The position numbers and the translations under genes were made by a program. Shown here one piece after another: positions 1 through 64,000 of a DNA stretch of 64,000 nucleotides. Source of the DNA: an uncultured Lachnospiraceae bacterium (GTDB lineage Bacteria; Bacillota; Clostridia; Lachnospirales; Lachnospiraceae); the NCBI GenBank assembly GCA_947382625.1, contig CANDAG010000001.1, positions 226,196-290,195 of the forward strand, given 5' to 3'. The notes under the pieces were generated by a model. The model made no database searches, was not told the DNA's origin, and worked only from the letters and a program-made list of their open reading frames with translations. How positions within the stretch are numbered: position 1 is the stretch's first letter; each line of letters opens with the position of its first letter.

Positions 1-1
1 C

Positions 2-1789
2 TTTGTAATGATCATATGCGGGGCGTTCCAGGTATCTGCCGGGGCACGGATGAAGCAGCTTGGGATGTTCCGGTCAGTGGGGGCAACTCCCGGTCAGATT
101 GTCGCATCTATTTTGATGGAAGGGGTGATCTTGTCAGTCCTTCCCATTTTGTTAAGCCTTGGACTTGGATATGGCTTTACGGTGGCAATCCTTAAGATTT
201 ACACGGAAATTGTGGGGGAAGCACTGTATTTTCCCATTACAGTGCGGTTTTCGCCTTTGATCGCCCTGCTTTCCGGGGGGCTTTCCTTTCTGACGGCGCT
301 GGCGTCCGCATTTTGGCCTGCTCTTAAGATTTCCCGGCTTTCACCCTTAGAGGCCATACGCATGCAGGAGGGAGAGGGCAGAAGGGCAAAAAAGAGGGGC
401 AAAAGAAAAAGGGCAAAGAAAGGTTCAGGCCTTATGGGCAGATTTTCAGGTTATGAGGGAGAACTGGCCAGGGCTTCCCACCAGGCCAACAGAAGAGGAT
501 TCCGTGCAGGCGTTTTGTCACTGGCCTTTTGCCTGATGCTGGTGCTGGGATTTTTTGCATCCATATGTCTCAATGACTTTATAACGGAAAGAAACAGGAA
601 CGCGGAAGAATTTAATATTTTTGGCAGGCTTGATATGGCGGCGGAAGCGGACAGGGAGCTGCTTAAGGATCTGCAGTCGGTTCCGGGAGAGGAAAAAAGC
701 ATCTATTTTAGTGTGGCAAGGCTGGCTTACTGGGCGTCACCGGAGGAAGAAACGGAAATTTTCCGGCAGCAGGGAGGCTTTGGGGGCCTTGACTTAAACA
801 AGTGGGCTCTTGTGGAAAGAGATGGCAGGTACAGGATCCGGGTTTATCTTTACGGGCTTTGTGAGGAGCTTTTTGATGACTATTGCCGGGAATGTGGGGA
901 GGACCCTGCAGGATTTTATGATGAGGAAAATATTAAGGCCGTGGCGTGGAGCGCAGCGCCTGTGTATCCGGATGTGGTGAACCATGCTGAAAAATCCGCA
1001 CAGTCCTACTCCCATCTGAAGCTCTCTAAAGGGGAAGAGCTGATGATAGAGGAAAAAACAGAGGATTCCATGAACACCGACCTTGTATTTCCCATAGAGG
1101 TGGGCGCCGTGGCAGAGGCTGGCCCTGAGATCGGGGATATCAGAAACAATTATACGATCAACCTTTATCTGCCTCTTTCGGTGTATTATTCTATTATTGA
1201 GGATTTCTCGATAGAAAAGACAGGAAACTATTCTGTCCATGTGAAGGTGAAGACTTTGCCTGAGAATGATATTATGGTGACGGACAGATTAACAGAGCTG
1301 TGCGAAGGGGCAATGACCAGAGAGGATTTCTATCTGATCAGTGCGGCAAAGGAGGAAGAAGAGAACGCGGCAGGAGAACGGGCGATGGAGACAGTGGTGA
1401 ACTGTATCGGTATTTTGCTTGGCCTGATCGGCGTATCTAACACCCTTTCCGCAGTTTCCCACACCATGATGAGACGCCGCAGAGAATTCGCCATGCTCCG
1501 CTCGGTGGGAATGGATCCGGAAGGGATCGGGAGGCTTCTTTTTCTGGAGGGGATCCGGATCGCCGTGACGCCGGTGCTGATCGCAGTTCCGGCGATCGTC
1601 CTGATGCTGCAGCTTTTGATGGGAGTGGTGGATGTTTCCTGGAGGGAATTTCTGCCCTGTCTGCCCTGGGCAAAGATGGCCATAAGCGTTGCTGCGGTCA
1701 TGACGGCTGTGGCAGTGTCCTACCGGATCTCATCGGGGAAGATCAGGAAGGACACGATCATTGAGGCGGTGAGAGAAGAGAATGTGTGA
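2..1789 (+). CDS. FtsX-type ABC transporter permease, 5' end outside window
   Basis: Membrane permease of the FtsX/MacB-like ABC exporter class, usually paired with a MacB/LolD-type ATPase that would lie upstream. The frame is open to the left edge, so the N-terminus is missing. Two copies of the FtsX core are visible: one at the visible start (KQLGMFRSVGATPGQI followed by hydrophobic spans) and one near the C-terminus (RRREFAMLRSVGMDPEGIG followed by membrane spans). A large extracellular region of about 250 residues lies between them. The layout fits peptide-resistance or two-component-linked exporters of Firmicutes; the substrate is unknown. The gene ends 104 bases before the next one, and nothing is seen in that gap. 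Confidence 0.88.
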   Translation, partial: FVMIICGAFQVSAGARMKQLGMFRSVGATPGQIVASILMEGVILSVLPILLSLGLGYGFTVAILKIYTEIVGEALYFPITVRFSPLIALLSGGLSFLTALASAFWPALKISRLSPLEAIRMQEGEGRRAKKRGKRKRAKKGSGLMGRFSGYEGELARASHQANRRGFRAGVLSLAFCLMLVLGFFASICLNDFITERNRNAEEFNIFGRLDMAAEADRELLKDLQSVPGEEKSIYFSVARLAYWASPEEETEIFRQQGGFGGLDLNKWALVERDGRYRIRVYLYGLCEELFDDYCRECGEDPAGFYDEENIKAVAWSAAPVYPDVVNHAEKSAQSYSHLKLSKGEELMIEEKTEDSMNTDLVFPIEVGAVAEAGPEIGDIRNNYTINLYLPLSVYYSIIEDFSIEKTGNYSVHVKVKTLPENDIMVTDRLTELCEGAMTREDFYLISAAKEEEENAAGERAMETVVNCIGILLGLIGVSNTLSAVSHTMMRRRREFAMLRSVGMDPEGIGRLLFLEGIRIAVTPVLIAVPAIVLMLQLLMGVVDVSWREFLPCLPWAKMAISVAAVMTAVAVSYRISSGKIRKDTIIEAVREENV

Positions 1790-1893
1790 ATGACTGTAGT
1801 GAGCAGAAGCGGACAAAAGACGCACTGAAAATGACAGGAAAAGAGGCAGGAGAGGAGGCATAATGGTTTCAGAGAGGAAGGAGGGAGCAGACC

Positions 1894-2790
1894 TTGGAGT
1901 GGCTTAAAAGTATACGGAAGGCAATTTCCTGTTTAGAGGAGCATCTGCTGGATGTGGACGGGGAGTATGATGTTTTCCGGGAGGTAGGGATTTCGCCTTT
2001 ATACCTGCAAAAGGGATTTACGATCATCACCGGGTATACAATGGCAGAGTATGTAAGAAACAGGCGGCTTTATCTGGCAGCATTGGATATCATTGCGGAC
2101 AGGGAGAAGGTGATCGATCTTGCGTTTAAGTACGGGTATGATACGCCGGAGAGCTTTTCCAAAGCCTTTGTCAGGTTTCATGGACTTTCACCTGTGCAGC
2201 TGAGAAAGGCCCCCTTCAGGATGCATGTGTTCCTGCCTCTGAAGATCAATATTACAGTACAAGGAGGGAATGAGATGGATTTTATTGTGGAGAAAGAAAA
2301 GGACTTTCAGGTGATCGGATTTGAGAGAGAGTTTTCTGTGGAAAACAGCTATACGGAAATCCCGAAGTTCTGGGATGAGTATTTGGAGAAGTATTGTCTC
2401 AAAGGAGGCAGGAAACCGGAAGGGGCTTTGGAGGAAGCGGTCTTTAATTATCATGTGGGAATGTTCGGGGTCTGTATTGATGACCTGGGAGAGTGCGGCA
2501 GGTTCCGCTATCTGATCGCCGGAAGGTATACAGGAGGTACGATCCCGGAAGGGATGAGTGTGTATGAGCTTCCTGAGATGGAATGGGCGAAGTTTCCCTG
2601 CAAGGGTCCTATGCCCGGCGCACTGCAGGCGGTCAACACAAGGATTTTTAAGGAATGGCTTCCGGGAAATCCGGATTATGAGACAGCCATGTGGTGTAAT
2701 ATCGAGTGGTATGGTGACGGGGATACCCAGTCGGCAGAGTATGAGAGCGCGATCTGGATCCCGGTGAAGAAAAGGCCGGAGGAAGAATAG
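1894..2790 (+). CDS. AraC-family regulator with GyrI-like effector domain
   Basis: Transcription regulator of the Rob/BmrR-like type. Residues 1-107 form a double helix-turn-helix AraC DNA-binding domain (ending FVRFHGLSPVQLRK). From about residue 125 to the end is a GyrI-like small-molecule-binding domain (FEREFSVENSYTEIPKFWDEY, later EWYGDGD). The start is TTG at 1894, chosen because AGGAAGGAGG lies about nine bases upstream; the ATG at 1863 is in another frame. Such proteins usually respond to drugs or amphipathic compounds, and the target may be the adjacent FtsX-type transporter. That link is inferred from position only. Confidence 0.85.
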   Translation: MEWLKSIRKAISCLEEHLLDVDGEYDVFREVGISPLYLQKGFTIITGYTMAEYVRNRRLYLAALDIIADREKVIDLAFKYGYDTPESFSKAFVRFHGLSPVQLRKAPFRMHVFLPLKINITVQGGNEMDFIVEKEKDFQVIGFEREFSVENSYTEIPKFWDEYLEKYCLKGGRKPEGALEEAVFNYHVGMFGVCIDDLGECGRFRYLIAGRYTGGTIPEGMSVYELPEMEWAKFPCKGPMPGALQAVNTRIFKEWLPGNPDYETAMWCNIEWYGDGDTQSAEYESAIWIPVKKRPEEE

Positions 2791-2847
2791 TTTTAAGGAG
2801 ATATTGTGCAGAGCCCCCGGGCACTATATAATAAAATCAGTAAATAT

Positions 2848-2878
2848 GCGCATGTTGACTTCTTTAGTCAATATGCGC
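2848..2878. promoter_or_regulatory. 13-bp dyad with TCTTT loop upstream of oxidoreductase
   Basis: The arms GCGCATGTTGACT and AGTCAATATGCGC pair along 13 positions with one G-T pair, around a five-base TCTTT loop. No T-run follows, so it is not a standard terminator. It lies 22 bases before the start codon of the oxidoreductase gene and could be an operator or an mRNA hairpin hiding the ribosome site. Confidence 0.5.
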
Positions 2879-2900
2879 GTTGGAAGGGAATCAGATCAAT

Positions 2901-3896
2901 ATGGGAAGTTTTAGATTTGCGGTCATGGGGGCAGGGAATATCTCCCATAAATTTTGCGACGCGGCAGGCAGGCTGAAAGACTGTCAGGTGGCGGCTGTTG
3001 CCAGTAAGTCCATGGAAAGGGCCAGGGCTTTTGCAGATCAACATCAGATAAACGCTGCCTATGACAGCTACGAAGAAATGCTGAAAAAGGAAAACCCGGA
3101 TTGTGTTTACATTGGAGTGGTGACAGGGGCTCATTATGAGCTGACGATGCTGTGTCTTGATCATAATGTGCCGGTTTTGTGCGAGAAGGCCATGTTTATG
3201 GACAGCACACAGGCAAGGGAGGTTTTTGCGCAGGCGAAAAGGCAGCAGGTATTTGTGATGGAGGCTATGTGGAGCCGTTTTCTCCCCGCCGTGAAAAGGG
3301 TAAAGCAGTGGGTGGAGGAGGGACGGATCGGAACAGTCAGATACTGTGACACCGCCATAGGGTTCCTTGCTCCGCCGGAGAAGACAAACCGCTATCACAA
3401 TAAGGCATTAGGCGGCGGTGCGTCATATGATATTACGGTTTATGCCTATGAACTGACCACCTATATGCTGGGTACGGAAATCCTTAAAACGCAGGAGGCT
3501 GTGATATGGGAGGACACCGGCGTCGATCTGACAGAGCATGTTACCCTTCATTATCCAAATGCGATTGCATCCCTTACCACTTCCTTTGCCGCCCCTTTGG
3601 AGGAAAAAATGATCCTTTATGGAGAGAAAGGAAAGATCATCCTGCCTACGCCTCATTATGCCTCCGAAGCTTTTTTGTATGATGAAAACAGGCAGCTGAC
3701 AGAGCATTTCAGGGATGAGGTGACGGAAAACGGGTTTGTGTATCAGGCTCTGGAGGTGATGGAGTGTATCCACAGCGGGAAGCTGGAGAGCAGTGTGGTG
3801 CCCTGGGCGTGTACCCTTTCCTGCGCGGAGCTGTTTGACAGGATTCTTGCAACGAAAATGGAGACTTATGGGGAGGCTGCTAAAGAAGGCAAATAG
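2901..3896 (+). CDS. Gfo/Idh/MocA-family oxidoreductase
   Basis: NAD(P)-dependent sugar or inositol dehydrogenase family member. The N-terminal Rossmann fold shows FAVMGAGNISHKF (GxGxxx nucleotide loop), and the family's catalytic EKP-like lysine motif appears as CEKAMFMD. The C-terminal alpha/beta domain starts near PTNRYHNKALGGGASYD-type sequence (KTNRYHNKALGGGASYDI). ATG 2901 is preferred over the in-frame TTG at 2880 because GGAAGGGA precedes it by about 11 bases. The gene stands alone between the AraC gene and a frameshifted NYN gene. Substrate cannot be told from sequence. Confidence 0.88.
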   Translation: MGSFRFAVMGAGNISHKFCDAAGRLKDCQVAAVASKSMERARAFADQHQINAAYDSYEEMLKKENPDCVYIGVVTGAHYELTMLCLDHNVPVLCEKAMFMDSTQAREVFAQAKRQQVFVMEAMWSRFLPAVKRVKQWVEEGRIGTVRYCDTAIGFLAPPEKTNRYHNKALGGGASYDITVYAYELTTYMLGTEILKTQEAVIWEDTGVDLTEHVTLHYPNAIASLTTSFAAPLEEKMILYGEKGKIILPTPHYASEAFLYDENRQLTEHFRDEVTENGFVYQALEVMECIHSGKLESSVVPWACTLSCAELFDRILATKMETYGEAAKEGK

Positions 3897-3966
3897 ATGC
3901 TGGTTGGAGTAACAACTGAGTAACTTGAAATAGTGATGAGAAAATTTGGATTTTTTGGGGAAGATG

Positions 3967-3995
3967 TTGACTTTTTATCTCTATTTGCATATACT
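3967..3995 (+). promoter_or_regulatory. sigma-A-type promoter TTGACT-17-TATACT
   Basis: The -35 box is at 3967-3972 and the -10 box at 3990-3995, with a 17-base spacer. Downstream are two 13-base direct repeats of the form GAAAYTGGTTTYT (4004-4016 and 4018-4030) and a small leader hairpin GGGCTTG/CAAGCCT (4045-4073). These precede the NYN gene and may be binding sites, but no regulator is evident. Confidence 0.6.
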
Positions 3996-4093
3996 GAAAT
4001 TCAGAAATTGGTTTTTCGAAACTGGTTTCTAATAGATATCAAACGGGCTTGTGTGTTTTATACATGCAAGCCTTTAGATTTATGGAGGTGTAT

Positions 4094-4695
4094 ATGTTAA
4101 GAGGAATGGTCTTTATTGATCACATGAATTTTGATATTGCGTTACAAAAATATTATAAAGGCCTTAACAAGCCAACGATAAAATTGGATTATAATAAGTT
4201 ATTTAAAAATGTTTGTACTCAGATCGCAAATATAGTTTTTTGAAAGGATTTATATTCGTTCCTAAGCCAGATGATTTTTTGATGAAAGATAGAAATCTTG
4301 AAAATTATTATAATTGGGTTACAGGAATGAAAAATGCTCCATATACAGATGTAATAGAGGGAAGGTATGTTGCACGACCGGTTAGTGAAAGTATCCCTAT
4401 GGAGATAAACAAGAAAGAGACATATTATAAAGTAGAAAAGGGAACAGATATAAATTTAGCTGTTCATGCTATAAGTAAAGCATTTTATAATTCATATGAT
4501 ATAGCATTCTTTTTGAGCGCAGATACAGATTACATAAAAGTGTATGAAATCTTAAAGGGCATAGGAAAAATAACAGTGGTAGTTGGGGTTAAAGGTCAAA
4601 ATGTAAATAGTATAAGACCAATAGTAGATAATACAATAATTTTGGAGGAAGATTTTTTTGATAAATGCAAAAGAGAAATTGCAGTCAAACACTAA
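4094..4695 (+). pseudogene. NYN-domain (PIN-like, LabA/DUF88) protein, frameshifted
   Basis: Predicted RNA-processing nuclease of the NYN/LabA group. The first part (4094-4243) begins MLRGMVFIDHMNFDI, the family's first acidic motif. The second part (from about 4234 to 4695, reading frame shifted by -1) carries KGTDINLAVHAISKAF and YDIAFFLSADTDYIKV, the conserved second and third acidic motifs. The two frames meet at a run of six T at about 4237-4242, directly before TGA. Loss of one T, a sequencing error, or -1 slippage would each explain it. ATG 4094 follows TGGAGGTG. Base composition is more AT-rich than the neighbours, suggesting acquisition. Confidence 0.75.
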
Positions 4696-4712
4696 AATGA
4701 GGGAAGCAGATC

Positions 4713-5276
4713 ATGAATATCTATGAAAAATGTCCGGTATTGGAAAGTGATAATTTTATCCTCAGATTGACACAGAAGGAAGACTGTGATGATCTGCTGG
4801 AGGTTTACAGCGACAAAAATGCACTGCCGTTTTTTAACAGCGACAATTGCCATGGGGATAATTTTTATTATGCAACCAGGCAGAGAATGGAGGAAGCGCT
4901 TTCCTTTTGGGACATGTCCTACCAAAATGGCTGGTTTGCAAGAATGTCCATTATAGATAAGAAAAGAGCAAAGGCGATCGGCACGATCGAGGTGTGTTAC
5001 CGGGCTTCGGAGGACGCCTTTAACGGTATGGGAATCCTCCGTGTGGATGTGAGGAGCGATTACGAAAAAGAAGCAGTCCTGTGGGAGATCTTTTCTCTCA
5101 TCCTTACTCCTATGTACGAGATGGTCGGGTGCAGGGAGGTACTCACCAAAGTGCCGATCTATGCGGTGGAAAGGATGAAGGCGGCGGAGAAAGCGGGCTT
5201 TCAGAAATCAGAGCATTTACTGATCGGCGGACAGGATGGATATGCCTACAATGGTTATTGGACAGTGAAACAGTAA
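4713..5276 (+). CDS. GNAT-family N-acetyltransferase
   Basis: Acetyl-CoA-dependent acyltransferase of the RimJ/RimL-like branch. The N-terminus reads SDNFILRLTQKEDCDDLLEVYSD, typical of this branch, followed by a mid-protein stretch AIGTIEVCYRAS and a C-terminal ERMKAAEKAGFQKSEHLL that fits the last helix and strand. A GAGGGAAG ribosome site lies 12 bases upstream. Substrate (protein N-terminus, drug or metabolite) is unknown. It follows the NYN gene by 17 bases and may share its transcript. Confidence 0.8.
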   Translation: MNIYEKCPVLESDNFILRLTQKEDCDDLLEVYSDKNALPFFNSDNCHGDNFYYATRQRMEEALSFWDMSYQNGWFARMSIIDKKRAKAIGTIEVCYRASEDAFNGMGILRVDVRSDYEKEAVLWEIFSLILTPMYEMVGCREVLTKVPIYAVERMKAAEKAGFQKSEHLLIGGQDGYAYNGYWTVKQ

Positions 5277-5336
5277 CGGGAGCCGTCTGTCAGGCCGGAT
5301 GTTAAAACTCTTTGCGCAGGTTCCAAAGATGTTTGG

Positions 5337-5366
5337 TTGCTTTGCAAATACCAATGCGCCTATAAT
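5337..5366 (+). promoter_or_regulatory. promoter TTGCTT-18-TATAAT
   Basis: A perfect -10 box TATAAT (5361-5366) lies 18 bases after a fair -35 box TTGCTT (5337-5342). It is 25 bases before the start codon of the HTH regulator and would drive that gene together with the overlapping signal peptidase II-like gene. Confidence 0.55.
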
Positions 5367-5390
5367 ATCCGTAAAAGGAGGCAATGATCC

Positions 5391-5822
5391 ATGGAACTTG
5401 GGAAAAATATCCATACCTTAAGAAAAGAAAAAGGCTTTTCGCAGGAAGCGCTGGCAGAAAAAGTGAAGGTGACACGACAGACGATCTCCAATTGGGAGCT
5501 GGAGCAAACGCAGCCGAATCCTGAGCAGCTGATGCTTCTGTCTGACGCATTGGAGAAAAGCATAGATGAATTAGTGGGCAATGCCACTGTACACAGTTCA
5601 AAGGAAGATTCCGCCTGTACCAAACTGATAGAAAAAATCTATATCAGCTTTATCCTGCTTTGCGGTACCATTGCAGGAATATGGTCCTTTTCGGCCAATC
5701 GATTCCGCTACAGTGAGATCCTGGGGATCATAGTGGCAGGAATGCTGACAGGCTTCTGTCTGGCGGCCCTGTATATCAATACTTTGAAATACCTGAAAAA
5801 CAACGGGAAAGGCAATCCATGA
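5391..5822 (+). CDS. XRE-family HTH regulator with membrane tail
   Basis: The first 65 residues form a Cro/CI-type helix-turn-helix (NIHTLRKEKGFSQEALAEKV, then TRQTISNWELEQTQPNPEQL). The C-terminal half has two hydrophobic spans (about residues 80-98 and 103-125), so the protein is probably membrane-anchored. AAGGAGG precedes the start. Its last four bases overlap the start of the next gene, a signal peptidase II-like protein, which indicates coupled translation. An HTH-membrane regulator paired with a membrane enzyme is a recurrent Firmicute arrangement; the signal sensed is unknown. Confidence 0.85.
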   Translation: MELGKNIHTLRKEKGFSQEALAEKVKVTRQTISNWELEQTQPNPEQLMLLSDALEKSIDELVGNATVHSSKEDSACTKLIEKIYISFILLCGTIAGIWSFSANRFRYSEILGIIVAGMLTGFCLAALYINTLKYLKNNGKGNP

Positions 5823-6274
5823 AATATTTAAAATATTTAAGTGTGATCCTGGGCATTTTCGGCCTGGAGTGGAAACTGAAAAACCACATAGAAGAAACCG
5901 GAGTGGAGGGAGAAACCCGCAGAAAGTGCGGCGGCTTCCTGCTCATAAGAAAGCACCATAACAGGGGTGCCTTCTTAAATGCCGGACAGCGCAAAAGGCG
6001 GTTGGTAATGCTGATATCCGTCCTTCTGACGGCAGTACTGACGGCGGTGTTTATCCTGACCTTGGGCAGTGCCGGAAAGGGGCTTCTCAAGTGGGGGCTG
6101 ACTCTTCTTCTGGGAGGCGCTTACAGCAATACCTATGACCGGCTGGTGAGGAAATATGTGGTAGACTATGTGAGCTTTAACGTTCCCGGCCGCTTAAATA
6201 AGGTGATATTTAATGTGGGGGATTTCTGCATTATGATAGGGGCACTGCTTTGTGTGATGGGATATGAGGGGTAA
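5819..6274 (+). CDS. divergent signal peptidase II (LspA)-like membrane protein
   Basis: Membrane protein of 151 residues with the three signature blocks of lipoprotein signal peptidase: HHNRGAFLN (residues 46-54, matching NxGxAF), GGAYSNTYDR (99-108) and KVIFNVGDFCIMIG (128-141). Asp107 and Asp135 sit where the two catalytic aspartates of LspA lie, and Asn104 and Asn132 are also kept. The N-terminus is short and holds only a weak first membrane span, unlike housekeeping LspA with four spans. It overlaps the HTH gene by four bases. It may be a specialised paralogue processing few substrates, or an inactive relative. The family placement is from motifs alone. Confidence 0.68.
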   Translation: MKYLKYLSVILGIFGLEWKLKNHIEETGVEGETRRKCGGFLLIRKHHNRGAFLNAGQRKRRLVMLISVLLTAVLTAVFILTLGSAGKGLLKWGLTLLLGGAYSNTYDRLVRKYVVDYVSFNVPGRLNKVIFNVGDFCIMIGALLCVMGYEG

Positions 6275-6322
6275 GAACAGAATCCTGTAAACATATAAAA
6301 GAGATATTTTATGATTGAAAAG

Positions 6323-6366
6323 AGGCTGTGGGAATGGAACAAAAAATAACATTCCCGCAGCCTTTT
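6323..6366. terminator. bidirectional intrinsic terminator
   Basis: Arms AGGCTGTGGGAATG (6323-6336) and CATTCCCGCAGCCT (6350-6363) pair over 14 positions with one G-T pair. A TTTT run follows on the plus strand and an A-rich run precedes the left arm, so it can serve both the signal peptidase-like gene and the convergent hemerythrin gene. Confidence 0.82.
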
Positions 6367-6414
6367 ATCCTTCAGCCTGTTATCCTTTGGGGTGGGGATG
6401 ACCGGTAATATGTA

Positions 6415-7299
6415 TTACTGCCGTATACAAAAAGCAAAGTAACCGTTTCCGCCTGTGCCAAACAGCAGGCTGTAAGGCGGATAGCCGTCCTGAAAGGTGC
6501 GCAGGATCTGGTCGAAGGTGAGTACATTGGTACCCTTAAGCGTAGGGGTTTCATCAAAAATGAAATGGCAGCCGATCCAGTCCATAAACTTTTCGGAGAG
6601 CATCTGTGTGGCATACTGCACTGTTTTATCCACCACCTTGATCTGTTTGCCGATGATCTCGCTGAGGGCATAGAGGATCAGCTTCTGCTCATAGATCATG
6701 AATATCTGTACGGTTTTTCCGCCCTCAAGGCTATAGGTCAGGCGAAAGCAAAGGGCATTGCCGGAGGAAAAATCCTCTCCGCTGTAGCGTTTGCTGATAA
6801 GCTCGGCCTTTACCCGGTACAGGCATTGCATAGCAGGCAGGATGGCTTTTACCAGAGAGTCGATCTCATTTTCTGCGGGCTGATGCACCCATTTGTAAGG
6901 TATCCTTCCGGTGATCGCCCGGTCCTCTACCATAATATGACTGTTGAGCCAGCCTACGCAGATGCCCAGAAAATGCTGGACAGAGCCTTCTGAATAATTT
7001 TGCTCCTCTAACTCCTTTTCGAGAGCGGGAAGCGTGTTCTGGCGCATATTGTCATGAAGGCCCTTGTGCACCTCATATCCGCTGTAGTTGATAGAGCGCA
7101 TATAGGCTTCCTCTTCAGCGAAATGCTTTAAGGCATAGCTTTTAAAGAATTTGATCCCTTCCTGACAGGCGTGCTGGCGTTTCGATTCATCCGTATTCAG
7201 GTTTAAAAGCTTACCGACGATCGAAAAAAGACGCTGATGCGCACTGTCAATGAAATCTACACCGATATTTAGTCGAGTATCCCATTTTAATTCATTCAA
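6415..7299 (-). CDS. bacteriohemerythrin with extra C-terminal domain
   Basis: Residues 1-135 form an oxygen-binding hemerythrin domain. All expected di-iron ligands are present: His21, His59, Glu63, His78, His82, His121 and Asp126 (motifs SAHQRLF, HFAEEEAYM, HKGLH, HIMVEDRAI). The remaining 160 residues form a separate alpha/beta domain that begins AENEIDSLVKAILPAMQCLY and contains QMLSEKFMDWIG; its form recalls CheX/CheC-like phosphatase domains, but I cannot confirm this. The usual family length is about 135 residues, so this is a fusion. The product is likely cytoplasmic and concerned with oxygen sensing, binding or iron handling in an anaerobe. It has its own promoter at 7379-7407. Confidence 0.85.
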   Translation of the reverse strand: MNELKWDTRLNIGVDFIDSAHQRLFSIVGKLLNLNTDESKRQHACQEGIKFFKSYALKHFAEEEAYMRSINYSGYEVHKGLHDNMRQNTLPALEKELEEQNYSEGSVQHFLGICVGWLNSHIMVEDRAITGRIPYKWVHQPAENEIDSLVKAILPAMQCLYRVKAELISKRYSGEDFSSGNALCFRLTYSLEGGKTVQIFMIYEQKLILYALSEIIGKQIKVVDKTVQYATQMLSEKFMDWIGCHFIFDETPTLKGTNVLTFDQILRTFQDGYPPYSLLFGTGGNGYFAFCIRQ

Positions 7300-7378
7300 T
7301 GTTCCGGTTTCCTTTCTGAATCGTTATTTTTTTGGCAGATCATTGGGGCAAGAGCAAAAAAGGATTGCCCTGAGAAAT

Positions 7379-7407
7379 AATGTAGCACATCTTTTCTTAT
7401 TTCACAA
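7379..7407 (-). promoter_or_regulatory. promoter of the hemerythrin gene
   Basis: On the minus strand, TTGTGA (7402-7407) and TACATT (7379-7384) are separated by 17 bases. The site is 80 bases upstream of the hemerythrin start codon and diverges from the GntR operon promoter. Confidence 0.5.
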
Positions 7408-7436
7408 CCATCATGCGGAATATTTCAGGCAAGGTC

Positions 7437-7490
7437 TTGACAAATCCTTCTGTATGGTATATTGTATTAATAACATAGTACAGTAATACA
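7437..7490 (+). promoter_or_regulatory. promoter and putative GntR/YtrA operator
   Basis: A consensus -35 TTGACA (7437-7442), a 17-base spacer and TATTGT (7460-7465) form a strong promoter. Overlapping the -10 and start-site region is an inverted repeat TGTATTA (7463-7469) / TAATACA (7484-7490). Such a dyad directly before a YtrA-type repressor gene suggests autorepression. Confidence 0.72.
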
Positions 7491-7506
7491 AAGAAAGGAA
7501 GAAGAA

Positions 7507-7884
7507 ATGGCATGGAATTTAGATTCTGACCGTCCCATCTATGCGCAGATCCTGGAGGTGATACAGCTCAGGATCATAGCAGGGCAGTATCCGCCGGGGG
7601 AGAAGATACCCAGTGTGCGGGAGCTGGCGGCTGAAGCCGGAGTAAACCCCAACACCATGCAGAAGGCCTTATCGGAGTTGGAGAGAGAGGGCCTTGTGAT
7701 GGCGCAGAGAACAAGCGGAAGGATAGTGACGGAGGATATGGAAATGATCAGGACAACCCGCAATCAGCTGGCCCGGGAGCAGGTACAGATGTTTGTTGAC
7801 AAAATGGAAAGGCTGGGCTTTAATAAAAAAGAAATCGTTGCCCTGCTGGAGCAAATGGAGGAAGGAGAACAGTTGCAGAGATGA
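7507..7884 (+). CDS. GntR-family regulator, YtrA subfamily
   Basis: Short repressor of 125 residues. A winged helix spans roughly residues 8-75 (DRPIYAQILEVIQLRIIAGQ, then KIPSVRELAAEAGVNPNTMQ), followed by a tail of about 50 residues for dimerisation, as in YtrA proteins. These normally repress an ABC transporter operon that responds to cell-envelope stress. Here the ATPase gene starts within the last four bases of this gene (ATGA overlap), and the permease overlaps the ATPase, so all three form one operon. Confidence 0.9.
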   Translation: MAWNLDSDRPIYAQILEVIQLRIIAGQYPPGEKIPSVRELAAEAGVNPNTMQKALSELEREGLVMAQRTSGRIVTEDMEMIRTTRNQLAREQVQMFVDKMERLGFNKKEIVALLEQMEEGEQLQR

Positions 7885-8582
7885 GTGAACTTGTAGAAGT
7901 AAATAATCTTACTAAGTTTTACGATAAGAAAAAGCTGGCGCTGGATCATATGAATCTTACCATACCCCGGGGAAGGATCATAGGACTGCTCGGCCCTAAC
8001 GGAAGCGGCAAGACCACGCTGATCAAGCTGATCAACGGTCTGCTCGTGCCTACGGAGGGGGAGATCCTGATCAATGGAAAAAGACCCGGGCCCGAGAGTA
8101 AGGGATGTATTTCTTACCTGCCGGAGAGAACTTATTTTCAAAACAGTATGAAGGTCAGCGAGCTGATCAGCTTTTTTGCTGATTTTTATCAGGATTTCAG
8201 GCCGGAGCGGGCCAGGCAGATGCTCGCCAATTTGAGGATCAGCGAGGATGCCCGGCTGAAAACTCTTTCCAAGGGGACCAAGGAAAAGGTGCAGCTGATC
8301 ATGGTCATGAGCAGGGAGGCGCAGCTTTATATTTTGGATGAGCCTATTGCCGGTGTGGATCCGGCGGCCAGGGATTATATTTTAAGGACCATCATTTCCA
8401 ATTACAGTGAGAGATCCTCGGTCCTTATTTCCACCCATCTGATCACGGATATCGAGCAGGTTTTAGATGAGGTGGTCTTTATCCGGGACGGAAGGGTGCT
8501 GCTGCAGGATAGCGTGGAGCATATCCGGGAGAGCAGGGGAAAATCAGTAGATGCATTTTTCAGGGAGGTGTTCGCATGTTAG
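7881..8582 (+). CDS. ABC transporter ATP-binding protein (YtrB-like)
   Basis: Cytoplasmic ATPase of an ABC-2 type exporter. It shows Walker A (GPNGSGKTT, about residues 37-45), a variant signature (LSKGTKEKVQ in place of LSGGQ), Walker B (LYILDEPIAGVDP) and the switch histidine (LISTHLI). The altered signature is common in this YtrB/EcsA-like group. It overlaps the GntR gene by four bases and the permease gene by seven. The substrate is not known; related operons respond to wall-active antibiotics. Confidence 0.9.
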   Translation: MSELVEVNNLTKFYDKKKLALDHMNLTIPRGRIIGLLGPNGSGKTTLIKLINGLLVPTEGEILINGKRPGPESKGCISYLPERTYFQNSMKVSELISFFADFYQDFRPERARQMLANLRISEDARLKTLSKGTKEKVQLIMVMSREAQLYILDEPIAGVDPAARDYILRTIISNYSERSSVLISTHLITDIEQVLDEVVFIRDGRVLLQDSVEHIRESRGKSVDAFFREVFAC

Positions 8583-9409
8583 GGAAATTGCTTAAACACG
8601 AGTGGAGAGCGGTCTGGAAGGTGCCGACGCTTTTGCTTGGGATATTGATGCTGATCGGCCTGATCGCAGGACTGACCTTCTCAATGCCCATCTGGGACAG
8701 TGACTGGGTAGGGCTTCCTATGTCAGGTGTGATGCTGATCATGACGTTTTTCTTTGCCTTAAGCGGCATGAATATAGGTATTACTATTTATCTGGGAGTG
8801 CGGTATTACAAGAGTATGTTTACAGATGAAGGGTATCTGACCCACACACTTCCGGTCTCCGCCAGGGAAATTTTATTGAGTAAGGTGATTACCATGAGCG
8901 CATGGAATTTAATTGCAGTGGTTGGGATTGTGGTCAGCCTGATGCTGTTTGGCGGAATGGGATTGCTTTCTTTAAGGTCTGCTCTTGGCGATTTTTCCAG
9001 AGAGGTGTTCCGGGCACTGGCAGAATTACCGGGGCTTTTGAGGGAGCCGGAAATGCGCGGATTTCAGAGCTTCTGTGCCAGTATGATATTGATGATGCTG
9101 TTATCCTGTTTCAGCGGAACCATGATGCTGATCGGAGCCATTACCCTTGGTCAGATGGTGCGCAAGCACAGGATATTAGGGGCGATCGGCGCTTACTTCG
9201 GGATCAATGCGGTGGTACAGACGATCAACACAGTGGTTTTGATGCCGCTGATGTTTGGCACCATGAACAGCTATCGCTGGGATATGGAGTCACCGTTTCC
9301 TATATTTACTACATTTTATACGGCCATGTCGCTGGTGTTTGTTGCGGTGGCCATCGGCTTGTATTTCCTGTGTGAGTATCTGATCAAAAGGCAGCTGGAG
9401 CTGGAGTAA
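8576..9409 (+). CDS. ABC-2 type transporter permease
   Basis: Integral membrane partner of the preceding ATPase, 277 residues. About six hydrophobic spans are visible (for example LLLGILMLIGLIAGLTF, VMLIMTFFFALSGMNIGITI, IAVVGIVVSLMLFGGMG and a last span near VFVAVAIGLYFLCEYL). The cytoplasmic loop YTDEGYLTHTLPVS-type stretch (DEGYLTHTLPVSAREILLSK) is typical of this family. The gene ends just before a clear terminator shared with the convergent carbamate kinase gene. Confidence 0.85.
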   Translation: MLGKLLKHEWRAVWKVPTLLLGILMLIGLIAGLTFSMPIWDSDWVGLPMSGVMLIMTFFFALSGMNIGITIYLGVRYYKSMFTDEGYLTHTLPVSAREILLSKVITMSAWNLIAVVGIVVSLMLFGGMGLLSLRSALGDFSREVFRALAELPGLLREPEMRGFQSFCASMILMMLLSCFSGTMMLIGAITLGQMVRKHRILGAIGAYFGINAVVQTINTVVLMPLMFGTMNSYRWDMESPFPIFTTFYTAMSLVFVAVAIGLYFLCEYLIKRQLELE

Positions 9410-9431
9410 ATAATTTATGGCGTTAATCAAA

Positions 9432-9488
9432 AACTCCCTTTCGGGGTGGCAGGAAGTAAAACCTGTTCCCGGAAGGGAGTTGTTTTTT
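9432..9488. terminator. terminator between permease and arcC
   Basis: Arms AACTCCCTT (9432-9440) and AAGGGAGTT (9473-9481) form a nine-base-pair stem with a structured loop, followed by GTTTTTT. The complementary A-run on the left lets it act for the convergent carbamate kinase transcript as well; the arcC stop codon lies inside the T-run. Confidence 0.8.
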
Positions 9489-10422
9489 ATGCGGTGATAA
9501 CGGTTCCGGCCTTTCCCTTCAGGGCATCGGCAACGGATTCTAATGAGGTGATCAGTACGCTTCCCTCCGGATGGACGGAAAGATAGGTGATCGCCGCTTC
9601 TATTTTGGGAAGCATAGTCCCTTCCCCGAATTCACCCTCTGCAGCCATTTTTTTCGCTTCACTTAAGGTGAGGGCAGAAATGGCTCTCTGGTCTTCCTTT
9701 CCAAAGCTCTGATATACATTGGGGACAGAGGTCAGGATAATAAGCTGGCCGGCATTTAAGTCGGCAGCCAGTTTTCCGGCAATGGCATCCTTTTCGATTA
9801 CGGCTGAAGCACCCTTTAAGGCGTGCTGCTGTTCAATGACGGGAATTCCGCCGCCGCCGCAGGCGATCACGATCTGCCCCGCCTCTGCCAGAGTGCGGAT
9901 GGCTTCCAACTCCACGATTTCAATAGGCTTGGGAGCAGCGATAATGCGGCGGAAGCCCTTGCCGGGTTCCTCCTGTACATAATTGCCCTTCTTTATTTCT
10001 ATTTCAGCATCATCTGCGGACATATGACGGCCGATCAGCTTGGTAGGTTCATAAAATGCCTCATCGTAAGGGTCTACAGTCACCTGGGTTAAAATGGTGG
10101 AGACAGTCTTGCTGATCCCCCGGCTTAAGAGTTCTGCCTTCAGGGAATTCTGGATATCATAGCCTACATACCCCTGGCTCATGGCGCTGCACACGCACAT
10201 GGGAGCAGGGGTGTAATCAAGGTAAATACGACGCAGCTCTGTCATGGCCTTGTGTATCATGCTGATCTGGGGGCCATTGCTGTGGGTGATGGTGAGCTGA
10301 CAGCCTGCCTCCACCAGATCCGCAAGGGCTCTGGCAGTTACCTTGACGGCGCTGCGCTGTTCCGTGGTGGTGTGGCCTAATGCGTTATGTCCTAATGAAA
10401 CTACTGTTTTTTTCATAGTCAT
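9487..10422 (-). CDS. arcC: carbamate kinase
   Basis: Cytoplasmic enzyme making ATP and carbamate from carbamoyl phosphate and ADP, the last step of arginine deiminase or related purine and agmatine degradation. The 311 residues match the family length. Visible motifs include VVSLGHNALG at the start, THSNGPQI (phosphate binding), IACGGGGIPV and EKDAIAGKLAADLNA. The start at 10422 (MTMKKT) has AAAGGA seven bases upstream. No arcA or arcB neighbours are present, so the source of carbamoyl phosphate lies elsewhere. Its upstream region carries one copy of the TGAT-loop palindrome with an embedded TATAAT. Confidence 0.93.
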   Translation of the reverse strand: MTMKKTVVSLGHNALGHTTTEQRSAVKVTARALADLVEAGCQLTITHSNGPQISMIHKAMTELRRIYLDYTPAPMCVCSAMSQGYVGYDIQNSLKAELLSRGISKTVSTILTQVTVDPYDEAFYEPTKLIGRHMSADDAEIEIKKGNYVQEEPGKGFRRIIAAPKPIEIVELEAIRTLAEAGQIVIACGGGGIPVIEQQHALKGASAVIEKDAIAGKLAADLNAGQLIILTSVPNVYQSFGKEDQRAISALTLSEAKKMAAEGEFGEGTMLPKIEAAITYLSVHPEGSVLITSLESVADALKGKAGTVITA

Positions 10423-10539
10423 GTCTTAATCCTTTTGATGGTTTAATCTTCTTTTATTGGCGGTTGCTGATAGAGCTTTCTGTTGATTTCCTTTTTGATG
10501 ATTTCGATTTCAGCTTCGGCGGCTTCCTGCCCTCCACGC

Positions 10540-10573
10540 GACCTACGCATGCATCAGCATGCTTCATTATACC
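10540..10573 (-). repeat. leader element, hairpin C copy 1, ahead of arcC
   Basis: Read on the minus strand, this copy has TATAAT (10566-10571), then GAA, then the hairpin GCATGC-TGAT-GCATGC, then TAGGTC, the first bases of a longer hairpin module that is missing here. The -35 region is poor. It belongs to the same family as copies near 27.9, 28.7, 37.4 and 43.8 kb and lies about 120 bases upstream of carbamate kinase in the sense direction. Confidence 0.75.
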
Positions 10574-10619
10574 ACAATCAACCGGCAATAGCCATAGAAT
10601 TCTTGAGTCGTGTTTTGAG

Positions 10620-10648
10620 TTGTCCGTCTTTGGAGGAACTGTTATAAT
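10620..10648 (+). promoter_or_regulatory. promoter TTGTCC-17-TATAAT
   Basis: The -35 box is at 10620-10625 and a perfect -10 box at 10643-10648, 17 bases apart and 28 bases before the next start codon. It likely drives the acyltransferase-like gene and the GH31 gene. Confidence 0.6.
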
Positions 10649-10676
10649 GAAAAATAAAAAGACAAAGGAATGAAAA

Positions 10677-11483
10677 ATGAGAGAGCTGTGCAGGGCAATT
10701 GAAATGCCGGAGGAAGTGACAGAGTGCGTGGTGGAGATTGAGGCCGGGATAAGGAATGAGGCGGCCGAAAAGGCTATGGAGAAGCTGTTCATACCTGAAA
10801 CCTGGATGGAGGGACTGGCAGAATTGAAAAGGTGTCTGGGGGAGGATGAAAGAGGATTTAAGATGCTTGCTGGTATGCTGTATTGCTGCCGGAAGACCTG
10901 GAGATTTTATGAAGAACATGGGATTTCGGGGCAGATTTTTGTGGAGACCATGAAATGTTTCAGCAGGTTTGTAAGGGAGCATAAAGAGAGCTATGGGGTC
11001 TATGGCTTTGACCGGGAGTGGTGGACGGTAAGGCAGCTCTCGGGCAGACTTTTCAGGATCGGGGAACTGGAATATGAGATGAGAACGGAAGGCGGAAAGG
11101 CTGTTATTGACCTTCATATCCCTTCCGATGCAAGGCTCGAACGGGAGAGGGTGGTTTTATCGATCCGGCAGGGACAGGCGTTTCTGGAAGAAAAATTCCC
11201 GGAGTATGGAGGCGCCAAAATGCAGTGCCATTCATGGCTGCTTTCTCCCACACTGAAGAAGGTGCTTCTGCCCGGTTCCAATATTTTGGCGTTTCAGGAA
11301 TTATTTGATATCGAAATCCTGGGGGAGGATAAAGAAGGGGAATATAAGGTGTGGGTGTTTAAGCGGCCGGATCTTTTGCTGACAGATTTGCCGGAAGACA
11401 CTTCGCTTCAAAGAAGGCTGAAAGGCTTTCTGCTCTCCGGAGGAGAAGTGTTGGAGGCCAGAGGGTATTTGAAGAATATTTGA
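10677..11483 (+). CDS. acyltransferase-like protein (NAT_N/GNAT_C type)
   Basis: Cytoplasmic protein of 268 residues without membrane spans. It resembles two-domain Firmicute proteins with a helical N-terminal part (EVTECVVEIEAGIRNEAAEKAM; FVREHKESYGVYGFDREWW) and a GNAT-like C-terminal half (RLSGRLFRIGELEYEM-type strand, then VIDLHIPSDARL, and KMQCHSWLLSP near the end). The substrate is unknown. It starts 28 bases after a good promoter and is followed 18 bases later by a GH31 glycosidase, so the two are probably co-transcribed and may act on related glycans. The family assignment is from memory of its motifs. Confidence 0.6.
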   Translation: MRELCRAIEMPEEVTECVVEIEAGIRNEAAEKAMEKLFIPETWMEGLAELKRCLGEDERGFKMLAGMLYCCRKTWRFYEEHGISGQIFVETMKCFSRFVREHKESYGVYGFDREWWTVRQLSGRLFRIGELEYEMRTEGGKAVIDLHIPSDARLERERVVLSIRQGQAFLEEKFPEYGGAKMQCHSWLLSPTLKKVLLPGSNILAFQELFDIEILGEDKEGEYKVWVFKRPDLLLTDLPEDTSLQRRLKGFLLSGGEVLEARGYLKNI

Positions 11484-11501
11484 AAAAATAGAGGAAAGTA
11501 T

Positions 11502-13025
11502 ATGAATACAATAAAATTTAATTTTCTGGAAAAGGAATTCTGGTATGGCGGAGCGGTGTATACCGGCTATTTACAGCCTATAGGAGAAAGTGACTGCAGA
11601 GAAATGGACTTTCGGGAGAATCCTACAGCCAATCAGTTGATGCCATTGTTTGTATCTACAAAAGGAAGATACCTGTGGAGTGAAGAGGGATTCAGGATAC
11701 AGTTTGCTGATGGGATGATTCGGGCGGAAGGGATGACGGATATCCTGCTGGGAGAAGGCTATGAGAATCTGCGGGGCGCCTATCTGGCAGCTATGGAGCG
11801 GCACTTCCCGTTTCATGAAATTAAACTGTCCAGAAGGTTTTTTGAGGCACCGGTGTATAATACCTGGATTGAGCTTACATTTTATCAGGCACAGGAGAAA
11901 GTTTTGGAGTATGCCGGAGGAATTTTGGAGCACGGGCTTCCGGCAGGTATTCTCATGATTGACGATGGCTGGTCGCCCTACTACGGCAAATGGGAATTCC
12001 GCAGGGACAATTTTCCCGATGCAAAAAAAATGATCGAACAGCTTCATGAGATGGGATTCCAGGTGATGCTGTGGATTTGTCCGTTTATAACGCCGGATAC
12101 GGTGGAATACAGGGAGACCAGAGGGAAAAAGCTGTTGATTGAGACACCGGAGGGAAAGGCGAGGATCACAGAGTGGTGGAACGGACATTCTGCGGCGCTG
12201 GATCTGACAAATCCGGCAGCGCTGGAGTGGCTGAAGGAAAAGCTTGAAGCGCTTCGGGACATTGGGGTAGACGGATTTAAGTTTGATGCGGGAGATCCTT
12301 ATTACTATTTCGAAGAGGATCACATGTACAGGAAGGTCAGCATGAATGAAATGTCCCGTCTTTGGGCTGAGTTTGCAGAGCAGTATGAGTACAATGAAAT
12401 GCGTGCCAGCTTTAAGGCAGGCGGATATTCGCTTATGCAGAGACTTTGTGACAAACATCACAGCTGGACTGAAAATGGTGTGGGAGGACTTATGCCGGGA
12501 ATCCTGCTGCAGGGCCTGACAGGACATCCTTTTGGAAGTCCGGATATGATCGGGGGCGGAGAATATTTAAGCTTTTGGGAAAACTATGAAAAGAACTTCC
12601 AGCAGGAGCTTTTTGTGCGTTACTGTGAGGTGGCAGCACTGACACCGGTTATGCAGTTTTCCGCAGCGCCGTGGAGACTGCTTGATGAAGAACATTATCA
12701 GAAAGTTATAAGAGCGATGGAAGTCAGAAAAAAATATCTCCCGCAAATATTGGAAGCAGTGGAAACAGCCTGTAAAACGGGGGAACCTATTGTGCGTCAT
12801 ATGGAATATGTATTCCCCGGTGAGGGCATGGAGACGGTTATGGATCAGTTCATGATCGGAGAAAATCTTCTTGCTGCACCTGTGGACAGGCAGGGGATTA
12901 CCAGAAGAAAGGTAAGGGTTCCCGGAGGAAGATGGAGAGTGGGAGATGAGGTTCTGGAAAGCATCGGAGAGATATTTGAAATAGAACAGACAGATGGGCC
13001 ATTGGTTCTGGAAAGGGTTCAGTAA
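11502..13025 (+). CDS. glycoside hydrolase family 31 enzyme
   Basis: Retaining alpha-glycosidase of 507 residues with a (beta/alpha)8 barrel. Visible GH31 marks are VYNTWIELTF, ILMIDDGWSPYYGKWEFRRD, the nucleophile Asp262 in GVDGFKFDAGD, and the region PGILLQGLTGHPFGSPDMIGG holding substrate-binding residues. There is no signal peptide, so it acts inside the cell on imported oligosaccharides. It is shorter than many alpha-glucosidases (600-800), lacking extra beta domains. It could be an alpha-xylosidase, alpha-galactosidase or alpha-glucosidase; the sequence alone does not decide. Confidence 0.88.
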   Translation: MNTIKFNFLEKEFWYGGAVYTGYLQPIGESDCREMDFRENPTANQLMPLFVSTKGRYLWSEEGFRIQFADGMIRAEGMTDILLGEGYENLRGAYLAAMERHFPFHEIKLSRRFFEAPVYNTWIELTFYQAQEKVLEYAGGILEHGLPAGILMIDDGWSPYYGKWEFRRDNFPDAKKMIEQLHEMGFQVMLWICPFITPDTVEYRETRGKKLLIETPEGKARITEWWNGHSAALDLTNPAALEWLKEKLEALRDIGVDGFKFDAGDPYYYFEEDHMYRKVSMNEMSRLWAEFAEQYEYNEMRASFKAGGYSLMQRLCDKHHSWTENGVGGLMPGILLQGLTGHPFGSPDMIGGGEYLSFWENYEKNFQQELFVRYCEVAALTPVMQFSAAPWRLLDEEHYQKVIRAMEVRKKYLPQILEAVETACKTGEPIVRHMEYVFPGEGMETVMDQFMIGENLLAAPVDRQGITRRKVRVPGGRWRVGDEVLESIGEIFEIEQTDGPLVLERVQ

Positions 13026-13028
13026 GGT

Positions 13029-13137
13029 AAAGGAACACAAAAAACTTGTCCTTTTTATATAAACAGCAGCAGTTTTTGATTGGTGCAGGGGATACTGTAC
13101 ATGGCTTCCCGTGGACTGTCAAGACTGCTGCTCTTTT
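13029..13137 (+). terminator. two terminator hairpins after GH31; gap 13026-13325
   Basis: The first hairpin (AAAGGAACA / TGTCCTTT, about 13029-13056) ends in TTTTT. The second has arms AGCAGCAGT (13065-13073) and ACTGCTGCT (13124-13132) followed by CTTTTT. The rest of the 300-base gap up to metN shows no SAM, T-box or preQ1 riboswitch that I can recognise and no clear promoter with consensus boxes. Confidence 0.7.
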
Positions 13138-13325
13138 TAAGTTTAACCTGGGAAGGGAAATTCCTGCATTGCACGGAATAAGGCTTTATGTTAAGATAGT
13201 AAGGGCTTGAGAAAGGTATGCTTTAACATGTGACATAATAATACCGGAAACAGACGGTAAGAACGTGTGGATTCGGCTTGGGGTTTTGCAAAATGATACA
13301 GGAAGAAATGAGGTCAGAGGAACGG

Positions 13326-14339
13326 ATGGAGACGGTCATTCAGATTCAGAATGTAACGAAAACCTTTGTGGGGAAGGATAACCGGGTGGAGGCCCTTAAG
13401 GGGATCAACCTGGAAATACATAAAGGGGAGATTTACGGCATCATCGGTATGAGCGGCGCCGGGAAATCAACCCTGGTAAGGTGCCTTAACTTTTTGGAGA
13501 GGCCGACATCGGGTACGGTCCTGATCGAGGGGAAGGATCTCTCGACCATGAGCGACGGGGAGCTGCGCAGTACCCGGACCCAGATCGCGATGATCTTTCA
13601 GCATTTTAATCTGCTGATGCAGAGAACGGTCATTGATAATATATGCTTTCCTTTAGAGATCACCAAGGTGCCAAGGAAGGATGCCCTTGCAAGGGCAAGA
13701 GAGCTGCTTGAGATAGTGGGACTTTCGGAGAAGGAGCTGGCCTATCCGGCCCAGCTTTCCGGCGGCCAGAAGCAGAGGGTGGCCATCGCCAGGGCCCTTG
13801 CCACAAATCCCAAGATCCTGCTTTGCGACGAGGCCACCAGCGCCCTTGATCCCAAGACCACCAGAGCAATTCTGGGGCTTCTGAAAGAAATCAACGAAAA
13901 GTACGGGATCACTATTGTGATCATTACCCACGAGATGGCGGTGGTGCAGGAGATCTGTTCCCACGTGGCCATCATAGATGAGGGTGTGCTTGCGGAAACC
14001 GGTACGGTGACCGAGGTGTTCCAGAGACCGAAATCCAGGGCCGCCAAGAAGCTGGTGTTCCAGGGGGAAGGCGAACAGCATCTGGAAATGAAAGGAAAGC
14101 GGTGCATCCGCATCGTCTTTACCAGTAACTCCTCTTTTGAACCGGTGATCGCAAATATGGTACTGACCTGTAAGATGCCGGTGAATATCCTGCTGGCGGA
14201 CACCCGGGATATCGGCGGCGTGGCCCACGGGCAGATGATCCTTCAGCTGCCGGAGGATCACAAGACGGCAGAGAGCATGATAGAGTATCTGAAAACAAGA
14301 AAACTGGAAGTGGAGGAGCTTGATAATTATGTGGGATAG
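13326..14339 (+). CDS. metN: methionine ABC transporter ATP-binding protein
   Basis: Cytoplasmic ATPase of a MetNI-type importer. It shows Walker A (GMSGAGKST), Q-loop (IFQHFNLL), signature (LSGGQKQR), Walker B (ILLCDEATSALDP) and, after about residue 250, a NIL/ACT-like domain (CIRIVFTSNSSFEPVIANMV) that in this family binds methionine and inhibits transport. ATG 13326 is preferred over an in-frame TTG at 13278 because AGAGGA lies just upstream and MetN proteins start here. No metQ substrate-binding gene is nearby. It overlaps metI by 11 bases and heads a run of genes ending with queF. Confidence 0.92.
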   Translation: METVIQIQNVTKTFVGKDNRVEALKGINLEIHKGEIYGIIGMSGAGKSTLVRCLNFLERPTSGTVLIEGKDLSTMSDGELRSTRTQIAMIFQHFNLLMQRTVIDNICFPLEITKVPRKDALARARELLEIVGLSEKELAYPAQLSGGQKQRVAIARALATNPKILLCDEATSALDPKTTRAILGLLKEINEKYGITIVIITHEMAVVQEICSHVAIIDEGVLAETGTVTEVFQRPKSRAAKKLVFQGEGEQHLEMKGKRCIRIVFTSNSSFEPVIANMVLTCKMPVNILLADTRDIGGVAHGQMILQLPEDHKTAESMIEYLKTRKLEVEELDNYVG

Positions 14340-14994
14340 TCAAACGATAATGATGATAGTGGAAGGGACGGGAGTGACCCTTTATATGACCCTGGTTTCT
14401 ACCCTGATCGCCTATTTGCTGGGGCTTCCCATAGGCATTTTGCTGGTAGTGACAGCGCCGGGAGGCTTAAAGCCGGTAAAGCTCCTTTATAAAATATTGG
14501 ATGTGGTGGTAAATATTGTCAGGAGTATTCCGTTCCTGATCTTACTTATGCTGATCATTCCTTTTACACGGTTTATTGTAGGGAAGAGCTACGGGGCTAC
14601 GGCAACTATCGTTCCGCTGGCTCTGGCGGCGGCGCCTTTTGTGGCAAGACTGGTGGAGTCCTCCCTGTTGGAGGTGGATCATGGGGTCATTGAGGCCGCC
14701 CAGAGTATGGGAGCAGGTCTTGGGACAATTATCTGGAAGGTGCTTCTGGCGGAGGCCAGAGTTTCTCTGATCGTAGGGGGTACCATTTCTCTCGGGACGA
14801 TTTTGGGCTATTCGGCCATGGCCGGAGTGGTAGGCGGCGGCGGCCTGGGCGACATTGCCATCCGGTACGGATATTATCGTTATCAGGGTGATATCATGAT
14901 CGTGACGGTAATATTGCTGGTGGTATTGGTGCAGGTCCTTCAGATGATCGGCACAAGGCTTTCCAAAAAGCTGGACAGAAGGATCACAGGCTAA
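14329..14994 (+). CDS. metI: methionine ABC transporter permease
   Basis: Inner-membrane permease of about 221 residues with five hydrophobic spans. The EAA-type coupling loop reads GVIEAAQSMGAGLGTIIWKVLL, and the family sequence YSAMAGVVGGGGLGDIAIRYGY is present near the C-terminus. The start at 14329 overlaps the end of metN, indicating coupling. queC follows after 20 bases, so the transporter is in one transcription unit with the queuosine genes. Confidence 0.92.
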   Translation: MWDSQTIMMIVEGTGVTLYMTLVSTLIAYLLGLPIGILLVVTAPGGLKPVKLLYKILDVVVNIVRSIPFLILLMLIIPFTRFIVGKSYGATATIVPLALAAAPFVARLVESSLLEVDHGVIEAAQSMGAGLGTIIWKVLLAEARVSLIVGGTISLGTILGYSAMAGVVGGGGLGDIAIRYGYYRYQGDIMIVTVILLVVLVQVLQMIGTRLSKKLDRRITG

Positions 14995-15014
14995 AGCAGG
15001 AAGAGGGGAGAATT

Positions 15015-15701
15015 ATGAAAGCACTGGTTTTATCAAGCGGGGGCATTGATTCTACTACATGCCTTGGGCTTGCGGTGGATAAGTACGGGAAGGAGAATGT
15101 GATGAGCCTTTCCGTATTTTATGGACAAAAGCACGTAAAAGAGCTTGCGGCGGCGAAGAAGATCGCCGCCTTTTATCAGGTAGAGCACAGGGAACTGGAT
15201 ATGGGAGTGATCTTTGCAGATTCCGACTGTACCCTGCTTCAGGGGCGGGGGGAGGTTCCTCAGGGAGATTATGCAAGCCAGCAGCAGGAGGCGAAGGGAG
15301 AGCCGGTGTCCACTTATGTTCCATTCCGGAACGGACTTTTCCTGGCAGCAGCAGCGTCCGTTGCTCTGGCAAGGGGCTGTGAGGAAATTTACTATGGCGC
15401 CCATGCCGATGACAGCGCAGGTAATGCTTATCCGGATACCTCTGAAGCATTCAATGAGGCGATGGGACAGGCAATCCATGAGGGGAGCGGCAAAGCGCTG
15501 AAGGTGGTGGCTCCTTTTATAAGAAGCCGCAAATCCCAGGTGGTTGAGACGGGGCTTAAGCTTCACGCGCCCTATGCGCTGACCTGGTCCTGCTATGAGG
15601 GCGGCGAAAAGCCCTGCGGAAGGTGCGCCACATGCATCGACAGAAAGAAGGCTTTTGCAATAAACGGCGTGGAAGATCCGGCGGAGTACACGCAGGAATA
15701 G
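15015..15701 (+). CDS. queC: 7-cyano-7-deazaguanine synthase
   Basis: Makes preQ0 from 7-carboxy-7-deazaguanine, ammonia and ATP in queuosine biosynthesis. The PP-loop SSGGIDSTT (about residues 7-15) binds ATP. The zinc site is SCYEGGEKPCGRCATCIDR near the C-terminus, with the four expected cysteines. GAAGAGGGGAG precedes the start. It follows metI closely and is followed by a queuosine-precursor transporter and queF, but queD and queE are not in the window. Confidence 0.94.
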   Translation: MKALVLSSGGIDSTTCLGLAVDKYGKENVMSLSVFYGQKHVKELAAAKKIAAFYQVEHRELDMGVIFADSDCTLLQGRGEVPQGDYASQQQEAKGEPVSTYVPFRNGLFLAAAASVALARGCEEIYYGAHADDSAGNAYPDTSEAFNEAMGQAIHEGSGKALKVVAPFIRSRKSQVVETGLKLHAPYALTWSCYEGGEKPCGRCATCIDRKKAFAINGVEDPAEYTQE

Positions 15702-15750
15702 AAGAATAAAAGAAGAATAGAAGAATAGAAGAAGGATAAAAGAAGGAACG
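15700..15750 (+). repeat. purine-rich imperfect tandem repeat after queC
   Basis: About 50 bases of one-sided purine sequence built from variants of AGAAGAATA and AGAAGGATA. It fills the 87-base space between queC and yhhQ. Slippage-prone tracts of this type vary in length between strains; no function is evident. Confidence 0.6.
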
Positions 15751-15788
15751 AGGGAGGAGGACTGTCGATAGAAGGCAGGTTATGAAAA

Positions 15789-16475
15789 ATGACTAATTCA
15801 ATTTTATTTGTGGGATCTATTGTATTTTATTTATGTGCGGTGATCGCGGCCTATAAGTGGTTTGGAAAGACAGGGCTTTATGTTTTCACAGCCATTTCGG
15901 CAATCCTGGCCAATATACAGGTCTGCAAAAATGTGGACATGTTCGGGCTTTCTACCACTGCCGGAAATGTATTGTATGCGGCAAGCTTTCTGGTGACAGA
16001 CATCCTGTCCGAAAAATACGGAAAAAAGGCCGCCAAAAAGGCGGTTTATGTGGGGATTTTCACAACGGTGATATTTTTAGTGGGAATGCAGGGGATGCTC
16101 TCCCTTACCCCCAACAGCAGTGATATCATGGATCCGGCCATGCAGCAGCTCTTCGGGCTGGTACCTCGGGTTGCCATAGCCAGTATTGTAGGTTATATGT
16201 GTTCCCAGACCATTGATGTAACACTGTATCATTTTATATGGAAAAAGACCGGTGATAATGAAAAGTGGCTCTGGACAAGGAACTGCGGGTCAACCCTTAC
16301 CTCCCAGGCAGTGGATACGGTGGTCTTTACCTTTATTGCCTTCTGGGGGATTTATGAGACAGGAGTTTTTGTGAGTATTCTGCTCACCACTTATCTGTTC
16401 AAGGCTATCGTAGCCTTCTGCGACACTCCTTTTGTCTACCTGGCAAGGAAGCTTAAGGTGAAGGAAGAAAACTAA
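15789..16475 (+). CDS. yhhQ: queuosine precursor transporter (YhhQ/DUF165 family)
   Basis: Integral membrane protein of 228 residues with about six spans, in the family that imports preQ0, preQ1 or queuine. Family marks are TAISAILANIQVCKNVDMFG, ASFLVTDILSEKYGKKAA, and later GSTLTSQAVDTVVFTFIAFWG. Placed between queC and queF, its role in salvage alongside synthesis is well supported. It is distinct from the ECF-type QueT. Confidence 0.9.
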   Translation: MTNSILFVGSIVFYLCAVIAAYKWFGKTGLYVFTAISAILANIQVCKNVDMFGLSTTAGNVLYAASFLVTDILSEKYGKKAAKKAVYVGIFTTVIFLVGMQGMLSLTPNSSDIMDPAMQQLFGLVPRVAIASIVGYMCSQTIDVTLYHFIWKKTGDNEKWLWTRNCGSTLTSQAVDTVVFTFIAFWGIYETGVFVSILLTTYLFKAIVAFCDTPFVYLARKLKVKEEN

Positions 16476-16510
16476 ACGCTGCCACGCTTCGCGAGTCAGC
16501 TTATTTATTA
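16474..16510. repeat. CGCGAAGCG-core palindrome between yhhQ and queF
   Basis: Imperfect palindrome with outer arms AAACGCTGCC / AGTCAGCTTATTTATT and core CACGCTTCGCG. It is one of at least six such elements in the window (others near 24.2, 26.75, 27.6, 28.18 and 28.26 kb). It fills the 51-base space before queF. Confidence 0.6.
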
Positions 16511-16526
16511 AGGAAGGGGAATCAAA

Positions 16527-16997
16527 ATGGATCAGCTAAAAGCACTTGGAAAGAAAACAGAATATAAGATGGATTACGCTCCGGAGGTTTTGGAATGGGT
16601 GGAAAATAAGCATAAGGAGAATGACTACTTTATTAAGTTCAATTGTCCGGAGTTTACCTCTCTTTGTCCTATTACCGGTCAGCCGGATTTTGCCACGATA
16701 TACATTTCCTATGTTCCGGCAGAGAAGATGGTGGAGAGTAAATCCTTAAAGCTTTATCTTTTTTCCTACAGAAATCATGGGGATTTTCATGAGGATTGCT
16801 GCAATAAGATCATGAAGGATCTGATCAGGCTTTTAGATCCGAAATATATCGAGGTTTGGGGCAAGTTTTTGCCCAGGGGCGGTCTTTCCATCGATCCCTA
16901 CTGCAATTATGGCAAAAAGGGAACCAGGTGGGAGGAGGTTGCCTTTAACCGCCTTGCCAATCATGATCTTTATCCGGAGAAGGTGGATAATCGGTAA
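16527..16997 (+). CDS. queF: preQ0 reductase (NADPH-dependent)
   Basis: Reduces the nitrile of preQ0 to preQ1 using NADPH. This is the short unimodular type (156 residues). The catalytic Cys47 ([11 protein letters not shown]) and Asp54 are present, along with the family motif [22 protein letters not shown] strong AAGGAAGGGG ribosome site precedes it. It ends the metNI-queuosine cluster; a terminator hairpin lies about 75 bases on. Confidence 0.95.
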
Positions 16998-17070
16998 TAG
17001 TCATCACAGTATCCTTCGGGGCGTTTCCGCCCGGCGTATCAGTCAGTATTTCAGATCAACAAGTTAATTC

Positions 17071-17110
17071 GGCTCAGATTTCTGTTGCACGGTACAGAGT
17101 CTGAGCCTTT
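17071..17110 (+). terminator. terminator after queF
   Basis: Arms GGCTCAGA (17071-17078) and TCTGAGCC (17100-17107), with G-T extensions, followed by TTTAT. It separates the queuosine genes from the LacI-regulated operon. Confidence 0.65.
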
Positions 17111-17163
17111 ATATTGTGCATTGTTCACAAATTATTTGCGGAAAAAATAGCAATAATTTTAAA

Positions 17164-17211
17164 TTGACAGTCAGAGTGAACAGTGTTACTATAAAGTTAA
17201 CACGTGTAAAC
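17164..17211 (+). promoter_or_regulatory. strong promoter with LacI-type operator
   Basis: TTGACA (17164-17169), a 17-base spacer and TACTAT (17187-17192) make a near-consensus promoter. Just downstream is the dyad GTTAACACGTGTAAAC (17196-17211), centred on CG as expected for LacI-family sites. The position over the start site implies repression of the operon by the LacI protein encoded first. Confidence 0.8.
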
Positions 17212-17300
17212 AGAACATATACTCTAATGAATAGCGTTTGGGGCGTTACAAAGCAAAAAGGCAATTTCTAATGTTGTTGACTACAGAAAGTGAGCAATGA

Positions 17301-18395
17301 ATGGAAAAGATCACACGGATGACTTTGGAGGGGATTGCCGCAGAGATCGGTATTTCCAGAACTACCATCTACAAGGTGCTGAAGGACAAGGGAAATGTCA
17401 GCGAGAAGACCAGGGATACGGTGATGGCGGCGCTGGAGAAATATCATTATGTGCAGAACAAAAATGCCAGGAATCTTGCCCTGAATAAGAGGTACCCTAT
17501 TGGCTATGTGGGATTTCGCTCCAGAAGCTCCAATTACTTTTCTCCCAAAATCCGGGAGGGCTCCCAGCGGGCGATCAGGGAATTCGGAGATGATGGCCTG
17601 GAGGTGCTTTTTGCAGAATTTGATGTGGAAAAGCCCCGTCAGCAGATCGATGAGGTGGATCGCCTTTTGAAACAGGGAGTGAGAAGCTTTGTACTGGCTT
17701 TTTCCGATGAAGGGGTAGTGGAGGAGATCCTGGGGAAATTGCGGGAAGAGAATTGTCTTGTGGTACTCCTTAGCCGGGATTGGGGAAACGACGGTGGGGA
17801 TTATTATGTGGGCGTGGACTATTACCGCAGCGGCCGGCTGGCAGCAGAGCTGTTGGGCAAAATGCTGCCGGAGAGATCCGATTCTGCCGGGCGGCTTCAA
17901 AGCAGGAAGATCTATATTCCGGTGACGAAGGAATATGACAGCAACCGGGACATCCATGCGAGACTGAAGGGATTTCTGGATAAGCTGGAGGAATTTCCGG
18001 CCTGTCAGGTTCTTCCCATCCGGCATGGGCTGGTGGAGGAGGAACAGATTTATCAGGAGGTCATTTCCCATATTAAAAAGGAACCGGAGCTGGCGGGCAT
18101 TTTTGACCTGACCTATCGTCTTGATGTGACGGCCAGAGCACTCAGGGACTGCGGCAGGACCGGGATCAGGCTGGTAGGCTTCGATCTGTTTCGGGAGATT
18201 GAAAAGGATATTGCGGATTCTGTGATCGATGCGGTGGTGTATCAGGATCTGAGCAATCAGGCATATCTTGGGATCAGGCTTCTGTTTGAGGAGATGTGCT
18301 ACGGGATCACCCATGAGAAAAAGAAATTTTACTCCAAGCCGGAGATCGTCACATCAGAAAATCTCTGTTACTTTGGCGGGAGTGAGCTGGAATGA
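17301..18395 (+). CDS. LacI-family transcriptional regulator
   Basis: Repressor with N-terminal helix-turn-helix (TLEGIAAEIGISRTTIYKVL) and hinge, then a periplasmic-binding-type sugar-sensing domain from about residue 65 (YPIGYVGFRSRSSNYFSPKI). The C-terminal part contains ELAGIFDLTYRLDVTARALRD and VGFDLF, typical of the effector domain. It is the first gene of an operon with an FGGY kinase, DUF4867 and an isomerase; its probable operator is at 17196-17211. The inducer is probably the sugar handled by these enzymes or its phosphate. Confidence 0.9.
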   Translation: MEKITRMTLEGIAAEIGISRTTIYKVLKDKGNVSEKTRDTVMAALEKYHYVQNKNARNLALNKRYPIGYVGFRSRSSNYFSPKIREGSQRAIREFGDDGLEVLFAEFDVEKPRQQIDEVDRLLKQGVRSFVLAFSDEGVVEEILGKLREENCLVVLLSRDWGNDGGDYYVGVDYYRSGRLAAELLGKMLPERSDSAGRLQSRKIYIPVTKEYDSNRDIHARLKGFLDKLEEFPACQVLPIRHGLVEEEQIYQEVISHIKKEPELAGIFDLTYRLDVTARALRDCGRTGIRLVGFDLFREIEKDIADSVIDAVVYQDLSNQAYLGIRLLFEEMCYGITHEKKKFYSKPEIVTSENLCYFGGSELE

Positions 18396-18421
18396 CAGCA
18401 AAGAGAGAAAGGAGGATTATC

Positions 18422-19891
18422 ATGCTTTATATAGGTGTTGATTTAGGTACCAGTGCAGTGAAGCTGCTGCTGATGGACGGGGAGGGAAAGATCAGGAAGA
18501 TCGTGTCCAGAGAATATCCGATCTTTTTTCCGAATCCGGGATGGTCGGAACAGAATCCGGAGGACTGGTTTACCCAGACCATGGAGGGGATCAGGGAACT
18601 GACGGCGGAGATCGATAAGGAACAGGTGGCCGGTATCAGCTTCGGCGGACAGATGCACGGGCTTGTAATTCTGGATGAAAAGGATCAGGTGATCCGGCCG
18701 GCGCTTTTGTGGAATGACGGCAGGACCTTTGAGGAATGCGATTATCTTAATCAGGTGATCGGAAAGGAAAAGCTTTCCGAGTATACGGCGAATATTTCCT
18801 TTACGGGATTTACCGCGCCCAAGATTTTGTGGGTAAAAAACAAGGAGCCGGAGAATTTTGCACGGATCGCAAAGATCATGTTGCCCAAGGATTATATTGC
18901 CTATAAGCTGACCGGCGTGCACTGCACGGATTTTTCGGATGCTTCGGGGATGCTGCTCCTTGATGTCAAAAACCGTCGCTGGTCACAGGAGATGTGCGAG
19001 ATCTGCGGTATCCGTCAGGAAATGCTGCCTGAGCTTTTTGAAAGCTATGAATGTGTGGGAACTCTGACAGAGGAAATTGCCGGAGAGCTTGGACTTTCCC
19101 CGTCCGTTAAGGTGGCGGCAGGAGCCGGGGACAATGCGGCGGCAGCTGTGGGAACCGGAACGGTAGGCGAGGGAATGTGCAATATTTCTCTTGGTACCAG
19201 CGGAACGATTTTTATTTCCTCCCAAAAATTCGGAGTGGATAAGTATAACGCCCTTCATGCCTTCGCCCATGCGGACGGTCATTATCATCTGATGGGCTGC
19301 ATGCTCAGCGCGGCATCCTGTAATAAATGGTGGATGGAGGATATTGTGGGGACCGGTGATTATGCCCGGGAGCAGGAAGGGATCCAAAGATTGGGCGAAA
19401 ACCATGTATTTTTCCTTCCCTATTTGATGGGAGAGCGTTCTCCTCATAACAATCCCAATGCAAGGGGAACCTTTATCGGTATGACTATGGATACCACCAG
19501 GGCGGATATGACCCAGGCGGTGCTTGAGGGGGTTGCTTTTGCACTGCGTGATTCCCTGGAGGTGGCGAAGTCCTTAGGGATCCGGCTTGAAAGAACCAAG
19601 ATCTGCGGCGGCGGGGCAAAGAGCCCTCTCTGGAAAAGGATGATCGCCAATATCCTGAATCTGAAGGTGGATGTGATCGAGAGTGAGGAAGGGCCTGCCT
19701 TAGGAGGCGCTATGCTGGCCGCAGTAGCCTGCGGGGAATATGAAAATGTGGAGGCTGCTGCCGCTAAGATCGTAAAGATTGTGGATACGCTGGAGCCCGA
19801 GCCTGAATTGGTAGAAAAATATGAGGCCAGATATCAGCAGTTTAAGGAGATCTATCCGGCCTGCAAGCCCTTATTTGAAATTTTAAAATAA
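18422..19891 (+). CDS. xylB: FGGY-family sugar kinase, xylulokinase-like
   Basis: Phosphorylates a ketopentose, probably D-xylulose or a related rare sugar. The N-terminus reads YIGVDLGTSAVKLLLMD (phosphate-1 motif), followed by SFGGQMHGLV, LWNDGRT, ISLGTSGTIF and the adenosine-site motif ICGGGAKSPLWKRM. ATG 18422 is preferred over 18392 because AAAGGAGG lies just before it. The length of 490 residues fits the family. The neighbouring isomerase belongs to the L-fucose/L-arabinose group, so the true substrate could be L-ribulose, L-fuculose or D-ribulose. Confidence 0.85.
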   Translation: MLYIGVDLGTSAVKLLLMDGEGKIRKIVSREYPIFFPNPGWSEQNPEDWFTQTMEGIRELTAEIDKEQVAGISFGGQMHGLVILDEKDQVIRPALLWNDGRTFEECDYLNQVIGKEKLSEYTANISFTGFTAPKILWVKNKEPENFARIAKIMLPKDYIAYKLTGVHCTDFSDASGMLLLDVKNRRWSQEMCEICGIRQEMLPELFESYECVGTLTEEIAGELGLSPSVKVAAGAGDNAAAAVGTGTVGEGMCNISLGTSGTIFISSQKFGVDKYNALHAFAHADGHYHLMGCMLSAASCNKWWMEDIVGTGDYAREQEGIQRLGENHVFFLPYLMGERSPHNNPNARGTFIGMTMDTTRADMTQAVLEGVAFALRDSLEVAKSLGIRLERTKICGGGAKSPLWKRMIANILNLKVDVIESEEGPALGGAMLAAVACGEYENVEAAAAKIVKIVDTLEPEPELVEKYEARYQQFKEIYPACKPLFEILK

Positions 19892-19932
19892 GTATCACGC
19901 ATTGTCAAAGAGCAGTGCAGAAAGAGGTGGAA

Positions 19933-20556
19933 ATGGAGATTTACAAAGTAACGGATGAACGCTTTAAGGCCTACGGCAAGGTGATCAGAGATATTGACTT
20001 TTCCGATATGGTCAGGGTTTTGAAGGAAGAAACCCCTGTGCCGGAGGATGTGGCTTATGTGCCCGGCCTTAAAGCCCTTGAGTCTCTTCCGGTGATGAAG
20101 GAGCTGACACAGAAGATATATGGAGAGATGCCGATCCAGATTGGGTATTGCAACGGCCACAACTCTCTTCTCAATGCACTGGAGTATCACAGAAGCTCCG
20201 AGGTCAATGTGGCTGCCACCGACGCCATTTTGCTGGTGGGGAAGGAACAGGATATCACAGAGGATTTTACCTATGATACCGCACTGGTGGAAGCATTTTT
20301 GCTTCCGGAGGGAATGGCGGTGGAAATGTACGCCACAACTCTCCACTATGCGCCCTGCGGCGTAGACGGCGCAGGATTCCAGGTGGCGATCATTCTTCCT
20401 GAGGGTACCAACCTGGATCTGGAGGAAGGCCATCAGGGCGGAGAGGACGGTCATTTGACTGCTAAGAATAAATGGCTCTTAGGACATCCGGAAGGCGGAC
20501 TGCCGGAGGGAAGCCCTATGGGACTGGTGGGCAAGAACCTTTGCGTCACAGAGTAA
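19933..20556 (+). CDS. DUF4867 family protein
   Basis: Protein of about 208 residues found in Lachnospiraceae sugar operons, usually beside fucose or arabinose isomerase-type genes. The central region IQIGYCNGHNSLLNALEYHRSSEVN and LPEGMAVEMYATTLHYAPC recall ureidoglycolate-lyase or cupin folds, with histidines that could bind metal or sugar. It may act as a sugar epimerase or mutarotase, but no function is established that I know of. ATG 19933 follows AGAGGTGG; an upstream GTG (19915) is less likely. Confidence 0.8.
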   Translation: MEIYKVTDERFKAYGKVIRDIDFSDMVRVLKEETPVPEDVAYVPGLKALESLPVMKELTQKIYGEMPIQIGYCNGHNSLLNALEYHRSSEVNVAATDAILLVGKEQDITEDFTYDTALVEAFLLPEGMAVEMYATTLHYAPCGVDGAGFQVAIILPEGTNLDLEEGHQGGEDGHLTAKNKWLLGHPEGGLPEGSPMGLVGKNLCVTE

Positions 20557-20620
20557 GAAGACTGCAGGTGTACTTTTACAGCAAACAATAAGGACATATA
20601 TTATAAGGAGGAAATTAAAA

Positions 20621-22105
20621 ATGAACAATTTACCCAAGGTAAAGATCGGAATTGTGGCGGTAAGCCGCGACTGCTTCCCGGAGACCCTTTCCGTAAACAG
20701 AAGAAAGGCTCTGGTGGAGGCTTACAGGGCAAAGTACGGTGAGGAGGATATCTATGAATGTCCTGTCTGCATCGTAGAGAGCGAGATCCATATGGTTCAG
20801 GCTCTTGAGGATGTGAAGAAGGCAGGATGTAACGCTCTTTGCGTGTACCTCGGAAACTTCGGGCCGGAAATCTCCGAGACCCTTCTGGCAAAGCACTTTG
20901 ACGGGCCCTCCATGTTTGTGGCAGCGGCAGAGGAAACCCAGAATGATCTGGTAGGAGGCCGCGGGGATGCTTACTGCGGTATGCTGAATGCAAGCTACAA
21001 CTTAAAGCTCCGCAATATTAAGGCATACATTCCTGAATATCCTGTAGGAACTGCCGCAGAGTGTGCGGACATGATCCGTGAGTTTGTTCCCATAGCAAGA
21101 GCGATCGTGGGACTTAAGAGCCTTAAGATCATCAGCTTCGGCCCCAGACCCTTAAATTTCCTTGCCTGCAATGCGCCCATCAAGCAGCTTTACAATCTGG
21201 GAGTTGAGATTGAAGAGAACTCTGAGCTGGATCTGTTTGAGGCCTTCAATAAGCATGAAGGAGATGAGAGGATCCCGGCAAAGGTAAAGGAGATGGAGGA
21301 AGAGCTTGGGGAGGGCAATCAGAAGCCTGAAATTTTAAGCAAGCTGGCGCAGTATGAGCTGACCCTTCTTGACTGGATCGAAGCCCATAAGGGGTACCGT
21401 GAGTATGTTGCCATTGCCGGAAAATGCTGGCCTGCTTTCCAGACCCAGTTTGGCTTTGTTCCCTGCTATGTAAACAGCCGTCTGACCGGCATGGGAATCC
21501 CGGTTTCCTGCGAGGTGGATATTTACGGATGCTTAAGTGAGTTTATCGGAACGGCAGTGAGCGATGATGTGGTTACACTGCTTGATATCAACAATTCCGT
21601 TCCCGAGGATATGTTTGAGGAGTCCATCAAGGGTAAGTTTGATTACACCCACAAGGACACCTTTATGGGATTCCACTGCGGAAATACCTGTTCCAGAAAG
21701 CTGGCCTTCTGCAGCATGAAGAACCAGATGATCATGGCAAGGTCTCTTCCTGTGGAGGTGACCAACGGCACTTTAGAGGGAGATATCCTTCCCGGCGACA
21801 TTACCTTCTACCGTCTGCAGTCCACTGCTGACAATAAGCTTAGGGGCTATATCGCTCAGGGCGAGCTATTGCCTGTGGCAACGAAATCCTTTGGCGGCAT
21901 CGGCGTATTTGCCATTCCCGAGATGGGAAGATTTTACCGTCATGTGCTGATCGAGGGAAATTATCCTCATCACGGTGCAGTTGCCTTTGGCCATTACGGA
22001 AAGGCTCTCTTTGAGGTATTTAAGTATATCGGAGTGGAGCTTGAAGAGATCGGTTTCAACCAGCCGAAGGGAATGCTTTATAAGTCTGAGAATCCTTTTG
22101 CATAA
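20621..22105 (+). CDS. L-fucose/L-arabinose isomerase-family protein
   Basis: Cytoplasmic sugar isomerase fold protein of 494 residues (related to FucI/AraA). Family stretches include MFVAAAEETQNDLVGGRGDAYCGML, ISFGPRPLNFLACNAPIKQLY (nucleotide-like fold), the metal-site region CEVDIYGCLSEFIGTAV and DTFMGFHCGNTCSRKL. Together with the FGGY kinase it would convert an aldose to a ketose and then to its phosphate. Several Lachnospiraceae paralogues are annotated only as fucose isomerase family, so the exact sugar is open. A perfect terminator follows. Confidence 0.82.
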   Translation: MNNLPKVKIGIVAVSRDCFPETLSVNRRKALVEAYRAKYGEEDIYECPVCIVESEIHMVQALEDVKKAGCNALCVYLGNFGPEISETLLAKHFDGPSMFVAAAEETQNDLVGGRGDAYCGMLNASYNLKLRNIKAYIPEYPVGTAAECADMIREFVPIARAIVGLKSLKIISFGPRPLNFLACNAPIKQLYNLGVEIEENSELDLFEAFNKHEGDERIPAKVKEMEEELGEGNQKPEILSKLAQYELTLLDWIEAHKGYREYVAIAGKCWPAFQTQFGFVPCYVNSRLTGMGIPVSCEVDIYGCLSEFIGTAVSDDVVTLLDINNSVPEDMFEESIKGKFDYTHKDTFMGFHCGNTCSRKLAFCSMKNQMIMARSLPVEVTNGTLEGDILPGDITFYRLQSTADNKLRGYIAQGELLPVATKSFGGIGVFAIPEMGRFYRHVLIEGNYPHHGAVAFGHYGKALFEVFKYIGVELEEIGFNQPKGMLYKSENPFA

Positions 22106-22156
22106 GGGAGCCTGATAAAAACGTCCTGTTAAGGACAAAAAAATACATTGCAAAAT

Positions 22157-22207
22157 AAAGTCCATGTGATTATACTACTTTTTTGTGGTTTGTCGCATGG
22201 ACTTTTT
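22157..22207 (+). terminator. terminator of the LacI-kinase-isomerase operon
   Basis: Arms AAAGTCCATG (22157-22166) and CATGGACTTT (22196-22205) form a perfect ten-base-pair stem followed by a T-run. Confidence 0.85.
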
Positions 22208-22280
22208 CTGTGCGGTGTTATTTGAAGGTATTATTTGAATCGGTAAGCGAAGTGTTTGCTGGGAAAGGAGTTCATTTAAG

Positions 22281-23642
22281 ATGGCAAAGGATTCTACAAA
22301 GGACATGACAGTTGGTTCTCCCATGAAGCTGATCCTGGGATTTTCAGTTCCGCTGCTTTTCGGCGCCCTTTTTCAGCAGTTTTACAGTGTGGTGGATACG
22401 GTGATCGTTGGGCGGTTTCTGGGCGTAAACGCACTGGCGGGAGTGGGGGCTACAGGGTCTTTAAACTTCATGATCATGGGCTTTTGCATGGGAGTGTGCA
22501 GCGGTTTTGCAATCCCGGTGGCGCATAAATTCGGGGCAAAGGATTATTCCGGCATGCGGCAGGTGGTGGCCAACAGCGTGTGGCTGTCATTGTTTTTTTC
22601 CATAGTTATGACTACAGCAGTGACAGTTTTGTGCAGAAATATCCTTACATGGATGAAAACCCCGGAGGATATTTTTGATTATGCATATTCTTACATATTT
22701 ATTATCTTTTTGGGGATACCGGCTACTTACCTTTATAATATTTTAAGCGGAGTGATCCGGTCCATGGGGGACAGCAAAACGCCGGTGTTTTTCTTAACCC
22801 TGGCTTCCGGCTTAAATATCGGGCTGGACATTTTGTTTATTGTGGTGTTTGAAATGGGGGTTGCCGGTGCGGCAGCAGCAACGGTGATCTCACAGCTGAT
22901 TTCCGGTCTTTTGTGTCTGGCTTATATGATCAAAAAATTTGAGATCCTGCATATTACAAAGGAAGAATGGAGGATGAATCCGGGACATATGGGGCAGCTC
23001 TGCAGCATGGGGCTTCCTATGGGGCTGCAGTATTCCATCACAGCTATCGGCTCGGTGATCCTGCAGACCTCCGTGAATACCCTGGGCGCTCTTGCAGTGG
23101 CTTCTGTTACGGCGGCAGGCCGGGTGAATATGTTCTTTTCCTGCCCCTTTGAGGCAATGGGCTCTACCATGGCAACCTACGGCGGACAGAATGTAGGAGC
23201 CAAAAAGCTGGATCGGCTGGGGAAAGGGCTTAAGTCCTGCGCTTTGCTGGGAGCAGGCTATGCTGTGCTGGCCTTTGTGGTCATGTATTTCTTTGGGGAC
23301 AATCTGGCAGCCTTGTTTGTGGACTCCGGCGAAAAGCAGATACTGGCCAATGCAAAGCTGTTTCTGACTATCAACAGCGCTGCCTATGTGGCCTTGGCTA
23401 TGGTGAATATTTTCCGTCTTATGATACAGGGAATGGGATTCAGCACCTTTGCAATCCTTGCCGGCGTGTTTGAGATGGTGGCAAGGTCATTGGTGGGTCT
23501 TGTATTGGTTCCGAAGCTGGGGTTTCTGGGAGTGTGCTTTTCCAACCCGTTGGCCTGGGTGTCCGCAACGGCGTTTTTGATCCCGGCTTACCGGCATGTG
23601 AGGAGGAAGCTGGATAAGATGATGAACGGGGCTGAGATTTGA
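22281..23642 (+). CDS. MATE-family multidrug/sodium efflux transporter
   Basis: Inner-membrane antiporter of 453 residues with about 12 spans, as expected for MATE (NorM/DinF) proteins. Marks include GSPMKLILGFSVPLLFGALFQQFYSVVDT at the N-terminus and the repeated half near PMGLQYSITAIGSVILQTSVNTLG. It exports drugs or metabolites using Na+ or H+. AAAGGAG precedes the start. It is followed 56 bases later by a small acetyltransferase gene. Confidence 0.92.
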   Translation: MAKDSTKDMTVGSPMKLILGFSVPLLFGALFQQFYSVVDTVIVGRFLGVNALAGVGATGSLNFMIMGFCMGVCSGFAIPVAHKFGAKDYSGMRQVVANSVWLSLFFSIVMTTAVTVLCRNILTWMKTPEDIFDYAYSYIFIIFLGIPATYLYNILSGVIRSMGDSKTPVFFLTLASGLNIGLDILFIVVFEMGVAGAAAATVISQLISGLLCLAYMIKKFEILHITKEEWRMNPGHMGQLCSMGLPMGLQYSITAIGSVILQTSVNTLGALAVASVTAAGRVNMFFSCPFEAMGSTMATYGGQNVGAKKLDRLGKGLKSCALLGAGYAVLAFVVMYFFGDNLAALFVDSGEKQILANAKLFLTINSAAYVALAMVNIFRLMIQGMGFSTFAILAGVFEMVARSLVGLVLVPKLGFLGVCFSNPLAWVSATAFLIPAYRHVRRKLDKMMNGAEI

Positions 23643-23698
23643 AGTTTTGATAAGTAATCTGCGCTGATAAAATATAATCGGTAAGGAGAAGGAAAACA

Positions 23699-24142
23699 AT
23701 GATACGGCACGCAACCTTAGAGGATGCTTCCAGAATAGCGGAAATATTGATCTTTACGAAAAGAGTAAATTACAGGCGGATCTTCCAGGATGACGCTGTA
23801 TCCTTTGGAGTGATGCAGGTCTATCCCCTTGTGAAGGATTACATTGATCATCCGGAAAAATTAGAGAATATCTGGGTCTATGAGGATGGATTTGTGAAAG
23901 GGATGATACACATTAAGGGGACTTGGATTGAAGAACTGTATGTAGACAGCTTTTTTGAAAATCAGGGCATTGGCTCAGAGCTTATGAAGTTTGCCATTGA
24001 CAAAATGGGCTGTAATTATTTATGGGTTCTGGAAAAGAATTCCGGAGCGATCCGCTTTTATGAAAAACATGGTTTTTCGTTTACCGGAGAGAGACAGCCG
24101 GAAGAGGGGACGGCGGAGTTCCTTCTCAAAATGAGGCGGTAG
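23699..24142 (+). CDS. GNAT-family N-acetyltransferase
   Basis: Small acetyltransferase of 147 residues. The acetyl-CoA site reads EELYVDSFFENQGIGSELMKFA (the family's Q/RxxGxG/A), and the C-terminal WVLEKNSGAIRFYEKHGFSFTGE is classic. Substrate unknown. After it lies a hairpin GCAGGAAA/TTTCCTGC (24157-24180) that could end transcription, then a dispersed palindrome. Confidence 0.87.
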   Translation: MIRHATLEDASRIAEILIFTKRVNYRRIFQDDAVSFGVMQVYPLVKDYIDHPEKLENIWVYEDGFVKGMIHIKGTWIEELYVDSFFENQGIGSELMKFAIDKMGCNYLWVLEKNSGAIRFYEKHGFSFTGERQPEEGTAEFLLKMRR

Positions 24143-24180
24143 CTTTGGATGCTCGAGCAGGAAAGGTTGCTTTTTCCTGC

Positions 24181-24220
24181 ATATCAAACGCCGATACGCT
24201 CCGCGAATTGGCTTATTGAT
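24181..24220. repeat. CGCGAAGCG-family palindrome copy
   Basis: Element with outer arms ATCAAACGCC / GGCTTATTGAT and core GATACGCTCCGCGAATT. Read on the minus strand it matches two copies at 28163-28200 and 28242-28279 base for base over most positions. The remaining gap to 24364 holds a CCCGGGCCC-rich stretch but no gene. Confidence 0.65.
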
Positions 24221-24364
24221 AAAAAGCCCCCGGGCCCGAAGGACACCGGAGGACAAACTGGCAATCTCTTGTACAAATATTATACCACATGGGAACAAGG
24301 AAGGATTAAGTGGAGGCTTTTTAATCCAGACAGTGGAAGCTGTCAGCTAAATACGGCCATTGTT

Positions 24365-25390
24365 TCAGCCACATAAGACATCCTCCAGATATCGATTCAA
24401 CAGGTAATCCTTATAATCATTCAGCCCGAACGCCTTGTTTGAATGCGCATCTCCATACCTTGCTGCAAGCTCCTGCATTGTGACCTCTTTTGCAAGCTTC
24501 AGTGCAGGAATGTCCTCCTGCAAAATCCTGCGGATTAAATCCTCCCGGCTGTCTGTCTTTAAATTTCCGATTTTCCATTCTTCCGACATATGTGTAAAGT
24601 TAAAGAATACATCAAATGAGTTTGAAATTAATAAGACCACCACATCCCCATTATGATGTACTCTATGCGTAGCATCCTCCCTGAGTAATTCGCAGCATTC
24701 CTTTTCCGTAAGAAGAGATTCGTAATTCAGATAATATGGTATCAAAGCCTGCGGAATATTTTCTTTTTCAATCCAAATGTTATATTGGTTACAATTTTCG
24801 CCGTCACATCCGCCGGAATGCACAAAGAATCTGAATTCTGCCCCGAAGGCCTGACAGCGTTCTTTCAATTTCAATTGTTCGCTTAATTCCAATAACGCAA
24901 CGATTTCTTCTTTATTTTCTTCATAGATAAACGCCTGCCATCTGGGAGCGATTTTATTTGCAATCAGTAGTTCCGTTGCTTCCAGTAACTCCCGAAAGGC
25001 TCCTGGACGTCCCACATATGTATCCGTCATTTTGTCCAATCCAAAAAAGGTAAGCTGGACTGTTTTTACCCCGACTTCCCTTAAAAACCCTACATATTCC
25101 GGGTCTCTGACAATTCTCCAGAAGCTTGCCAGCTCATACCGCTCCGGCGAAATATTAACGGATAATTCAATATCCCTTTGCCAGCGTTCCCTGTAATCAT
25201 CGCAAAAATCCGGTTCACGCAGCCAGCTGTAAAAGCTGATACGTTCAAAATACGGTTTGAAATAATCTATAATCCATTCATCTGATCCGGCTTCCATTTT
25301 TTTGTTTGGCATATGTCCCAGCCAGCAATGCTTACAGCGATTGGGGCAGCCATACATATCAACAGCCAGTGACAGTGTTTTATTATTCAT
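24365..25390 (-). CDS. radical SAM protein of unassigned function
   Basis: Radical S-adenosylmethionine enzyme of about 341 residues. The iron-sulfur ligands Cys15, Cys19 and Cys22 appear in MYGCPNRCKHCWLG. The barrel continues through ISFYSWLREPDF and VKTVQLTFFGLDK. Further cysteines (SGGCDGENCNQYN) sit in the C-terminal half, but a full SPASM set is not evident. The start at 25390 (MNNKTL) has GGAG nine bases upstream, unlike the in-frame ATG at 25405. It follows a methyltransferase gene by 50 bases on the same strand. No precursor peptide gene was found next to it. Substrate unknown. Confidence 0.82.
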   Translation of the reverse strand: MNNKTLSLAVDMYGCPNRCKHCWLGHMPNKKMEAGSDEWIIDYFKPYFERISFYSWLREPDFCDDYRERWQRDIELSVNISPERYELASFWRIVRDPEYVGFLREVGVKTVQLTFFGLDKMTDTYVGRPGAFRELLEATELLIANKIAPRWQAFIYEENKEEIVALLELSEQLKLKERCQAFGAEFRFFVHSGGCDGENCNQYNIWIEKENIPQALIPYYLNYESLLTEKECCELLREDATHRVHHNGDVVVLLISNSFDVFFNFTHMSEEWKIGNLKTDSREDLIRRILQEDIPALKLAKEVTMQELAARYGDAHSNKAFGLNDYKDYLLNRYLEDVLCG

Positions 25391-25440
25391 GATAAATTTC
25401 TCCATTTTTTGAAATTACATGACAAATTTTACTTCAGCCA

Positions 25441-26265
25441 TTACATTTTTCTGCCAACCAGGCATATCCAGCTGGGCAGAGCCATCCTTGGATTTTCATG
25501 CCAGTCATACATTTTGTCTACGTCTTCCTTATTGATGCTGATACCGTTAATAATATCCTCTGTCTTTACCCCAAAAGGCCGTTCATAGTTCTTTTCGTCA
25601 AACATTTCCTCAAAATGCTCAAGATGAATTCCCGCATCCATAACCGCATTCATAATATCCTGCAGTCTCCAGTGAAAATTTACGGTCTTCTCATCCTCAA
25701 AGGGCCCGGTTGCATCATAGGGTTTTATAACCTTTAAATCTTCACCAAACGGCCGTAGATAAGGGTGGATTTCATAAATAATATTGAGTCCTCCCTTTTT
25801 TAATACCCGGCTTATATTTGTATACATGGAAGGCAAGTCATTCAGCCATACATGCACGCCGTTTGACGTATATACCAGGTCATATTTGCCATCCGGTATA
25901 CCTTCCAATGTCATGGTATCCGCGCATACAAATTCAATTGCGTCGCTAAGCCCTTCTCTGTCTGCGATTTGTTTGGCATATGTCAATTGATGTTCAGAAA
26001 TATCGCAGGAAGTTACTTCTGCACCTGACAATGCAAAGGCAAACACAGCATGGTTATCGCCACTGGATGGCACACAAACCCGTTTTCCCTTCAGGTTAGG
26101 GATATATTTCTGAATGATCTCCCAGGTTTTCTTATGAAATGCTTTTGACGGGTCGTTTAGAATTGGACGGAGTATTTTTTCTGAATGATTAAAAGCCGAC
26201 CATTTTTCTGAATAATCATTCCAGTCTTTCCTGTTCTTTTCGCTCACTTTATTATAGGTACTCAT
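25441..26265 (-). CDS. class I SAM-dependent methyltransferase
   Basis: Methyltransferase of 274 residues. The SAM site shows KGKRVCVPSSGDNHAVFAFALSGAEVTSCD (motif I and the acidic end of strand 2) and motif II-like GKYDLVYTSNGVHVWL. The N-terminus NRKDWNDYSEKWSAFNHSE and C-terminus ALPSWICLVGRKM match a group common in clostridia, annotated only as methyltransferase. It is probably co-transcribed with the downstream radical SAM gene. Target unknown. Confidence 0.87.
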   Translation of the reverse strand: MSTYNKVSEKNRKDWNDYSEKWSAFNHSEKILRPILNDPSKAFHKKTWEIIQKYIPNLKGKRVCVPSSGDNHAVFAFALSGAEVTSCDISEHQLTYAKQIADREGLSDAIEFVCADTMTLEGIPDGKYDLVYTSNGVHVWLNDLPSMYTNISRVLKKGGLNIIYEIHPYLRPFGEDLKVIKPYDATGPFEDEKTVNFHWRLQDIMNAVMDAGIHLEHFEEMFDEKNYERPFGVKTEDIINGISINKEDVDKMYDWHENPRMALPSWICLVGRKM

Positions 26266-26393
26266 TGTGGATCCCCTTTAATGATCATGTTATATTCTGA
26301 TGTCATTACATTATTTCTATCTATAAGAATACCCAAGCATGTATGTTATTTCAAGTCTGAGAACAGCTATAGTCAATTTTCCCCATACGTAGA

Positions 26394-26415
26394 CAGGAGA
26401 GCATGCGCTCTCCTG
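26394..26415. terminator. 9-bp hairpin after the CD3324-like gene
   Basis: Arms CAGGAGAGC and GCTCTCCTG with an ATGC loop lie 13 bases beyond the stop codon of the minus-strand HTH gene. No good T-run follows on either strand, so termination is possible but weak. The gap 26266-26427 holds nothing else that I recognise. Confidence 0.45.
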
Positions 26416-26427
26416 CTTAAGTGTAAG

Positions 26428-26682
26428 CTATATGACAATTTTTCTGATTGTTTCTTTGGACAGGCCATAGATCTTTGAGAGCTCATCCAGTGTTTTTCCC
26501 TGCAGAAATAATTTTTTCATTTCACGGTTTCTTTCAAGGTAGTATTGCTTAGAACCATTTTTTTCTCCCCATGAAACTTTTTCATTAAGGGTTGGTACAT
26601 ATAATAATTTGCCGCCTGAGTATTTCGATACTTCTATCAACAACTCATACGGTAATATATCTGCTGCATTTACATATTTCAT
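26428..26682 (-). CDS. CD3324-family HTH protein
   Basis: Small protein of 84 residues. The first half (MKYVNAADILPYELLIEVSK) and the basic middle (WGEKNGSKQYYLERNREMKK) match the CD3324 family of clostridia. The last 25 residues, LDELSKIYGLSKETIRKIVI, are a helix-turn-helix, so DNA binding is likely. AGGGGTG precedes the start. A 36-base dyad lies just upstream and may be its own operator. Targets unknown. Confidence 0.8.
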   Translation of the reverse strand: MKYVNAADILPYELLIEVSKYSGGKLLYVPTLNEKVSWGEKNGSKQYYLERNREMKKLFLQGKTLDELSKIYGLSKETIRKIVI

Positions 26683-26701
26683 CTTAACACCCCTGACTTT
26701 T

Positions 26702-26737
26702 TATAGTGAACGGCAAATTATTTTGTCGTTTACTATA
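26702..26737 (-). promoter_or_regulatory. 16-bp dyad upstream of the CD3324-like gene
   Basis: Arms TATAGTGAACGGCAAA (26702-26717) and TTTGTCGTTTACTATA (26722-26737) are complementary except for two positions that would be G-U in RNA. It lies 20 bases before the HTH gene and overlaps a TATAAA sequence on the minus strand, consistent with an operator. Confidence 0.5.
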
Positions 26738-26740
26738 TGT

Positions 26741-26765
26741 GTGCTGGAACACCGCGAAGCGGCAC
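26741..26765. repeat. CGCGAAGCG-core short palindrome
   Basis: GTGC and GCAC arms enclose the core ACCGCGAAGCG. Same core as the copies at 16.5 and 27.6 kb but with different arms. Confidence 0.45.
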
Positions 26766-26772
26766 ATAAATG

Positions 26773-26875
26773 TTCAATGATAAAATGCAGAACAGCAGAT
26801 GATGCAACATCATTTATTTCCCCATACAGTTTGTTGCATGCTCTCTATTCTGCATGGGGTAAAGCATTATTGAAT
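26773..26875. repeat. long imperfect inverted repeat
   Basis: The left arm starts TTCAATGAT and contains ATGCAGAA and GATGCAACA; the right arm contains TGTTGCATG, TTCTGCAT and ends ATTATTGAA. Three blocks pair in order, making a hairpin of about 100 bases. It lies in a 530-base stretch without a sound gene. It may be a small RNA or a decayed mobile element. Confidence 0.45.
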
Positions 26876-26893
26876 CTTACAAACAATTTTCTT

Positions 26894-27127
26894 TTATTCA
26901 TGTTGGCCTCCCTTCTTCATATCACTTTTTCCTCCACAAACCGATATCGGCTCGTTGCTGATTCCAAGCATAATTCGGCTCTCCCGCAGTGTGCGGGCAG
27001 AATCATAATCATATTCCACAGTCTGTATATTCACGTTTGGATATCGTTCGTGAAGCTTCTTTAGAATACCCCGTTCGGCATCTCCTTTTCTGCACTCATA
27101 GGGTCTTACCTGCTGATAAAGTGTCAT
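26894..27127 (-). pseudogene. unrecognised ORF fragment
   Basis: Reads MTLYQQVRPYECRKGDAE, then HERYPNVNIQTVEYDYDSARTL, which looks like the end of a larger protein rather than a free-standing gene. No ribosome site of note was found. It faintly recalls C-terminal parts of 2-hydroxyacyl-CoA dehydratase-related proteins, but I would not assign it. Probably a remnant. Confidence 0.3.
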
Positions 27128-27215
27128 AAGCAGATCGCCAAAGCAGATGGCAAAATTGTGGTAAGACCGATTTCAAACATCAAATAACGATACAAGCTGC
27201 AAACATTCAAAGTGG

Positions 27216-27803
27216 CTATTTCTTAACTGTAATCCAATATCTTTTCATCAGACACCCATCAACATCTATCGTTTTCTCATAGACTCCGCCATTAGCAAGT
27301 ATTGTATTTTCACTGGCTTTATTCTTAACATCACAAGTGATAAGAAGTTTTTCTATTCCTATTGATTTTGCATTTTGTATATTTAAACGAAGCATTTCTT
27401 TTGCATAACCTTTGCCTCGTTCGGTGGGACGCACGGAATACCCACAATGTCCTCCCCACGTTCCAAGAATAGGATGATTTATATGGTGACGCAAATCTAT
27501 TACACCTACAACTTTGTCATCGCTCTTGCGTACAGCTAAATAGGTATGTGAAGGAACCATTGTTCCTGACTCTCTGCATGTTTCTTCATTTGACATAAGG
27601 ACAGTCCGCGAAGCGTGCTGTCCGTTGTTTTTTCTAAGTTCACATATTTTTATCCATTCCTCGGCAGACTTACTTACATCGAGCGATTTACAACCTGCAA
27701 ATTGGTCTTCATTTTGTGCATCATATTCCAGAATTTCCTGACGAAATTGCCATATATCATGCACATACTTCTTCTGAGGCTCTATCAATGCAATTTGTTC
27801 CAT
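27216..27803 (-). CDS. GNAT-family N-acetyltransferase with in-frame insert
   Basis: Acetyltransferase of 195 residues. The conserved block VVGVIDLRHHINHPILGTWG is followed by the acetyl-CoA motif GYSVRPTERGKGYAKEML and the C-terminal ENTILANGGVYEKTIDVDG. Between the N-terminal part and SHTYLAVRKSDDK there is an extra segment, NNGQHASRTVLMSNEE, not expected in relatives. Its DNA is a 25-base palindrome (27599-27623). The protein probably still folds, as the insert is in a loop. It is transcribed through a tandem array of leader hairpins at 27848-28045. Confidence 0.85.
   Translation of the reverse strand: MEQIALIEPQKKYVHDIWQFRQEILEYDAQNEDQFAGCKSLDVSKSAEEWIKICELRKNNGQHASRTVLMSNEETCRESGTMVPSHTYLAVRKSDDKVVGVIDLRHHINHPILGTWGGHCGYSVRPTERGKGYAKEMLRLNIQNAKSIGIEKLLITCDVKNKASENTILANGGVYEKTIDVDGCLMKRYWITVKK
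27599..27623. repeat. palindrome inside the GNAT reading frame
   Basis: Arms GGACAG and CTGTCC enclose TCCGCGAAGCGTG, with the same CGCGAAGCG core as intergenic copies elsewhere in the window. It keeps the reading frame open and encodes part of an apparent extra loop. Confidence 0.6.
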
Positions 27804-27847
27804 TCTAATCTCCCCAAATTTCGATTGTTACTTTGGTTGTGCGATAT

Positions 27848-28045
27848 GTCGCAAGGAGGGACCCACCGTAGGTAGGAGGATTCCTTACGACCAATGTCAT
27901 AAGGGGTACCATCGAAGATGGGGGATTCCTTATGACCAATACACGTATCAGCGTGCTTCATTATATGATGTCGCAAGGAGGGACCCAACGTAGTTGGGAG
28001 GATTCCTTACGACCTGCGCACGCATCAGCGTGCTTCATTATACCA
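27848..28045 (-). repeat. tandem array of leader hairpins ahead of GNAT gene
   Basis: Read on the minus strand, the order is C (28014-28045), A (27970-28013), C (27937-27965), B (27896-27936), A (27848-27891), then the GNAT gene at 27803. C is a hairpin GCACGC-TGAT-GCGTGC directly behind TATAAT. A and B are 41-44 base hairpins with outer arms GTCGTAAGG or GTCATAAGG and inner stems such as CCCAAC/GTTGGG or CCATC/GATGG. Copies differ mainly at paired positions. The array would form most of the 5' leader of the GNAT mRNA. Confidence 0.85.
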
Positions 28046-28066
28046 TAACATCACTTTAGCATTCAA
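28037..28066 (-). promoter_or_regulatory. promoter feeding the leader array
   Basis: On the minus strand TTGAAT (28061-28066) and TATAAT (28037-28042) are 18 bases apart. The -10 box belongs to hairpin module C, so the transcript would begin at the hairpin itself. Confidence 0.6.
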
Positions 28067-28150
28067 ATGCTGTTATATTTTTCTTGTAAGACAGAAGCTA
28101 TCGTGCTATAATTCAAGTCATCAATTAAGCATTGAGTGAAAACGATCTGT
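28064..28150 (+). promoter_or_regulatory. promoter module for Rpn gene, duplicated at 32683
   Basis: TTGTAA (28084-28089), a 17-base spacer and TATAAT (28107-28112) make a good promoter. The surrounding 87 bases recur at 32683-32770 with about 85% identity by eye, including both boxes. The module lies 280 bases upstream of the interrupted Rpn gene here and directly before an unrelated gene there. Confidence 0.65.
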
Positions 28151-28162
28151 AAGGCGTTCTTT

Positions 28163-28279
28163 ATCAATAAGCCAGCTCATGAAGTGACGGCGTTTGATAT
28201 CTACAGGAAAACTATTTCCAGTCTGATCAATTCCATGCTTAATCAATAAGCCGATTCGCGTAGTGCGATGGCGTTTGAT
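28163..28279 (+). repeat. two copies of ATCAATAAGCC...GGCGTTTGAT palindrome
   Basis: Copies at 28163-28200 and 28242-28279 share the outer arms ATCAATAAGCC and GGCGTTTGAT; the second has the core GATTCGCGTAGTGCGAT. They match the inverted copy at 24181-24220. They occupy the leader between the promoter and the Rpn gene start. Nothing else is seen in 28280-28429. Confidence 0.7.
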
Positions 28280-28429
28280 TTCCATTAAACTTATTGTTAC
28301 CAAATCACATGTGAAAAAGGCAGGAGATTTCAGACAGGATGGAAATGTTCCGAATAATGAAAGCTTTATCAGGATTTGCCGTAAAACAGGTTCCTTTATA
28401 TCCCAATGCCTCCCGCAGAAGGAGAAAGA

Positions 28430-29419
28430 ATGGGAGTATCCAAAGAGAAAAAAGACATTGTTGAGAAAGAGTTCCTGTCCTACCCTGATATTGCGGCGGA
28501 CACGATCGGAGCCCTGCTATACTGCGGCAAAGCCGCCATAGATGCCGGAAAGCTGTGGCCGGGGCCGACAGAGACCATTTACCAGGGAAAGGATAGCTTC
28601 CGGAGCCAGTTTGAGGATGTCTGCAAATACGAGATGGGGGAAGGGCAGCAGGTCAGGCTCATGTATCTGATCGCCAATCAGACCCGGACGGATGGAAAAA
28701 TGCTTTTCCGAAAAGCAGGCAATAAATGAAGCACGCTGATGCGTGCGCAGGTCGTAAGGAATCCTCCCACCTGCGGCGGGTCCCTCCTTGCGACATTATA
28801 CATAGGAGGCGTTTACCGGGAACAGTACGAGGGCAGGATGAAAAATACTTTCCCTGTGATAGAGATCGTACTCTATTGGGGTAAAAGTAGATGGATGAGT
28901 AGCCGGAACCTCAGACGGATATTCCGAAAACGGGGACTCACGGATGAGGAATGGAACTACATAGACGAGCTGAAGCTCCATGTATTCGAAATGAGGTATT
29001 TACCGGAAGAAACAAGGGCTCTGTTCCGGAGTGATATGCGGATCGTAGTAGATTTTCTTGCGGAAGGGGAGAACTACCGTTCCACACAAAAGATCACCCA
29101 TAAGGCAGCATTGATCAAAATGCTCAAAGTGCTTTCGGGGGATGTGGATACAGAGGGTGTTGCAGGATGGCTTGAGGAACAGGGAATCAGAGAGGAGGAT
29201 GAAATTACCATGTGTGAATTATTTGACCAGTATGAGCGGAAAGGCAGAAGTGAGGGACTTATTGAGGGAATAGAAAAAGGAACGTCCATAGGAATGGACA
29301 AACAGCTGGTAACCGATATAGACAATGCCATGAAATTTTTTAAGGTTACGTTGGAAAAAGCCTGTGAGGGGCTGGGAACGACAGTCAGTAAATATGAGGA
29401 AGCCAGAAAGCTTGTTTAG
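28430..29419 (+). pseudogene. Rpn-family (PD-(D/E)XK) nuclease gene interrupted by a leader element
   Basis: Recombination-promoting nuclease/transposase-like family. The first part (28430-28729) reads MGVSKEKKDIVEKEFLSYPD, then YEMGEGQQVRLMYLIANQTR and LFRKAG. The second part (from about 28804) resumes GGVYREQYEGRMKN, FPVIEIVLYWG, and ends with a DEITMCELFDQYERKGRSEG tail typical of Rpn proteins. Between them lies a C-A leader element (28725-28794) that brings a TGA stop at 28727-28729. The two parts are in the same frame, so only this insertion breaks the gene. AAGGAG precedes ATG 28430. The second part is open from an ATG at 28739 inside the element. Confidence 0.82.
28725..28794 (+). repeat. 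leader element (C plus A hairpins) inserted in Rpn gene
   Basis: Hairpin C is GCACGC-TGAT-GCGTGC; hairpin A (28751-28794) has outer arms GTCGTAAGGA and TCCTTGCGAC. It runs in the direction of the host gene. Compared with other copies the TATAAT box is altered to AATAAA-like sequence. Left and right borders lie next to AATA and TATACATA, so a short target duplication is possible but not certain. Confidence 0.85.
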
Positions 29420-29423
29420 CTTT
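29404..29423. repeat. 20-bp direct repeat, left copy
   Basis: CAGAAAGCTTGTTTAGCTTT covers the last codons and stop of the Rpn gene. An identical copy is at 31150-31169, at the end of the HipA-like gene. Inside it AAAGCT and AGCTTT form a perfect small palindrome. The two copies bracket about 1.7 kb with truncated genes. Confidence 0.8.
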
Positions 29424-29492
29424 AAAGATAGAATGCATTAAAACTGGCGGATCTGCAGCAAGGAGGAACCTGTCACAGATAGGAGGATTTTT

Positions 29493-29759
29493 ATGAGTTC
29501 TTTGTTTCAATCGACAAGAAACACCCGAGTGTTGCCGACAGGTACCATGCGATACATCCGAAGTGATGTGCCGGAAAATCTGACTGCCAAAGAAATGCAG
29601 TGGTTGCTGGATAATCATATTACCACTATTATAGACCTGAGATCGAAGGAAGAAGCTGCCAGAACACCGTGCTGTCTCAAAGAGCAGAGTGGGTTCAGGT
29701 ATGTTCATCTTCCGGTCACAGGTGGCGGCGATTATTTTGAAAAGACTTGGATTCTGTGA
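29493..29759 (+). pseudogene. tyrosine/dual-specificity phosphatase fragment
   Basis: Only the N-terminal third is present: RNTRVLPTGTMRYIRSDVPE, WLLDNHITTIIDLRSKEEAA and YVHLPVTGGG match Firmicute tyrosine phosphatases of about 250 residues. The catalytic HCxxGxxR part is missing. The frame ends at TGA 29757. In another frame the following bases read RLGFCDEVIIDDYMHYKLQW, which looks like the end of a GNAT protein, so two gene fragments seem joined here. A good AGGAGG site remains upstream. Confidence 0.65.
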
Positions 29760-29822
29760 TGAAGTAATTATTGATGATTATATGCACTATAAACTCCAGT
29801 GGGATTGAACGAGGTAATCAGC

Positions 29823-30431
29823 ATGCTTGTTTTATGTTCAAACGGTTTGTCAGCGCAAAATATATTAAAGGAAATGGGTAAAAAACTAAAGAATGAAAAA
29901 ACTGCGGCATTAGTAGTAACAGCAGATCATGAATATAAAGAAAAGAATTATCATGTAGAAAGAGTTGCAGGCGAGTTAGAATCATTAAATCTAGGTGTCT
30001 CTATAGTTGATTTGGATAAATTTCCCGCAGAAGAACTTCTTCGTTATGATGTTGTAGAGTTCATAGGGGGAAATCCCTTTTATCTATTGAACTCAATAAG
30101 AAAAAATAATGCTTCAGAAATATTAAAAACTATTGCGGATACCAAGGTATTGATTGGGTGGAGTGCTGCAGTGTTTGTTTTTGGTCCTACCTTAGAATTG
30201 GTAAATATGTATTCTCCGGAGATGAATTTTCTGGGCTTGACAGATTTAAGGGGAATCAATCTCACAAAAGTAGAAGTTTTGCCACATTACAATAAATTTT
30301 TGGATCGTTTTGAATGTTTTGAAGAAAAATGTAAAGCATATGAGAGAAAGCACAATGTAAACGTAATTCGATTGAACGACGGAGAAGGTCTTTTTATCGA
30401 GGATAATATCATAAGTATATGCCGGGTATAA
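29823..30431 (+). CDS. peptidase E-like (family S51) protein
   Basis: Class I glutamine-amidotransferase-fold serine peptidase of about 202 residues. The sequence IGGNPFYLL (residues 81-89) is the family marker, Ser114 sits in the nucleophile elbow IGWSAAVFVFG, and His155 (VLPHYNKF) is a likely catalytic histidine. Peptidase E cleaves Asp-X dipeptides; clostridial relatives are uncharacterised. ATG 29823 follows GAGGT and is preferred over a GTG at 29799. It is AT-rich and lies inside the 20-bp direct-repeat segment, suggesting acquisition. Confidence 0.82.
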   Translation: MLVLCSNGLSAQNILKEMGKKLKNEKTAALVVTADHEYKEKNYHVERVAGELESLNLGVSIVDLDKFPAEELLRYDVVEFIGGNPFYLLNSIRKNNASEILKTIADTKVLIGWSAAVFVFGPTLELVNMYSPEMNFLGLTDLRGINLTKVEVLPHYNKFLDRFECFEEKCKAYERKHNVNVIRLNDGEGLFIEDNIISICRV

Positions 30432-30496
30432 ATTTACGCCCTTTTCGTAATTATGTATCTATTGGAAAATGGCGATAAGGCCAATCCTTCAAACTA

Positions 30497-30985
30497 TTAG
30501 TAATCAAAAGAGTTTTTATCTACATGGATTGTAGTTGTTAATTTTTCATTTTTGTATGGTCTTCTTATTTCAAGCATGTTCAAAACGGTATATCCTTTTG
30601 AACGAAGAAATTGAATCATCCCTTCGTTGTTTGGATGTACATAATTAAATAAAGTATCTCCTCCCATAGAATCAGCAATTTCTTCAGCCTTTTCAAAGAG
30701 CATCGTTGCTACGCCTTTCCTCCTGTAGTCGTTAGATACATAGATATGCTCAACCCATAAACAAGAACCTTCAATTTTACAAACGATGTAGCCAGCTAAC
30801 CTATCCTGATCTTCCACGGCAAAGATTGGATACCCATATTTTAAAAATTCATTTACTTCTTCCCGGCTAGCTTCAATATCCGGCTGTGATGCGATTCCTT
30901 TATAGGATCGCAAGGTCACTCTGAAATCAGCAACCAGCGGTGCAACTGCTTCTGTATTGATCTTGTTGATTCTAATGATTTTCAC
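30497..30985 (-). CDS. GNAT-family N-acetyltransferase
   Basis: Acetyltransferase of 162 residues. The core LWVEHIYVSNDYRRKGVATMLFEKAEEIA holds the acetyl-CoA-binding R/QxxGxG/A motif, and VHPNNEGMIQFLRSKGYTVLN fits the C-terminal fold. AGGGAGAAG precedes the start. It is AT-rich. A truncated ORF ends 17 bases upstream on the same strand and was probably its operon partner. Substrate unknown. Confidence 0.85.
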   Translation of the reverse strand: MKIIRINKINTEAVAPLVADFRVTLRSYKGIASQPDIEASREEVNEFLKYGYPIFAVEDQDRLAGYIVCKIEGSCLWVEHIYVSNDYRRKGVATMLFEKAEEIADSMGGDTLFNYVHPNNEGMIQFLRSKGYTVLNMLEIRRPYKNEKLTTTIHVDKNSFDY

Positions 30986-31001
30986 ACTTCTCCCTCGCAG
31001 T

Positions 31002-31149
31002 TTACAGATAATTAAATAGTTCGTTAATATGTTTCATATGATGATCAGCATATTTGATAATAGATTTTCTCTGTTTGGCATTTTTCGTTTCAAGCATTTC
31101 AGAAAAAACAGTACCCATTCCTGCTAATCTCGCGCCTTGTAATTCATTT
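31002..31149 (-). pseudogene. C-terminal remnant of an unknown gene
   Basis: An open frame reads NELQGARLAGMGTVFSEMLE, then KSIIKYADHHMKHINELFNY and a stop. It has no start and is cut exactly where the 20-bp repeat at 31150 begins. I do not recognise the family. It marks the right junction of the segment between the direct repeats. Confidence 0.5.
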
Positions 31150-31169
31150 CAGAAAGCTTGTTTAGCTTT
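31150..31169. repeat. 20-bp direct repeat, right copy
   Basis: Identical to 29404-29423. It overlaps the end of the HipA-like gene (stop codon within it, minus strand) and abuts the truncated ORF at 31002-31149. Confidence 0.8.
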
Positions 31170-31974
31170 GCTGTGACGATGGCGAAGCAAAAAGATAGCT
31201 GTATTTCCGCATCTGCCAGCGCATGGTTTCCCGGACACGTTCAAGGATGGGAGCTTCGTAGATTCCCGCAAACTCTTTTAATATTGCATCTACATCTTTT
31301 ATTGTAAAGGCAGCCTGAAATGGGGTGTTTTTATACAGTGCTTCACAGGCGTCCAGCTGTTCATCAAAGCTTCTGGAAAAAGGCTTGGCGCTGATCTTTT
31401 CAAAACATTGGGACAGGCTCATGCTCAGCGGGTAATCACCTTTGATATCAGAAAAGAGGGCAGCGCCATTGTCAAAGATTGGACATTTTCCACAGGAACC
31501 ATCTTTTTTCTGGATGATTGCAAGATTATGGAAGTGCCGGTCTTCATTCAGGAACAAAGCATCAATGGTCAATATCATGCGTAAATAACCGCCAAAATCC
31601 TGAAGACCGGTAAGGGATTCGATGCACTCCGTCATATAGGCTATCCGATCCCTTGCATCTGTATAGCGCAATATGGCTTTGGACGCGCTTTCACCATAAA
31701 AGGTCTGGAACAGCCGTTCTACAGACACCACTTTGTCATCCTCCGGTTTCATGAAATCCATGGACCGACAGCCGTGCAGAAAAGCCCCTTTTCTTTCAAG
31801 GCATACATAAGAATATTGCACAAAGGGTATAGCATTGGTTTTTTGAAGCAGGCGTGATACCAATACTTCTGCCAATGCCTCATAACCAAGACTGTCCGCT
31901 TTGTACCAGATTCCATGATCAGTCCACTTGCTTTGATTTCCCTTAGAGGATGACCGATTCGTTTCTTTCATCAT
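31162..31974 (-). CDS. HipA-like serine/threonine kinase-fold protein
   Basis: Protein of 270 residues related to the HipA C-terminal kinase domain. The N-terminal lobe has KGNQSKWTDHGIWYKADSLG and YEALAEVLVSRLL. The catalytic loop is ALFLNEDRHFHNLAI with Asp145 and Asn150, and the metal-binding Asp168 lies in CPIFDNGAALF. HipA toxins phosphorylate glutamyl-tRNA synthetase; the target of this shorter, N-lobe-divergent group is unknown. It overlaps its upstream partner gene by 32 bases, so the two are translated together, as in toxin-antitoxin pairs. Role inferred. Confidence 0.78.
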   Translation of the reverse strand: MMKETNRSSSKGNQSKWTDHGIWYKADSLGYEALAEVLVSRLLQKTNAIPFVQYSYVCLERKGAFLHGCRSMDFMKPEDDKVVSVERLFQTFYGESASKAILRYTDARDRIAYMTECIESLTGLQDFGGYLRMILTIDALFLNEDRHFHNLAIIQKKDGSCGKCPIFDNGAALFSDIKGDYPLSMSLSQCFEKISAKPFSRSFDEQLDACEALYKNTPFQAAFTIKDVDAILKEFAGIYEAPILERVRETMRWQMRKYSYLFASPSSQQS

Positions 31975-32557
31975 TAACCTTTCCGCTTTCCTGCTTTAAA
32001 AGCGCCAAAATTCTCCTGCGCAGTTCCGTTTCGTTCGGAGCGGATTCCCGGATGGAATCATACTGTGTGATCCATTCTTGGCTCATTCTCCGAAGCCACT
32101 GCCCGTCTCCGTAAACCCGTCCGGCAGTCTTTTCTATGATCTGAAAAGGGTCGTAGGTATCTACTCCTAGTTCCCGGAGTTCATCCCGAATCCCGTGACG
32201 GGTTCTGGGCATACATCTGCTTTCCAGAAAATCCTCATAATCGTTCCAGTCTGGATTTTCACGGACGCCAAAGGCCCGACTTAGCATATTGTCTGTAAGA
32301 TTGATGATCTGTACGCTTTGTGTGACTCCGCAGACATCAATAACAGTAGCAGGTTTTTCACGATCCATAAAGATAAAGAGGATACGGGATCTTGCAGATG
32401 CCTCGGCAATGATCCCACGCACCTCTTCTATGGGGAGTCCGGTTGCAGTGCTGATAGCAGAGGCAGTCTGTCCCTGCTGACAGAGAGAGAGTATTTGGGG
32501 GATAAGAATCTTTTGGGAAAGCATTTGTGCGTTTTCCCGGTCTTTGGATCCTGTCAT
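31943..32557 (-). CDS. HipA-partner protein with N-terminal HTH
   Basis: Protein of 204 residues. Residues 15-55 (LIPQILSLCQQGQTASAIST, TGLPIEEVRGIIAEA) look like a helix-turn-helix. The second part, NMLSRAFGVRENPDWNDYED, FLESRCMPRTRHGIRDELRE and YDPFQIIEKTAGRVYGDGQW, is a module that commonly precedes HipA-like kinases in Firmicutes. It may be the regulator or antitoxin of the overlapping kinase gene, or a substrate-recognition subunit. AAAGGATGATAA precedes the start and a good promoter lies at 32594-32622. Confidence 0.65.
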   Translation of the reverse strand: MTGSKDRENAQMLSQKILIPQILSLCQQGQTASAISTATGLPIEEVRGIIAEASARSRILFIFMDREKPATVIDVCGVTQSVQIINLTDNMLSRAFGVRENPDWNDYEDFLESRCMPRTRHGIRDELRELGVDTYDPFQIIEKTAGRVYGDGQWLRRMSQEWITQYDSIRESAPNETELRRRILALLKQESGKVNDERNESVIL

Positions 32558-32593
32558 TTATCATCCTTTCTTTTTGCCCATAAACTTTCCACT

Positions 32594-32622
32594 ATTATAC
32601 ATTTTCCGTATCATACAATCAA
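32594..32622 (-). promoter_or_regulatory. promoter of the HipA-like pair
   Basis: On the minus strand TTGATT (32617-32622) and TATAAT (32594-32599) are 17 bases apart, 37 bases before the partner gene start. Confidence 0.6.
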
Positions 32623-32682
32623 TGGATTTTTGCTGTAAATCCGCTTTGTATCATGATAAGTAACAGTGGTTACATTTATTGG

Positions 32683-32770
32683 CAAAATGCTGTTATATTT
32701 TGTTTGTAAGGCAGAAACCATCATGCTATAATTCAACTTACCAGTTAAGCATTGGATGAAAACGATCTAT
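32683..32770 (+). promoter_or_regulatory. second copy of the Rpn-type promoter module
   Basis: TTGTAA (32704-32709), 17 bases, TATAAT (32727-32732). The whole block is about 85% identical by eye to 28064-28150. It drives the small membrane-anchored protein at 32787 and may have replaced or copied the upstream region of an Rpn gene. Confidence 0.65.
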
Positions 32771-32786
32771 AGTAGGTATTATATCA

Positions 32787-33230
32787 ATGAAAAAACTATC
32801 AGTTACTGTTATCTTAATAATCTTTATCGGTTTACTGGCTGTTTTGGCAGCATCACCTGTCATAAATAACCGTATGGCGAAGAACACGGCAGATAAGCTG
32901 GTGGATCAGCCGCTTCCCGATGACACTGAATTTATTGAGAGCATATACAGGGCAGGAAAATTAGTCGGAAATGGCAATGGAATGCAGTATTTTGGAGCTA
33001 TTCTGATCAAAAGTGAACTTCCTGTGGAAAAACTGAAAGAGTATTATTTAAGCTTTGCGGGAAATGAGTGGGAGTGTATGGTTGAAAAGCAGACAGATGC
33101 AGATATAAAAATTATCGAACATGAGCAGCTTACATTTAAAACGGCTATAAAGGGAGATGATTATTATATTGTTTATTCATGGGGAGACAATAACACTGTT
33201 TTTCATGAATTTGATATAAGAGGGCACTGA
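32787..33230 (+). CDS. membrane-anchored or secreted hypothetical protein
   Basis: Protein of 147 residues. Residues 5-25 (SVTVILIIFIGLLAVLAASP) form a signal anchor; no lipobox cysteine follows. The rest is predicted outside the cell: LPDDTEFIESIYRAGKLVGN, then LIKSELPVEKLKEYYLSF, and YIVYSWGDNN. Similar short proteins are frequent in clostridia and unassigned. The ribosome site is weak (AGGT). It uses the duplicated promoter module. Confidence 0.7.
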   Translation: MKKLSVTVILIIFIGLLAVLAASPVINNRMAKNTADKLVDQPLPDDTEFIESIYRAGKLVGNGNGMQYFGAILIKSELPVEKLKEYYLSFAGNEWECMVEKQTDADIKIIEHEQLTFKTAIKGDDYYIVYSWGDNNTVFHEFDIRGH

Positions 33231-33296
33231 TAGAAATTTGCCAGGCAGCGGATTATAGAAGGGAATATGTCACATGATTACAGGAGAAAAACGGTT

Positions 33297-33731
33297 ATGG
33301 AAAAGTTGAGTAAGGAAGCTGAAAAGATTATGAAGGAACGTTTTGGAAAGGATAGTGTGATCGCGCTGGCCACAACGGAGGACGGTGTTCCCCATGTGCG
33401 CAGTGTAAATGCTTATTACGAAAACGGGGCGTTTTATGTGATCACCTATGGGCTTTCCAACAAAATGAGACAGATCAGCCAAAATCCCCTTGTGGCGATT
33501 GCCGGGGACTGGTTTACTGCTCACGGAGTCGGGGAAAATCTGGGATATTTTGGAAAGACAGAAAATGCAGATCTTGCAGGAAAGCTGAAAAAGGCATTTG
33601 CACAGTGGATAGATAATGGGCATAATAATTTTGACGATGAGAATACCTGTATTCTCCGTATCAGTCTAAAGGATGGACTCTTGCTTTCTCATGGGACAAG
33701 GTATGAGATTGATTTTCAAGGAGTTGAGTAA
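33297..33731 (+). CDS. pyridoxamine 5'-phosphate oxidase-like flavin protein
   Basis: Split-barrel FMN-binding protein of about 144 residues. Marks include VIALATTEDGVPHVRSVNAY and NKMRQISQNPLVAIAGDWFT, common in this family in anaerobes. It probably binds FMN or F420-like cofactors and is not the true PdxH. ATG 33297 follows AGGAG by ten bases; an in-frame ATG at 33267 is possible. Function unknown, perhaps in nitro or oxygen reduction. Confidence 0.83.
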   Translation: MEKLSKEAEKIMKERFGKDSVIALATTEDGVPHVRSVNAYYENGAFYVITYGLSNKMRQISQNPLVAIAGDWFTAHGVGENLGYFGKTENADLAGKLKKAFAQWIDNGHNNFDDENTCILRISLKDGLLLSHGTRYEIDFQGVE

Positions 33732-33883
33732 ATGATCAGATTTTTTACAACAGCATATCTGCTTGATATTCAGGACAAAAAAACACATTTATCTGAGTAA
33801 GATAATACATTTCTAATTCGAAGATATCATTATAATATGATGCCAGAACAAGGAAAGTTTATTCGGAAAGGCATGGTACTGTT

Positions 33884-35308
33884 ATGGAAAGACTTATGCT
33901 TGATATGAACTGGTTTTTGGGACGGCTTCGAAGGATTTATTTTATGGCGCTGCCGGAGAGTGAGGCAGATTATGAAAAGAGCCGCAGACGTTATATCGTA
34001 GGAGATTCGGCGGCGCAGACCATTGGACAGCTGGCAGGCGGTACGTTTCTGGTATCGCTTATGCTTTCTGTGGGCTTTTCAGATGCACAGGCGGGAGTTC
34101 TGACCTCTGTGGCCAGCCTGGCGGCCTTGTTTCAGCTTTTTACCATGGGAAAGGTCAGTCATCTGAAAAAGAGAAAGCTCTTCATCTGCCTTATGACGGT
34201 GCAGAAGCTTTATCTGGCTTTTATTTTCTTTATTCCTCTCCTTCCGGTATCAGATGGTATCCGGCAGTTGCTTATGATCGCAGGCTACTTTGTGGCCCAA
34301 ATCTGCGCCCAGATCGGAACGCCTGCCACTCAGGACTGGATCGCCTCATTGGTACCGGCGCGGCTGCGGGGCAACTATTTTTCCCGGAAGGATGCCATTT
34401 GTGTTTTTGTTACGGTGACCATGATGCTGCTTTCAGGACTTTTGATGGATGCCACGGCAGGAGAGAGGCAGAATGTAGGGTTTACTCTGAACGGAAGTAT
34501 GATCCTGGCGCTGGTGCTTTTGAATGCATGGGCTTTCAGCTGTATGAAGGAGCCGCGGCAGGCAGGAATCAATGCGGAAGGGAAGGAAATCCACGGGAAG
34601 TTGAAAAAGAAGTATCCCGGAGCGGAGGAATTGCCTAAGAAAACCCTTCTGACAGAGATGAAGGAGGCTTTCGGAAGGGCTGATTTCAGAATGGCTTTTA
34701 CACTGACCCTTCTCTGGCAGACCTCCTTTTACTGTGCATCGCCCTTTAACACCAGCTATCAGCTTGGAGAACTGGGGATGTCCTTTACCTTTATCATGGT
34801 GATCAGCTTTCTGGGGAATCTGCTCAGGATCGCCATCACACCACTGATGGGAAAGCTGGGGGATAAGCACGGCATGGCTTTTCTTTATAAATATTCTCTG
34901 GTGGGGATCCTGATGTATTATGTATTTTTTGCCATGGCAGTTCCTTCTAATGCTTATCCCATGGTCATTTTGGGGACGGTCTGGTCGGCCCTTGGCTGGA
35001 GCTTTGCAGGGATTGGCCTGTTCGGGGTACAGTTAGAGCTTCTGGAGGAAAGAAAAGAGAAATTTATCTCTCGAGATATCCAGCTCTCCATTTTGTCTGC
35101 TCTTTCAGGAGTCTATGGATTTTTGGTTTCCCTTGCGGCAGGGAAGCTTTTGGACTATCTCCAGAAGGTACTGGTCACGCTGCCCGGAAAAAGGCTCTAC
35201 GCACAGCAATTTACCAATACCTTAGGAGTGTGGTTTCTCCTGCTCACCATTCTTTACCTGAAATTTAAAGTACAGAAGAGGGAGCGGGAGCTGGAGGAAA
35301 GGGCGTGA
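33884..35308 (+). CDS. MFS transporter
   Basis: Integral membrane carrier of 474 residues with about 12 spans and a central cytoplasmic loop (residues 225-260, rich in Lys and Glu). It has the form of Firmicute MFS carriers seen next to glycosidase genes (LMLSVGFSDAQAGVLTSVAS; IGTPATQDWIASLVPARLRG). It is convergent with a GH2 gene 68 bases away and could import the sugar or glucuronide that enzyme releases. The space between holds a weak copy of a GACGCTGTCACGCTC-type palindrome. Confidence 0.82.
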   Translation: MERLMLDMNWFLGRLRRIYFMALPESEADYEKSRRRYIVGDSAAQTIGQLAGGTFLVSLMLSVGFSDAQAGVLTSVASLAALFQLFTMGKVSHLKKRKLFICLMTVQKLYLAFIFFIPLLPVSDGIRQLLMIAGYFVAQICAQIGTPATQDWIASLVPARLRGNYFSRKDAICVFVTVTMMLLSGLLMDATAGERQNVGFTLNGSMILALVLLNAWAFSCMKEPRQAGINAEGKEIHGKLKKKYPGAEELPKKTLLTEMKEAFGRADFRMAFTLTLLWQTSFYCASPFNTSYQLGELGMSFTFIMVISFLGNLLRIAITPLMGKLGDKHGMAFLYKYSLVGILMYYVFFAMAVPSNAYPMVILGTVWSALGWSFAGIGLFGVQLELLEERKEKFISRDIQLSILSALSGVYGFLVSLAAGKLLDYLQKVLVTLPGKRLYAQQFTNTLGVWFLLLTILYLKFKVQKRERELEERA

Positions 35309-35376
35309 TCCGACGCTGTCACGCTCTGTGGACCGGGTTTGCCGTATCATGCTTTGACTACACGGGTCACTGACGG

Positions 35377-37275
35377 TCAGCTCAGCTTCAGAACCTTCCG
35401 GTCATAGGTCATAAGGCCGTTGACTTCCTCTTCCACATCGGAAAGCTGTGTATACACAGCGCCGCTAAGTCCCTGCTTTTTAAGAGGAAGCAGGGATTTT
35501 TCTATCAGCTCCCGGTAAGCGGCGGCAAATTCCTCCAGGCTTTCATAGCGTTTGTAGCCGAAAATCCGCTCCAGGCTGGAATGGTCTTTGATATGACAGG
35601 CATAGCCGCCATACTCGGAGAGGAAAAAGGCTCTCCCGTCCTGCCATTTTTCCCTGGAAGGGACGGTAAGGGGACGGAAGTAATTATGTACGCTGACGAA
35701 ATCCCCGCAGCCCTGGTCGAACCAGCCGCTGGCAGAGTCGATCAGCCGGGACGGGTCCTTTTTTCTGACAAGCTCAGTGATCCGGGAAGCGTCAAACTGC
35801 CCCCAGCCTTCATTGAAAACGGTCCAGATGGCAATGGAGGGAAAGAATCTCAGATAGTCGATGGTCTCCAGGCATTCTTTTTCCCATTCTCTGCGGAATT
35901 TCGGATCCTCCATGGCCAGCAGGTCATAGTGGGAGTCCTTAAAGCCGGCGGTAAATCGGGAGGACAGGGTGGGAAGATAGCTGACGATGGAGGAACGATA
36001 ATGTCCGCCGCCGTTGACCATATCCTGGCAGACGATCATGCCGAGACGGTCGCAGTGATAGTACCATCTGGCGCTTTCCACCTTGATGTGCTTACGCAGC
36101 ATATTGAAGCCCAGATTTTTCATGACAGTGATGTCATAAATGAGGGCTTCCTCGGAAGGGGCGGTGTAAAGACCGTCCGGCCAGTACCCCTGGTCGAGTA
36201 CGCCCATAAGGAAGCAGGGCTTGTGATTCAGACAAAATACCGGCGTCCCTTTTGGTGCTTCAATGGAGTAATGGCGCATGGCAAAGTAGCTTGACACCTG
36301 ATCTTCCCCAAAGGAAAGCTTTACCTGATACAAAAAGGGAGTTTCCGGGCTCCAGCTGTGGAAGGCTTCCTCCGGGATGGTGAAGGAGAGGGAAGCGGTG
36401 TATCCTGTGGCAGCATCGGACGAGTCAGTGCAGGACGAAATTGGACTTTGGGAAGCAGCGCCTGGGGAAATCGTTTCCGGGGTGGGTGTCTTTTGGGTGC
36501 AGGAAATACCAAGGGATATACTTTGCCGGAGTAGCTCCCTTCCTTCACAGTGGACAGACAAACAAAGGGAGGGAACCTCTTTTCCTGTGACTGCTTCTAT
36601 ATGGGCGGTTACCTGTCGGGCATCGTAGTCTGTCTCAAACCACAGACTTTCCAGGTGGGATTCGGGAACCTGTTCCAGCCACACGCTTTGCCAGATGCCG
36701 CTCTGGGCTGTATAAAAAATGCCGCCACGGTGCAGGGACTGCTTTCCTCTTGGCTGCCCCCCTTCCTCGGTGGGATCCTGTACTCTGATAAGGAGATGAT
36801 TATCTTTATCCTTCAGAAACTCAGTGATGTCCGCATGAAAGGGCAGATAGCCTCCTTGATGGGAGATGACCGGATGGCCGTTCAGGTAAACTTCGGCCAG
36901 ATAATCCACTGCTTCAAAGTGCAAAATGGTGCGACGCCCCGAAGAAAGGGGGAATTCGAGGCAGGGAAGTGTTCTTTGATACCAGAGATACTCACCGGGC
37001 CGCAATTGCCGGTTCACGCCGGAGAGGGTGCATTCCGGGGAAAAGGGTACAAGAATTTTGCCGTCAAATTGTGTAGGAAAAGCTACATTTGGAGTGATGG
37101 CATAGTCCCAGTACCCGTTCAGGGACAGGAAGGAATCCCGCTGAAGCTGTGGGCGGGGGTATTCGGGCAGCACATTTTCAGGAGTAAGAGCTTCCCCCCA
37201 GATCGTGGTAAGAGGGATAAGCCGGTCTTTTTCGTGAGGACGGATGATGCTTTGGATAGCGCTTTTTAAATTCAT
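35377..37275 (-). CDS. glycoside hydrolase family 2 enzyme
   Basis: Retaining beta-glycosidase of 632 residues without signal peptide. The sugar-binding domain shows YWDYAITPN, LWYQRTLP, VYLNGHPVISHQGGYLPFHADITEFL. The catalytic barrel has the acid/base Glu in WTVFNEGWGQFDASRI and the nucleophile Glu in FFLSEYGGYACHI. A serine- and threonine-rich insertion near residues 265-300 is unusual. Activity could be beta-galactosidase, beta-glucuronidase or beta-mannosidase. CAAAGGAGA precedes the start. Its leader contains two B hairpins and one C hairpin. Confidence 0.88.
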   Translation of the reverse strand: MNLKSAIQSIIRPHEKDRLIPLTTIWGEALTPENVLPEYPRPQLQRDSFLSLNGYWDYAITPNVAFPTQFDGKILVPFSPECTLSGVNRQLRPGEYLWYQRTLPCLEFPLSSGRRTILHFEAVDYLAEVYLNGHPVISHQGGYLPFHADITEFLKDKDNHLLIRVQDPTEEGGQPRGKQSLHRGGIFYTAQSGIWQSVWLEQVPESHLESLWFETDYDARQVTAHIEAVTGKEVPSLCLSVHCEGRELLRQSISLGISCTQKTPTPETISPGAASQSPISSCTDSSDAATGYTASLSFTIPEEAFHSWSPETPFLYQVKLSFGEDQVSSYFAMRHYSIEAPKGTPVFCLNHKPCFLMGVLDQGYWPDGLYTAPSEEALIYDITVMKNLGFNMLRKHIKVESARWYYHCDRLGMIVCQDMVNGGGHYRSSIVSYLPTLSSRFTAGFKDSHYDLLAMEDPKFRREWEKECLETIDYLRFFPSIAIWTVFNEGWGQFDASRITELVRKKDPSRLIDSASGWFDQGCGDFVSVHNYFRPLTVPSREKWQDGRAFFLSEYGGYACHIKDHSSLERIFGYKRYESLEEFAAAYRELIEKSLLPLKKQGLSGAVYTQLSDVEEEVNGLMTYDRKVLKLS

Positions 37276-37325
37276 GGTATCTCCTTTGATGCCAAATTAA
37301 ATGGATTTTGATCATTGTAACATAT

Positions 37326-37444
37326 GTCGTAAGGGGTACCATCGAAGATGGGGGATTCCTTACGACCAAATGTCATAAGGGGTACCATCGAAGATGGGGG
37401 ATTCCTTATGACCCATACGTGCATCAGCACGCTTCATTGTAACA
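37326..37444 (-). repeat. leader element (C, B, B) ahead of the GH2 gene
   Basis: On the minus strand: TACAAT (37436-37441), hairpin C (GCGTGC-TGAT-GCACGT), then B hairpins at 37372-37412 and 37326-37366. The two B copies are identical except for the paired change GTCAT/ATGAC versus GTCGT/ACGAC. The element ends 50 bases before the GH2 start codon and points towards it. Confidence 0.85.
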
Positions 37445-37560
37445 TGTTCATGCAACAATTACTATTTTTAAATGGAATTATTGATTTCTGGATACTGAAG
37501 TTGTATGATTATGTTGAAAAGTAGCATCATATTAAGAGTAAGATTTCAATGGAGATTATT

Positions 37561-38862
37561 ATGGAGATTAAAAGGGACCGTTACTTAAATAAAGTCATAT
37601 CCTTTATGTGGGATGGACAGGTTAAGGTGATTACCGGCATCCGCAGGTGCGGAAAGTCCTATCTGCTCAACACATTATTCAAAAACTATCTCAGTTCGCA
37701 AGGCATTTCAGAGGACCATATCCTTGAGTTCGCGTTAGATTTGGTGAAGGATATCCGATTTCGGAACCCATTGGAGCTTGCAGGCTATGTGCGCAGTATT
37801 GTGGAAGCGAGTAAGGAGCAGTTCTATCTCTTTGTGGATGAGATTCAGATGTCGGATGAGGTGGCCAATCCTTATAACCCTAAGGGGGCTGCCATTACCT
37901 TTTATGATGCGCTGAATGATCTGAATTCATTGCCAAACCTTGATATTTATGTTACCGGAAGCAATTCTAAAATGTTGTCCAGCGATATCTTAAGCCAGTT
38001 TCGCGGCCGAAGCGATGAAATCCGTGTGCATCCGCTGAGTTTTTCCGAGTTTTATAATGCAGTCGGCGGGGATAAGGAAGATGCTTTTGAGACCTATGCA
38101 TTTTATGGCGGTATGCCTTTGATTCTGTCCCGTCCGACAGACGCGGCAAAGATGAACTACCTGCAATCTCTTTTTTCAGAAGTTTATCTGAAAGATATTG
38201 TGGAGCGTAAAAGGATAAAGAGGGAGGATGTCATTTCGGCAATCCTTGACCTGATCTGCTCATCGGTGGGCTCGCTTACGAACCCGACGAATATTGCCAA
38301 TACTCTCAATACAAGGCAGAAACTCTCTGGTGAAAACCTGGTGTCCGGAAATACTGTCCGCAGCTATATGGGGTATCTGGCAGATGCTTTTTTGTTTGGT
38401 GAATGCAAACGATTTGATGTAAAGGGAAAAAATTATTTCGATTATCCGAATAAATATTATTGTGAGGATATAGGGCTCCGTAACGCCCGCATTGGTTTCC
38501 GGCAACAGGAAATGACCCATATAATGGAAAACATTCTTTATAATGACCTCGTCATCCGTGAGTGTGCCGTGGATATCGGGGTGGTTTATTCGCCGGAAAA
38601 AGATACAAATGGACGTGTTTCACAGGTAACACGTGAGATTGATTTTATCGCCAGCTTTGGCGGAAAGAAAACCTATATCCAATCCGCTTATGCGCTTCCT
38701 ACAGAGGAAAAAGCAAGGATTGAGAATAAGCCTTTTTTTCTGACAGGAGATTCTTTTCCGAAGATCATTGTCCGCCGTGATATTCGAAAACGGTGGTACG
38801 ATGATAACGGCATACTGAACATGGGCATTATTGATTTCCTGTTGGATGATTCTATCGTTTGA
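37561..38862 (+). CDS. AAA ATPase with DUF4143 domain
   Basis: Cytoplasmic ATPase of about 433 residues. Walker A reads TGIRRCGKSYLL, Walker B QFYLFVDEIQMSDE, and sensor YVTGSNSKMLSSDI. The C-terminal DUF4143 domain begins near LICSSVGSLTNPTNIANTL and ends with a PD-(D/E)XK-like ITREIDFIASFGGKKTYIQSAYALPTEEK. These proteins are very common in gut anaerobes in many copies; function unknown. ATG 37561 is favoured over 37549, as TGGAG lies just before it. Confidence 0.88.
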   Translation: MEIKRDRYLNKVISFMWDGQVKVITGIRRCGKSYLLNTLFKNYLSSQGISEDHILEFALDLVKDIRFRNPLELAGYVRSIVEASKEQFYLFVDEIQMSDEVANPYNPKGAAITFYDALNDLNSLPNLDIYVTGSNSKMLSSDILSQFRGRSDEIRVHPLSFSEFYNAVGGDKEDAFETYAFYGGMPLILSRPTDAAKMNYLQSLFSEVYLKDIVERKRIKREDVISAILDLICSSVGSLTNPTNIANTLNTRQKLSGENLVSGNTVRSYMGYLADAFLFGECKRFDVKGKNYFDYPNKYYCEDIGLRNARIGFRQQEMTHIMENILYNDLVIRECAVDIGVVYSPEKDTNGRVSQVTREIDFIASFGGKKTYIQSAYALPTEEKARIENKPFFLTGDSFPKIIVRRDIRKRWYDDNGILNMGIIDFLLDDSIV

Positions 38863-38948
38863 GTTAATAGTGAAATAGTGTAATACTCCCGTACGCCAAA
38901 AGTAACTGTTCGGAATACGGGATGAAATCGGGAAAGGCAGACAATCAT

Positions 38949-39710
38949 ATGGAAGCAGAAGAATTGCTGAAAAAACGACTGCGGGAGCTTGCAGAGAAAT
39001 GTTATCGTAACAATCAGTATACCTTTACGGGATTTTTGAGCCCGGCGGATATGGCGTGCTTTTATGAGCTGGAAAGAGAGCTTTCTTATGTCTCTTATAA
39101 GATCTGGGGCGGAAGTGAGCTTTGTGAGAGGGTGATGATCCGGTTCGGGGCGGAGGAAGAGCTGGGGTATGAGGAAGAATTTCCGATCACCTGTATTCAG
39201 GCAAAGCCTCTGGCGGCCAAATTTGCAGATGCACTTACTCACAGGGATTTTCTGGGAGCCCTTATGAATCTGGGGATCGAGAGGAGTACTCTGGGGGATA
39301 TCTGGCTGGTGGATAATGTAGGGTACATTTTTTGTCTGGAGAGCATGGCGGATTTTGTACTGCAGAATCTGGGAAAGGTGAAGCATACCTCGATTCTCTG
39401 TACCAGGGCCCAAAAGGTGCCGGAGCTTGCAGAGACGGATAAGCAGGAGCTTAAGATCCAGGTGGCCTCCGGTCGCATCGACGGGGTGCTTGCCAGGGTG
39501 TACAGGCTGTCCCGGAGCGAGGCCCTGGAGCTTTTCAGGCAGAAGAAGGTACTTTTAAACGGCAGGGTCTGTGAAAACAACAGTGCGCTTCTTGCGGAGG
39601 GCGACAGGGTAAGCGCAAGAGGCTATGGAAGGTTTGACTATGCAGGAGAGCAGGGACTCAGCAAAAAGGGCAAGATCAATGCGTCCGTGATCTGTTATGG
39701 AAAGCGCTGA
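38949..39710 (+). CDS. ylmH: YlmH-like S4-domain RNA-binding protein
   Basis: Protein of about 253 residues. The C-terminal S4 RNA-binding domain is visible as VASGRIDGVLARVYRLSRSEALELFRQKKVLLNGR. The N-terminal part (GFLSPADMACFYELERE; LTHRDFLGALMNLGIERSTLGDI) matches YlmH, which in Bacillus is encoded in the division cluster and has been linked to ribosome rescue. Here it is outside that cluster. ATG 38949 is likely; 38922 is an in-frame alternative. Confidence 0.87.
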   Translation: MEAEELLKKRLRELAEKCYRNNQYTFTGFLSPADMACFYELERELSYVSYKIWGGSELCERVMIRFGAEEELGYEEEFPITCIQAKPLAAKFADALTHRDFLGALMNLGIERSTLGDIWLVDNVGYIFCLESMADFVLQNLGKVKHTSILCTRAQKVPELAETDKQELKIQVASGRIDGVLARVYRLSRSEALELFRQKKVLLNGRVCENNSALLAEGDRVSARGYGRFDYAGEQGLSKKGKINASVICYGKR

Positions 39711-39748
39711 AAAATATTTTTGATAAGGAAAGTAAGAGGTAGGACGAA

Positions 39749-40675
39749 ATGTTATTGCTGCAGCAGATGATCGTGCTTTTTATTCTTATGGGGATCGGAT
39801 ATTACTGTTACAAAAAGGGGATCATTACGGATGAGGTGAGCCGGAAGCTGTCGGCTATCGTGGTCAATATTGCCAATCCGGCGCTGGTTCTGGTGGGCGG
39901 TATGGGAGAAGAGAGAATCTCCGGGGAGGAGCTTCGGGATACCATAGTGATCGCCCTGTTTATGTATGCGGCTCTTTTGATACTGGCAGCGGTACTGCCC
40001 GGGCTTTTGCGGATAGAGGAGAAGAGCCGGGGAACCTACCGGGCCATGACGGTTTTTTCCAATATCGGGTTTATGGGCTTTCCGGTGATCAACGCCCTTT
40101 ACGGCACCAGCGCCCTGCTCTACGCCACCTTTTTTGTGATCCCGTATAATATACTGATCTATACCTATGGGGTGGCGGCCATAGCCGGCAAGGCTTCGGA
40201 GGGGAAAGAGGAGGGGCAGAGGTTTTCGATCAAAGGGCTCCTTAACATTGGCTTTTTGTCCTGTGTAGTGACGATCGTAATCTATTTTATGGATCTGCCT
40301 GTTCCTGTTTTTGCCAAAAGCACCCTGACCCATCTGAGCAATCTGACCTCACCCTTAAGCATGATGGTGATCGGTGCCTCCCTTGCGGCCATTGACCTGC
40401 GGGAGCTGTTTACGGACGGGAAGCTCCTTTTGTTTTCTGTGGTCAAGCTGATACTGATACCGGTCATGGGGCTTTTGATCATCCGGCAGTTTGTGGATAG
40501 CGAGCTGCTTCTCGGGGTGTGTCTTGTGATGCTGGCAACGCCGGTGGGAAGTATGACCGCCATGCTCTCCCAGCAGTATGACGGGGATTATGAAATGGCC
40601 TCTAAGGCGGTGGCTCTCACCACGATCCTGTCGGTGGCTACTATGCCCTTGGTGTCGGGGATCATGGGAATGTGA
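39749..40675 (+). CDS. AEC-family (auxin efflux carrier-like) permease
   Basis: Membrane transporter of 308 residues with about ten spans in two halves. Family marks are VVNIANPALVLVGG, TVFSNIGFMGFPVINALYG, LSNLTSPLSMMVIGASLAA and LATPVGSMTAMLSQQY. Bacterial members carry malate, malonate or other organic acids. GAGGT lies before the start. Substrate unknown. Confidence 0.9.
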   Translation: MLLLQQMIVLFILMGIGYYCYKKGIITDEVSRKLSAIVVNIANPALVLVGGMGEERISGEELRDTIVIALFMYAALLILAAVLPGLLRIEEKSRGTYRAMTVFSNIGFMGFPVINALYGTSALLYATFFVIPYNILIYTYGVAAIAGKASEGKEEGQRFSIKGLLNIGFLSCVVTIVIYFMDLPVPVFAKSTLTHLSNLTSPLSMMVIGASLAAIDLRELFTDGKLLLFSVVKLILIPVMGLLIIRQFVDSELLLGVCLVMLATPVGSMTAMLSQQYDGDYEMASKAVALTTILSVATMPLVSGIMGM

Positions 40676-40699
40676 TAGCTTTGAAAGGAAAGATAGTGA

Positions 40700-41536
40700 A
40701 TGATTGAATTAAGCAAAGGTTCCTTTGAAATCAATCTTTGTCGGCTTGCGGATAAACTGTTTTTGCTTCCGGAGATTGAATGTATCAGGATTAAAACAAT
40801 GGAAATTTGCCGTAGCAATAAAAATGAAATGATCAAGTCGGCCATAGATAAGTGTTATCATGATAGCTACAGCGATATTGACCTGAGCGTGGTGGTCAGA
40901 TTATCAGCTGAAGGAGGAATATCTTCCGATGAGTATGTGAAGCATATTGAGCACTGGGGATTTCCGGCGGAGACGATTCTGGGTATGTAATTGGTTCCCC
41001 AAAATAATGTGTACAGGATCATACTCAAAAACGGGATAAGATATGACCTAGGATTTGAATTTGTGTTTCATGAGAATGGCCCTGTGATCGATTTGAAGCC
41101 AATGAATGAGCAAAACTATAATGACGCTTACCCCATTGAGAATGTTGACAAATTTTGGTTTATCCAGATCCAGGCACTTGGAAAGCTTTATCGTAAGGAT
41201 CACCTGATCAGCAGCCATCTTGCCAACAGGAACATAAACGAAACGTTGGTTCAACAGATGATATTACGTGATCTGAAATACCAAACAAATCATCACAGAT
41301 ATGGTTATGAAGAAGAACTTACATATTTAAAATATACAATGCTTTGCCCCTATCAATCTGGAAACGTTGTTTTTGATGATATTGCAGACAGGATTTATGC
41401 CACAGCGTTAGCCTGTGATGAGTTGGCAGCCCTTTTTTATGATAGTTATGAGCCGAGAAGCAAGTGTTTTTTTGATATATGGGAATATTATGAAGAGGAA
41501 AGAAGCAGAGTACAGGCTGAAGAAATGCATGGATAG
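40700..41536 (+). pseudogene. nucleotidyltransferase-fold protein with in-frame stop
   Basis: The first part has YHDSYSDIDLSVVVRLSAEG, the acidic pair expected in aminoglycoside-type and other Pol-beta-like nucleotidyltransferases. A TAA at 40988-40990 interrupts it. The same frame continues at once as VPQNNVYRIILKNGIRYDLG, GFEFVFHENGP, then QIQALGKLYRKDHLISSHLA and ends at 41536. Full length would be about 278 residues. The fault could be a true nonsense mutation or a sequencing error. A terminator follows. Confidence 0.72.
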
Positions 41537-41553
41537 GAACGTGAGAAAGAATG

Positions 41554-41582
41554 GAGCATTGGAGAAATCTGATGCTCTTTTT
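41554..41582 (+). terminator. terminator after nucleotidyltransferase pseudogene
   Basis: Arms GAGCAT (41554-41559) and ATGCTC (41572-41577), followed by TTTTT. Confidence 0.7.
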
Positions 41583-41616
41583 CGTTCATCAGATGGTTTG
41601 CGAGGACTGATAGTGG

Positions 41617-41675
41617 TTGACAGGAATGTCTAATGGTATTAGACTATAGATGCAGGGTGTCTAATATGATTAGAC
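41617..41675 (+). promoter_or_regulatory. promoter with twin BlaI-type operators
   Basis: TTGACA (41617-41622) with a 17-base spacer to TAGACT. Two perfect dyads GTCTAAT-N3-ATTAGAC lie at 41628-41644 and 41659-41675, 31 bases (about three helical turns) apart. The first covers the spacer and -10 region. They precede a BlaI-type repressor gene and are very likely its operators. Confidence 0.85.
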
Positions 41676-41760
41676 CGATTTAAAAAGAAGAAACCCAAGA
41701 GGTGCAGACAGATTATTTACGATAGGGAGACAAACAGGCAGAGGAGGATAGCAGTACATC

Positions 41761-42117
41761 ATGGAACAATTCAAATTAGGAGAAATGGAGCAGCGTTTTG
41801 CGGAGATGATATGGAAGAAGGCGCCTATTGCCTCCGGAGAGCTGGCAAAGCTGTGCGGGGAAGCCTTCGGGTGGAAGAGGACTACGGCCTACACCATGTT
41901 AAAAAGGCTTTGCGACAGAAGGATCTTTGCAAATCAAGACGGTATGGTGGTGGCGCTCATGTCCAGGGAGGAATTCCAGGCCGCCAGGGGGGAGCAGTTT
42001 ATCAACGAGGCTTTCGATGGTTCTCTTCCTCGGTTTCTGGCAGCCTTTTCCCAAAGGAAAAAAATGAGCGAAAAGGAAGTGGAAGCCCTTAAGAAGATCA
42101 TTGAGGAGATGGAGTGA
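41761..42117 (+). CDS. BlaI/MecI-family transcriptional repressor
   Basis: Winged-helix repressor of 118 residues. The N-terminal domain reads GEMEQRFAEMIWKKAPIASG, ELAKLCGEAFGWKRTTAYTM and LKRLCDRRIF; the C-terminal part forms the dimer helices (KKMSEKEVEALKKIIEEME). In characterised systems such repressors are cleaved after signalling by the partner M56 protease. The cognate operators are the twin dyads upstream. The sensor gene follows after 42 bases. No beta-lactamase is adjacent. Confidence 0.9.
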   Translation: MEQFKLGEMEQRFAEMIWKKAPIASGELAKLCGEAFGWKRTTAYTMLKRLCDRRIFANQDGMVVALMSREEFQAARGEQFINEAFDGSLPRFLAAFSQRKKMSEKEVEALKKIIEEME

Positions 42118-42159
42118 GGGCCGGCAGGGCTGAAGGGTTAAGCGAGAGGAGGATGAAGG

Positions 42160-43749
42160 ATGGAACAGATACTGATCAGGGTTTTGAATATGAGTCTTAC
42201 AGCGGGAGTGGCGATTTTAGCTGTGCTGCTGATCCGGCTTTTGCTTGTGCGGGCGCCGAAGATTTTTTCTTATCTGCTGTGGCTGCCTGTGCTTTTCAGG
42301 CTGCTGTGCCCGGTTTCCTTTTCCATGGATATTTCATTGACGGGGCTTTTAAAAGCACCGCTTTCTGAGGAAGGGGAGCTTCAGTATATTCCCGCAGACA
42401 TTGGATTTATGCAGGAACCGGAGGTGACGCTTCCGGGAAAGATGATGACCGAAATGGTCAATTCTTCTTTGCCGGCAGGAACCCCGGCGGCGTCCATGAA
42501 CCCTATGCAGGGGATTTTGTTTGCGGGAGCGGTGCTTTGGCTTGCAGGGGTACTGCTCATGTTGATCTTCAGTGTGGCAGCCTGTCTAAGGCTGAGAAGA
42601 AAGCTGAAGGGGGCGGTAATAGAGGAAGGACAAGGGAATGTTTACCGGACGGACCAAATATCCATGCCCTTTGTCTGCGGTCTTTTCAGACCTGTAGTCT
42701 ATCTGCCCGCCGGCCTTGCCGGGGAGGAGAAGGATTATATCCTGCTCCATGAAAAGATCCATATCCGCAGGAAGGATCAGCTCTGGAGGGTTCTGGGCTA
42801 CCTTGCCTTAAGTCTCCACTGGTTTAATCCTCTGGTATGGCTTGCCTTTTATCTGAGCGGAAAGGATATGGAGATGTCCTGCGATGAGGCAGTGATCCGG
42901 AGGATGGGTATTTATATAAGGAAGAAATACTCTGCGTCCCTTTTGTCCTTTGCCTGCGGCAGGCGGGTAATGCCGGGGCTTCCCCTTGCCTTTGGGGAAG
43001 GACAGACCGGCAGCAGGATCAGAAATCTGCTGCACTACAAAAAGACAGGCCGGGCGGCTATGGCGGTCTTCGGAGCCCTTTGCCTTGCGGCAGCAGTGAT
43101 TTTGATTGCCAATCCGGGTAGAGGGGGACAGACGGAAAAAGGCGGCGGGCTGAGCTGTTATGAGATCCCTGTGGGGGATGATCAGCTTTTTTGGGGAATG
43201 AGCCGGGAGGAGCTTACAGCAGTTTTTGGGGAGCCCTCTGAGGAGGAAGCCAATGAATACGGGACCACAATGACCTACGATATGCCCATACAAAGCAGGC
43301 TGGGGGAGAGCTCTCAGATGATCCTTTATGTGGGGATCCGGAATGTGACTGATCCCGGGGCGCCGGAGGGCGAGAAGCTCTCTAACGGGCTTTGCGGTAT
43401 TATGATGACTCTTGCGCCCACCACCAGGGAGACAGTCCTGGAAAAAATAGAGGATTTTTATGGGGAGCTGTCCTCCGAAGGAGGCAGTACCAAGATGGAG
43501 GCGCAATTGCAGCAGGGAGTTCCTTCCTATTTCAATGAGGTTCATTTTTGTGAAGACTGGCGAGTGGGGAATCTGCCGGAGGAAGAATACCGGGAGCTTG
43601 CGGAGCGCTGTGAGATCAATCGGGGGCGGAAGCTTGGTGAGGATGATCTTCTGATGTCCGTCTATCTCTGGGGCGTGGAGGAGGGAGAGGCTTACCCCTG
43701 TGTGGTGCAGCTGGATGTCTCCATGATGGGTGCGCTGGCCTATCTCTGA
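42160..43749 (+). CDS. BlaR1-like M56 metallopeptidase sensor
   Basis: Membrane protein of 529 residues. Hydrophobic spans near residues 8-30, 36-53, 117-142 and 305-322 flank a zinc-protease site, HEKIH (197-201), in YILLHEKIHIRRKDQLW, with a downstream MSCDEAVI that supplies the third ligand. The extracellular C-terminus of about 200 residues is not a penicillin-binding domain; it begins LSCYEIPVGDDQLFWGMSRE and resembles nothing I can name, so the signal is probably not a beta-lactam by direct acylation. It should trigger cleavage of the BlaI-type partner. Confidence 0.88.
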   Translation: MEQILIRVLNMSLTAGVAILAVLLIRLLLVRAPKIFSYLLWLPVLFRLLCPVSFSMDISLTGLLKAPLSEEGELQYIPADIGFMQEPEVTLPGKMMTEMVNSSLPAGTPAASMNPMQGILFAGAVLWLAGVLLMLIFSVAACLRLRRKLKGAVIEEGQGNVYRTDQISMPFVCGLFRPVVYLPAGLAGEEKDYILLHEKIHIRRKDQLWRVLGYLALSLHWFNPLVWLAFYLSGKDMEMSCDEAVIRRMGIYIRKKYSASLLSFACGRRVMPGLPLAFGEGQTGSRIRNLLHYKKTGRAAMAVFGALCLAAAVILIANPGRGGQTEKGGGLSCYEIPVGDDQLFWGMSREELTAVFGEPSEEEANEYGTTMTYDMPIQSRLGESSQMILYVGIRNVTDPGAPEGEKLSNGLCGIMMTLAPTTRETVLEKIEDFYGELSSEGGSTKMEAQLQQGVPSYFNEVHFCEDWRVGNLPEEEYRELAERCEINRGRKLGEDDLLMSVYLWGVEEGEAYPCVVQLDVSMMGALAYL

Positions 43750-43803
43750 ACAGGGAGTAACTATAAAGCCGAAGGATGAATAGACAAAAAGAATCTAAAA
43801 CAA

Positions 43804-43876
43804 TTGTTGATGCCCCTGGAACGTAGTATAATAGGAAGCGCACTGATGTGCGCGTAGGTCATAAGGAATATTAAAA
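43804..43876 (+). promoter_or_regulatory. promoter with leader hairpin C and truncated B
   Basis: TTGTTG (43804-43809), 17 bases, TATAAT (43827-43832), then hairpin GCGCAC-TGAT-GTGCGC (43838-43853) and GGTCATAAGGAAT, the first part of module B, after which the similarity stops. The start site would fall at the base of the hairpin. It precedes the MGH1-like glycosidase gene by 26 bases. Confidence 0.78.
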
Positions 43877-43901
43877 AGTCATTCCGCAAAGGGGTATAAG
43901 C

Positions 43902-46685
43902 ATGAAAACAAAAAAATTTAAAGAGCCCATAGATCTGCTGCCCGACTGGGGGCCCTATTCCAAGAAATATATGGGGATCTCAAAGGTAGTATCTGACGCA
44001 CCGATCCCGGGGGCCAGGTTTGACTGTGTGGTGCATCCTATGCTGGCAAATACAAACCAGCCTGCGCCTAATGTAACCTTTCCCTCCTCCTGGCATATAT
44101 GGGAGGCGGCGCCTGATCTGTCCTATTATGCCTGCCGGGTGGAAATGGAGTGGAAGGATCAGGTCTACGCGGATGTTTCCTTTGCGAAGGTGGACGAGCA
44201 TACGAGGCTGATCCGGACGGAGTATGTAAACCATACGGATATGGATCAGAACTGTGTGCTGAACTATTACTTTTCCATGGAGTATCCAAGGAAACAGATG
44301 GTAAGGATTTCCGGCGACGGGCCCTTTGTGTATCAAAAGCTGACAGACTATGATACCCTGGAATTCGGAACGCCCCGGCCATGGGATCACCTGATGCCGG
44401 ACGGACTGCACAGAGGCGAGTTTTTTGACCCTCTGTTTCTGGAAGGACGGGGACTGGGGGACAGAGTTGTGGGGAATTTCCATTCTACGGATGGACTGAA
44501 GGCCTTTGGACAGGAAAAAGGGGATCGCGTGAGTTTTTCTATGGAGACGGAGGAGGACTTTGACAGGCTTACCTTCCGTTACAGGACCACCGGAGATGAG
44601 GATGGAGTCTTTATCCTGACGGTAAAAGGGGAGGATGGCAGCACCTGCATTTCTCAGAGGCTGGTGTTTCCTGCCTCACAGGAGCTTACGTTTCTCGCTG
44701 ATCCGGTGGATTTTTCTGCGGCGCCTGTGAAGGAAGCTTTACAAGCAGGCTCCAAAGAGAAGAAATATAAGAAAAAGCTGCAGATCCTCCTTGAAGCGGA
44801 AGGAAAGGGCGGGATTGAATTCGATTTTGCCGCTCTTCATTACAAAGAGGCCCCTGTAAAAACCTCAAGTTGCAAACCCGAATTTGAACCGGAATGCCGG
44901 AAGGCAGGAGATGGCTTTTGCTTTACCTATGAGGGCGTTCCGGAAACCTTTGGTTTCCTGCCCTTGACAGGGCAGCTGCGGGAGAGGCATCTGGCCACCG
45001 GGACCATCGAGGATGCGCTGGTGTCAAGGCTTTCTCAGGCAGATCCTTCTTTTGACCGCCTGACGGAGACCTTTACCTCTGCTTTTCAGCAAAAGCACAG
45101 TGACGAGGGGTTCTATGAGAACTTCATTGTCCATTCCATTTTTATCCCGGCAGGACAAAGCCATGTGGAGTATGCTCTGGTAGGAGATGTTTCAGGGAAG
45201 GAAGGGCTAAAGCCCATAACAGCTGATGAGGCGGAGGCAATCTATCAGAATGCGCGAAAGGCAGTAAGGCCTCTTGACTATAATCCGGACGGGGAGAGCT
45301 ATACCTTAAGCAACCGGATCCTGCAGGCAACGCTGTTGACTAATGTGGTCTATCCTATTTACCGGCATGGGGAATGGATCAAGCATCACACGCCGGGAAA
45401 GCGGTGGGACAGCCTTTACACATGGGACTCCGGCTTTATCGGACTGGGGCTTCTGGAGTGTGAGCCGAGGCTGGCAGAGTATGTCCTTGATCTGTATTTA
45501 AGCCAGCCGGAGAATCCGGATTTCGCTTTTTTGATGCATGGTTCCCCGGTTCCCGTACAGGCCTATCTTTATCTGGAGCTGCTCCAGAGAAGCGGGGATA
45601 AAAGCAGGCTCCTTTCCTGGTATCCCAGGCTGAAAAGATATTACCGTTTCCTGGCAGGGAAGGGGGAGGGCTCGGTGACCGATTCCTTTAAGAGCCGTCT
45701 GACCACCACCTTTGACTATTTTTATAATTGCAGTGGTATGGATGACCTTCCGCCTCAGGTAGAAATGTACCGCCTGGGAAAGAAAGCTGACTGTGCGCCG
45801 GCCCTTACTACCTCCCAGCTCATCCGCATGGCGAAGGTTTTAAGGATGACAGCCGCAGAGCAGGGGCTTTTAGAGGATGTCAGAGAGTATGAGGAGGATA
45901 TCGCCCTGCGTACAAACGCCCTGCAGAGCTTTGCGTGGGATGAGGAGAGCGGTTATTTTGGCTATGTGGTCCATGACCAGGACAAAAATCCCATCGGAGT
46001 GTTCCGGACGGCAGAGGGAGAGAACCTTTCCAAGGGAATGGATGGCATTTACCCGCTGATCGCCGGCGTCTGCACTAAGGAGCAGGAAAAAATACTGCTC
46101 TCCCATATCTTTTCCGAAAAGGAAATGTTCTCCCGGGTGGGTGTCAGCGCTGTTGACATGTCCGCCGGCTATTATCAGCCAAACGGTTACTGGAACGGGA
46201 ATGTCTGGTTTTCCCATCAGTGGTTTATCTGGAAGACCATGCTGGATTTGGGGAGAGGGGAAGAGGCGTACCGGATCGCCCGGACGGCTTTAGACGCCTG
46301 GAAGCGGGAGGTGGACCATTCTTACTATACCTTTGAGATGCTCAATATCGCCACCGCAAGAGGAGGATGGTTCCATCAGTTCGGAGGGCTTTCATCACCC
46401 GTCAATATCTGGGCGGCGGCTTATTATAAGCCCGGCACGGTGACCTGCGGGTTCGACCTGTGGATACAGTCTCAGGTCTATGACAAGGAGACGGATGGAT
46501 ATGAGCTGACAGTGACAAACTACGGGGATAGAGAAGAGATTCTTCTGGCAGTGACAAAAGCCCATTCCCGGCCGGAGGCCTATGTGAACGGTACGCCGGT
46601 TCCTGTGGTTTGCCGGACGAAGGGGGCGGTAGAGGTGACCATCCCGGCAGGGATCAAAGAAGGAAGAATTGTAATAAAAAGTTAA
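43902..46685 (+). CDS. MGH1-like (GH63-related) glycosidase
   Basis: Large cytoplasmic protein of 927 residues. The N-terminal half is beta-rich. From about residue 470 there is an (alpha/alpha)6 barrel of the trehalase/GH63/mannosylglycerate-hydrolase type, with KRWDSLYTWDSGFIGLGLLE (a likely acid Asp) and GYWNGNVWFSHQWFIWKTML. The C-terminus has a small beta domain (YELTVTNYGDREEILLAV). Substrate could be an alpha-glucoside or a glucosylglycerate-like compound. No signal peptide. Expressed through a leader hairpin element. Small cupin and HD genes follow. Confidence 0.75.
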   Translation: MKTKKFKEPIDLLPDWGPYSKKYMGISKVVSDAPIPGARFDCVVHPMLANTNQPAPNVTFPSSWHIWEAAPDLSYYACRVEMEWKDQVYADVSFAKVDEHTRLIRTEYVNHTDMDQNCVLNYYFSMEYPRKQMVRISGDGPFVYQKLTDYDTLEFGTPRPWDHLMPDGLHRGEFFDPLFLEGRGLGDRVVGNFHSTDGLKAFGQEKGDRVSFSMETEEDFDRLTFRYRTTGDEDGVFILTVKGEDGSTCISQRLVFPASQELTFLADPVDFSAAPVKEALQAGSKEKKYKKKLQILLEAEGKGGIEFDFAALHYKEAPVKTSSCKPEFEPECRKAGDGFCFTYEGVPETFGFLPLTGQLRERHLATGTIEDALVSRLSQADPSFDRLTETFTSAFQQKHSDEGFYENFIVHSIFIPAGQSHVEYALVGDVSGKEGLKPITADEAEAIYQNARKAVRPLDYNPDGESYTLSNRILQATLLTNVVYPIYRHGEWIKHHTPGKRWDSLYTWDSGFIGLGLLECEPRLAEYVLDLYLSQPENPDFAFLMHGSPVPVQAYLYLELLQRSGDKSRLLSWYPRLKRYYRFLAGKGEGSVTDSFKSRLTTTFDYFYNCSGMDDLPPQVEMYRLGKKADCAPALTTSQLIRMAKVLRMTAAEQGLLEDVREYEEDIALRTNALQSFAWDEESGYFGYVVHDQDKNPIGVFRTAEGENLSKGMDGIYPLIAGVCTKEQEKILLSHIFSEKEMFSRVGVSAVDMSAGYYQPNGYWNGNVWFSHQWFIWKTMLDLGRGEEAYRIARTALDAWKREVDHSYYTFEMLNIATARGGWFHQFGGLSSPVNIWAAAYYKPGTVTCGFDLWIQSQVYDKETDGYELTVTNYGDREEILLAVTKAHSRPEAYVNGTPVPVVCRTKGAVEVTIPAGIKEGRIVIKS

Positions 46686-46730
46686 TAAAAATTGTTTTTA
46701 GAAAAAATTTTGGAAAATGGAGGATATAAA

Positions 46731-47054
46731 ATGTTTGTATATAATAAAGACTGTGGTATGACCAATTGCGAGCCTGGCGTTGTCAGGAAGGTTATGGGGT
46801 ATAATGATGATGTGATGATGTGCGAGATCTCCTTTGAAAAGGGAGCCCGGGGGAATTCTCATTCCCATCCCCACACCCAGGTTACCTATGTGGCGGAAGG
46901 AAAATTTGCCTTTACCGTAGGCGGGGAGACTAAGGAGGTGTCCAAGGGAGACTGTGTCCTTATGCCTCCTGATGTAGAGCATGGAACGGTATGCTTAGAG
47001 GCCGGAAAGCTGGTGGATGTGTTCAGCCCTAAAAGAGAGGATTTCTTAGGGTAA
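46731..47054 (+). CDS. cupin-domain protein
   Basis: Single-domain beta-barrel protein of 107 residues. The metal-binding motif is GNSHSHPHTQVTYVAEGKFAF and the second cupin motif MPPDVEHGTVCLEAG; the histidines and Glu expected for a metal site are kept. ATG 46731 has GGAGG upstream; an in-frame start at 46692 is less likely. Such proteins often act as sugar isomerases, or as small sensor proteins; role unknown. Confidence 0.87.
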   Translation: MFVYNKDCGMTNCEPGVVRKVMGYNDDVMMCEISFEKGARGNSHSHPHTQVTYVAEGKFAFTVGGETKEVSKGDCVLMPPDVEHGTVCLEAGKLVDVFSPKREDFLG

Positions 47055-47067
47055 AGGAGCTGACAAA

Positions 47068-47571
47068 ATGAAAAATACAGAGGATTTATTGGACACATTA
47101 TATCAAAGCATGATTGCTTATTATGCAGGGGATCCTGCAAGGATCCAGCACTTTGTAAAGGTACACAGCTTTGCCCGTCTGATCGGCCGGCTGGAAAATC
47201 TGGAGGAAGAAACTCAGCGGATCCTGGAAGCAGCCGCTTTTGTCCATGACATCGGGATCAAGCCTGCGGAGGAGCTTTACGGGAACTGTGACGGAAGGCT
47301 TCAGGAAGAATTGGGACCGGAGCCTGCAGGGAAAATGCTGGAGGAATGCGGGTTCGGGAAGAGAGAAAGGGATCGCGTGGTTTATCTGGTGTCCCATCAC
47401 CATACCTATACAGATATTGAGGGAGCTGACTACCAGATTCTGGTGGAAGCGGATTTTCTGGTGAACCTTTTTGAAGGCGGCAGTTCGCCGGAGACAGCGG
47501 CAAACGCCTGTGAACGGATTTTCCGGACAAAGGCAGGGAAAGAAATCTGCAGGACTATGTTTGGTCTTTAA
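47068..47571 (+). CDS. HD-domain phosphohydrolase
   Basis: Metal-dependent hydrolase of 167 residues. The HD motif is in AAAFVHDIGIKPAEE, the first histidine in IQHFVKVHSFARLIG, and a third metal ligand region is LVSHHHTYTDIEG with a later Asp in LVEADFLVNLFEGG. Probably cleaves a nucleotide or signalling phosphate. It starts 13 bases after the cupin gene and 26 bases before ftsH; the group may be one operon. Confidence 0.87.
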   Translation: MKNTEDLLDTLYQSMIAYYAGDPARIQHFVKVHSFARLIGRLENLEEETQRILEAAAFVHDIGIKPAEELYGNCDGRLQEELGPEPAGKMLEECGFGKRERDRVVYLVSHHHTYTDIEGADYQILVEADFLVNLFEGGSSPETAANACERIFRTKAGKEICRTMFGL

Positions 47572-47597
47572 ACAAAAGTTATTAAAAGGAGTTTTTC

Positions 47598-49412
47598 ATG
47601 AAAGAAGTAAAATCACCCAAGAAACCTTTGATCTATTACTATGGGATGGCCATGCTGATCATTTTTTTGTTTAACATGGTGGTATCTCCCATGCTCATGA
47701 AGGGACGGATCGTGGAGGTTGACTATGGTACCTTTATGAAAATGACCGATGAGAAGAATATCGGCAGGGTACAGATGGACAGCGCGGAGATCATCTTTAC
47801 GGATAAGGAGGAGACGGCGATCTATACCACCGGCATCATGAACGATCCGGGACTGACTGAGCGTCTTTATGATGCGGGAGCCGTTTTTGCAAAGGACATT
47901 GAAAGGCCCACCTCGCCTCTTATGAGTATTTTTCTTTCGGTGATCCTGCCCATGCTGATCTTCATCGCCTTAGGACAGTATGTGGGACGCAAGCTTACCG
48001 AGCGGGCAGGGGGCCCTAACGCCATGATGTTTGGCAAGAGCAATGCCAAGGTTTATGTCCAGTCCACGGAAGGGATCCATTTTGATGATGTGGCAGGGGA
48101 GGATGAGGCCAAGGAAAGTCTGAAGGAGATTGTGGATTATCTGCATAATCCCAAAAAGTACACGGATGTAGGCGCTTCCATGCCCAAAGGCCTTTTGCTG
48201 GTAGGCCCTCCCGGTACCGGTAAGACCATGCTGGCAAAGGCAGTGGCGGGGGAGGCAAACGTCCCCTTCTTTTCCATGTCAGGCTCCGAATTCGTGGAAA
48301 TGTTCGTAGGTATGGGAGCCTCCAAGGTGCGGGATCTTTTTAAGCAGGCAAAAGAAAAGGCGCCCTGTATCGTCTTTATCGATGAGATCGATGCCATCGG
48401 CAAAAAGAGGGATGGGCAGATCGGAGGAAATGACGAGCGGGAACAGACGTTAAATCAGCTGCTCACCGAGATGGACGGATTTGAAGGTAATAACGGGGTG
48501 ATCATTCTGGCGGCAACTAACCGTCCGGAATCCTTAGATCCTGCTCTTACAAGGCCCGGGCGTTTTGACCGGCGTGTTCCTGTGGAGCTCCCCGATCTGG
48601 CAGGCCGTGAAGCCATTCTTAAGGTCCATGCCAAGAAGATCAGACTCTCTGATGATGTGGACTTCCACACCATTGCCCGTATGGCTTCCGGTACCTCCGG
48701 CGCGGAGCTGGCAAATATTGTCAATGAAGCCGCCCTGCGGGCAGTGCGCAGTGACCGGACCGTAGTCACCCAGGCGGATTTGGAGGAAAGCATTGAGGTG
48801 GTGATCGCCGGATACCAGAAGAAAAACGCCATCATGTCGGACAGTGAAAAGAAGGTTGTGTCCTACCACGAGATCGGCCACGCCCTTGTGGCCGCCATGC
48901 AGAGCCATTCCGCTCCGGTGCAGAAGATCACCATCATTCCCCGGACCTCCGGCGCCCTTGGCTATACCATGCAGGTAGAGCAGGGGGATAAGGTCCTGAT
49001 GACCAAACAGGAGATCGAGAATAAAATTGCAACCTTTACCGGCGGACGGGCGGCGGAGGAGATCGTTTTCGGAGAGATTACCACCGGAGCGTCCAATGAT
49101 ATCGAGCAGGCCACAAAGCTTGCCCGGGCCATGATCACCCGCTACGGCATGAGCGAGGAATTTGACATGGTGGCCATGGAGACGGTGACCAATCAATACC
49201 TGGGCGGAGATACAACTCTTGCCTGCTCGGCAGATACCCAGAAGGAAATTGACAGACGGGTGGTAGAGCTTGTGAAGGAGCAGCATGAAAAGGCGAGACA
49301 GATTTTGAAGGACAACCGAGGGAAGCTGGACGAGCTTGCCTCCTTCCTCTATGAAAAGGAGACCATCACAGGAGAAGAGTTTATGGAGATCCTGGGGAAA
49401 GAGGAAGGCTGA
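47598..49412 (+). CDS. ftsH: ATP-dependent zinc metalloprotease FtsH
   Basis: Membrane-bound AAA protease, 604 residues, which degrades misfolded membrane and some regulatory proteins. Two membrane spans (about residues 14-33 and 108-128) flank an external region. Walker A is GPPGTGKT (203-210), Walker [10 protein letters not shown] (258-266), second region of homology [10 protein letters not shown], and the zinc site HEIGH (424-428). The external region is shorter than in the main FtsH proteins, and it is not near hpt/tilS, so it may be a second copy. AAAAGGAG precedes the start. Confidence 0.93.
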
Positions 49413-49440
49413 ATAGTTACAGGCTGAAAGCTCTCCGGTA

Positions 49441-50139
49441 TCACAGGGTTTCCATCATAAGCACGCCTTCCTGATTCCCGTAGGTTTCCACGATCTGGGG
49501 GAAGGTCATAGCCTTGTTAAAGCGCAACGTGATCACAGCAGAGATGACAGCAGTGTCATCTCTGTTTTTGATGCGGGACATTTCCAGATGCTCCACAATA
49601 CAGCCCTTGCTTTTGGCAAAGGAAATGAAATTGCTCATGTCGCCAAGGGCGGAAAATTCCACCCGAAGAGACACAATATCAGAGTTATTGGAGTGAAGAT
49701 GCCGGTCTACGATCCGCAAAAGCTTGATGGAGATCCAGATGGCGGCAAAGCCGATCAGCGCCCCGGTATAAAAGCCGGAGCCCAGGGCCAGTCCGAGGCA
49801 CGCCACCGACCAGAGCCCGGCAGCAGTGGTAAGCCCCCGTACCTGATTGGTCCTGGTGACCAATATGGTACCGGCGCCCAGAAATCCGATGCCGCTGATG
49901 ACCTGGGCAGGGATACGCCCGGCATCGGAGGAGCCGGTGGTATTGCTGATAAAAAGGCCTACCATCATGGCAAGAGTGGAGCCCAGGCACACTACCAGAT
50001 AGGTACGAAAGCCTGCAGGCCGGTGTCTTTTTTCTCTTTCATATCCCAAAACCCCGCCAAGCAGCATGGCCAGAAAGGTTCTGAGCAAAATAGAAACCAG
50101 GGTCAGTTCGCTGAGGATAGGAATCTGTTCAAGGATCAT
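49441..50139 (-). CDS. MgtC/SapB-family membrane protein
   Basis: Protein of about 232 residues. Four or five N-terminal spans hold the family sequences RTFLAMLLGGVLGYEREKRH, FRTYLVVCLGSTLAMMVGLF, QVISGIGFLGAGTILVTRTN and GLTTAAGLWSVACLGLALGSG. The C-terminal 80 residues form an ACT-like cytoplasmic domain. In pathogens MgtC inhibits the ATP synthase and aids growth at low magnesium. The start at 50139 follows GGGAG; the in-frame ATG at 50187 lacks a ribosome site. Confidence 0.88.
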   Translation of the reverse strand: MILEQIPILSELTLVSILLRTFLAMLLGGVLGYEREKRHRPAGFRTYLVVCLGSTLAMMVGLFISNTTGSSDAGRIPAQVISGIGFLGAGTILVTRTNQVRGLTTAAGLWSVACLGLALGSGFYTGALIGFAAIWISIKLLRIVDRHLHSNNSDIVSLRVEFSALGDMSNFISFAKSKGCIVEHLEMSRIKNRDDTAVISAVITLRFNKAMTFPQIVETYGNQEGVLMMETL

Positions 50140-50198
50140 TTCGGCGGTTCTCCCATTTCTGTATAGAGATATATGATGTAAGTACATGATCTAAATAC

Positions 50199-50227
50199 AT
50201 TGTACAATGGCAGGTGCCTTTTTCCAA
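50199..50227 (-). promoter_or_regulatory. promoter of the mgtC-like gene
   Basis: Minus strand TTGGAA (50222-50227), 17 bases, TACAAT (50199-50204). Only about 60 bases separate it from the start codon, too little for an M-box riboswitch. Confidence 0.55.
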
Positions 50228-50278
50228 GCCTCTGGAGGACTTTTTTAGAAAATGCAAACTCAGTCGCATTTTTTACTA

Positions 50279-50307
50279 TTGACTTTATCAGCGCCGCATT
50301 CAATAAT
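50279..50307 (+). promoter_or_regulatory. promoter of the OPA/MFS gene
   Basis: TTGACT (50279-50284), 17 bases, AATAAT (50302-50307). A small hairpin AATGC/GCATT with T-run just before it (50251-50272) could end upstream reads. Confidence 0.5.
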
Positions 50308-50378
50308 GGAACCGTTCGAATCGCGATCGGGCAGGTATTGCCCTGCGTGAAAATAGATTTTGGTAAGAGGGAAAGAGG

Positions 50379-51713
50379 ATGGGAGTAAAGGAAGAAAAAA
50401 ATTTTCTTAAGGGAAAGCAGGCGGGCTGGCTGTTCGGGCTGTGTTTCCTGGTGTATTTCAGCACTTATTTAGGAAGGCTTAATTATTCCGCTTCTCTGGC
50501 GGAAATGATCCGGGTGGAAAATATGGATAAGGGAGCGGCTGGACTGATCGGGACGCTGTTTTTCTTATCTTATGGTATGGGACAACTGGTCAGCGGCTTT
50601 CTGGGAGATTATCTTGACGGACGTAAGATGATCTGTACAGGGCTGCTGGTGGCGGCAGTGTGTAATCTGACCATGAGCCGGATGAGTTCGCCTATGATCA
50701 TGGCAGTGATCTGGTGCATCAACGGATTTGGCCAGTCTCTGGTGTGGTCGCCTCTGCTTCGGCTGCTTTCGGAGAATCTTGAGGGCGAAACCAGAAGAAA
50801 AGCCTGTCTGTATATCAACGGCTCCATGCCTCTTGGTACCATGTGCGCCTACGGGATGAGCGCCCTCTGCCTGAAGACCACGGGCTGGCGGGGAGCCTTT
50901 GTGGCGCCGGGGATCTGGCTGCTTGTGCTTGCCGCAGTGTGGATGGCAGGAAGCGGCCGGGTGGGATTGCCGACAGCAGCTAACCGCAATCCCGAAAAGG
51001 ATGGAAAAAAGAGCGGAGACAGAACCGGAGCTGTAATGCCTTCAGGCAGCGGGGCTGCAGCGGCAGGCAGCAGGGCAGCAACGGAGCAAAAAGAAGGCGT
51101 ATGGCGTCAGATCCTGTGGGGATCGGGGCTTTGGCTGTTATTCCCGGTACTCTGCATTCAGGGAGCCTTAAAGGACGGTGTGACCACCTGGGTTCCGGTT
51201 TATCTGGAGGAAAGCCATGGACTTGGGGCGGTTGCCGCTGTTCTTGGCACCATGATCATTCCCATGTGTAACTTGCTTGGTGTCAGCGCCGCCTCTCTGG
51301 CGGCACGACGTATGGGAGAGGATGAGGTTCGTGTAGCCCAGCTGTTTTATGGGGTCAGCTTTGGAGCACTGCTTGTCCTCTGGCTGGGAGGTGACAAAAG
51401 CGGTGTATTGGCCCTGGCGCTTCTGGCCATCTCCACTACCTGCATGATGGCGGTAAATACCATGCTGATCTCCGTACTGCCTGCCAGATACGGTAGTATA
51501 GGGAAAACCTCAGGAGTATCAGGGATCCTGAATTCCTGTGTTTATGCGGGAAGCTCTGCATCCACCTATGGCATCGGCGCTTTGTCCGCATCAGCGGGCT
51601 GGAAGATCACAATCTTTATCTGGGTATTCGGAGCTGCTGCCGCCTGGGGAATCTGTATGCTGTGCCGGTTGTGGGCACGAAAAGCCAGGCAGGATAGAAA
51701 GGATCAAATATAA
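50379..51713 (+). CDS. MFS transporter, GlpT/OPA-like
   Basis: Membrane carrier of 444 residues with 12 spans and a long central loop (residues 200-240, rich in Gly, Ala, Ser). The beginning, FLVYFSTYLGRLNYSASLAE, matches organophosphate/phosphate antiporters of the GlpT/UhpT type, as does LFFLSYGMGQLVSGFLGDYL and WCINGFGQSLVWSPLLRLLS. The likely substrate is a sugar phosphate or glycerol phosphate. A PHP phosphoesterase gene follows 38 bases later, so both may handle the same phosphorylated compound. Confidence 0.85.
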   Translation: MGVKEEKNFLKGKQAGWLFGLCFLVYFSTYLGRLNYSASLAEMIRVENMDKGAAGLIGTLFFLSYGMGQLVSGFLGDYLDGRKMICTGLLVAAVCNLTMSRMSSPMIMAVIWCINGFGQSLVWSPLLRLLSENLEGETRRKACLYINGSMPLGTMCAYGMSALCLKTTGWRGAFVAPGIWLLVLAAVWMAGSGRVGLPTAANRNPEKDGKKSGDRTGAVMPSGSGAAAAGSRAATEQKEGVWRQILWGSGLWLLFPVLCIQGALKDGVTTWVPVYLEESHGLGAVAAVLGTMIIPMCNLLGVSAASLAARRMGEDEVRVAQLFYGVSFGALLVLWLGGDKSGVLALALLAISTTCMMAVNTMLISVLPARYGSIGKTSGVSGILNSCVYAGSSASTYGIGALSASAGWKITIFIWVFGAAAAWGICMLCRLWARKARQDRKDQI

Positions 51714-51751
51714 AAGTATATATAATTAAGAAGAAACAGGAGGAGAAACAA

Positions 51752-52750
51752 ATGTCGGTTATCAACCTGCTCCCTAAAGGGGTCAACTATTACAAAGCAA
51801 ATCTTCACTGTCATACAGTGCTTTCGGACGGAAAGCTGACGCCTGAAGAGGTAAAAAAGCTGTATCAGGAACGAGGCTACAGCATCATTGCCTTTACGGA
51901 TCACAGAACCTATGCCAACCATGCGGAGCTGAATGATGAGAAATTCCTTGCCATCGCCGCATTGGAGACGGACCTGAACGAATACGGAAGCTATCAGGGG
52001 GGATTTGACAGGATCAGAACCTATCATATCAACTGGTACGATACAGACCCGGAGGCTTATAAGGAAGAAAAGGCGCATCTGGCCCAGCCTGAGAGACGTT
52101 ATCATGATATTGAGTGCCTGAATCAATATGTGGAAAGGATGAGAGAGCTTGGATTCCTGGCCTGCTATAATCATCCCTACTGGTCATTGCAGACCTATGA
52201 GGATTATAAGGACTTAAGAGGCTTCTGGGGAATGGAGATCTACAATCATGGCTGTGAGTTAGACGGTCTCTACGGATATCATCCCCAGTCCTATGATGAG
52301 ATGCTCAGAAGCGGACAGAGATTATTTGCGGTGTCTACCGATGACAATCATAACAGCTTTTCCCCGGAGGAGGCGCTGTGCGATTCCTTTGGCGGCGCAG
52401 TGATGATCGGGGCGAAGGAGCTGACTTATCCGGCAGTAATAGAAGCCCTGCAGAAGGGACATTTTTACAGTACCATGTCGCCTGATGGCCGCTCGGAGGG
52501 CCCGAGGATCGAGGAGATTTCCTTAGAGGACGGAAGGCTGCATATCCGCACCAGCCCGGCAGACAAGATCTTTGTGAAAACCATGGGGCGTTTCTGTCAC
52601 AGGGCAGCGGCCGCTCCGGGCACAACTATAGATGAAGCGGAGTTTACCCTGACAGGAAAAGAGGGATATATCAGGGTTTCTGTTCAGGATGCCCATGGAA
52701 AACATGCAGACTCCAATGCCTATTTTTTGGATGAGCTGCTAAGAAAATAA
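51752..52750 (+). CDS. PHP-domain metal-dependent phosphoesterase
   Basis: Cytoplasmic hydrolase of 332 residues. Metal ligands are visible in NLHCHTVLSDGKL, IIAFTDHRTYANH, ACYNHPYW and VSTDDNHN, the four PHP motifs. The C-terminal 70 residues form a small beta domain. Members cleave phosphoesters, for example in nucleotides, histidinol phosphate or sugar phosphates. AGGAGGAG precedes it. It follows the OPA-type transporter and ends at a strong double terminator. Confidence 0.88.
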   Translation: MSVINLLPKGVNYYKANLHCHTVLSDGKLTPEEVKKLYQERGYSIIAFTDHRTYANHAELNDEKFLAIAALETDLNEYGSYQGGFDRIRTYHINWYDTDPEAYKEEKAHLAQPERRYHDIECLNQYVERMRELGFLACYNHPYWSLQTYEDYKDLRGFWGMEIYNHGCELDGLYGYHPQSYDEMLRSGQRLFAVSTDDNHNSFSPEEALCDSFGGAVMIGAKELTYPAVIEALQKGHFYSTMSPDGRSEGPRIEEISLEDGRLHIRTSPADKIFVKTMGRFCHRAAAAPGTTIDEAEFTLTGKEGYIRVSVQDAHGKHADSNAYFLDELLRK

Positions 52751-52770
52751 AGGGAATTTGTATAAAGAAT

Positions 52771-52823
52771 GCCGGTACGGAAACGTACCGGCGGGGAATC
52801 CTGCTATGCAGGATTCTTTTTTT
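52771..52823 (+). terminator. double hairpin terminator
   Basis: First hairpin GCCGGTACG/CGTACCGGC (52771-52792), then GAATCCTGC-TAT-GCAGGATTC (52796-52816) followed by seven T. Both stems are perfect. Confidence 0.92.
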
Positions 52824-52905
52824 GTTGTTTACTTGCAAGTTGTTTTAGATTAAAATAGATGTATAAGCGGCCTTTTGTTTTTTGATATCCATAGGGAGGT
52901 AGCCT

Positions 52906-55194
52906 ATGAAAAACTGGAGCGAGTATCGAAAACTGTATCTGTCCTATGCCTGTATTCTCCTGATCCCGCTGGTGATGGCGGTGTTTTTTTATTTCTATTC
53001 TTATCAGGTGGTGCAGAGGCAGGCAGATGCTTCCAATATTAATCTGATACATACCATTAAGGAGAGTTGTGACAGGGAGCTGCAGTACTATGAGAATGTA
53101 CTGGTGCAGCTTGCCCTGGATAAATCGATACAGGAGCTGTCTACCGTACGGGGAGATTTTAAAGGTGAGGAATATTATCAGCTTTATTCTCTTCACACAA
53201 AGATCGCGGATCTGAGGATGGCCATCAATCAGAGCGGGGATTACTGCGATGATATCACCGTTTATTTCAAGAATAACGGAAAGCTGGTCTCCAGCAACGG
53301 CTGTATGGATCTTGATCTGTACTGCGATCTGTATTGCTTTGAGGATAAAGAGTCCATCCAGTGGCTGGAAAACTATTTTTCGGAATATCATGTGTGGGAG
53401 GTGGCCAGGGCAAAAGAGAGGCTGAAGAACGGAAGCTTGCCGCTGCTGCTTACCATGACCAATGTGAAGGGAGACTTTGGAGAAACTACCGCCATGATCG
53501 GTCTGTGGATCGATATCGATTCCCTGACTGGCAGTATGGAATTGGAGCACGGGGGAAACGGCATGGACTGGCTTATGATCAGCAAAGATGATCAGATCAT
53601 GAGCCGATCAGAGGAGTTTGAGAATATAGGGCTTACCTATGAGCAGCTGGAAGAGGGAAACGACGGACAGCTGGAGTTTGAAGGAAACAAATATATTCTG
53701 CGCAGCCTGCCTTCTGAGGTTTTTGACTGGAAATATGTGTTGCTTATGCCTGAACGCAGTATTGGCAGCTCTGTCAGAAGACTTCGAAACTTTTTTGCCA
53801 TATCCATTGTCTTTTCTCTTTGTATCGGATTTATAGCTGCCAGCCAGATGACAAAGAAAAGCTATGATCCCATCAAAGCCCTGCTGGACATGTTCCGGAA
53901 CTACGATAAGGAAAACCGGCAGGTAGAAAATGAATATGTATATCTGCGGGAAAAGGCAATGACCCTTTTTGAAGAGCACTCCGAGTTCCGTCAAAGGCTC
54001 CATCAGAGCCTGGAGGTGGTCAGACAGTATTATCTCATCGATATTCTGATCGATCCTTTTGGTGAGCAGGAAAACAATACGCCGGAGAGGATGGAGATCT
54101 GCCGAAAATTTGAACAGGGACATAATCTGGTACTCCTTCTGAAAATAAGGACAAAGACCGGGGGATCCTCCGGTGAGGAACAGGAAAATGATACGGAAAC
54201 GAACAACCTGCAGAAATTTATAGTAGGAAACGTATTCGGAGAGGGGCTCTCGGAGGTCTTTGATGTTGAGATGGCAGAGCTGGGGGATGTAATGGCAGTA
54301 TTGATGAATATCAGGCAGATGATGCCCGGATTCGAGGAGGAATTGCTGGAGACATTAGACAGACTGCAGAAGTTTATTTTTGATAATTTTGGGTTCCGGG
54401 TCGCGGTGTTGGCAGGGGAGCTCCATGAAGGAATCGGGGGGATCCACCTTTCTTACAGAGAGGCGAGGGAGGCAGAAAGCTTTCTTCCCCTTTTGGATCC
54501 GGATTATATCAACTACCATGAAATACAGAATACCTCTAACCAAAACTATAAGTATTCTATGTCCCAGGAGGAGCGGATCATAACAGCAATCAGGAATAAT
54601 GACAGCCAGCTGGCAGTTTCCTGTATCAATGGAGTTCTTGATATGAATTTCAAACAGCTGAAAACCTCCCCCGTCACCCGCAGATTTCTTTTGTATGACC
54701 TGGCCGGAACACTGATAAAGGCAGCTCAGGAAATGGAGGGAGCATTGGGAGAAGAGATTGATTTACAGACCATTTCCGTCAAAATGAGCTATCAGGAAAT
54801 ACAGGACTGGTTTAAAGCCGCTGTGGAAAAAATGTGTCATCCCGTAGAGGAGGAATCGACAAATGACTCTGGCAGTCAATTGTGCGAGGAGATCAATAAG
54901 TATATCCGGGAGAATTTCGGTAATGTGGAACTGAACGTATCACAGATCGGGCAGCATTTTCACATGACACCGGCTTATCTTTCTTCCCTCTATAAGAAAA
55001 ATACCGGAGAAAGTCTTTTAAGGGTATTGAATCAGGTCAGGATCGATGCTGCCGAAAAGCTTCTGGCGGCAGGAGCAAGTGTGCTGGAGACAGCGGAGCA
55101 GACAGGCTTTCGGGACAGCTCTACCTTTATCCGGGCATTTAAGAAGGCCACAGGGACGACCCCCGGACAATTAAAGAACAGTAAGCGCTCATAA
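52906..55194 (+). CDS. membrane-anchored AraC-family sensor-regulator
   Basis: Protein of 762 residues. A first membrane span (residues 8-31) and a second (about 292-312) enclose an extracellular sensor region of the Cache/dCache type (ELQYYENVLVQLALDKSIQE; TAMIGLWIDIDSLTGS). After a cytoplasmic linker, residues 660-762 hold two helix-turn-helix motifs (LNVSQIGQHFHMTPAYLSSL; SVLETAEQTGFRDSSTFIRA). Such one-component regulators control adjacent LplABC-type sugar importers in Lachnospiraceae and Paenibacillus. Direct repeats before the binding-protein gene (55228-55256) are candidate binding sites. Confidence 0.9.
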   Translation: MKNWSEYRKLYLSYACILLIPLVMAVFFYFYSYQVVQRQADASNINLIHTIKESCDRELQYYENVLVQLALDKSIQELSTVRGDFKGEEYYQLYSLHTKIADLRMAINQSGDYCDDITVYFKNNGKLVSSNGCMDLDLYCDLYCFEDKESIQWLENYFSEYHVWEVARAKERLKNGSLPLLLTMTNVKGDFGETTAMIGLWIDIDSLTGSMELEHGGNGMDWLMISKDDQIMSRSEEFENIGLTYEQLEEGNDGQLEFEGNKYILRSLPSEVFDWKYVLLMPERSIGSSVRRLRNFFAISIVFSLCIGFIAASQMTKKSYDPIKALLDMFRNYDKENRQVENEYVYLREKAMTLFEEHSEFRQRLHQSLEVVRQYYLIDILIDPFGEQENNTPERMEICRKFEQGHNLVLLLKIRTKTGGSSGEEQENDTETNNLQKFIVGNVFGEGLSEVFDVEMAELGDVMAVLMNIRQMMPGFEEELLETLDRLQKFIFDNFGFRVAVLAGELHEGIGGIHLSYREAREAESFLPLLDPDYINYHEIQNTSNQNYKYSMSQEERIITAIRNNDSQLAVSCINGVLDMNFKQLKTSPVTRRFLLYDLAGTLIKAAQEMEGALGEEIDLQTISVKMSYQEIQDWFKAAVEKMCHPVEEESTNDSGSQLCEEINKYIRENFGNVELNVSQIGQHFHMTPAYLSSLYKKNTGESLLRVLNQVRIDAAEKLLAAGASVLETAEQTGFRDSSTFIRAFKKATGTTPGQLKNSKRS

Positions 55195-55227
55195 AGTGTG
55201 CAAAAACTAAAATTTCCATAAAGTTTT

Positions 55228-55264
55228 TTATTTTTGTCAATCGATTCTTATTTTTGCCTATATA
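55228..55264 (+). promoter_or_regulatory. promoter with direct repeats, likely AraC sites
   Basis: TTGTCA (55234-55239), a 19-base spacer and TATATA (55259-55264). The nine-base direct repeat TTATTTTTG occurs at 55228-55236 and 55248-55256, 20 bases apart, overlapping the -35 box and the space before the -10. Tandem half-sites two helical turns apart fit AraC-family activators. Confidence 0.6.
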
Positions 55265-55348
55265 AAAATCGTCTTTTGTCATGTAAAATGCAAAGCAGTT
55301 ACACAGGTAGCCAAAATCAAAACGAAAAATCATGACAGGAGGAAAAAA

Positions 55349-57082
55349 ATGAGAAAGAAATCGACAAAGCTACTTGCATTATTGACAGCCGGCATTACAG
55401 CGGCTTCCCTCTTAGCAGGGTGTGGTTCAGGAAGTTCCGACAATGCAGGAACAAGTGATGCAGCACAGGAGAGCGCAGCCTCCGAGGATGCAGCAACCGA
55501 GGATGCAGCAACCGAAGACGCAGCAGAGGATACCGCTGCAGAAGACGCTTCTTCTAATGAAGATGCAGCAGATACCTCTGCAGATGCATCGGTTTATCCT
55601 TTATCAGAAAGCGGGACACTTACATACTGGCTTCAGTTAAACGGTAATGTATCTGCTAACTTCACCAACCTTGGAGATACCGAGCTTGGTAAGAAGTGGC
55701 AGGAGGATACAGGCGTAACCATTGAATTCCAGCATCCGGCAGCCGGACAGGAAAACGAGCAGTTCAACCTGATGGTAGCAGACGGAAACCTTCCCGACAT
55801 TATTGAGCGTGGTTGGGTAAACAGCTATCCCGGTGGACCTGAGAAGGCGATCGCTGACGGCGTGATCATCGCATTAAATGATGTCATCGATCAGTACTGC
55901 CCGAACCTGAAGAAGTATCTGGAAGAGCATCCGGAAATCGACCGTATGGTAAAGACCGATAGCGGTACCTATTTTGCATTCCCCTTCATCCGTGGTGAGG
56001 ACGGGCTCTGCTATACTGTAGGCGCTTTCCTTCGTCAGGACTGGCTGGACGATCTGGGCATGGAAGTTCCTACCACCATCGATGAGTGGCATGATGTACT
56101 GACAGCTTTCAAGGAAGAGAAGGGTGCAACCTCTCCTCTGTGCTTTGATTATGCAAACTTCAAGATGTCTAATCCTTTTGCATTTGCGTATGGCGCCGGC
56201 AGCGCAAGCTCAAGCTTTATTCTGGATGACAATGGAGAGCTTGTTTATGTTTACGCAATCGACGGCTACAAGGATTATCTCACAACAATGCATCAGTGGT
56301 ATGAGGAAGGCCTGATCGATGCTGACTATGCAACCTTAAACGGTGACCAGGTAACCGCTAAGATGACAACTGATGAGGCAGGCGCTTCCGTAGGTTGGGC
56401 AGCCAGCCGTATGCAGCTGTTCATGACTACTGCACAGCAGAATAATCCGGATTATTTATTAGTACCTGCTCCTCAGCCGGTTCTTAATGCCGGAGACACT
56501 CCGGAGTATGGTTTTGTAGAGAACAACTTCCCTGATGTGGGAGCTGCTATTACCGGAAGCTGTGAAAATGTAGAGTTGGCAGCAAGATTCCTGGATTATG
56601 GTTACAGCGAGGCTGGCCACAATCTGTTCAACTTCGGTACCGAAGGCGTTTCCTATAACTGGGAAGGAGACAGGGCTGTCTATACAGAGACCATCACCAA
56701 CAACGAAGACGGATGGCCGATCGCACAGGCTCTTGGTAAGTATATCCGTGCCAACTATAACGGACCTTTCGTACAGGATCTGAACTACCTGGAAGAGTAT
56801 CTGCAGCTTGAAACTGCTAAGCTGTGTCCCGGAACATGGGGAGTTGCCAATGCAAGAAAGCATATTATGCCTCCTATCACACCCAGTGAGGAAGAATCCA
56901 AGGAGCTTGCAACTATCACCAACGAGCTGGGTACCTATGTAGATGAGATGGCTCTGAAGTTCATCTTCGGTACAGAAAGTCTTGATAACTGGGATTCCTA
57001 TATCCAGACTCTGGAAAATATGAACCTTTCAAGAGCAATTGAGATCGAGAAGGCAGCTTTAGAGCGTTACAACTCAAGATAG
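55349..57082 (+). CDS. extracellular solute-binding lipoprotein (family 1)
   Basis: Lipoprotein of 577 residues. The signal peptide ends in the lipobox LLAGC (Cys about residue 25). A linker of about 45 residues rich in Ala, Asp, Glu and Thr follows, with short repeats of the type ATEDA. The binding domain starts near LTYWLQLNGNVSANF and includes DLPDIIERG-type sequence (NLPDIIERGWVNSYPGG). It delivers an oligosaccharide to the two permeases that follow. The long acidic linker probably spans the cell wall. AGGAGG precedes the start. Confidence 0.93.
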   Translation: MRKKSTKLLALLTAGITAASLLAGCGSGSSDNAGTSDAAQESAASEDAATEDAATEDAAEDTAAEDASSNEDAADTSADASVYPLSESGTLTYWLQLNGNVSANFTNLGDTELGKKWQEDTGVTIEFQHPAAGQENEQFNLMVADGNLPDIIERGWVNSYPGGPEKAIADGVIIALNDVIDQYCPNLKKYLEEHPEIDRMVKTDSGTYFAFPFIRGEDGLCYTVGAFLRQDWLDDLGMEVPTTIDEWHDVLTAFKEEKGATSPLCFDYANFKMSNPFAFAYGAGSASSSFILDDNGELVYVYAIDGYKDYLTTMHQWYEEGLIDADYATLNGDQVTAKMTTDEAGASVGWAASRMQLFMTTAQQNNPDYLLVPAPQPVLNAGDTPEYGFVENNFPDVGAAITGSCENVELAARFLDYGYSEAGHNLFNFGTEGVSYNWEGDRAVYTETITNNEDGWPIAQALGKYIRANYNGPFVQDLNYLEEYLQLETAKLCPGTWGVANARKHIMPPITPSEEESKELATITNELGTYVDEMALKFIFGTESLDNWDSYIQTLENMNLSRAIEIEKAALERYNSR

Positions 57083-57134
57083 TAGACTGTTTTCCAAAAA
57101 GATATTCAAAGAAGAGGATGTTCTGAAAGCAGGC

Positions 57135-57160
57135 GGATGCTCCGGGCTTCCGGAGCATCC
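57135..57160 (+). terminator. 11-bp hairpin between binding protein and permease
   Basis: Perfect stem GGATGCTCCGG/CCGGAGCATCC with a GCTT loop, followed by TCTTTCTATT. It may terminate part of the transcription or protect the 3' end of the binding-protein mRNA, giving more binding protein than permease. Confidence 0.75.
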
Positions 57161-57230
57161 TCTTTCTATTATGGATTTTGGCACCTGGAACGGGAGATTC
57201 TTTCAAAAAAAGAAGGAAGGGGATAGATGG

Positions 57231-58151
57231 ATGAAAGGAAAGATGACGGGGGACAGGATTAAGAAGGATTTCCAGAGAAACTGGTCGTTATATCTTCTTG
57301 TTTTACCTGTAATTGTATTTTATGCAATCTTTATGTATAAGCCCATGTACGGGGCGATCATTGCATTTATGGACTATACGCCGGCAAAAGGAATTTCCGG
57401 CAGCGATTGGGTTGGATTTGCGAATTTCAGCAGGTTCTTTTCCAGTCCTTATTTCTGGAGACTGCTGCGCAACACGTTGCTCCTTAGTGTGTACAGTATT
57501 GTTTTTGGTTTTCCGGCTCCTATTATTCTGGCGCTTTTGTTAAATGAAGTGGGGAGCAAAAAGTTCAAGAAAATTTCTCAGACGATTACCTATCTGCCGC
57601 ACTTTGTTTCCATGGTGGTTATCTGCGGTATGATCAAGGATTTCTGTCTCTCAACGGGACTGATCAACGATATCATTGCATCCTTTGGCGGAACCCGCGC
57701 GCCTCTTTTACAGGATCCTAAGTATTTCAGGACGATTTATACGGTTTCCAGTATCTGGCAGGAAGTGGGCTGGGGATCGATCATATATCTTTCCGCATTA
57801 TCCGGCGTGGACGCTCAGCTCTATGAGGCCGCTTCCATTGACGGAGCTAACAGATGGAAACAGACACTGCACGTAACGCTTCCGGGAATCATGCCTACGA
57901 TCATCGTAATGCTGATCCTGAGAATGGGCTCCCTGATGAGCATGGGCTATGAGAAAACGATCCTGTTATATAACTCTGCAATTTATGAGACCGCGGATAT
58001 CATTTCTTCCTATGTATATCGTGTCGGCCTGATCGAACAGGATTGGAGCTATTCAACGGCCATCGGATTGTTCAATTCCGTGATCAACTGTGCCCTGCTG
58101 GTGGTTACTAACATAATTTCCAAGAAGACTACCGAAAACAGTCTTTGGTAA
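57231..58151 (+). CDS. sugar ABC transporter permease (LplB-like)
   Basis: Membrane protein of about 306 residues with six spans. The N-terminus has LYLLVLPVIVFYAIFMYKPM and YTPAKGISGSDWVGFANFSRFF, characteristic of the LplB group. The EAA loop is DAQLYEAASIDGANRWKQTL. ATG 57231 follows AAGGAAGGGG; the in-frame ATG at 57171 lies next to the hairpin and lacks a ribosome site. Works with the next permease; the ATPase (MsmX-like) must be encoded elsewhere. Confidence 0.92.
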   Translation: MKGKMTGDRIKKDFQRNWSLYLLVLPVIVFYAIFMYKPMYGAIIAFMDYTPAKGISGSDWVGFANFSRFFSSPYFWRLLRNTLLLSVYSIVFGFPAPIILALLLNEVGSKKFKKISQTITYLPHFVSMVVICGMIKDFCLSTGLINDIIASFGGTRAPLLQDPKYFRTIYTVSSIWQEVGWGSIIYLSALSGVDAQLYEAASIDGANRWKQTLHVTLPGIMPTIIVMLILRMGSLMSMGYEKTILLYNSAIYETADIISSYVYRVGLIEQDWSYSTAIGLFNSVINCALLVVTNIISKKTTENSLW

Positions 58152-58165
58152 GGGGGGAGCAGAAT

Positions 58166-59044
58166 ATGAAAGTAAAAAAATCAACAGGCGAAAGAATATT
58201 TCAGGTTTTTAATTATATCCTGCTGACAATCATAACACTTGTTTGTCTTTACCCTATGTGGCATGTGGCAATGGCTTCCTTCAGTAACAGTAACAGACTG
58301 ATGTCACATTCGGGATTTTTGCTAAAACCTCTGGGATTCAGTGTGCAGGCGTACATAAAGGTATTTCAGAATCCCATGATCTTAAAGGGCTATATGAACA
58401 CGCTGTTTATATTAATAACAGGCGTTATATTGGATTTGATCCTGACAAGTATGGCAGCCTATTTCTTCTCCAGAAAGAATGTGTTATTTAAAAAGCCCCT
58501 GATGATGCTGATCCTGGTCACCATGTTCTTCTCGGGAGGTACGATTCCTTTTTACCTCACCTTAAGAGATTTACATATGATCGATACCAGATGGGGATTG
58601 ATCATTCCCTTTATGATCAGCACCTACAATATGATCATCTTAAGAACCTCTTTCGAGTCTATTCCGGAGAGTCTGACAGAGGCTGCAAGGATTGACGGTG
58701 CAGGACATATGACGATTCTGGTTAAGATCATCCTGCCTTTGTCCAAAGCGACCTTAGCGGTTATGGTTCTTTACTACGGCGTAGCGATCTGGAACGGATG
58801 GTTCTGGGCTACCGCGATCTTAAGAGACAGAGAGAAATATCCTCTGCAGGTAATATTAAGAGAGATATTGATCTCCAACGACAGTCAGGGTATGAATGCG
58901 GGAGCGGGAGGCGATGCCGAGGCCATCGCCATGAGTATCCGGTACGCTACCATCATGGTTGCTACCGTGCCGATCCTTGTGGTTTATCCTTTCCTTCAGA
59001 AGTATTTCGCCAGCGGCGTTATGATCGGGGCTGTGAAGGAGTAA
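58166..59044 (+). CDS. sugar ABC transporter permease (LplC-like)
   Basis: Second permease, about 292 residues, six spans. It starts RIFQVFNYILLTIITLVCLY and WHVAMASFSNSNRLMSHSGF. The EAA loop is PESLTEAARIDGAGHMTILV. The ending PFLQKYFASGVMIGAVKE is conserved in the LplC/YtcP group. AAGGGGGGAG precedes ATG 58166. No ATPase gene follows; a terminator does. Confidence 0.92.
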   Translation: MKVKKSTGERIFQVFNYILLTIITLVCLYPMWHVAMASFSNSNRLMSHSGFLLKPLGFSVQAYIKVFQNPMILKGYMNTLFILITGVILDLILTSMAAYFFSRKNVLFKKPLMMLILVTMFFSGGTIPFYLTLRDLHMIDTRWGLIIPFMISTYNMIILRTSFESIPESLTEAARIDGAGHMTILVKIILPLSKATLAVMVLYYGVAIWNGWFWATAILRDREKYPLQVILREILISNDSQGMNAGAGGDAEAIAMSIRYATIMVATVPILVVYPFLQKYFASGVMIGAVKE

Positions 59045-59087
59045 GAGATTTACTGTTTGGATTATAAAATTGATGTGTTGAAAAAAG

Positions 59088-59135
59088 AAAAGTGTAAAGT
59101 CGCCGGTGAATTTACGGCAGGCTTTGCACTTTTTT
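59088..59135 (+). terminator. terminator of the sugar ABC operon
   Basis: Arms AAAGTGTAAAG (59088-59099) and CTTTGCACTTT (from 59122) pair with one G-T, followed by a T-run. Confidence 0.75.
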
Positions 59136-59166
59136 GAATTAGTAAGCTGACTTGCAAGGAAGATCT

Positions 59167-60234
59167 TTATATACCCCAATATGTTGCCACTTTTTGCCGT
59201 GCAGTTTCAATGTCTGTGTTGCACTCTGTAATGACTTCCTGAATAGCTTCTTCTTTGGAATATGTCAGTTTTTTACAGAATTTAACAATAAGCCTGATTT
59301 TTTCTTCCAAAGAGTTTTTTTTGAAGGTGTTCAATTCTTCCTGAGCTTTTTGGGCTTCCGTACGAGCTTCGGCTGTATTACGCCTTTCGGCCTGTATATC
59401 CATTTTTTCCATATTTTCAAACAAATAACCCATTCTGCGTTCCCTCACTTTGTTCACACATTCCTGCGTTTCTGCTTCTGTTGCGTTGATTTTCCTGCAT
59501 AGGCTCTCTATCACGGAAACTATGATATCAAGAACTGTTTCCGGGGTTTCCTTTATCATATCATCCAGTTTTTCCTGAGGGAGTTCCAGAAATGCAGGTA
59601 TATCATAAATGTTCTGTATCTTGTTAAAAAGCATGATCAGTGACATTTCATTACCACGAGTAAGCAGTTCTTCATTACTGTAGTCATGAAGACGTACCAC
59701 CTCATAGGTAAAATCCGGTATCCAATCCGAAAACAGATCCTTTCGCGCAATCCTGTCACCAAAATGTCGATCTGCTGTCCATGGCGCTTTCCCTTCATAA
59801 TATATGACCGGAATGATGGTAGGATAGCGGAAGCTTTTTCTGCCGGATATTCCAGCCCTTTGCATATTCATTTCTTTGCTGTAATCCAACCAGATGCATA
59901 CCATATACTTTAAAAGCTGCATGGACACATCATAATCTACCCTGCTCTTATGCTCTGCTAAGGAAATCAGAAAAAGAGGCTCCTGAATGGAGCAATCTTC
60001 TCTTTTTTCGGTGTGAAGCCGAATTCGTTTTACCGTATCCGATTCAAATTCTGTTCCAAGGTAAGGGATATATCTTTCGGATATATCTTCAATATCTTCC
60101 GGCTGTACATTTTTAAGAAGAGGAGTATTTAGGTTATCCCTTAGAAATTGAGCACAGAGAAGTGGATTGCCTAATACTTTTTTGCTGCTGATATCACGTT
60201 TCTTGCCGGCTTGTAGCCTGGTATTTTCCTGCAT
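59167..60234 (-). CDS. Rpn-family recombination-promoting nuclease/transposase-like protein
   Basis: Intact protein of 355 residues with a PD-(D/E)XK-like fold. The active site shows LFLISLAEHKSRVDYD (Glu94, Lys96) followed by MQLLKYMVCIWLDYSKE and YPTIIPVIYYEGKAPWT, the usual order in this family (Transposase_31-like). The C-terminal third is helical and charged (ERRNTAEARTEAQKAQEELN). Rpn proteins of E. coli cut DNA and promote RecA-independent recombination. CAGGAGG precedes the start. A diverged leader-type palindrome lies 50 bases upstream. Confidence 0.88.
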   Translation of the reverse strand: MQENTRLQAGKKRDISSKKVLGNPLLCAQFLRDNLNTPLLKNVQPEDIEDISERYIPYLGTEFESDTVKRIRLHTEKREDCSIQEPLFLISLAEHKSRVDYDVSMQLLKYMVCIWLDYSKEMNMQRAGISGRKSFRYPTIIPVIYYEGKAPWTADRHFGDRIARKDLFSDWIPDFTYEVVRLHDYSNEELLTRGNEMSLIMLFNKIQNIYDIPAFLELPQEKLDDMIKETPETVLDIIVSVIESLCRKINATEAETQECVNKVRERRMGYLFENMEKMDIQAERRNTAEARTEAQKAQEELNTFKKNSLEEKIRLIVKFCKKLTYSKEEAIQEVITECNTDIETARQKVATYWGI

Positions 60235-60285
60235 TCGGTGTCCTCCTGTTTATGGCACAAGTATATACTTGCCAATGCGTGTAAG

Positions 60286-60328
60286 GTCATAAGGAAGCCG
60301 TTTGGCTTTATTAGCATTTTCTTATGAC
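60286..60328 (+). repeat. diverged B-type leader hairpin near the Rpn gene
   Basis: Outer arms GTCATAAGGAA and TTTCTTATGAC match module B, but the inner part (GCCGTTTGGC) differs. Just before it, CCAATGCGTGTAAG resembles the end of module C, and CAAGTATATACTTG (60259-60272) is a perfect palindrome. By its sequence it points rightward, away from the Rpn gene. Confidence 0.55.
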
Positions 60329-60420
60329 ATTTTCCCTGCCGACAGGAGAAAGCCTTTTCGCCTGCCTGCATCTCAGTGACTAATTGCTTTGAATGAGTGG
60401 CGAAAAGCCGGAACTCAAGA

Positions 60421-60454
60421 TTTTCTTTTGTTTTTTCAATTAAACAAAAGAAAA
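60421..60454. repeat. 13-bp AT-rich inverted repeat
   Basis: TTTTCTTTTGTTT and AAACAAAAGAAAA with an eight-base spacer form a perfect inverted repeat within a 540-base gene-poor gap (60235-60776). It lacks the layout of a terminator on either strand. Confidence 0.55.
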
Positions 60455-60590
60455 AAGGAACACATCATGAGAACTTAGAAATGTATGATGCGTTAATTAT
60501 TAATTAGATAACATATTTACCTTAACATATATTTTGGGCGGCTGCAAGTGTTTTTTGCAATAGGTTCCCGGTATCATCAGCAACCATTTT

Positions 60591-60681
60591 TTTTCACGGG
60601 CAATGCCGATAAACCAGCCCGGACAGGGGCAACGTAGGACTTTCCCTCTGTCCGGGCGGCCTGCTGGTGCACCCGTGAAAA
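60591..60681. repeat. nested palindrome of about 90 bp
   Basis: Three stems are nested: TTTTCACGGG/CCCGTGAAAA (outer), ACCAGC/GCTGGT (middle) and CCGGACAG/CTGTCCGG (inner). The GC-rich inner part stands out from its AT-rich surroundings. On the minus strand an open frame from TTG 60718 to 60500 runs through it (FTGAPAGRPDRGKV, then LRCPCPGWFIGIAREKKWLL), cysteine-rich and without a clear ribosome site. It may be a structured RNA, a mobile palindrome or a small gene. Confidence 0.5.
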
Positions 60682-60776
60682 GTAAACGGCAAACCGATTT
60701 CTTAAATTTATTCTCCAATCATCAATTGAACTTCTGGAAAAATTGTAGTAAACTTAATCCAGAGATAATTTCCGGC

Positions 60777-61292
60777 TCAAACCTCAGATGGGAGACTGTC
60801 GATGCAGCTTGCAATGTAAGATTTGATCTCTTCACGGGGCTTGTCAAGGGCAACTGCTAACTCTCCGTAAAGAGAGGTTTCCGCAAGGCTGAAGTACCGG
60901 CTGTCTAAGGCAGTCACCTTGTAGCCCTTCATGATCCGTTTTTCTTTGCGAAGATAGATTGTTTTGATAAGCTGTACCCAGGCCTTGCTGCTGTTGGAAC
61001 GCATGTATTCCTTATAAGTTTTTTCAAGCGTTTTTTCATCGGAAATAGGGATAAGAGGAATGTCGGGGATTGACCTGATCAGGCTGTCGGCCTCATCTTT
61101 CGATAGTGCAGGACGCAGGAGAGTCTCCGCCGTATCCACAGGAGTATATACCGTACTCCCCGACGCATATACAGGCTTAAGCAGATAATACTTTCTCTCT
61201 TTGTCAACACCGGGAATACTCAGCGTGGTAATATCCTGAACGCGGCATATTCCATTGTTACCGTAGATTACATAATCTCCGTTTTCAAACAT
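60777..61292 (-). CDS. CarD-family transcriptional regulator
   Basis: RNA-polymerase-binding protein of about 171 residues. The N-terminal Tudor-like domain reads MFENGDYVIYGNNGICRVQD, then ERKYYLLKPVYASGSTVYTP. The helical C-terminal part contains SKAWVQLIKTIYLRKEKRIM and FSLAETSLYGELAVALDKPR, as in CdnL/CarD. It stabilises open promoter complexes in other bacteria. ATG 61292 has AAAGGAGG at good distance; an upstream GTG at 61301 is unlikely. Confidence 0.92.
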   Translation of the reverse strand: MFENGDYVIYGNNGICRVQDITTLSIPGVDKERKYYLLKPVYASGSTVYTPVDTAETLLRPALSKDEADSLIRSIPDIPLIPISDEKTLEKTYKEYMRSNSSKAWVQLIKTIYLRKEKRIMKGYKVTALDSRYFSLAETSLYGELAVALDKPREEIKSYIASCIDSLPSEV

Positions 61293-61326
61293 TGATAACA
61301 CCTCCTTTAAAACACGTTATATCTTT

Positions 61327-61356
61327 AGTATACCAAATTTTTGAGGAAAATGTCAG
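61327..61356 (-). promoter_or_regulatory. promoter of the carD-like gene
   Basis: Minus strand CTGACA (61351-61356), 18 bases, TATACT (61327-61332), 34 bases before the start codon. Confidence 0.6.
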
Positions 61357-61415
61357 CAGAATGTTCTGATCATCGGTGATTTTGTTAAAAATGCCGAAGA
61401 AATTTTCGTATAGAA

Positions 61416-61444
61416 TTGTGTAGGAAGATAGAAAAGAGTATAAT
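61416..61444 (+). promoter_or_regulatory. promoter of the histidine phosphatase/ROK genes
   Basis: TTGTGT (61416-61421), 17 bases, TATAAT (61439-61444). A small leader frame begins at TTG 61470 behind GGGAGGG. Confidence 0.6.
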
Positions 61445-61537
61445 TAGTACGAGAAAAGGGAGGGAAGAGTTGGTCATTTTGGAATATGAAACGTTATATG
61501 GATTTTGCAAATCAGGGAAAGGGTATGGATTTTTAAT

Positions 61538-62122
61538 TTGAGGCTTTATTTGGTCAGACATGGGGAAACAGATTGGAATATCGAAAGCAGGATTCAGGGA
61601 AAGACAGATATCGAACTGAATGAGAAGGGCAGAAGGCAGGCAGAGGAGCTGGCTGCCGTGCTCAAGAAGGGCTACGGGATCAAGAGGATTTACACCAGCA
61701 GGCAGAAACGCGCAGCAGAAACAGCAGAGATCATCGGACAGCAGTTAGGGATCAGGCCTGAGGTTAAAGAGGGTCTGGAGGAAATTGACTTTGGCAAGTG
61801 GGAGGGGCACACCTGGAAGCAGGTCAGGGAGCAGTTTCCCAAGGAGTATTTTATATGGCATGGGAACAGACGCTATGAGGTCCCGCCGGAAGGAGAATCC
61901 TATCAGCATCTTCTTAACAGGCTTCTGCCGGCTCTGGACGATATCATAAACAGAGACGGGCAGGATGCGCTTAATATCACTCACAGCGCAGTGATCATGA
62001 CATTGATGTCCTATTTGTACGATACCCCCTTTGAGGATATGGCAAGGAATTATAAGACTGGAAATACCCAGATTGTAGAGCTGGATAAAGAGTTATTCTA
62101 TCAAAGATATAATCAAACATAA
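61538..62122 (+). CDS. histidine phosphatase-family protein (PhoE/GpmB-like)
   Basis: Phosphohydrolase of about 194 residues. The phosphohistidine motif is LYLVRHGETDWN at the start; other catalytic positions are in YTSRQKRAAETAEIIG, EIDFGKWEGHTW and NITHSAVIMTLM. The likely start is TTG 61538. It overlaps, as TTGA, the TGA stop of a 23-codon leader frame (61470-61541) that has a better ribosome site, so translation may be coupled. Substrate may be a sugar phosphate or nucleotide phosphate. The ROK kinase gene follows after 38 bases. Confidence 0.85.
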   Translation: MRLYLVRHGETDWNIESRIQGKTDIELNEKGRRQAEELAAVLKKGYGIKRIYTSRQKRAAETAEIIGQQLGIRPEVKEGLEEIDFGKWEGHTWKQVREQFPKEYFIWHGNRRYEVPPEGESYQHLLNRLLPALDDIINRDGQDALNITHSAVIMTLMSYLYDTPFEDMARNYKTGNTQIVELDKELFYQRYNQT

Positions 62123-62160
62123 AATCAAAGATTTAGAATCAATTAAAGGAGGACAAGACA

Positions 62161-63036
62161 GTGAGATTAGGAGCATTAGAGGCAGGCGGGACCAAAATGG
62201 TGTGCGCAATAGGTGATGAGACAGGAAAGATTTTTGAGCAGATTTCCATTCCCACAGAGACGCCCGAGATTACAGTGCCTAAAATGATCGAGTATTTTAA
62301 GGGGGCAGGGATTGAAGGATTAGGGATTGCGTGCTTCGGCCCCATTGATCCCGATAAGAGATCCGCCACCTACGGGTACATCACCAGTACACCCAAGCTG
62401 GCATGGCAGAACTATAATTTTGTGGGCGCTTTTGAGGAGGCACTCGGATGTCCGGTTGGCTTTGATACTGACGTAAACGGTTCCGTTTTGGGAGAGGTGA
62501 CCTTTGGCCAGGCCAAGGACAAAAGCTGTGTGGTTTATGTTACCATAGGAACCGGCGTGGGGGCAGGTATTTATATTGAGGGGAAGCTTCTCCATGGCAT
62601 GCTCCATCCGGAAGCAGGACATGTACAGATCCAGAAAAGACCCGGAGATCAATATGAGGGCAGATGTCCTTTCCACAAAAACTGCTTAGAGGGACATGCA
62701 GCAGGACCTGCCATTGAAGCCCGCTGGGGAAAGAAAGCCATTGAGCTGAAGGATAACAAGGAAGTGTGGGATCTGGAGGCATATTATATTGCACAGGCTC
62801 TTGCGGGCTATGTTCTGACCCTTTCACCGGAGATGATCATTCTGGGCGGAGGCGTTATGCATCAGGAGCAGCTCTTCCCCATGATCCGTAACTACGTAAA
62901 AGAAATCCTGAACGGATATATTAAGACAGAGGAGATGGAGCATCTTGACAGCTACATCGTGCCTGCCAGCTTAAACGATGACCAGGGAATCATGGGATGT
63001 CTTGAGCTTGCAAGAAGAGCGGCGGTGGAGAAATAG
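62161..63036 (+). CDS. ROK-family fructokinase/glucokinase
   Basis: Cytoplasmic sugar kinase of 291 residues. The N-terminal ATP loop is LGALEAGGTKMVCAIGD, the catalytic DxD-type region VGFDTDVNGSVLGE, and the second phosphate motif VVYVTIGTGVGAGIYI. The zinc motif HPEAGHVQI with GRCPFHKNCLEG is that of ScrK/BSU-type fructokinases. The start is GTG 62161 behind AGGAGG. Fructose or glucose phosphorylation is likely. Confidence 0.9.
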   Translation: MRLGALEAGGTKMVCAIGDETGKIFEQISIPTETPEITVPKMIEYFKGAGIEGLGIACFGPIDPDKRSATYGYITSTPKLAWQNYNFVGAFEEALGCPVGFDTDVNGSVLGEVTFGQAKDKSCVVYVTIGTGVGAGIYIEGKLLHGMLHPEAGHVQIQKRPGDQYEGRCPFHKNCLEGHAAGPAIEARWGKKAIELKDNKEVWDLEAYYIAQALAGYVLTLSPEMIILGGGVMHQEQLFPMIRNYVKEILNGYIKTEEMEHLDSYIVPASLNDDQGIMGCLELARRAAVEK

Positions 63037-63220
63037 AGGTCACCTATACTTTGTAGGTCTTTGCCACATTGTCAAGTGAAGAATTCATTCTTTTTGCTTT
63101 TTCATACACGGAATCTTGTAGATGTTCTATAAATGTGATAAACTGAACGCAGTAACAAATCGAAGCTTGTCGATTTGGTAAATTTCGATTTCGGAACAAT
63201 AACAATTTTAAGGAGTTTTT

Positions 63221-63826
63221 ATGAAAACTATAATAACAATACAACATACACAATCAGTTCATCACACAAACGGAATGGTTGGTTCTTGGACGGATTGGGA
63301 GTTGTCAGAATTAGGGGTAAGTCAGGCAAAAAATATTGGAGAAAAATTGAAAACTGAATTAGCTGGAAGAAAATTTGTAATGTATTCTTCCGATTTGTTA
63401 CGAGCAAAACAAACAGCAGAGAATGTTGGAAGTTATTTAGAGTTAACTCCAATATTAAGAAGTGAATTGAGAGAAAGGAATCTTGGAAAATGCTGCGGAA
63501 AGTCAGTTCAATGGTTGCGTGAAAATATTGAACAGCAAGAAAAGACTATTGATGATAGATTGTTTTCAGATGCTGAAAGTCGCAGAGATGAATGGAACAG
63601 ATTAAAGCCTTTTTTTGATGAAATAATGTTAAATAATGAAGAAAACATTATTATTGTATCACATGGGGATTTGTTAAGTGTGTTCAATACAATGTTTTTG
63701 GGACTAAGTGTTGAAACAATAAATATTTGTGAAATGTTTGGTCTGGCAGGTGGAGTTTCTTATATGTTTGAGAATAATGAAGGAAAGAGATTTATTAAGC
63801 GAATTAGTGATATGTCTTATATTTAA
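63221..63826 (+). CDS. histidine phosphatase-like protein with altered motif
   Basis: Protein of 201 residues and notably AT-rich. The fold is that of the phosphoglycerate mutase-like family: SDLLRAKQTAENVGSYLEL, ELRERNLGKCCGKS and IIIVSHGDLLSVFNTMFLG. The first motif, normally RHG, reads IQHTQSVHHTNGMVGSWTD, so the usual arginine is replaced by glutamine while the histidine stays. This QHT variant is seen in a clostridial subgroup. Activity may be changed. AAGGAG precedes the start. The gap 63037-63220 shows nothing else. Confidence 0.82.
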   Translation: MKTIITIQHTQSVHHTNGMVGSWTDWELSELGVSQAKNIGEKLKTELAGRKFVMYSSDLLRAKQTAENVGSYLELTPILRSELRERNLGKCCGKSVQWLRENIEQQEKTIDDRLFSDAESRRDEWNRLKPFFDEIMLNNEENIIIVSHGDLLSVFNTMFLGLSVETINICEMFGLAGGVSYMFENNEGKRFIKRISDMSYI

Positions 63827-63909
63827 ATAAAATTCGGTTTGTTATCTCAAAACGAGAGCATAGGAAATTTTATTCATGTGAAGAACTCGACAGATTCAAA
63901 TTTGTGAGG

Positions 63910-64000
63910 ATGAATGTGATGCGTGAATTGATGTTGGTTAGGCCGTCTAAACTATATGCAGAACAAGTCATGTCATATAAAGAAGAAATGTTACAATGTG
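63910..64000 (+). CDS. GNAT-type acetyltransferase, N-terminal fragment at window edge
   Basis: The frame runs off the right edge. The visible part, MNVMRELMLVRPSKLYAEQV then MSYKEEMLQC, matches the beginning of GNAT proteins of the type LVKPxxEYxxQI. Only 30 codons can be seen, so the call is tentative. AT-rich like the preceding gene. Confidence 0.5.
   Translation, partial: MNVMRELMLVRPSKLYAEQVMSYKEEMLQC

Follow-up and report, generated by a model that had tools for sequence, protein, structure and literature searches.

The short repeat that precedes several genes of this DNA is probably a mobile, non-autonomous element whose insertions fall directly 3' of −10 hexamers, point in the direction of transcription and duplicate the hexamer. 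This conclusion draws direct support from the dispersal of the repeat, from pre-existing boxes at most of the empty sites that could be aligned, from duplications specific to each locus, from a bias in orientation, and from tandem arrays in which the local flank is repeated. The copies first noticed lie in a window of 64,000 nt (contig CANDAG010000001.1, positions 226,196 to 290,195) from an uncultured Lachnospiraceae bacterium whose genome, labelled G000, comprises 4.18 Mb in 113 contigs and is 88% complete.

Structure of the repeat and its copies in the window

The repeat unit is about 68 nt long and consists of hairpin C, which has a TGAT loop, followed by either a 43-nt hairpin A or a 40-nt hairpin B. 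On the gene strand hairpin C reads GAAGC-RYRC-TGAT-GYRY-GC, with TGA(T/A/C) as the loop variants among copies; hairpin A reads GTCGTAAGGAATCC...CTCCTTGCGAC and hairpin B GTCATAAGGAATCC...CCCTTATGAC, and the 5' arms of these two long hairpins have AAGGAATCC in common. Read along the gene, the order is host flank (often TGnTATAAT), GAAGC or AGGAAGC, hairpin C, a short linker, hairpin A or B, and a GACA end. Inspection of aligned units revealed no clear terminal inverted repeat, such as a MITE would have, between the GAAGC... and ...GACA ends. The copies at L001, L002, L003, L006 and L023 retain only hairpin C and a short remainder of A. No Rfam family matched the window at gathering score, and a search of positions 27000–29500 at E values up to 5 gave two weak snoRNA matches, both beside the element and none over it.

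All five loci singled out in the initial annotation proved to be real copies of one repeat with every described part present (Table 1). The "TATAAT-like" box ascribed to them was an exact TATAAT at three loci and TACAAT (37436–37441) at the GH2 locus, and was weak at the remaining one, where the unit starting at 28728 is preceded only by AATAAAT (28721–28727). As delimited by the covariance model R1 (see below), the whole array occupies 27848–28036 at the GNAT locus and 37326–37435 at the GH2 locus, both on the minus strand. As to the genes, the GNAT, GH2 and MGH1-like assignments passed their Pfam cut-offs and carbamate kinase passed that of AA_kinase, scoring 319.5 bits against TIGR00746 (cut-off, 358.25); the Rpn assignment was weak, the sole match of the ORF after the element at 28728 being Transposase_31/YhgA-like at 16.8 bits, which is below cut-off. 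The genes downstream of the copies in the window are otherwise unrelated, as had been stated.

Table 1. Copies of the repeat, adjoining boxes and duplications, and neighbouring genes in the window.
Position	Strand	Feature	Basis
9487..10422	-	Carbamate kinase gene, downstream	AA_kinase cut-off passed
10528..10565	-	Truncated unit, hairpin C and remnant of hairpin A	R1, hairpin C pattern
10566..10571	-	−10 hexamer TATAAT (TGGTATAAT)	Sequence
27216..27803	-	GNAT acetyltransferase gene, downstream of array	Pfam
27848..27894	-	Further hairpin A of second unit	Partial R1 hit, contig 254043-254089 (G000:C1)
27895..27959	-	Second unit, hairpin C and 40-nt hairpin B	R1 hit, contig 254090-254154 (G000:C1)
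27960..27965	-	Second TATAAT between units, repeating the local flank	Sequence
27969..28036	-	First unit, hairpin C and 43-nt hairpin A	R1 hit, contig 254164-254231 (G000:C1)
28037..28042	-	−10 hexamer TATAAT (TGGTATAAT), upstream of first unit	Sequence, flank statistics
28728..28795	+	Unit C-A within split Rpn/YhgA-like ORF	R1; TGA stop at 28727-28729 spans left junction
35377..37275	-	GH2 gene, downstream	Pfam
37312..37323	-	Downstream copy of 12-nt duplication ATGTTACAATGA	Sequence
37326..37369	-	Second 40-nt hairpin	R1
37371..37435	-	Unit, hairpin C and hairpin B	R1
37434..37445	-	Upstream copy of 12-nt duplication ATGTTACAATGA	Last two bases overlap unit start
43827..43832	+	−10 hexamer TATAAT	Sequence
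43835..43888	+	Truncated unit, hairpin C and 5' arm of hairpin A	R1
43902..46685	+	MGH1-like glycosidase gene, downstream	Pfam
60264..60329	+	Degenerate sixth copy, no clear −10 box	R1, E=0.0046

Another dispersed repeat, TTTATCAATAAGCC...GGCGTTTGATATC, was seen at 28065–28290 of the window, with copies at 32685–32788, 24209–24230 and 4018–4045; it is unrelated to the element.

Dispersal and folding in the genome and its genus

Dispersal, which had been claimed from the five loci, was evident in the genome as a whole. The hairpin C pattern, with at most one mismatch, was found 24 times on the forward and 27 times on the reverse strand, compared with once on each for the reversed control pattern; the core hairpin pattern gave 23 matches and its controls none, and a DNA query of 211 bases had 40 matches at E values up to 10. 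We aligned 32 units, derived a consensus fold in which 8 of the 20 predicted pairs showed at least one double compensatory change, and built from it the covariance model R1. The search with this model, a check that the initial annotation had proposed, yielded 64 matches in the same genome at E values up to 10 as well as copies in relatives. Exclusion of 15 matches that were weak or opposite-strand shadows left 49, which group into 31 arrays, each with between one and four model hits. At an E value of at most 0.01, R1 had matches in seven of the 37 genomes examined from the genus: 13–55 in each of six, and a lone degenerate copy in G030. The claim that the element adds a structured leader was likewise upheld.

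A conserved fold in a leader raises the question of whether the repeat is kept for a role in mRNA, its 5' stem-loop protecting transcripts or sequestering the ribosome site in a shared post-transcriptional regulon. Hairpin A holds CCUCCUU, the covariation is strong, the repeat lies directly behind the promoter, and the truncated copies retain the −10 box and hairpin C, all of which fit such a role. Working against it are the lack of relationship among the downstream genes of the window, the location of several copies inside or after genes, and the distribution of the core pattern, which had 7–23 hits in six genomes of the genus and was absent from the remaining 31 of 37. Counts of G-U versus A-C oppositions in the stems were mixed: 29 versus 24 by hand in the 32-unit alignment, 15 versus 36 in 86 diverse hairpins, and 47 versus 22 in a third set whose selection favours G-U. 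These counts contradict one another between sets and cast no clear vote for function as a sense RNA. We consider maintenance for an mRNA role rather unlikely.

Empty sites in relatives

The reading that we prefer, insertion behind an existing −10 hexamer, was compared with orthologous sites that lack the element. We searched the genus (37 genomes) with the joined flanks of 24 of the 31 arrays of the own genome and of 16 arrays from relatives, and fetched stretches of relatives for comparison. Among the 24 loci inspected, 10 could be aligned across the junction and 14 were too diverged or rearranged; with this split, which was judged after viewing, one −10-like hexamer (at least 5/6) was present at the insertion point at 7 of the 10 alignable empty sites, in 16 empty alleles. 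The chance of a 5/6 match within one base of a random position in the same stretches is 4.8%, at which rate 7 of 10 corresponds to p = 6e-8. The alleles in question carry TATAAT in G022, G030 and G024 and TATACT in G034 at L023; TAGAAT in G028 at L102, where the flanks are 92% identical; TATAAT in G034 and G021 and TAAAAT in G000 at L094; TATAAT in G032, TATGAT in G035 and TACAAT in G019 at L398; and a −10-like hexamer in G030 at L046, in G021, G031 and G034 at L029, and in G007 at L395. The clearest case is L395, at which the relative reads GTGATATAATTTATAATATTGG and the occupied allele reads GTTATAAT-element-GTTATAAT-TTATAATATTGG. At the remaining three alignable sites, L008, L032 and L106, there was no −10 at the insertion point; at L008 the relatives have a −10 about 22 nt upstream of it. 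The number of empty relatives suggests that the direction of change was gain rather than loss.

These alleles bear on the proposal, made in the initial annotation, that the element is a mobile promoter-leader that carries its own −10 box and leader and so places genes under common control. That proposal accommodates the exact TATAAT before about half of the copies, the agreement of their direction with that of the gene, the TATAAT between many tandem units, and the relatives at L008 and L106 that have no such box where the element is inserted. With the box already in place at most of the alignable empty sites, however, it is largely refuted for the upstream box, and the boxes differ between loci and match within them, as expected of locus-specific duplications. 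We found no −10 box that belongs to the mobile unit itself, and the box appears to be mostly the host's; a promoter-supplying element is quite improbable.

Flanking duplications and −10 hexamers

Insertion next to a host hexamer was also reflected in the flanks of occupied sites. We compared upstream and downstream flanks for the 53 of 65 arrays with a recognisable hairpin C (22 from the own genome and 31 from relatives), a set in which a few may be false hits, which leaves aside the own-genome copies consisting of C only, and whose relatives' arrays are those of fetched loci rather than all matches. The mean local score was 6.89 within a locus and 5.19 between loci (sd 0.188), and the p value of 5e-5 is the floor of 20000 permutations; the result held separately for the own 22 and the relatives' 31. 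The true partner was the best or tied-best match in only 13 of the 53, because TATAAT is common to most flanks. The target site is thus duplicated, as in a MITE, in a form specific to the locus and with the hexamer included, which is why occupied sites often have a box on both sides. At resolved loci the duplicated stretch is about 7–8 nt, and it reaches 11–14 nt at L024, L013, L040 and L399. Duplications other than TATAAT included ATTAAGG in L032 and TATGACATAGT in L013. The stretch between units of tandem arrays varies in the same way, being TATGACATAGT in L013, ATAATTAAGG in L032 and AGAAATACGG in L010, and resembles the upstream flank of the array to which it belongs.

An exact TATAAT was present upstream in 27 of the 53 arrays (1.0% of control windows), and TGn with at least 5/6 of TATAAT in 25 (0.9% of controls). 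Downstream of the last hairpin the exact hexamer occurred in 20, so that insertion often adds a second copy of the box there. Against −10 targeting, 18 of the 53 matched TATAAT at fewer than 5/6 positions upstream. Of 66 arrays, 47 had a hexamer agreeing with TATAAT at 5/6 positions or better; among these, matches of at least 4/6 to the −35 sequence peaked at a 17-nt spacer (9 of 47), other spacers reaching 6 of 47. The excess of TGn and −10 matches together with this peak indicates that many of the sites look like real promoters, often of the extended −10 type.

The same flanks could have been produced by a DNA transposase with a plain preference for AT-rich targets resembling TGnTATAAT, without any link to transcription, promoters being struck for the motif alone. 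It is common for IS families to make duplications and to have AT-rich targets; PMC7780238, for example, describes 8-bp A/T-rich duplications made by ISCth4, of the IS256 family. Some targets, moreover, have no promoter in the relatives (L032, L106). What speaks against a preference for the motif alone is the −35 peak, modest as it is, since it falls at the correct spacer and lies outside the duplicated stretch; the orientation of the copies follows the genes, although the motif by itself would give that too. We regard a plain motif preference as a plausible account that falls somewhat short of an even chance.

A further repeat of larger size (GTCCGCG..GCAGTGAGCAGTGC ... ACTGCGGACA) directly adjoins the element at sites of the same kind, at about 1590–1760 of L105 and in the flanks of L090 and L045. 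In L105 it is bordered on both sides by GATATAAT, as if another family used the same target.

Orientation and copies within genes

Orientation was taken from automatic ORF calls. For the 31 arrays of the own genome, the next downstream ORF was co-directional in 22 and opposing in 4, and 5 arrays lay inside an ORF of the opposite strand, some of these being shadow ORFs. The initial annotation had all five of its copies pointing with the gene that they precede or occupy; most do so in the own genome, where the strand bias that it had suggested examining is non-random (22 versus 4, p = 5e-4), and the exceptions just given show that the rule is not universal. The picture in the relatives was less clear-cut: of 33 rows, at least three of which are not copies (L092:988, L099:59 and L106:1757), the next downstream ORF was co-directional in 13 and opposing in 6, another 13 lay within an ORF, and for 1 no ORF was called.

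Four distinct genes in three genomes (L049, L054, L109 and L096; L177 is the same gene as L096, and L294 the same as L109) have an antisense copy at the same site that is open in frame. The one of these four that was scanned matched AAA-ATPase_like and PDDEXK_9 of Pfam, and the in-frame insert in such AAA/PD-(D/E)XK-type genes reads CRKEGP..GRIP(C/Y)DLRxxQR. A related repeat lies antisense at a putative ispE gene, which we take to be such from its start, at L107 (G028, 1501–1620) and L112 (G006); its arm AAGGAGGG is at the position expected for the ribosome-binding site.

Search for a mobiliser

No autonomous copy of the element was seen. We looked for a parent IS with the same ends among three transposition families, namely Y1, reverse transcriptase and IS256, and none fits all carriers. 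Reverse transcriptase was not found in carriers G000, G019, G028 and G034, and IS256-type transposase was not found in G000, G019 and G036. Each family was therefore missing from some carriers and was rejected as the mobiliser; single absences are weak, because the genomes are drafts. Single-linkage clustering of the ORFs of the 110 fetched loci gave no recurrent neighbour transposase; the large families that it returned, presumably ABC transporters, response regulators, MATE proteins and the like to judge from their representatives, were accompanied by the AAA/PD-(D/E)XK genes that hold a copy.

The results for Y1 bear on single-strand transposition of the IS200/IS605 type, in which TATAAT would be the 5' target motif, no duplication would arise, and the TATAAT on the right would represent the terminus of the element itself. 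A constant position and orientation 3' of a motif, and hairpins at the ends, are all features of such a process. The right-hand sequences, however, do not form a constant end but resemble the left flank of their own locus; no Y1 transposase turned up in carrier G034, which is 94% complete, or in G036, at 59%, and none of the 21 of 30 fetched Y1 loci that were searched with R1 was flanked by the repeat (best E, 0.57). We hold this type of transposition to be highly improbable.

REP, BIME and REPIN sequences are dispersed hairpins without genes of their own that go with RAYT (Y1) transposases. Our element is likewise made of dispersed hairpins and has no genes, and differs in its duplicated flanks and in that Y1 genes do not co-occur with it. 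As Y1 was not found in two carriers, one of them 59% complete, and none of the Y1 loci searched was flanked by the repeat, we rejected membership in the RAYT-mobilised REP/REPIN class.

Model for insertion and comparison with known systems

We propose that the element would preferably enter directly behind the −10 hexamer of a promoter, in the sense direction, and that a trans-acting enzyme would make staggered insertions duplicating about 7–14 bp, the hexamer included, to leave a −10 box on both sides. Arrays might then grow by slippage or by recombination between the duplicated boxes. The first base of the hairpin C stem lies 3–6 nt after the hexamer; given the usual spacing between a −10 box and its start site, transcripts from the captured host promoter would therefore be expected to start at or inside this stem. 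In that case numerous genes with nothing else in common would probably share one fold at the start of their messages.

Several observations run counter to insertion behind −10 hexamers as a complete account. The length of the duplication varies from 7 to 14 nt, which is unusual for one DDE enzyme; L008, L032 and L106 had no −10 at the insertion point; neither terminal inverted repeat, autonomous copy nor mobiliser was seen; and there are antisense copies within ORFs. A tentative extension, which we find possible without favouring it, is that the machinery targets the −10 region melted by RNA polymerase, that is, the transcription bubble, cuts the strands about 7–14 nt apart around the hexamer, and in this way takes over active promoters in sense orientation. 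Integration at transcription start sites has a precedent in yeast, where the LTR retrotransposons Ty3 and Ty1 integrate at Pol III starts. The element would share with them a tie between insertion and start sites, and unlike them it shows no link to a reverse transcriptase. If bubble targeting is true, it would be a bacterial counterpart of integration targeted to start sites, and each new copy would at once be transcribed from the promoter that it had invaded.

Other short repeats of bacteria show partial likenesses. BOX elements of Streptococcus pneumoniae (boxA-boxBn-boxC), compared here by description rather than by sequence, are, according to PMC3049150, also modular and dispersed, with a middle module in variable tandem number and a predicted RNA structure, and are seen as parasitic. 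Their terminal inverted repeats are said there to resemble ISSpn2; unlike them, our element revealed no such repeat or donor IS, and it is inserted at −10 boxes with duplication of the hexamer. Correia elements of Neisseria are similarly short, interspersed and often immediately upstream of genes, and they affect transcription, one copy being described immediately downstream of the mtrCDE promoter (PMC10969869). The same text describes Correia elements as having promoters of their own, whereas here the promoter box is the host's and a position behind it is the rule. Rickettsia palindromic elements, as that source presents them, resemble ours in having copies open in frame inside protein genes. 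They differ in that the in-frame copies here are in one gene family and most copies of the own genome lie outside genes. In the openly available literature we found no account of the repeat or of any element with −10 boxes as its target.

The usual view of short repeats in bacteria is that they settle in AT-rich DNA between genes or carry promoters with them; the present one is found mostly at a pre-existing −10 hexamer, which it duplicates, and runs in the direction of transcription. If this is confirmed, many unrelated genes would share one structured 5' end and their start sites would be multiplied, and the element would offer a natural system for asking whether open promoter complexes steer transposition. 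The analysis also names individual promoters, putatively captured in this way, from one group of Lachnospiraceae.

Wider distribution of the hairpin core

In a sample of the family, the core pattern was present in 18 of the 299 genomes drawn, the own genome included, with up to 41 hits per genome and none for the controls. At least 120 stretches with the core occurred in the collection of named species; among the 80 that were listed, nearly all came from records labelled as Lachnospiraceae or as clostridial genera, the exceptions including five loci of Treponema and one under the label Bacteroides. The exact core pattern was absent from the viral contigs of IMG/VR, and a 142-base query gave no match among phages and plasmids at E values up to 0.01. 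In G127 and G288, which represent two other genera, the hairpin core was joined to different partners, and the 20 loci viewed by eye lay between genes or near tRNA genes and not obviously at −10 boxes. The core is thus wider than the unit that targets −10 boxes, and we limit our claim to the C-type unit of the genus.

In the Treponema records (L172, L173, L194, L215 and L218) the same core lies inside a longer conserved palindrome; its occurrence there possibly reflects horizontal transfer. In L108 and L112 of G006 we observed a variant whose first hairpin, GCAGACGC..GCGTCTGC, is longer and whose outer stems are GTGAT/ATCAC or GTAAT/ATTAC; this variant is repeated in tandem with a period of about 91–96 nt.
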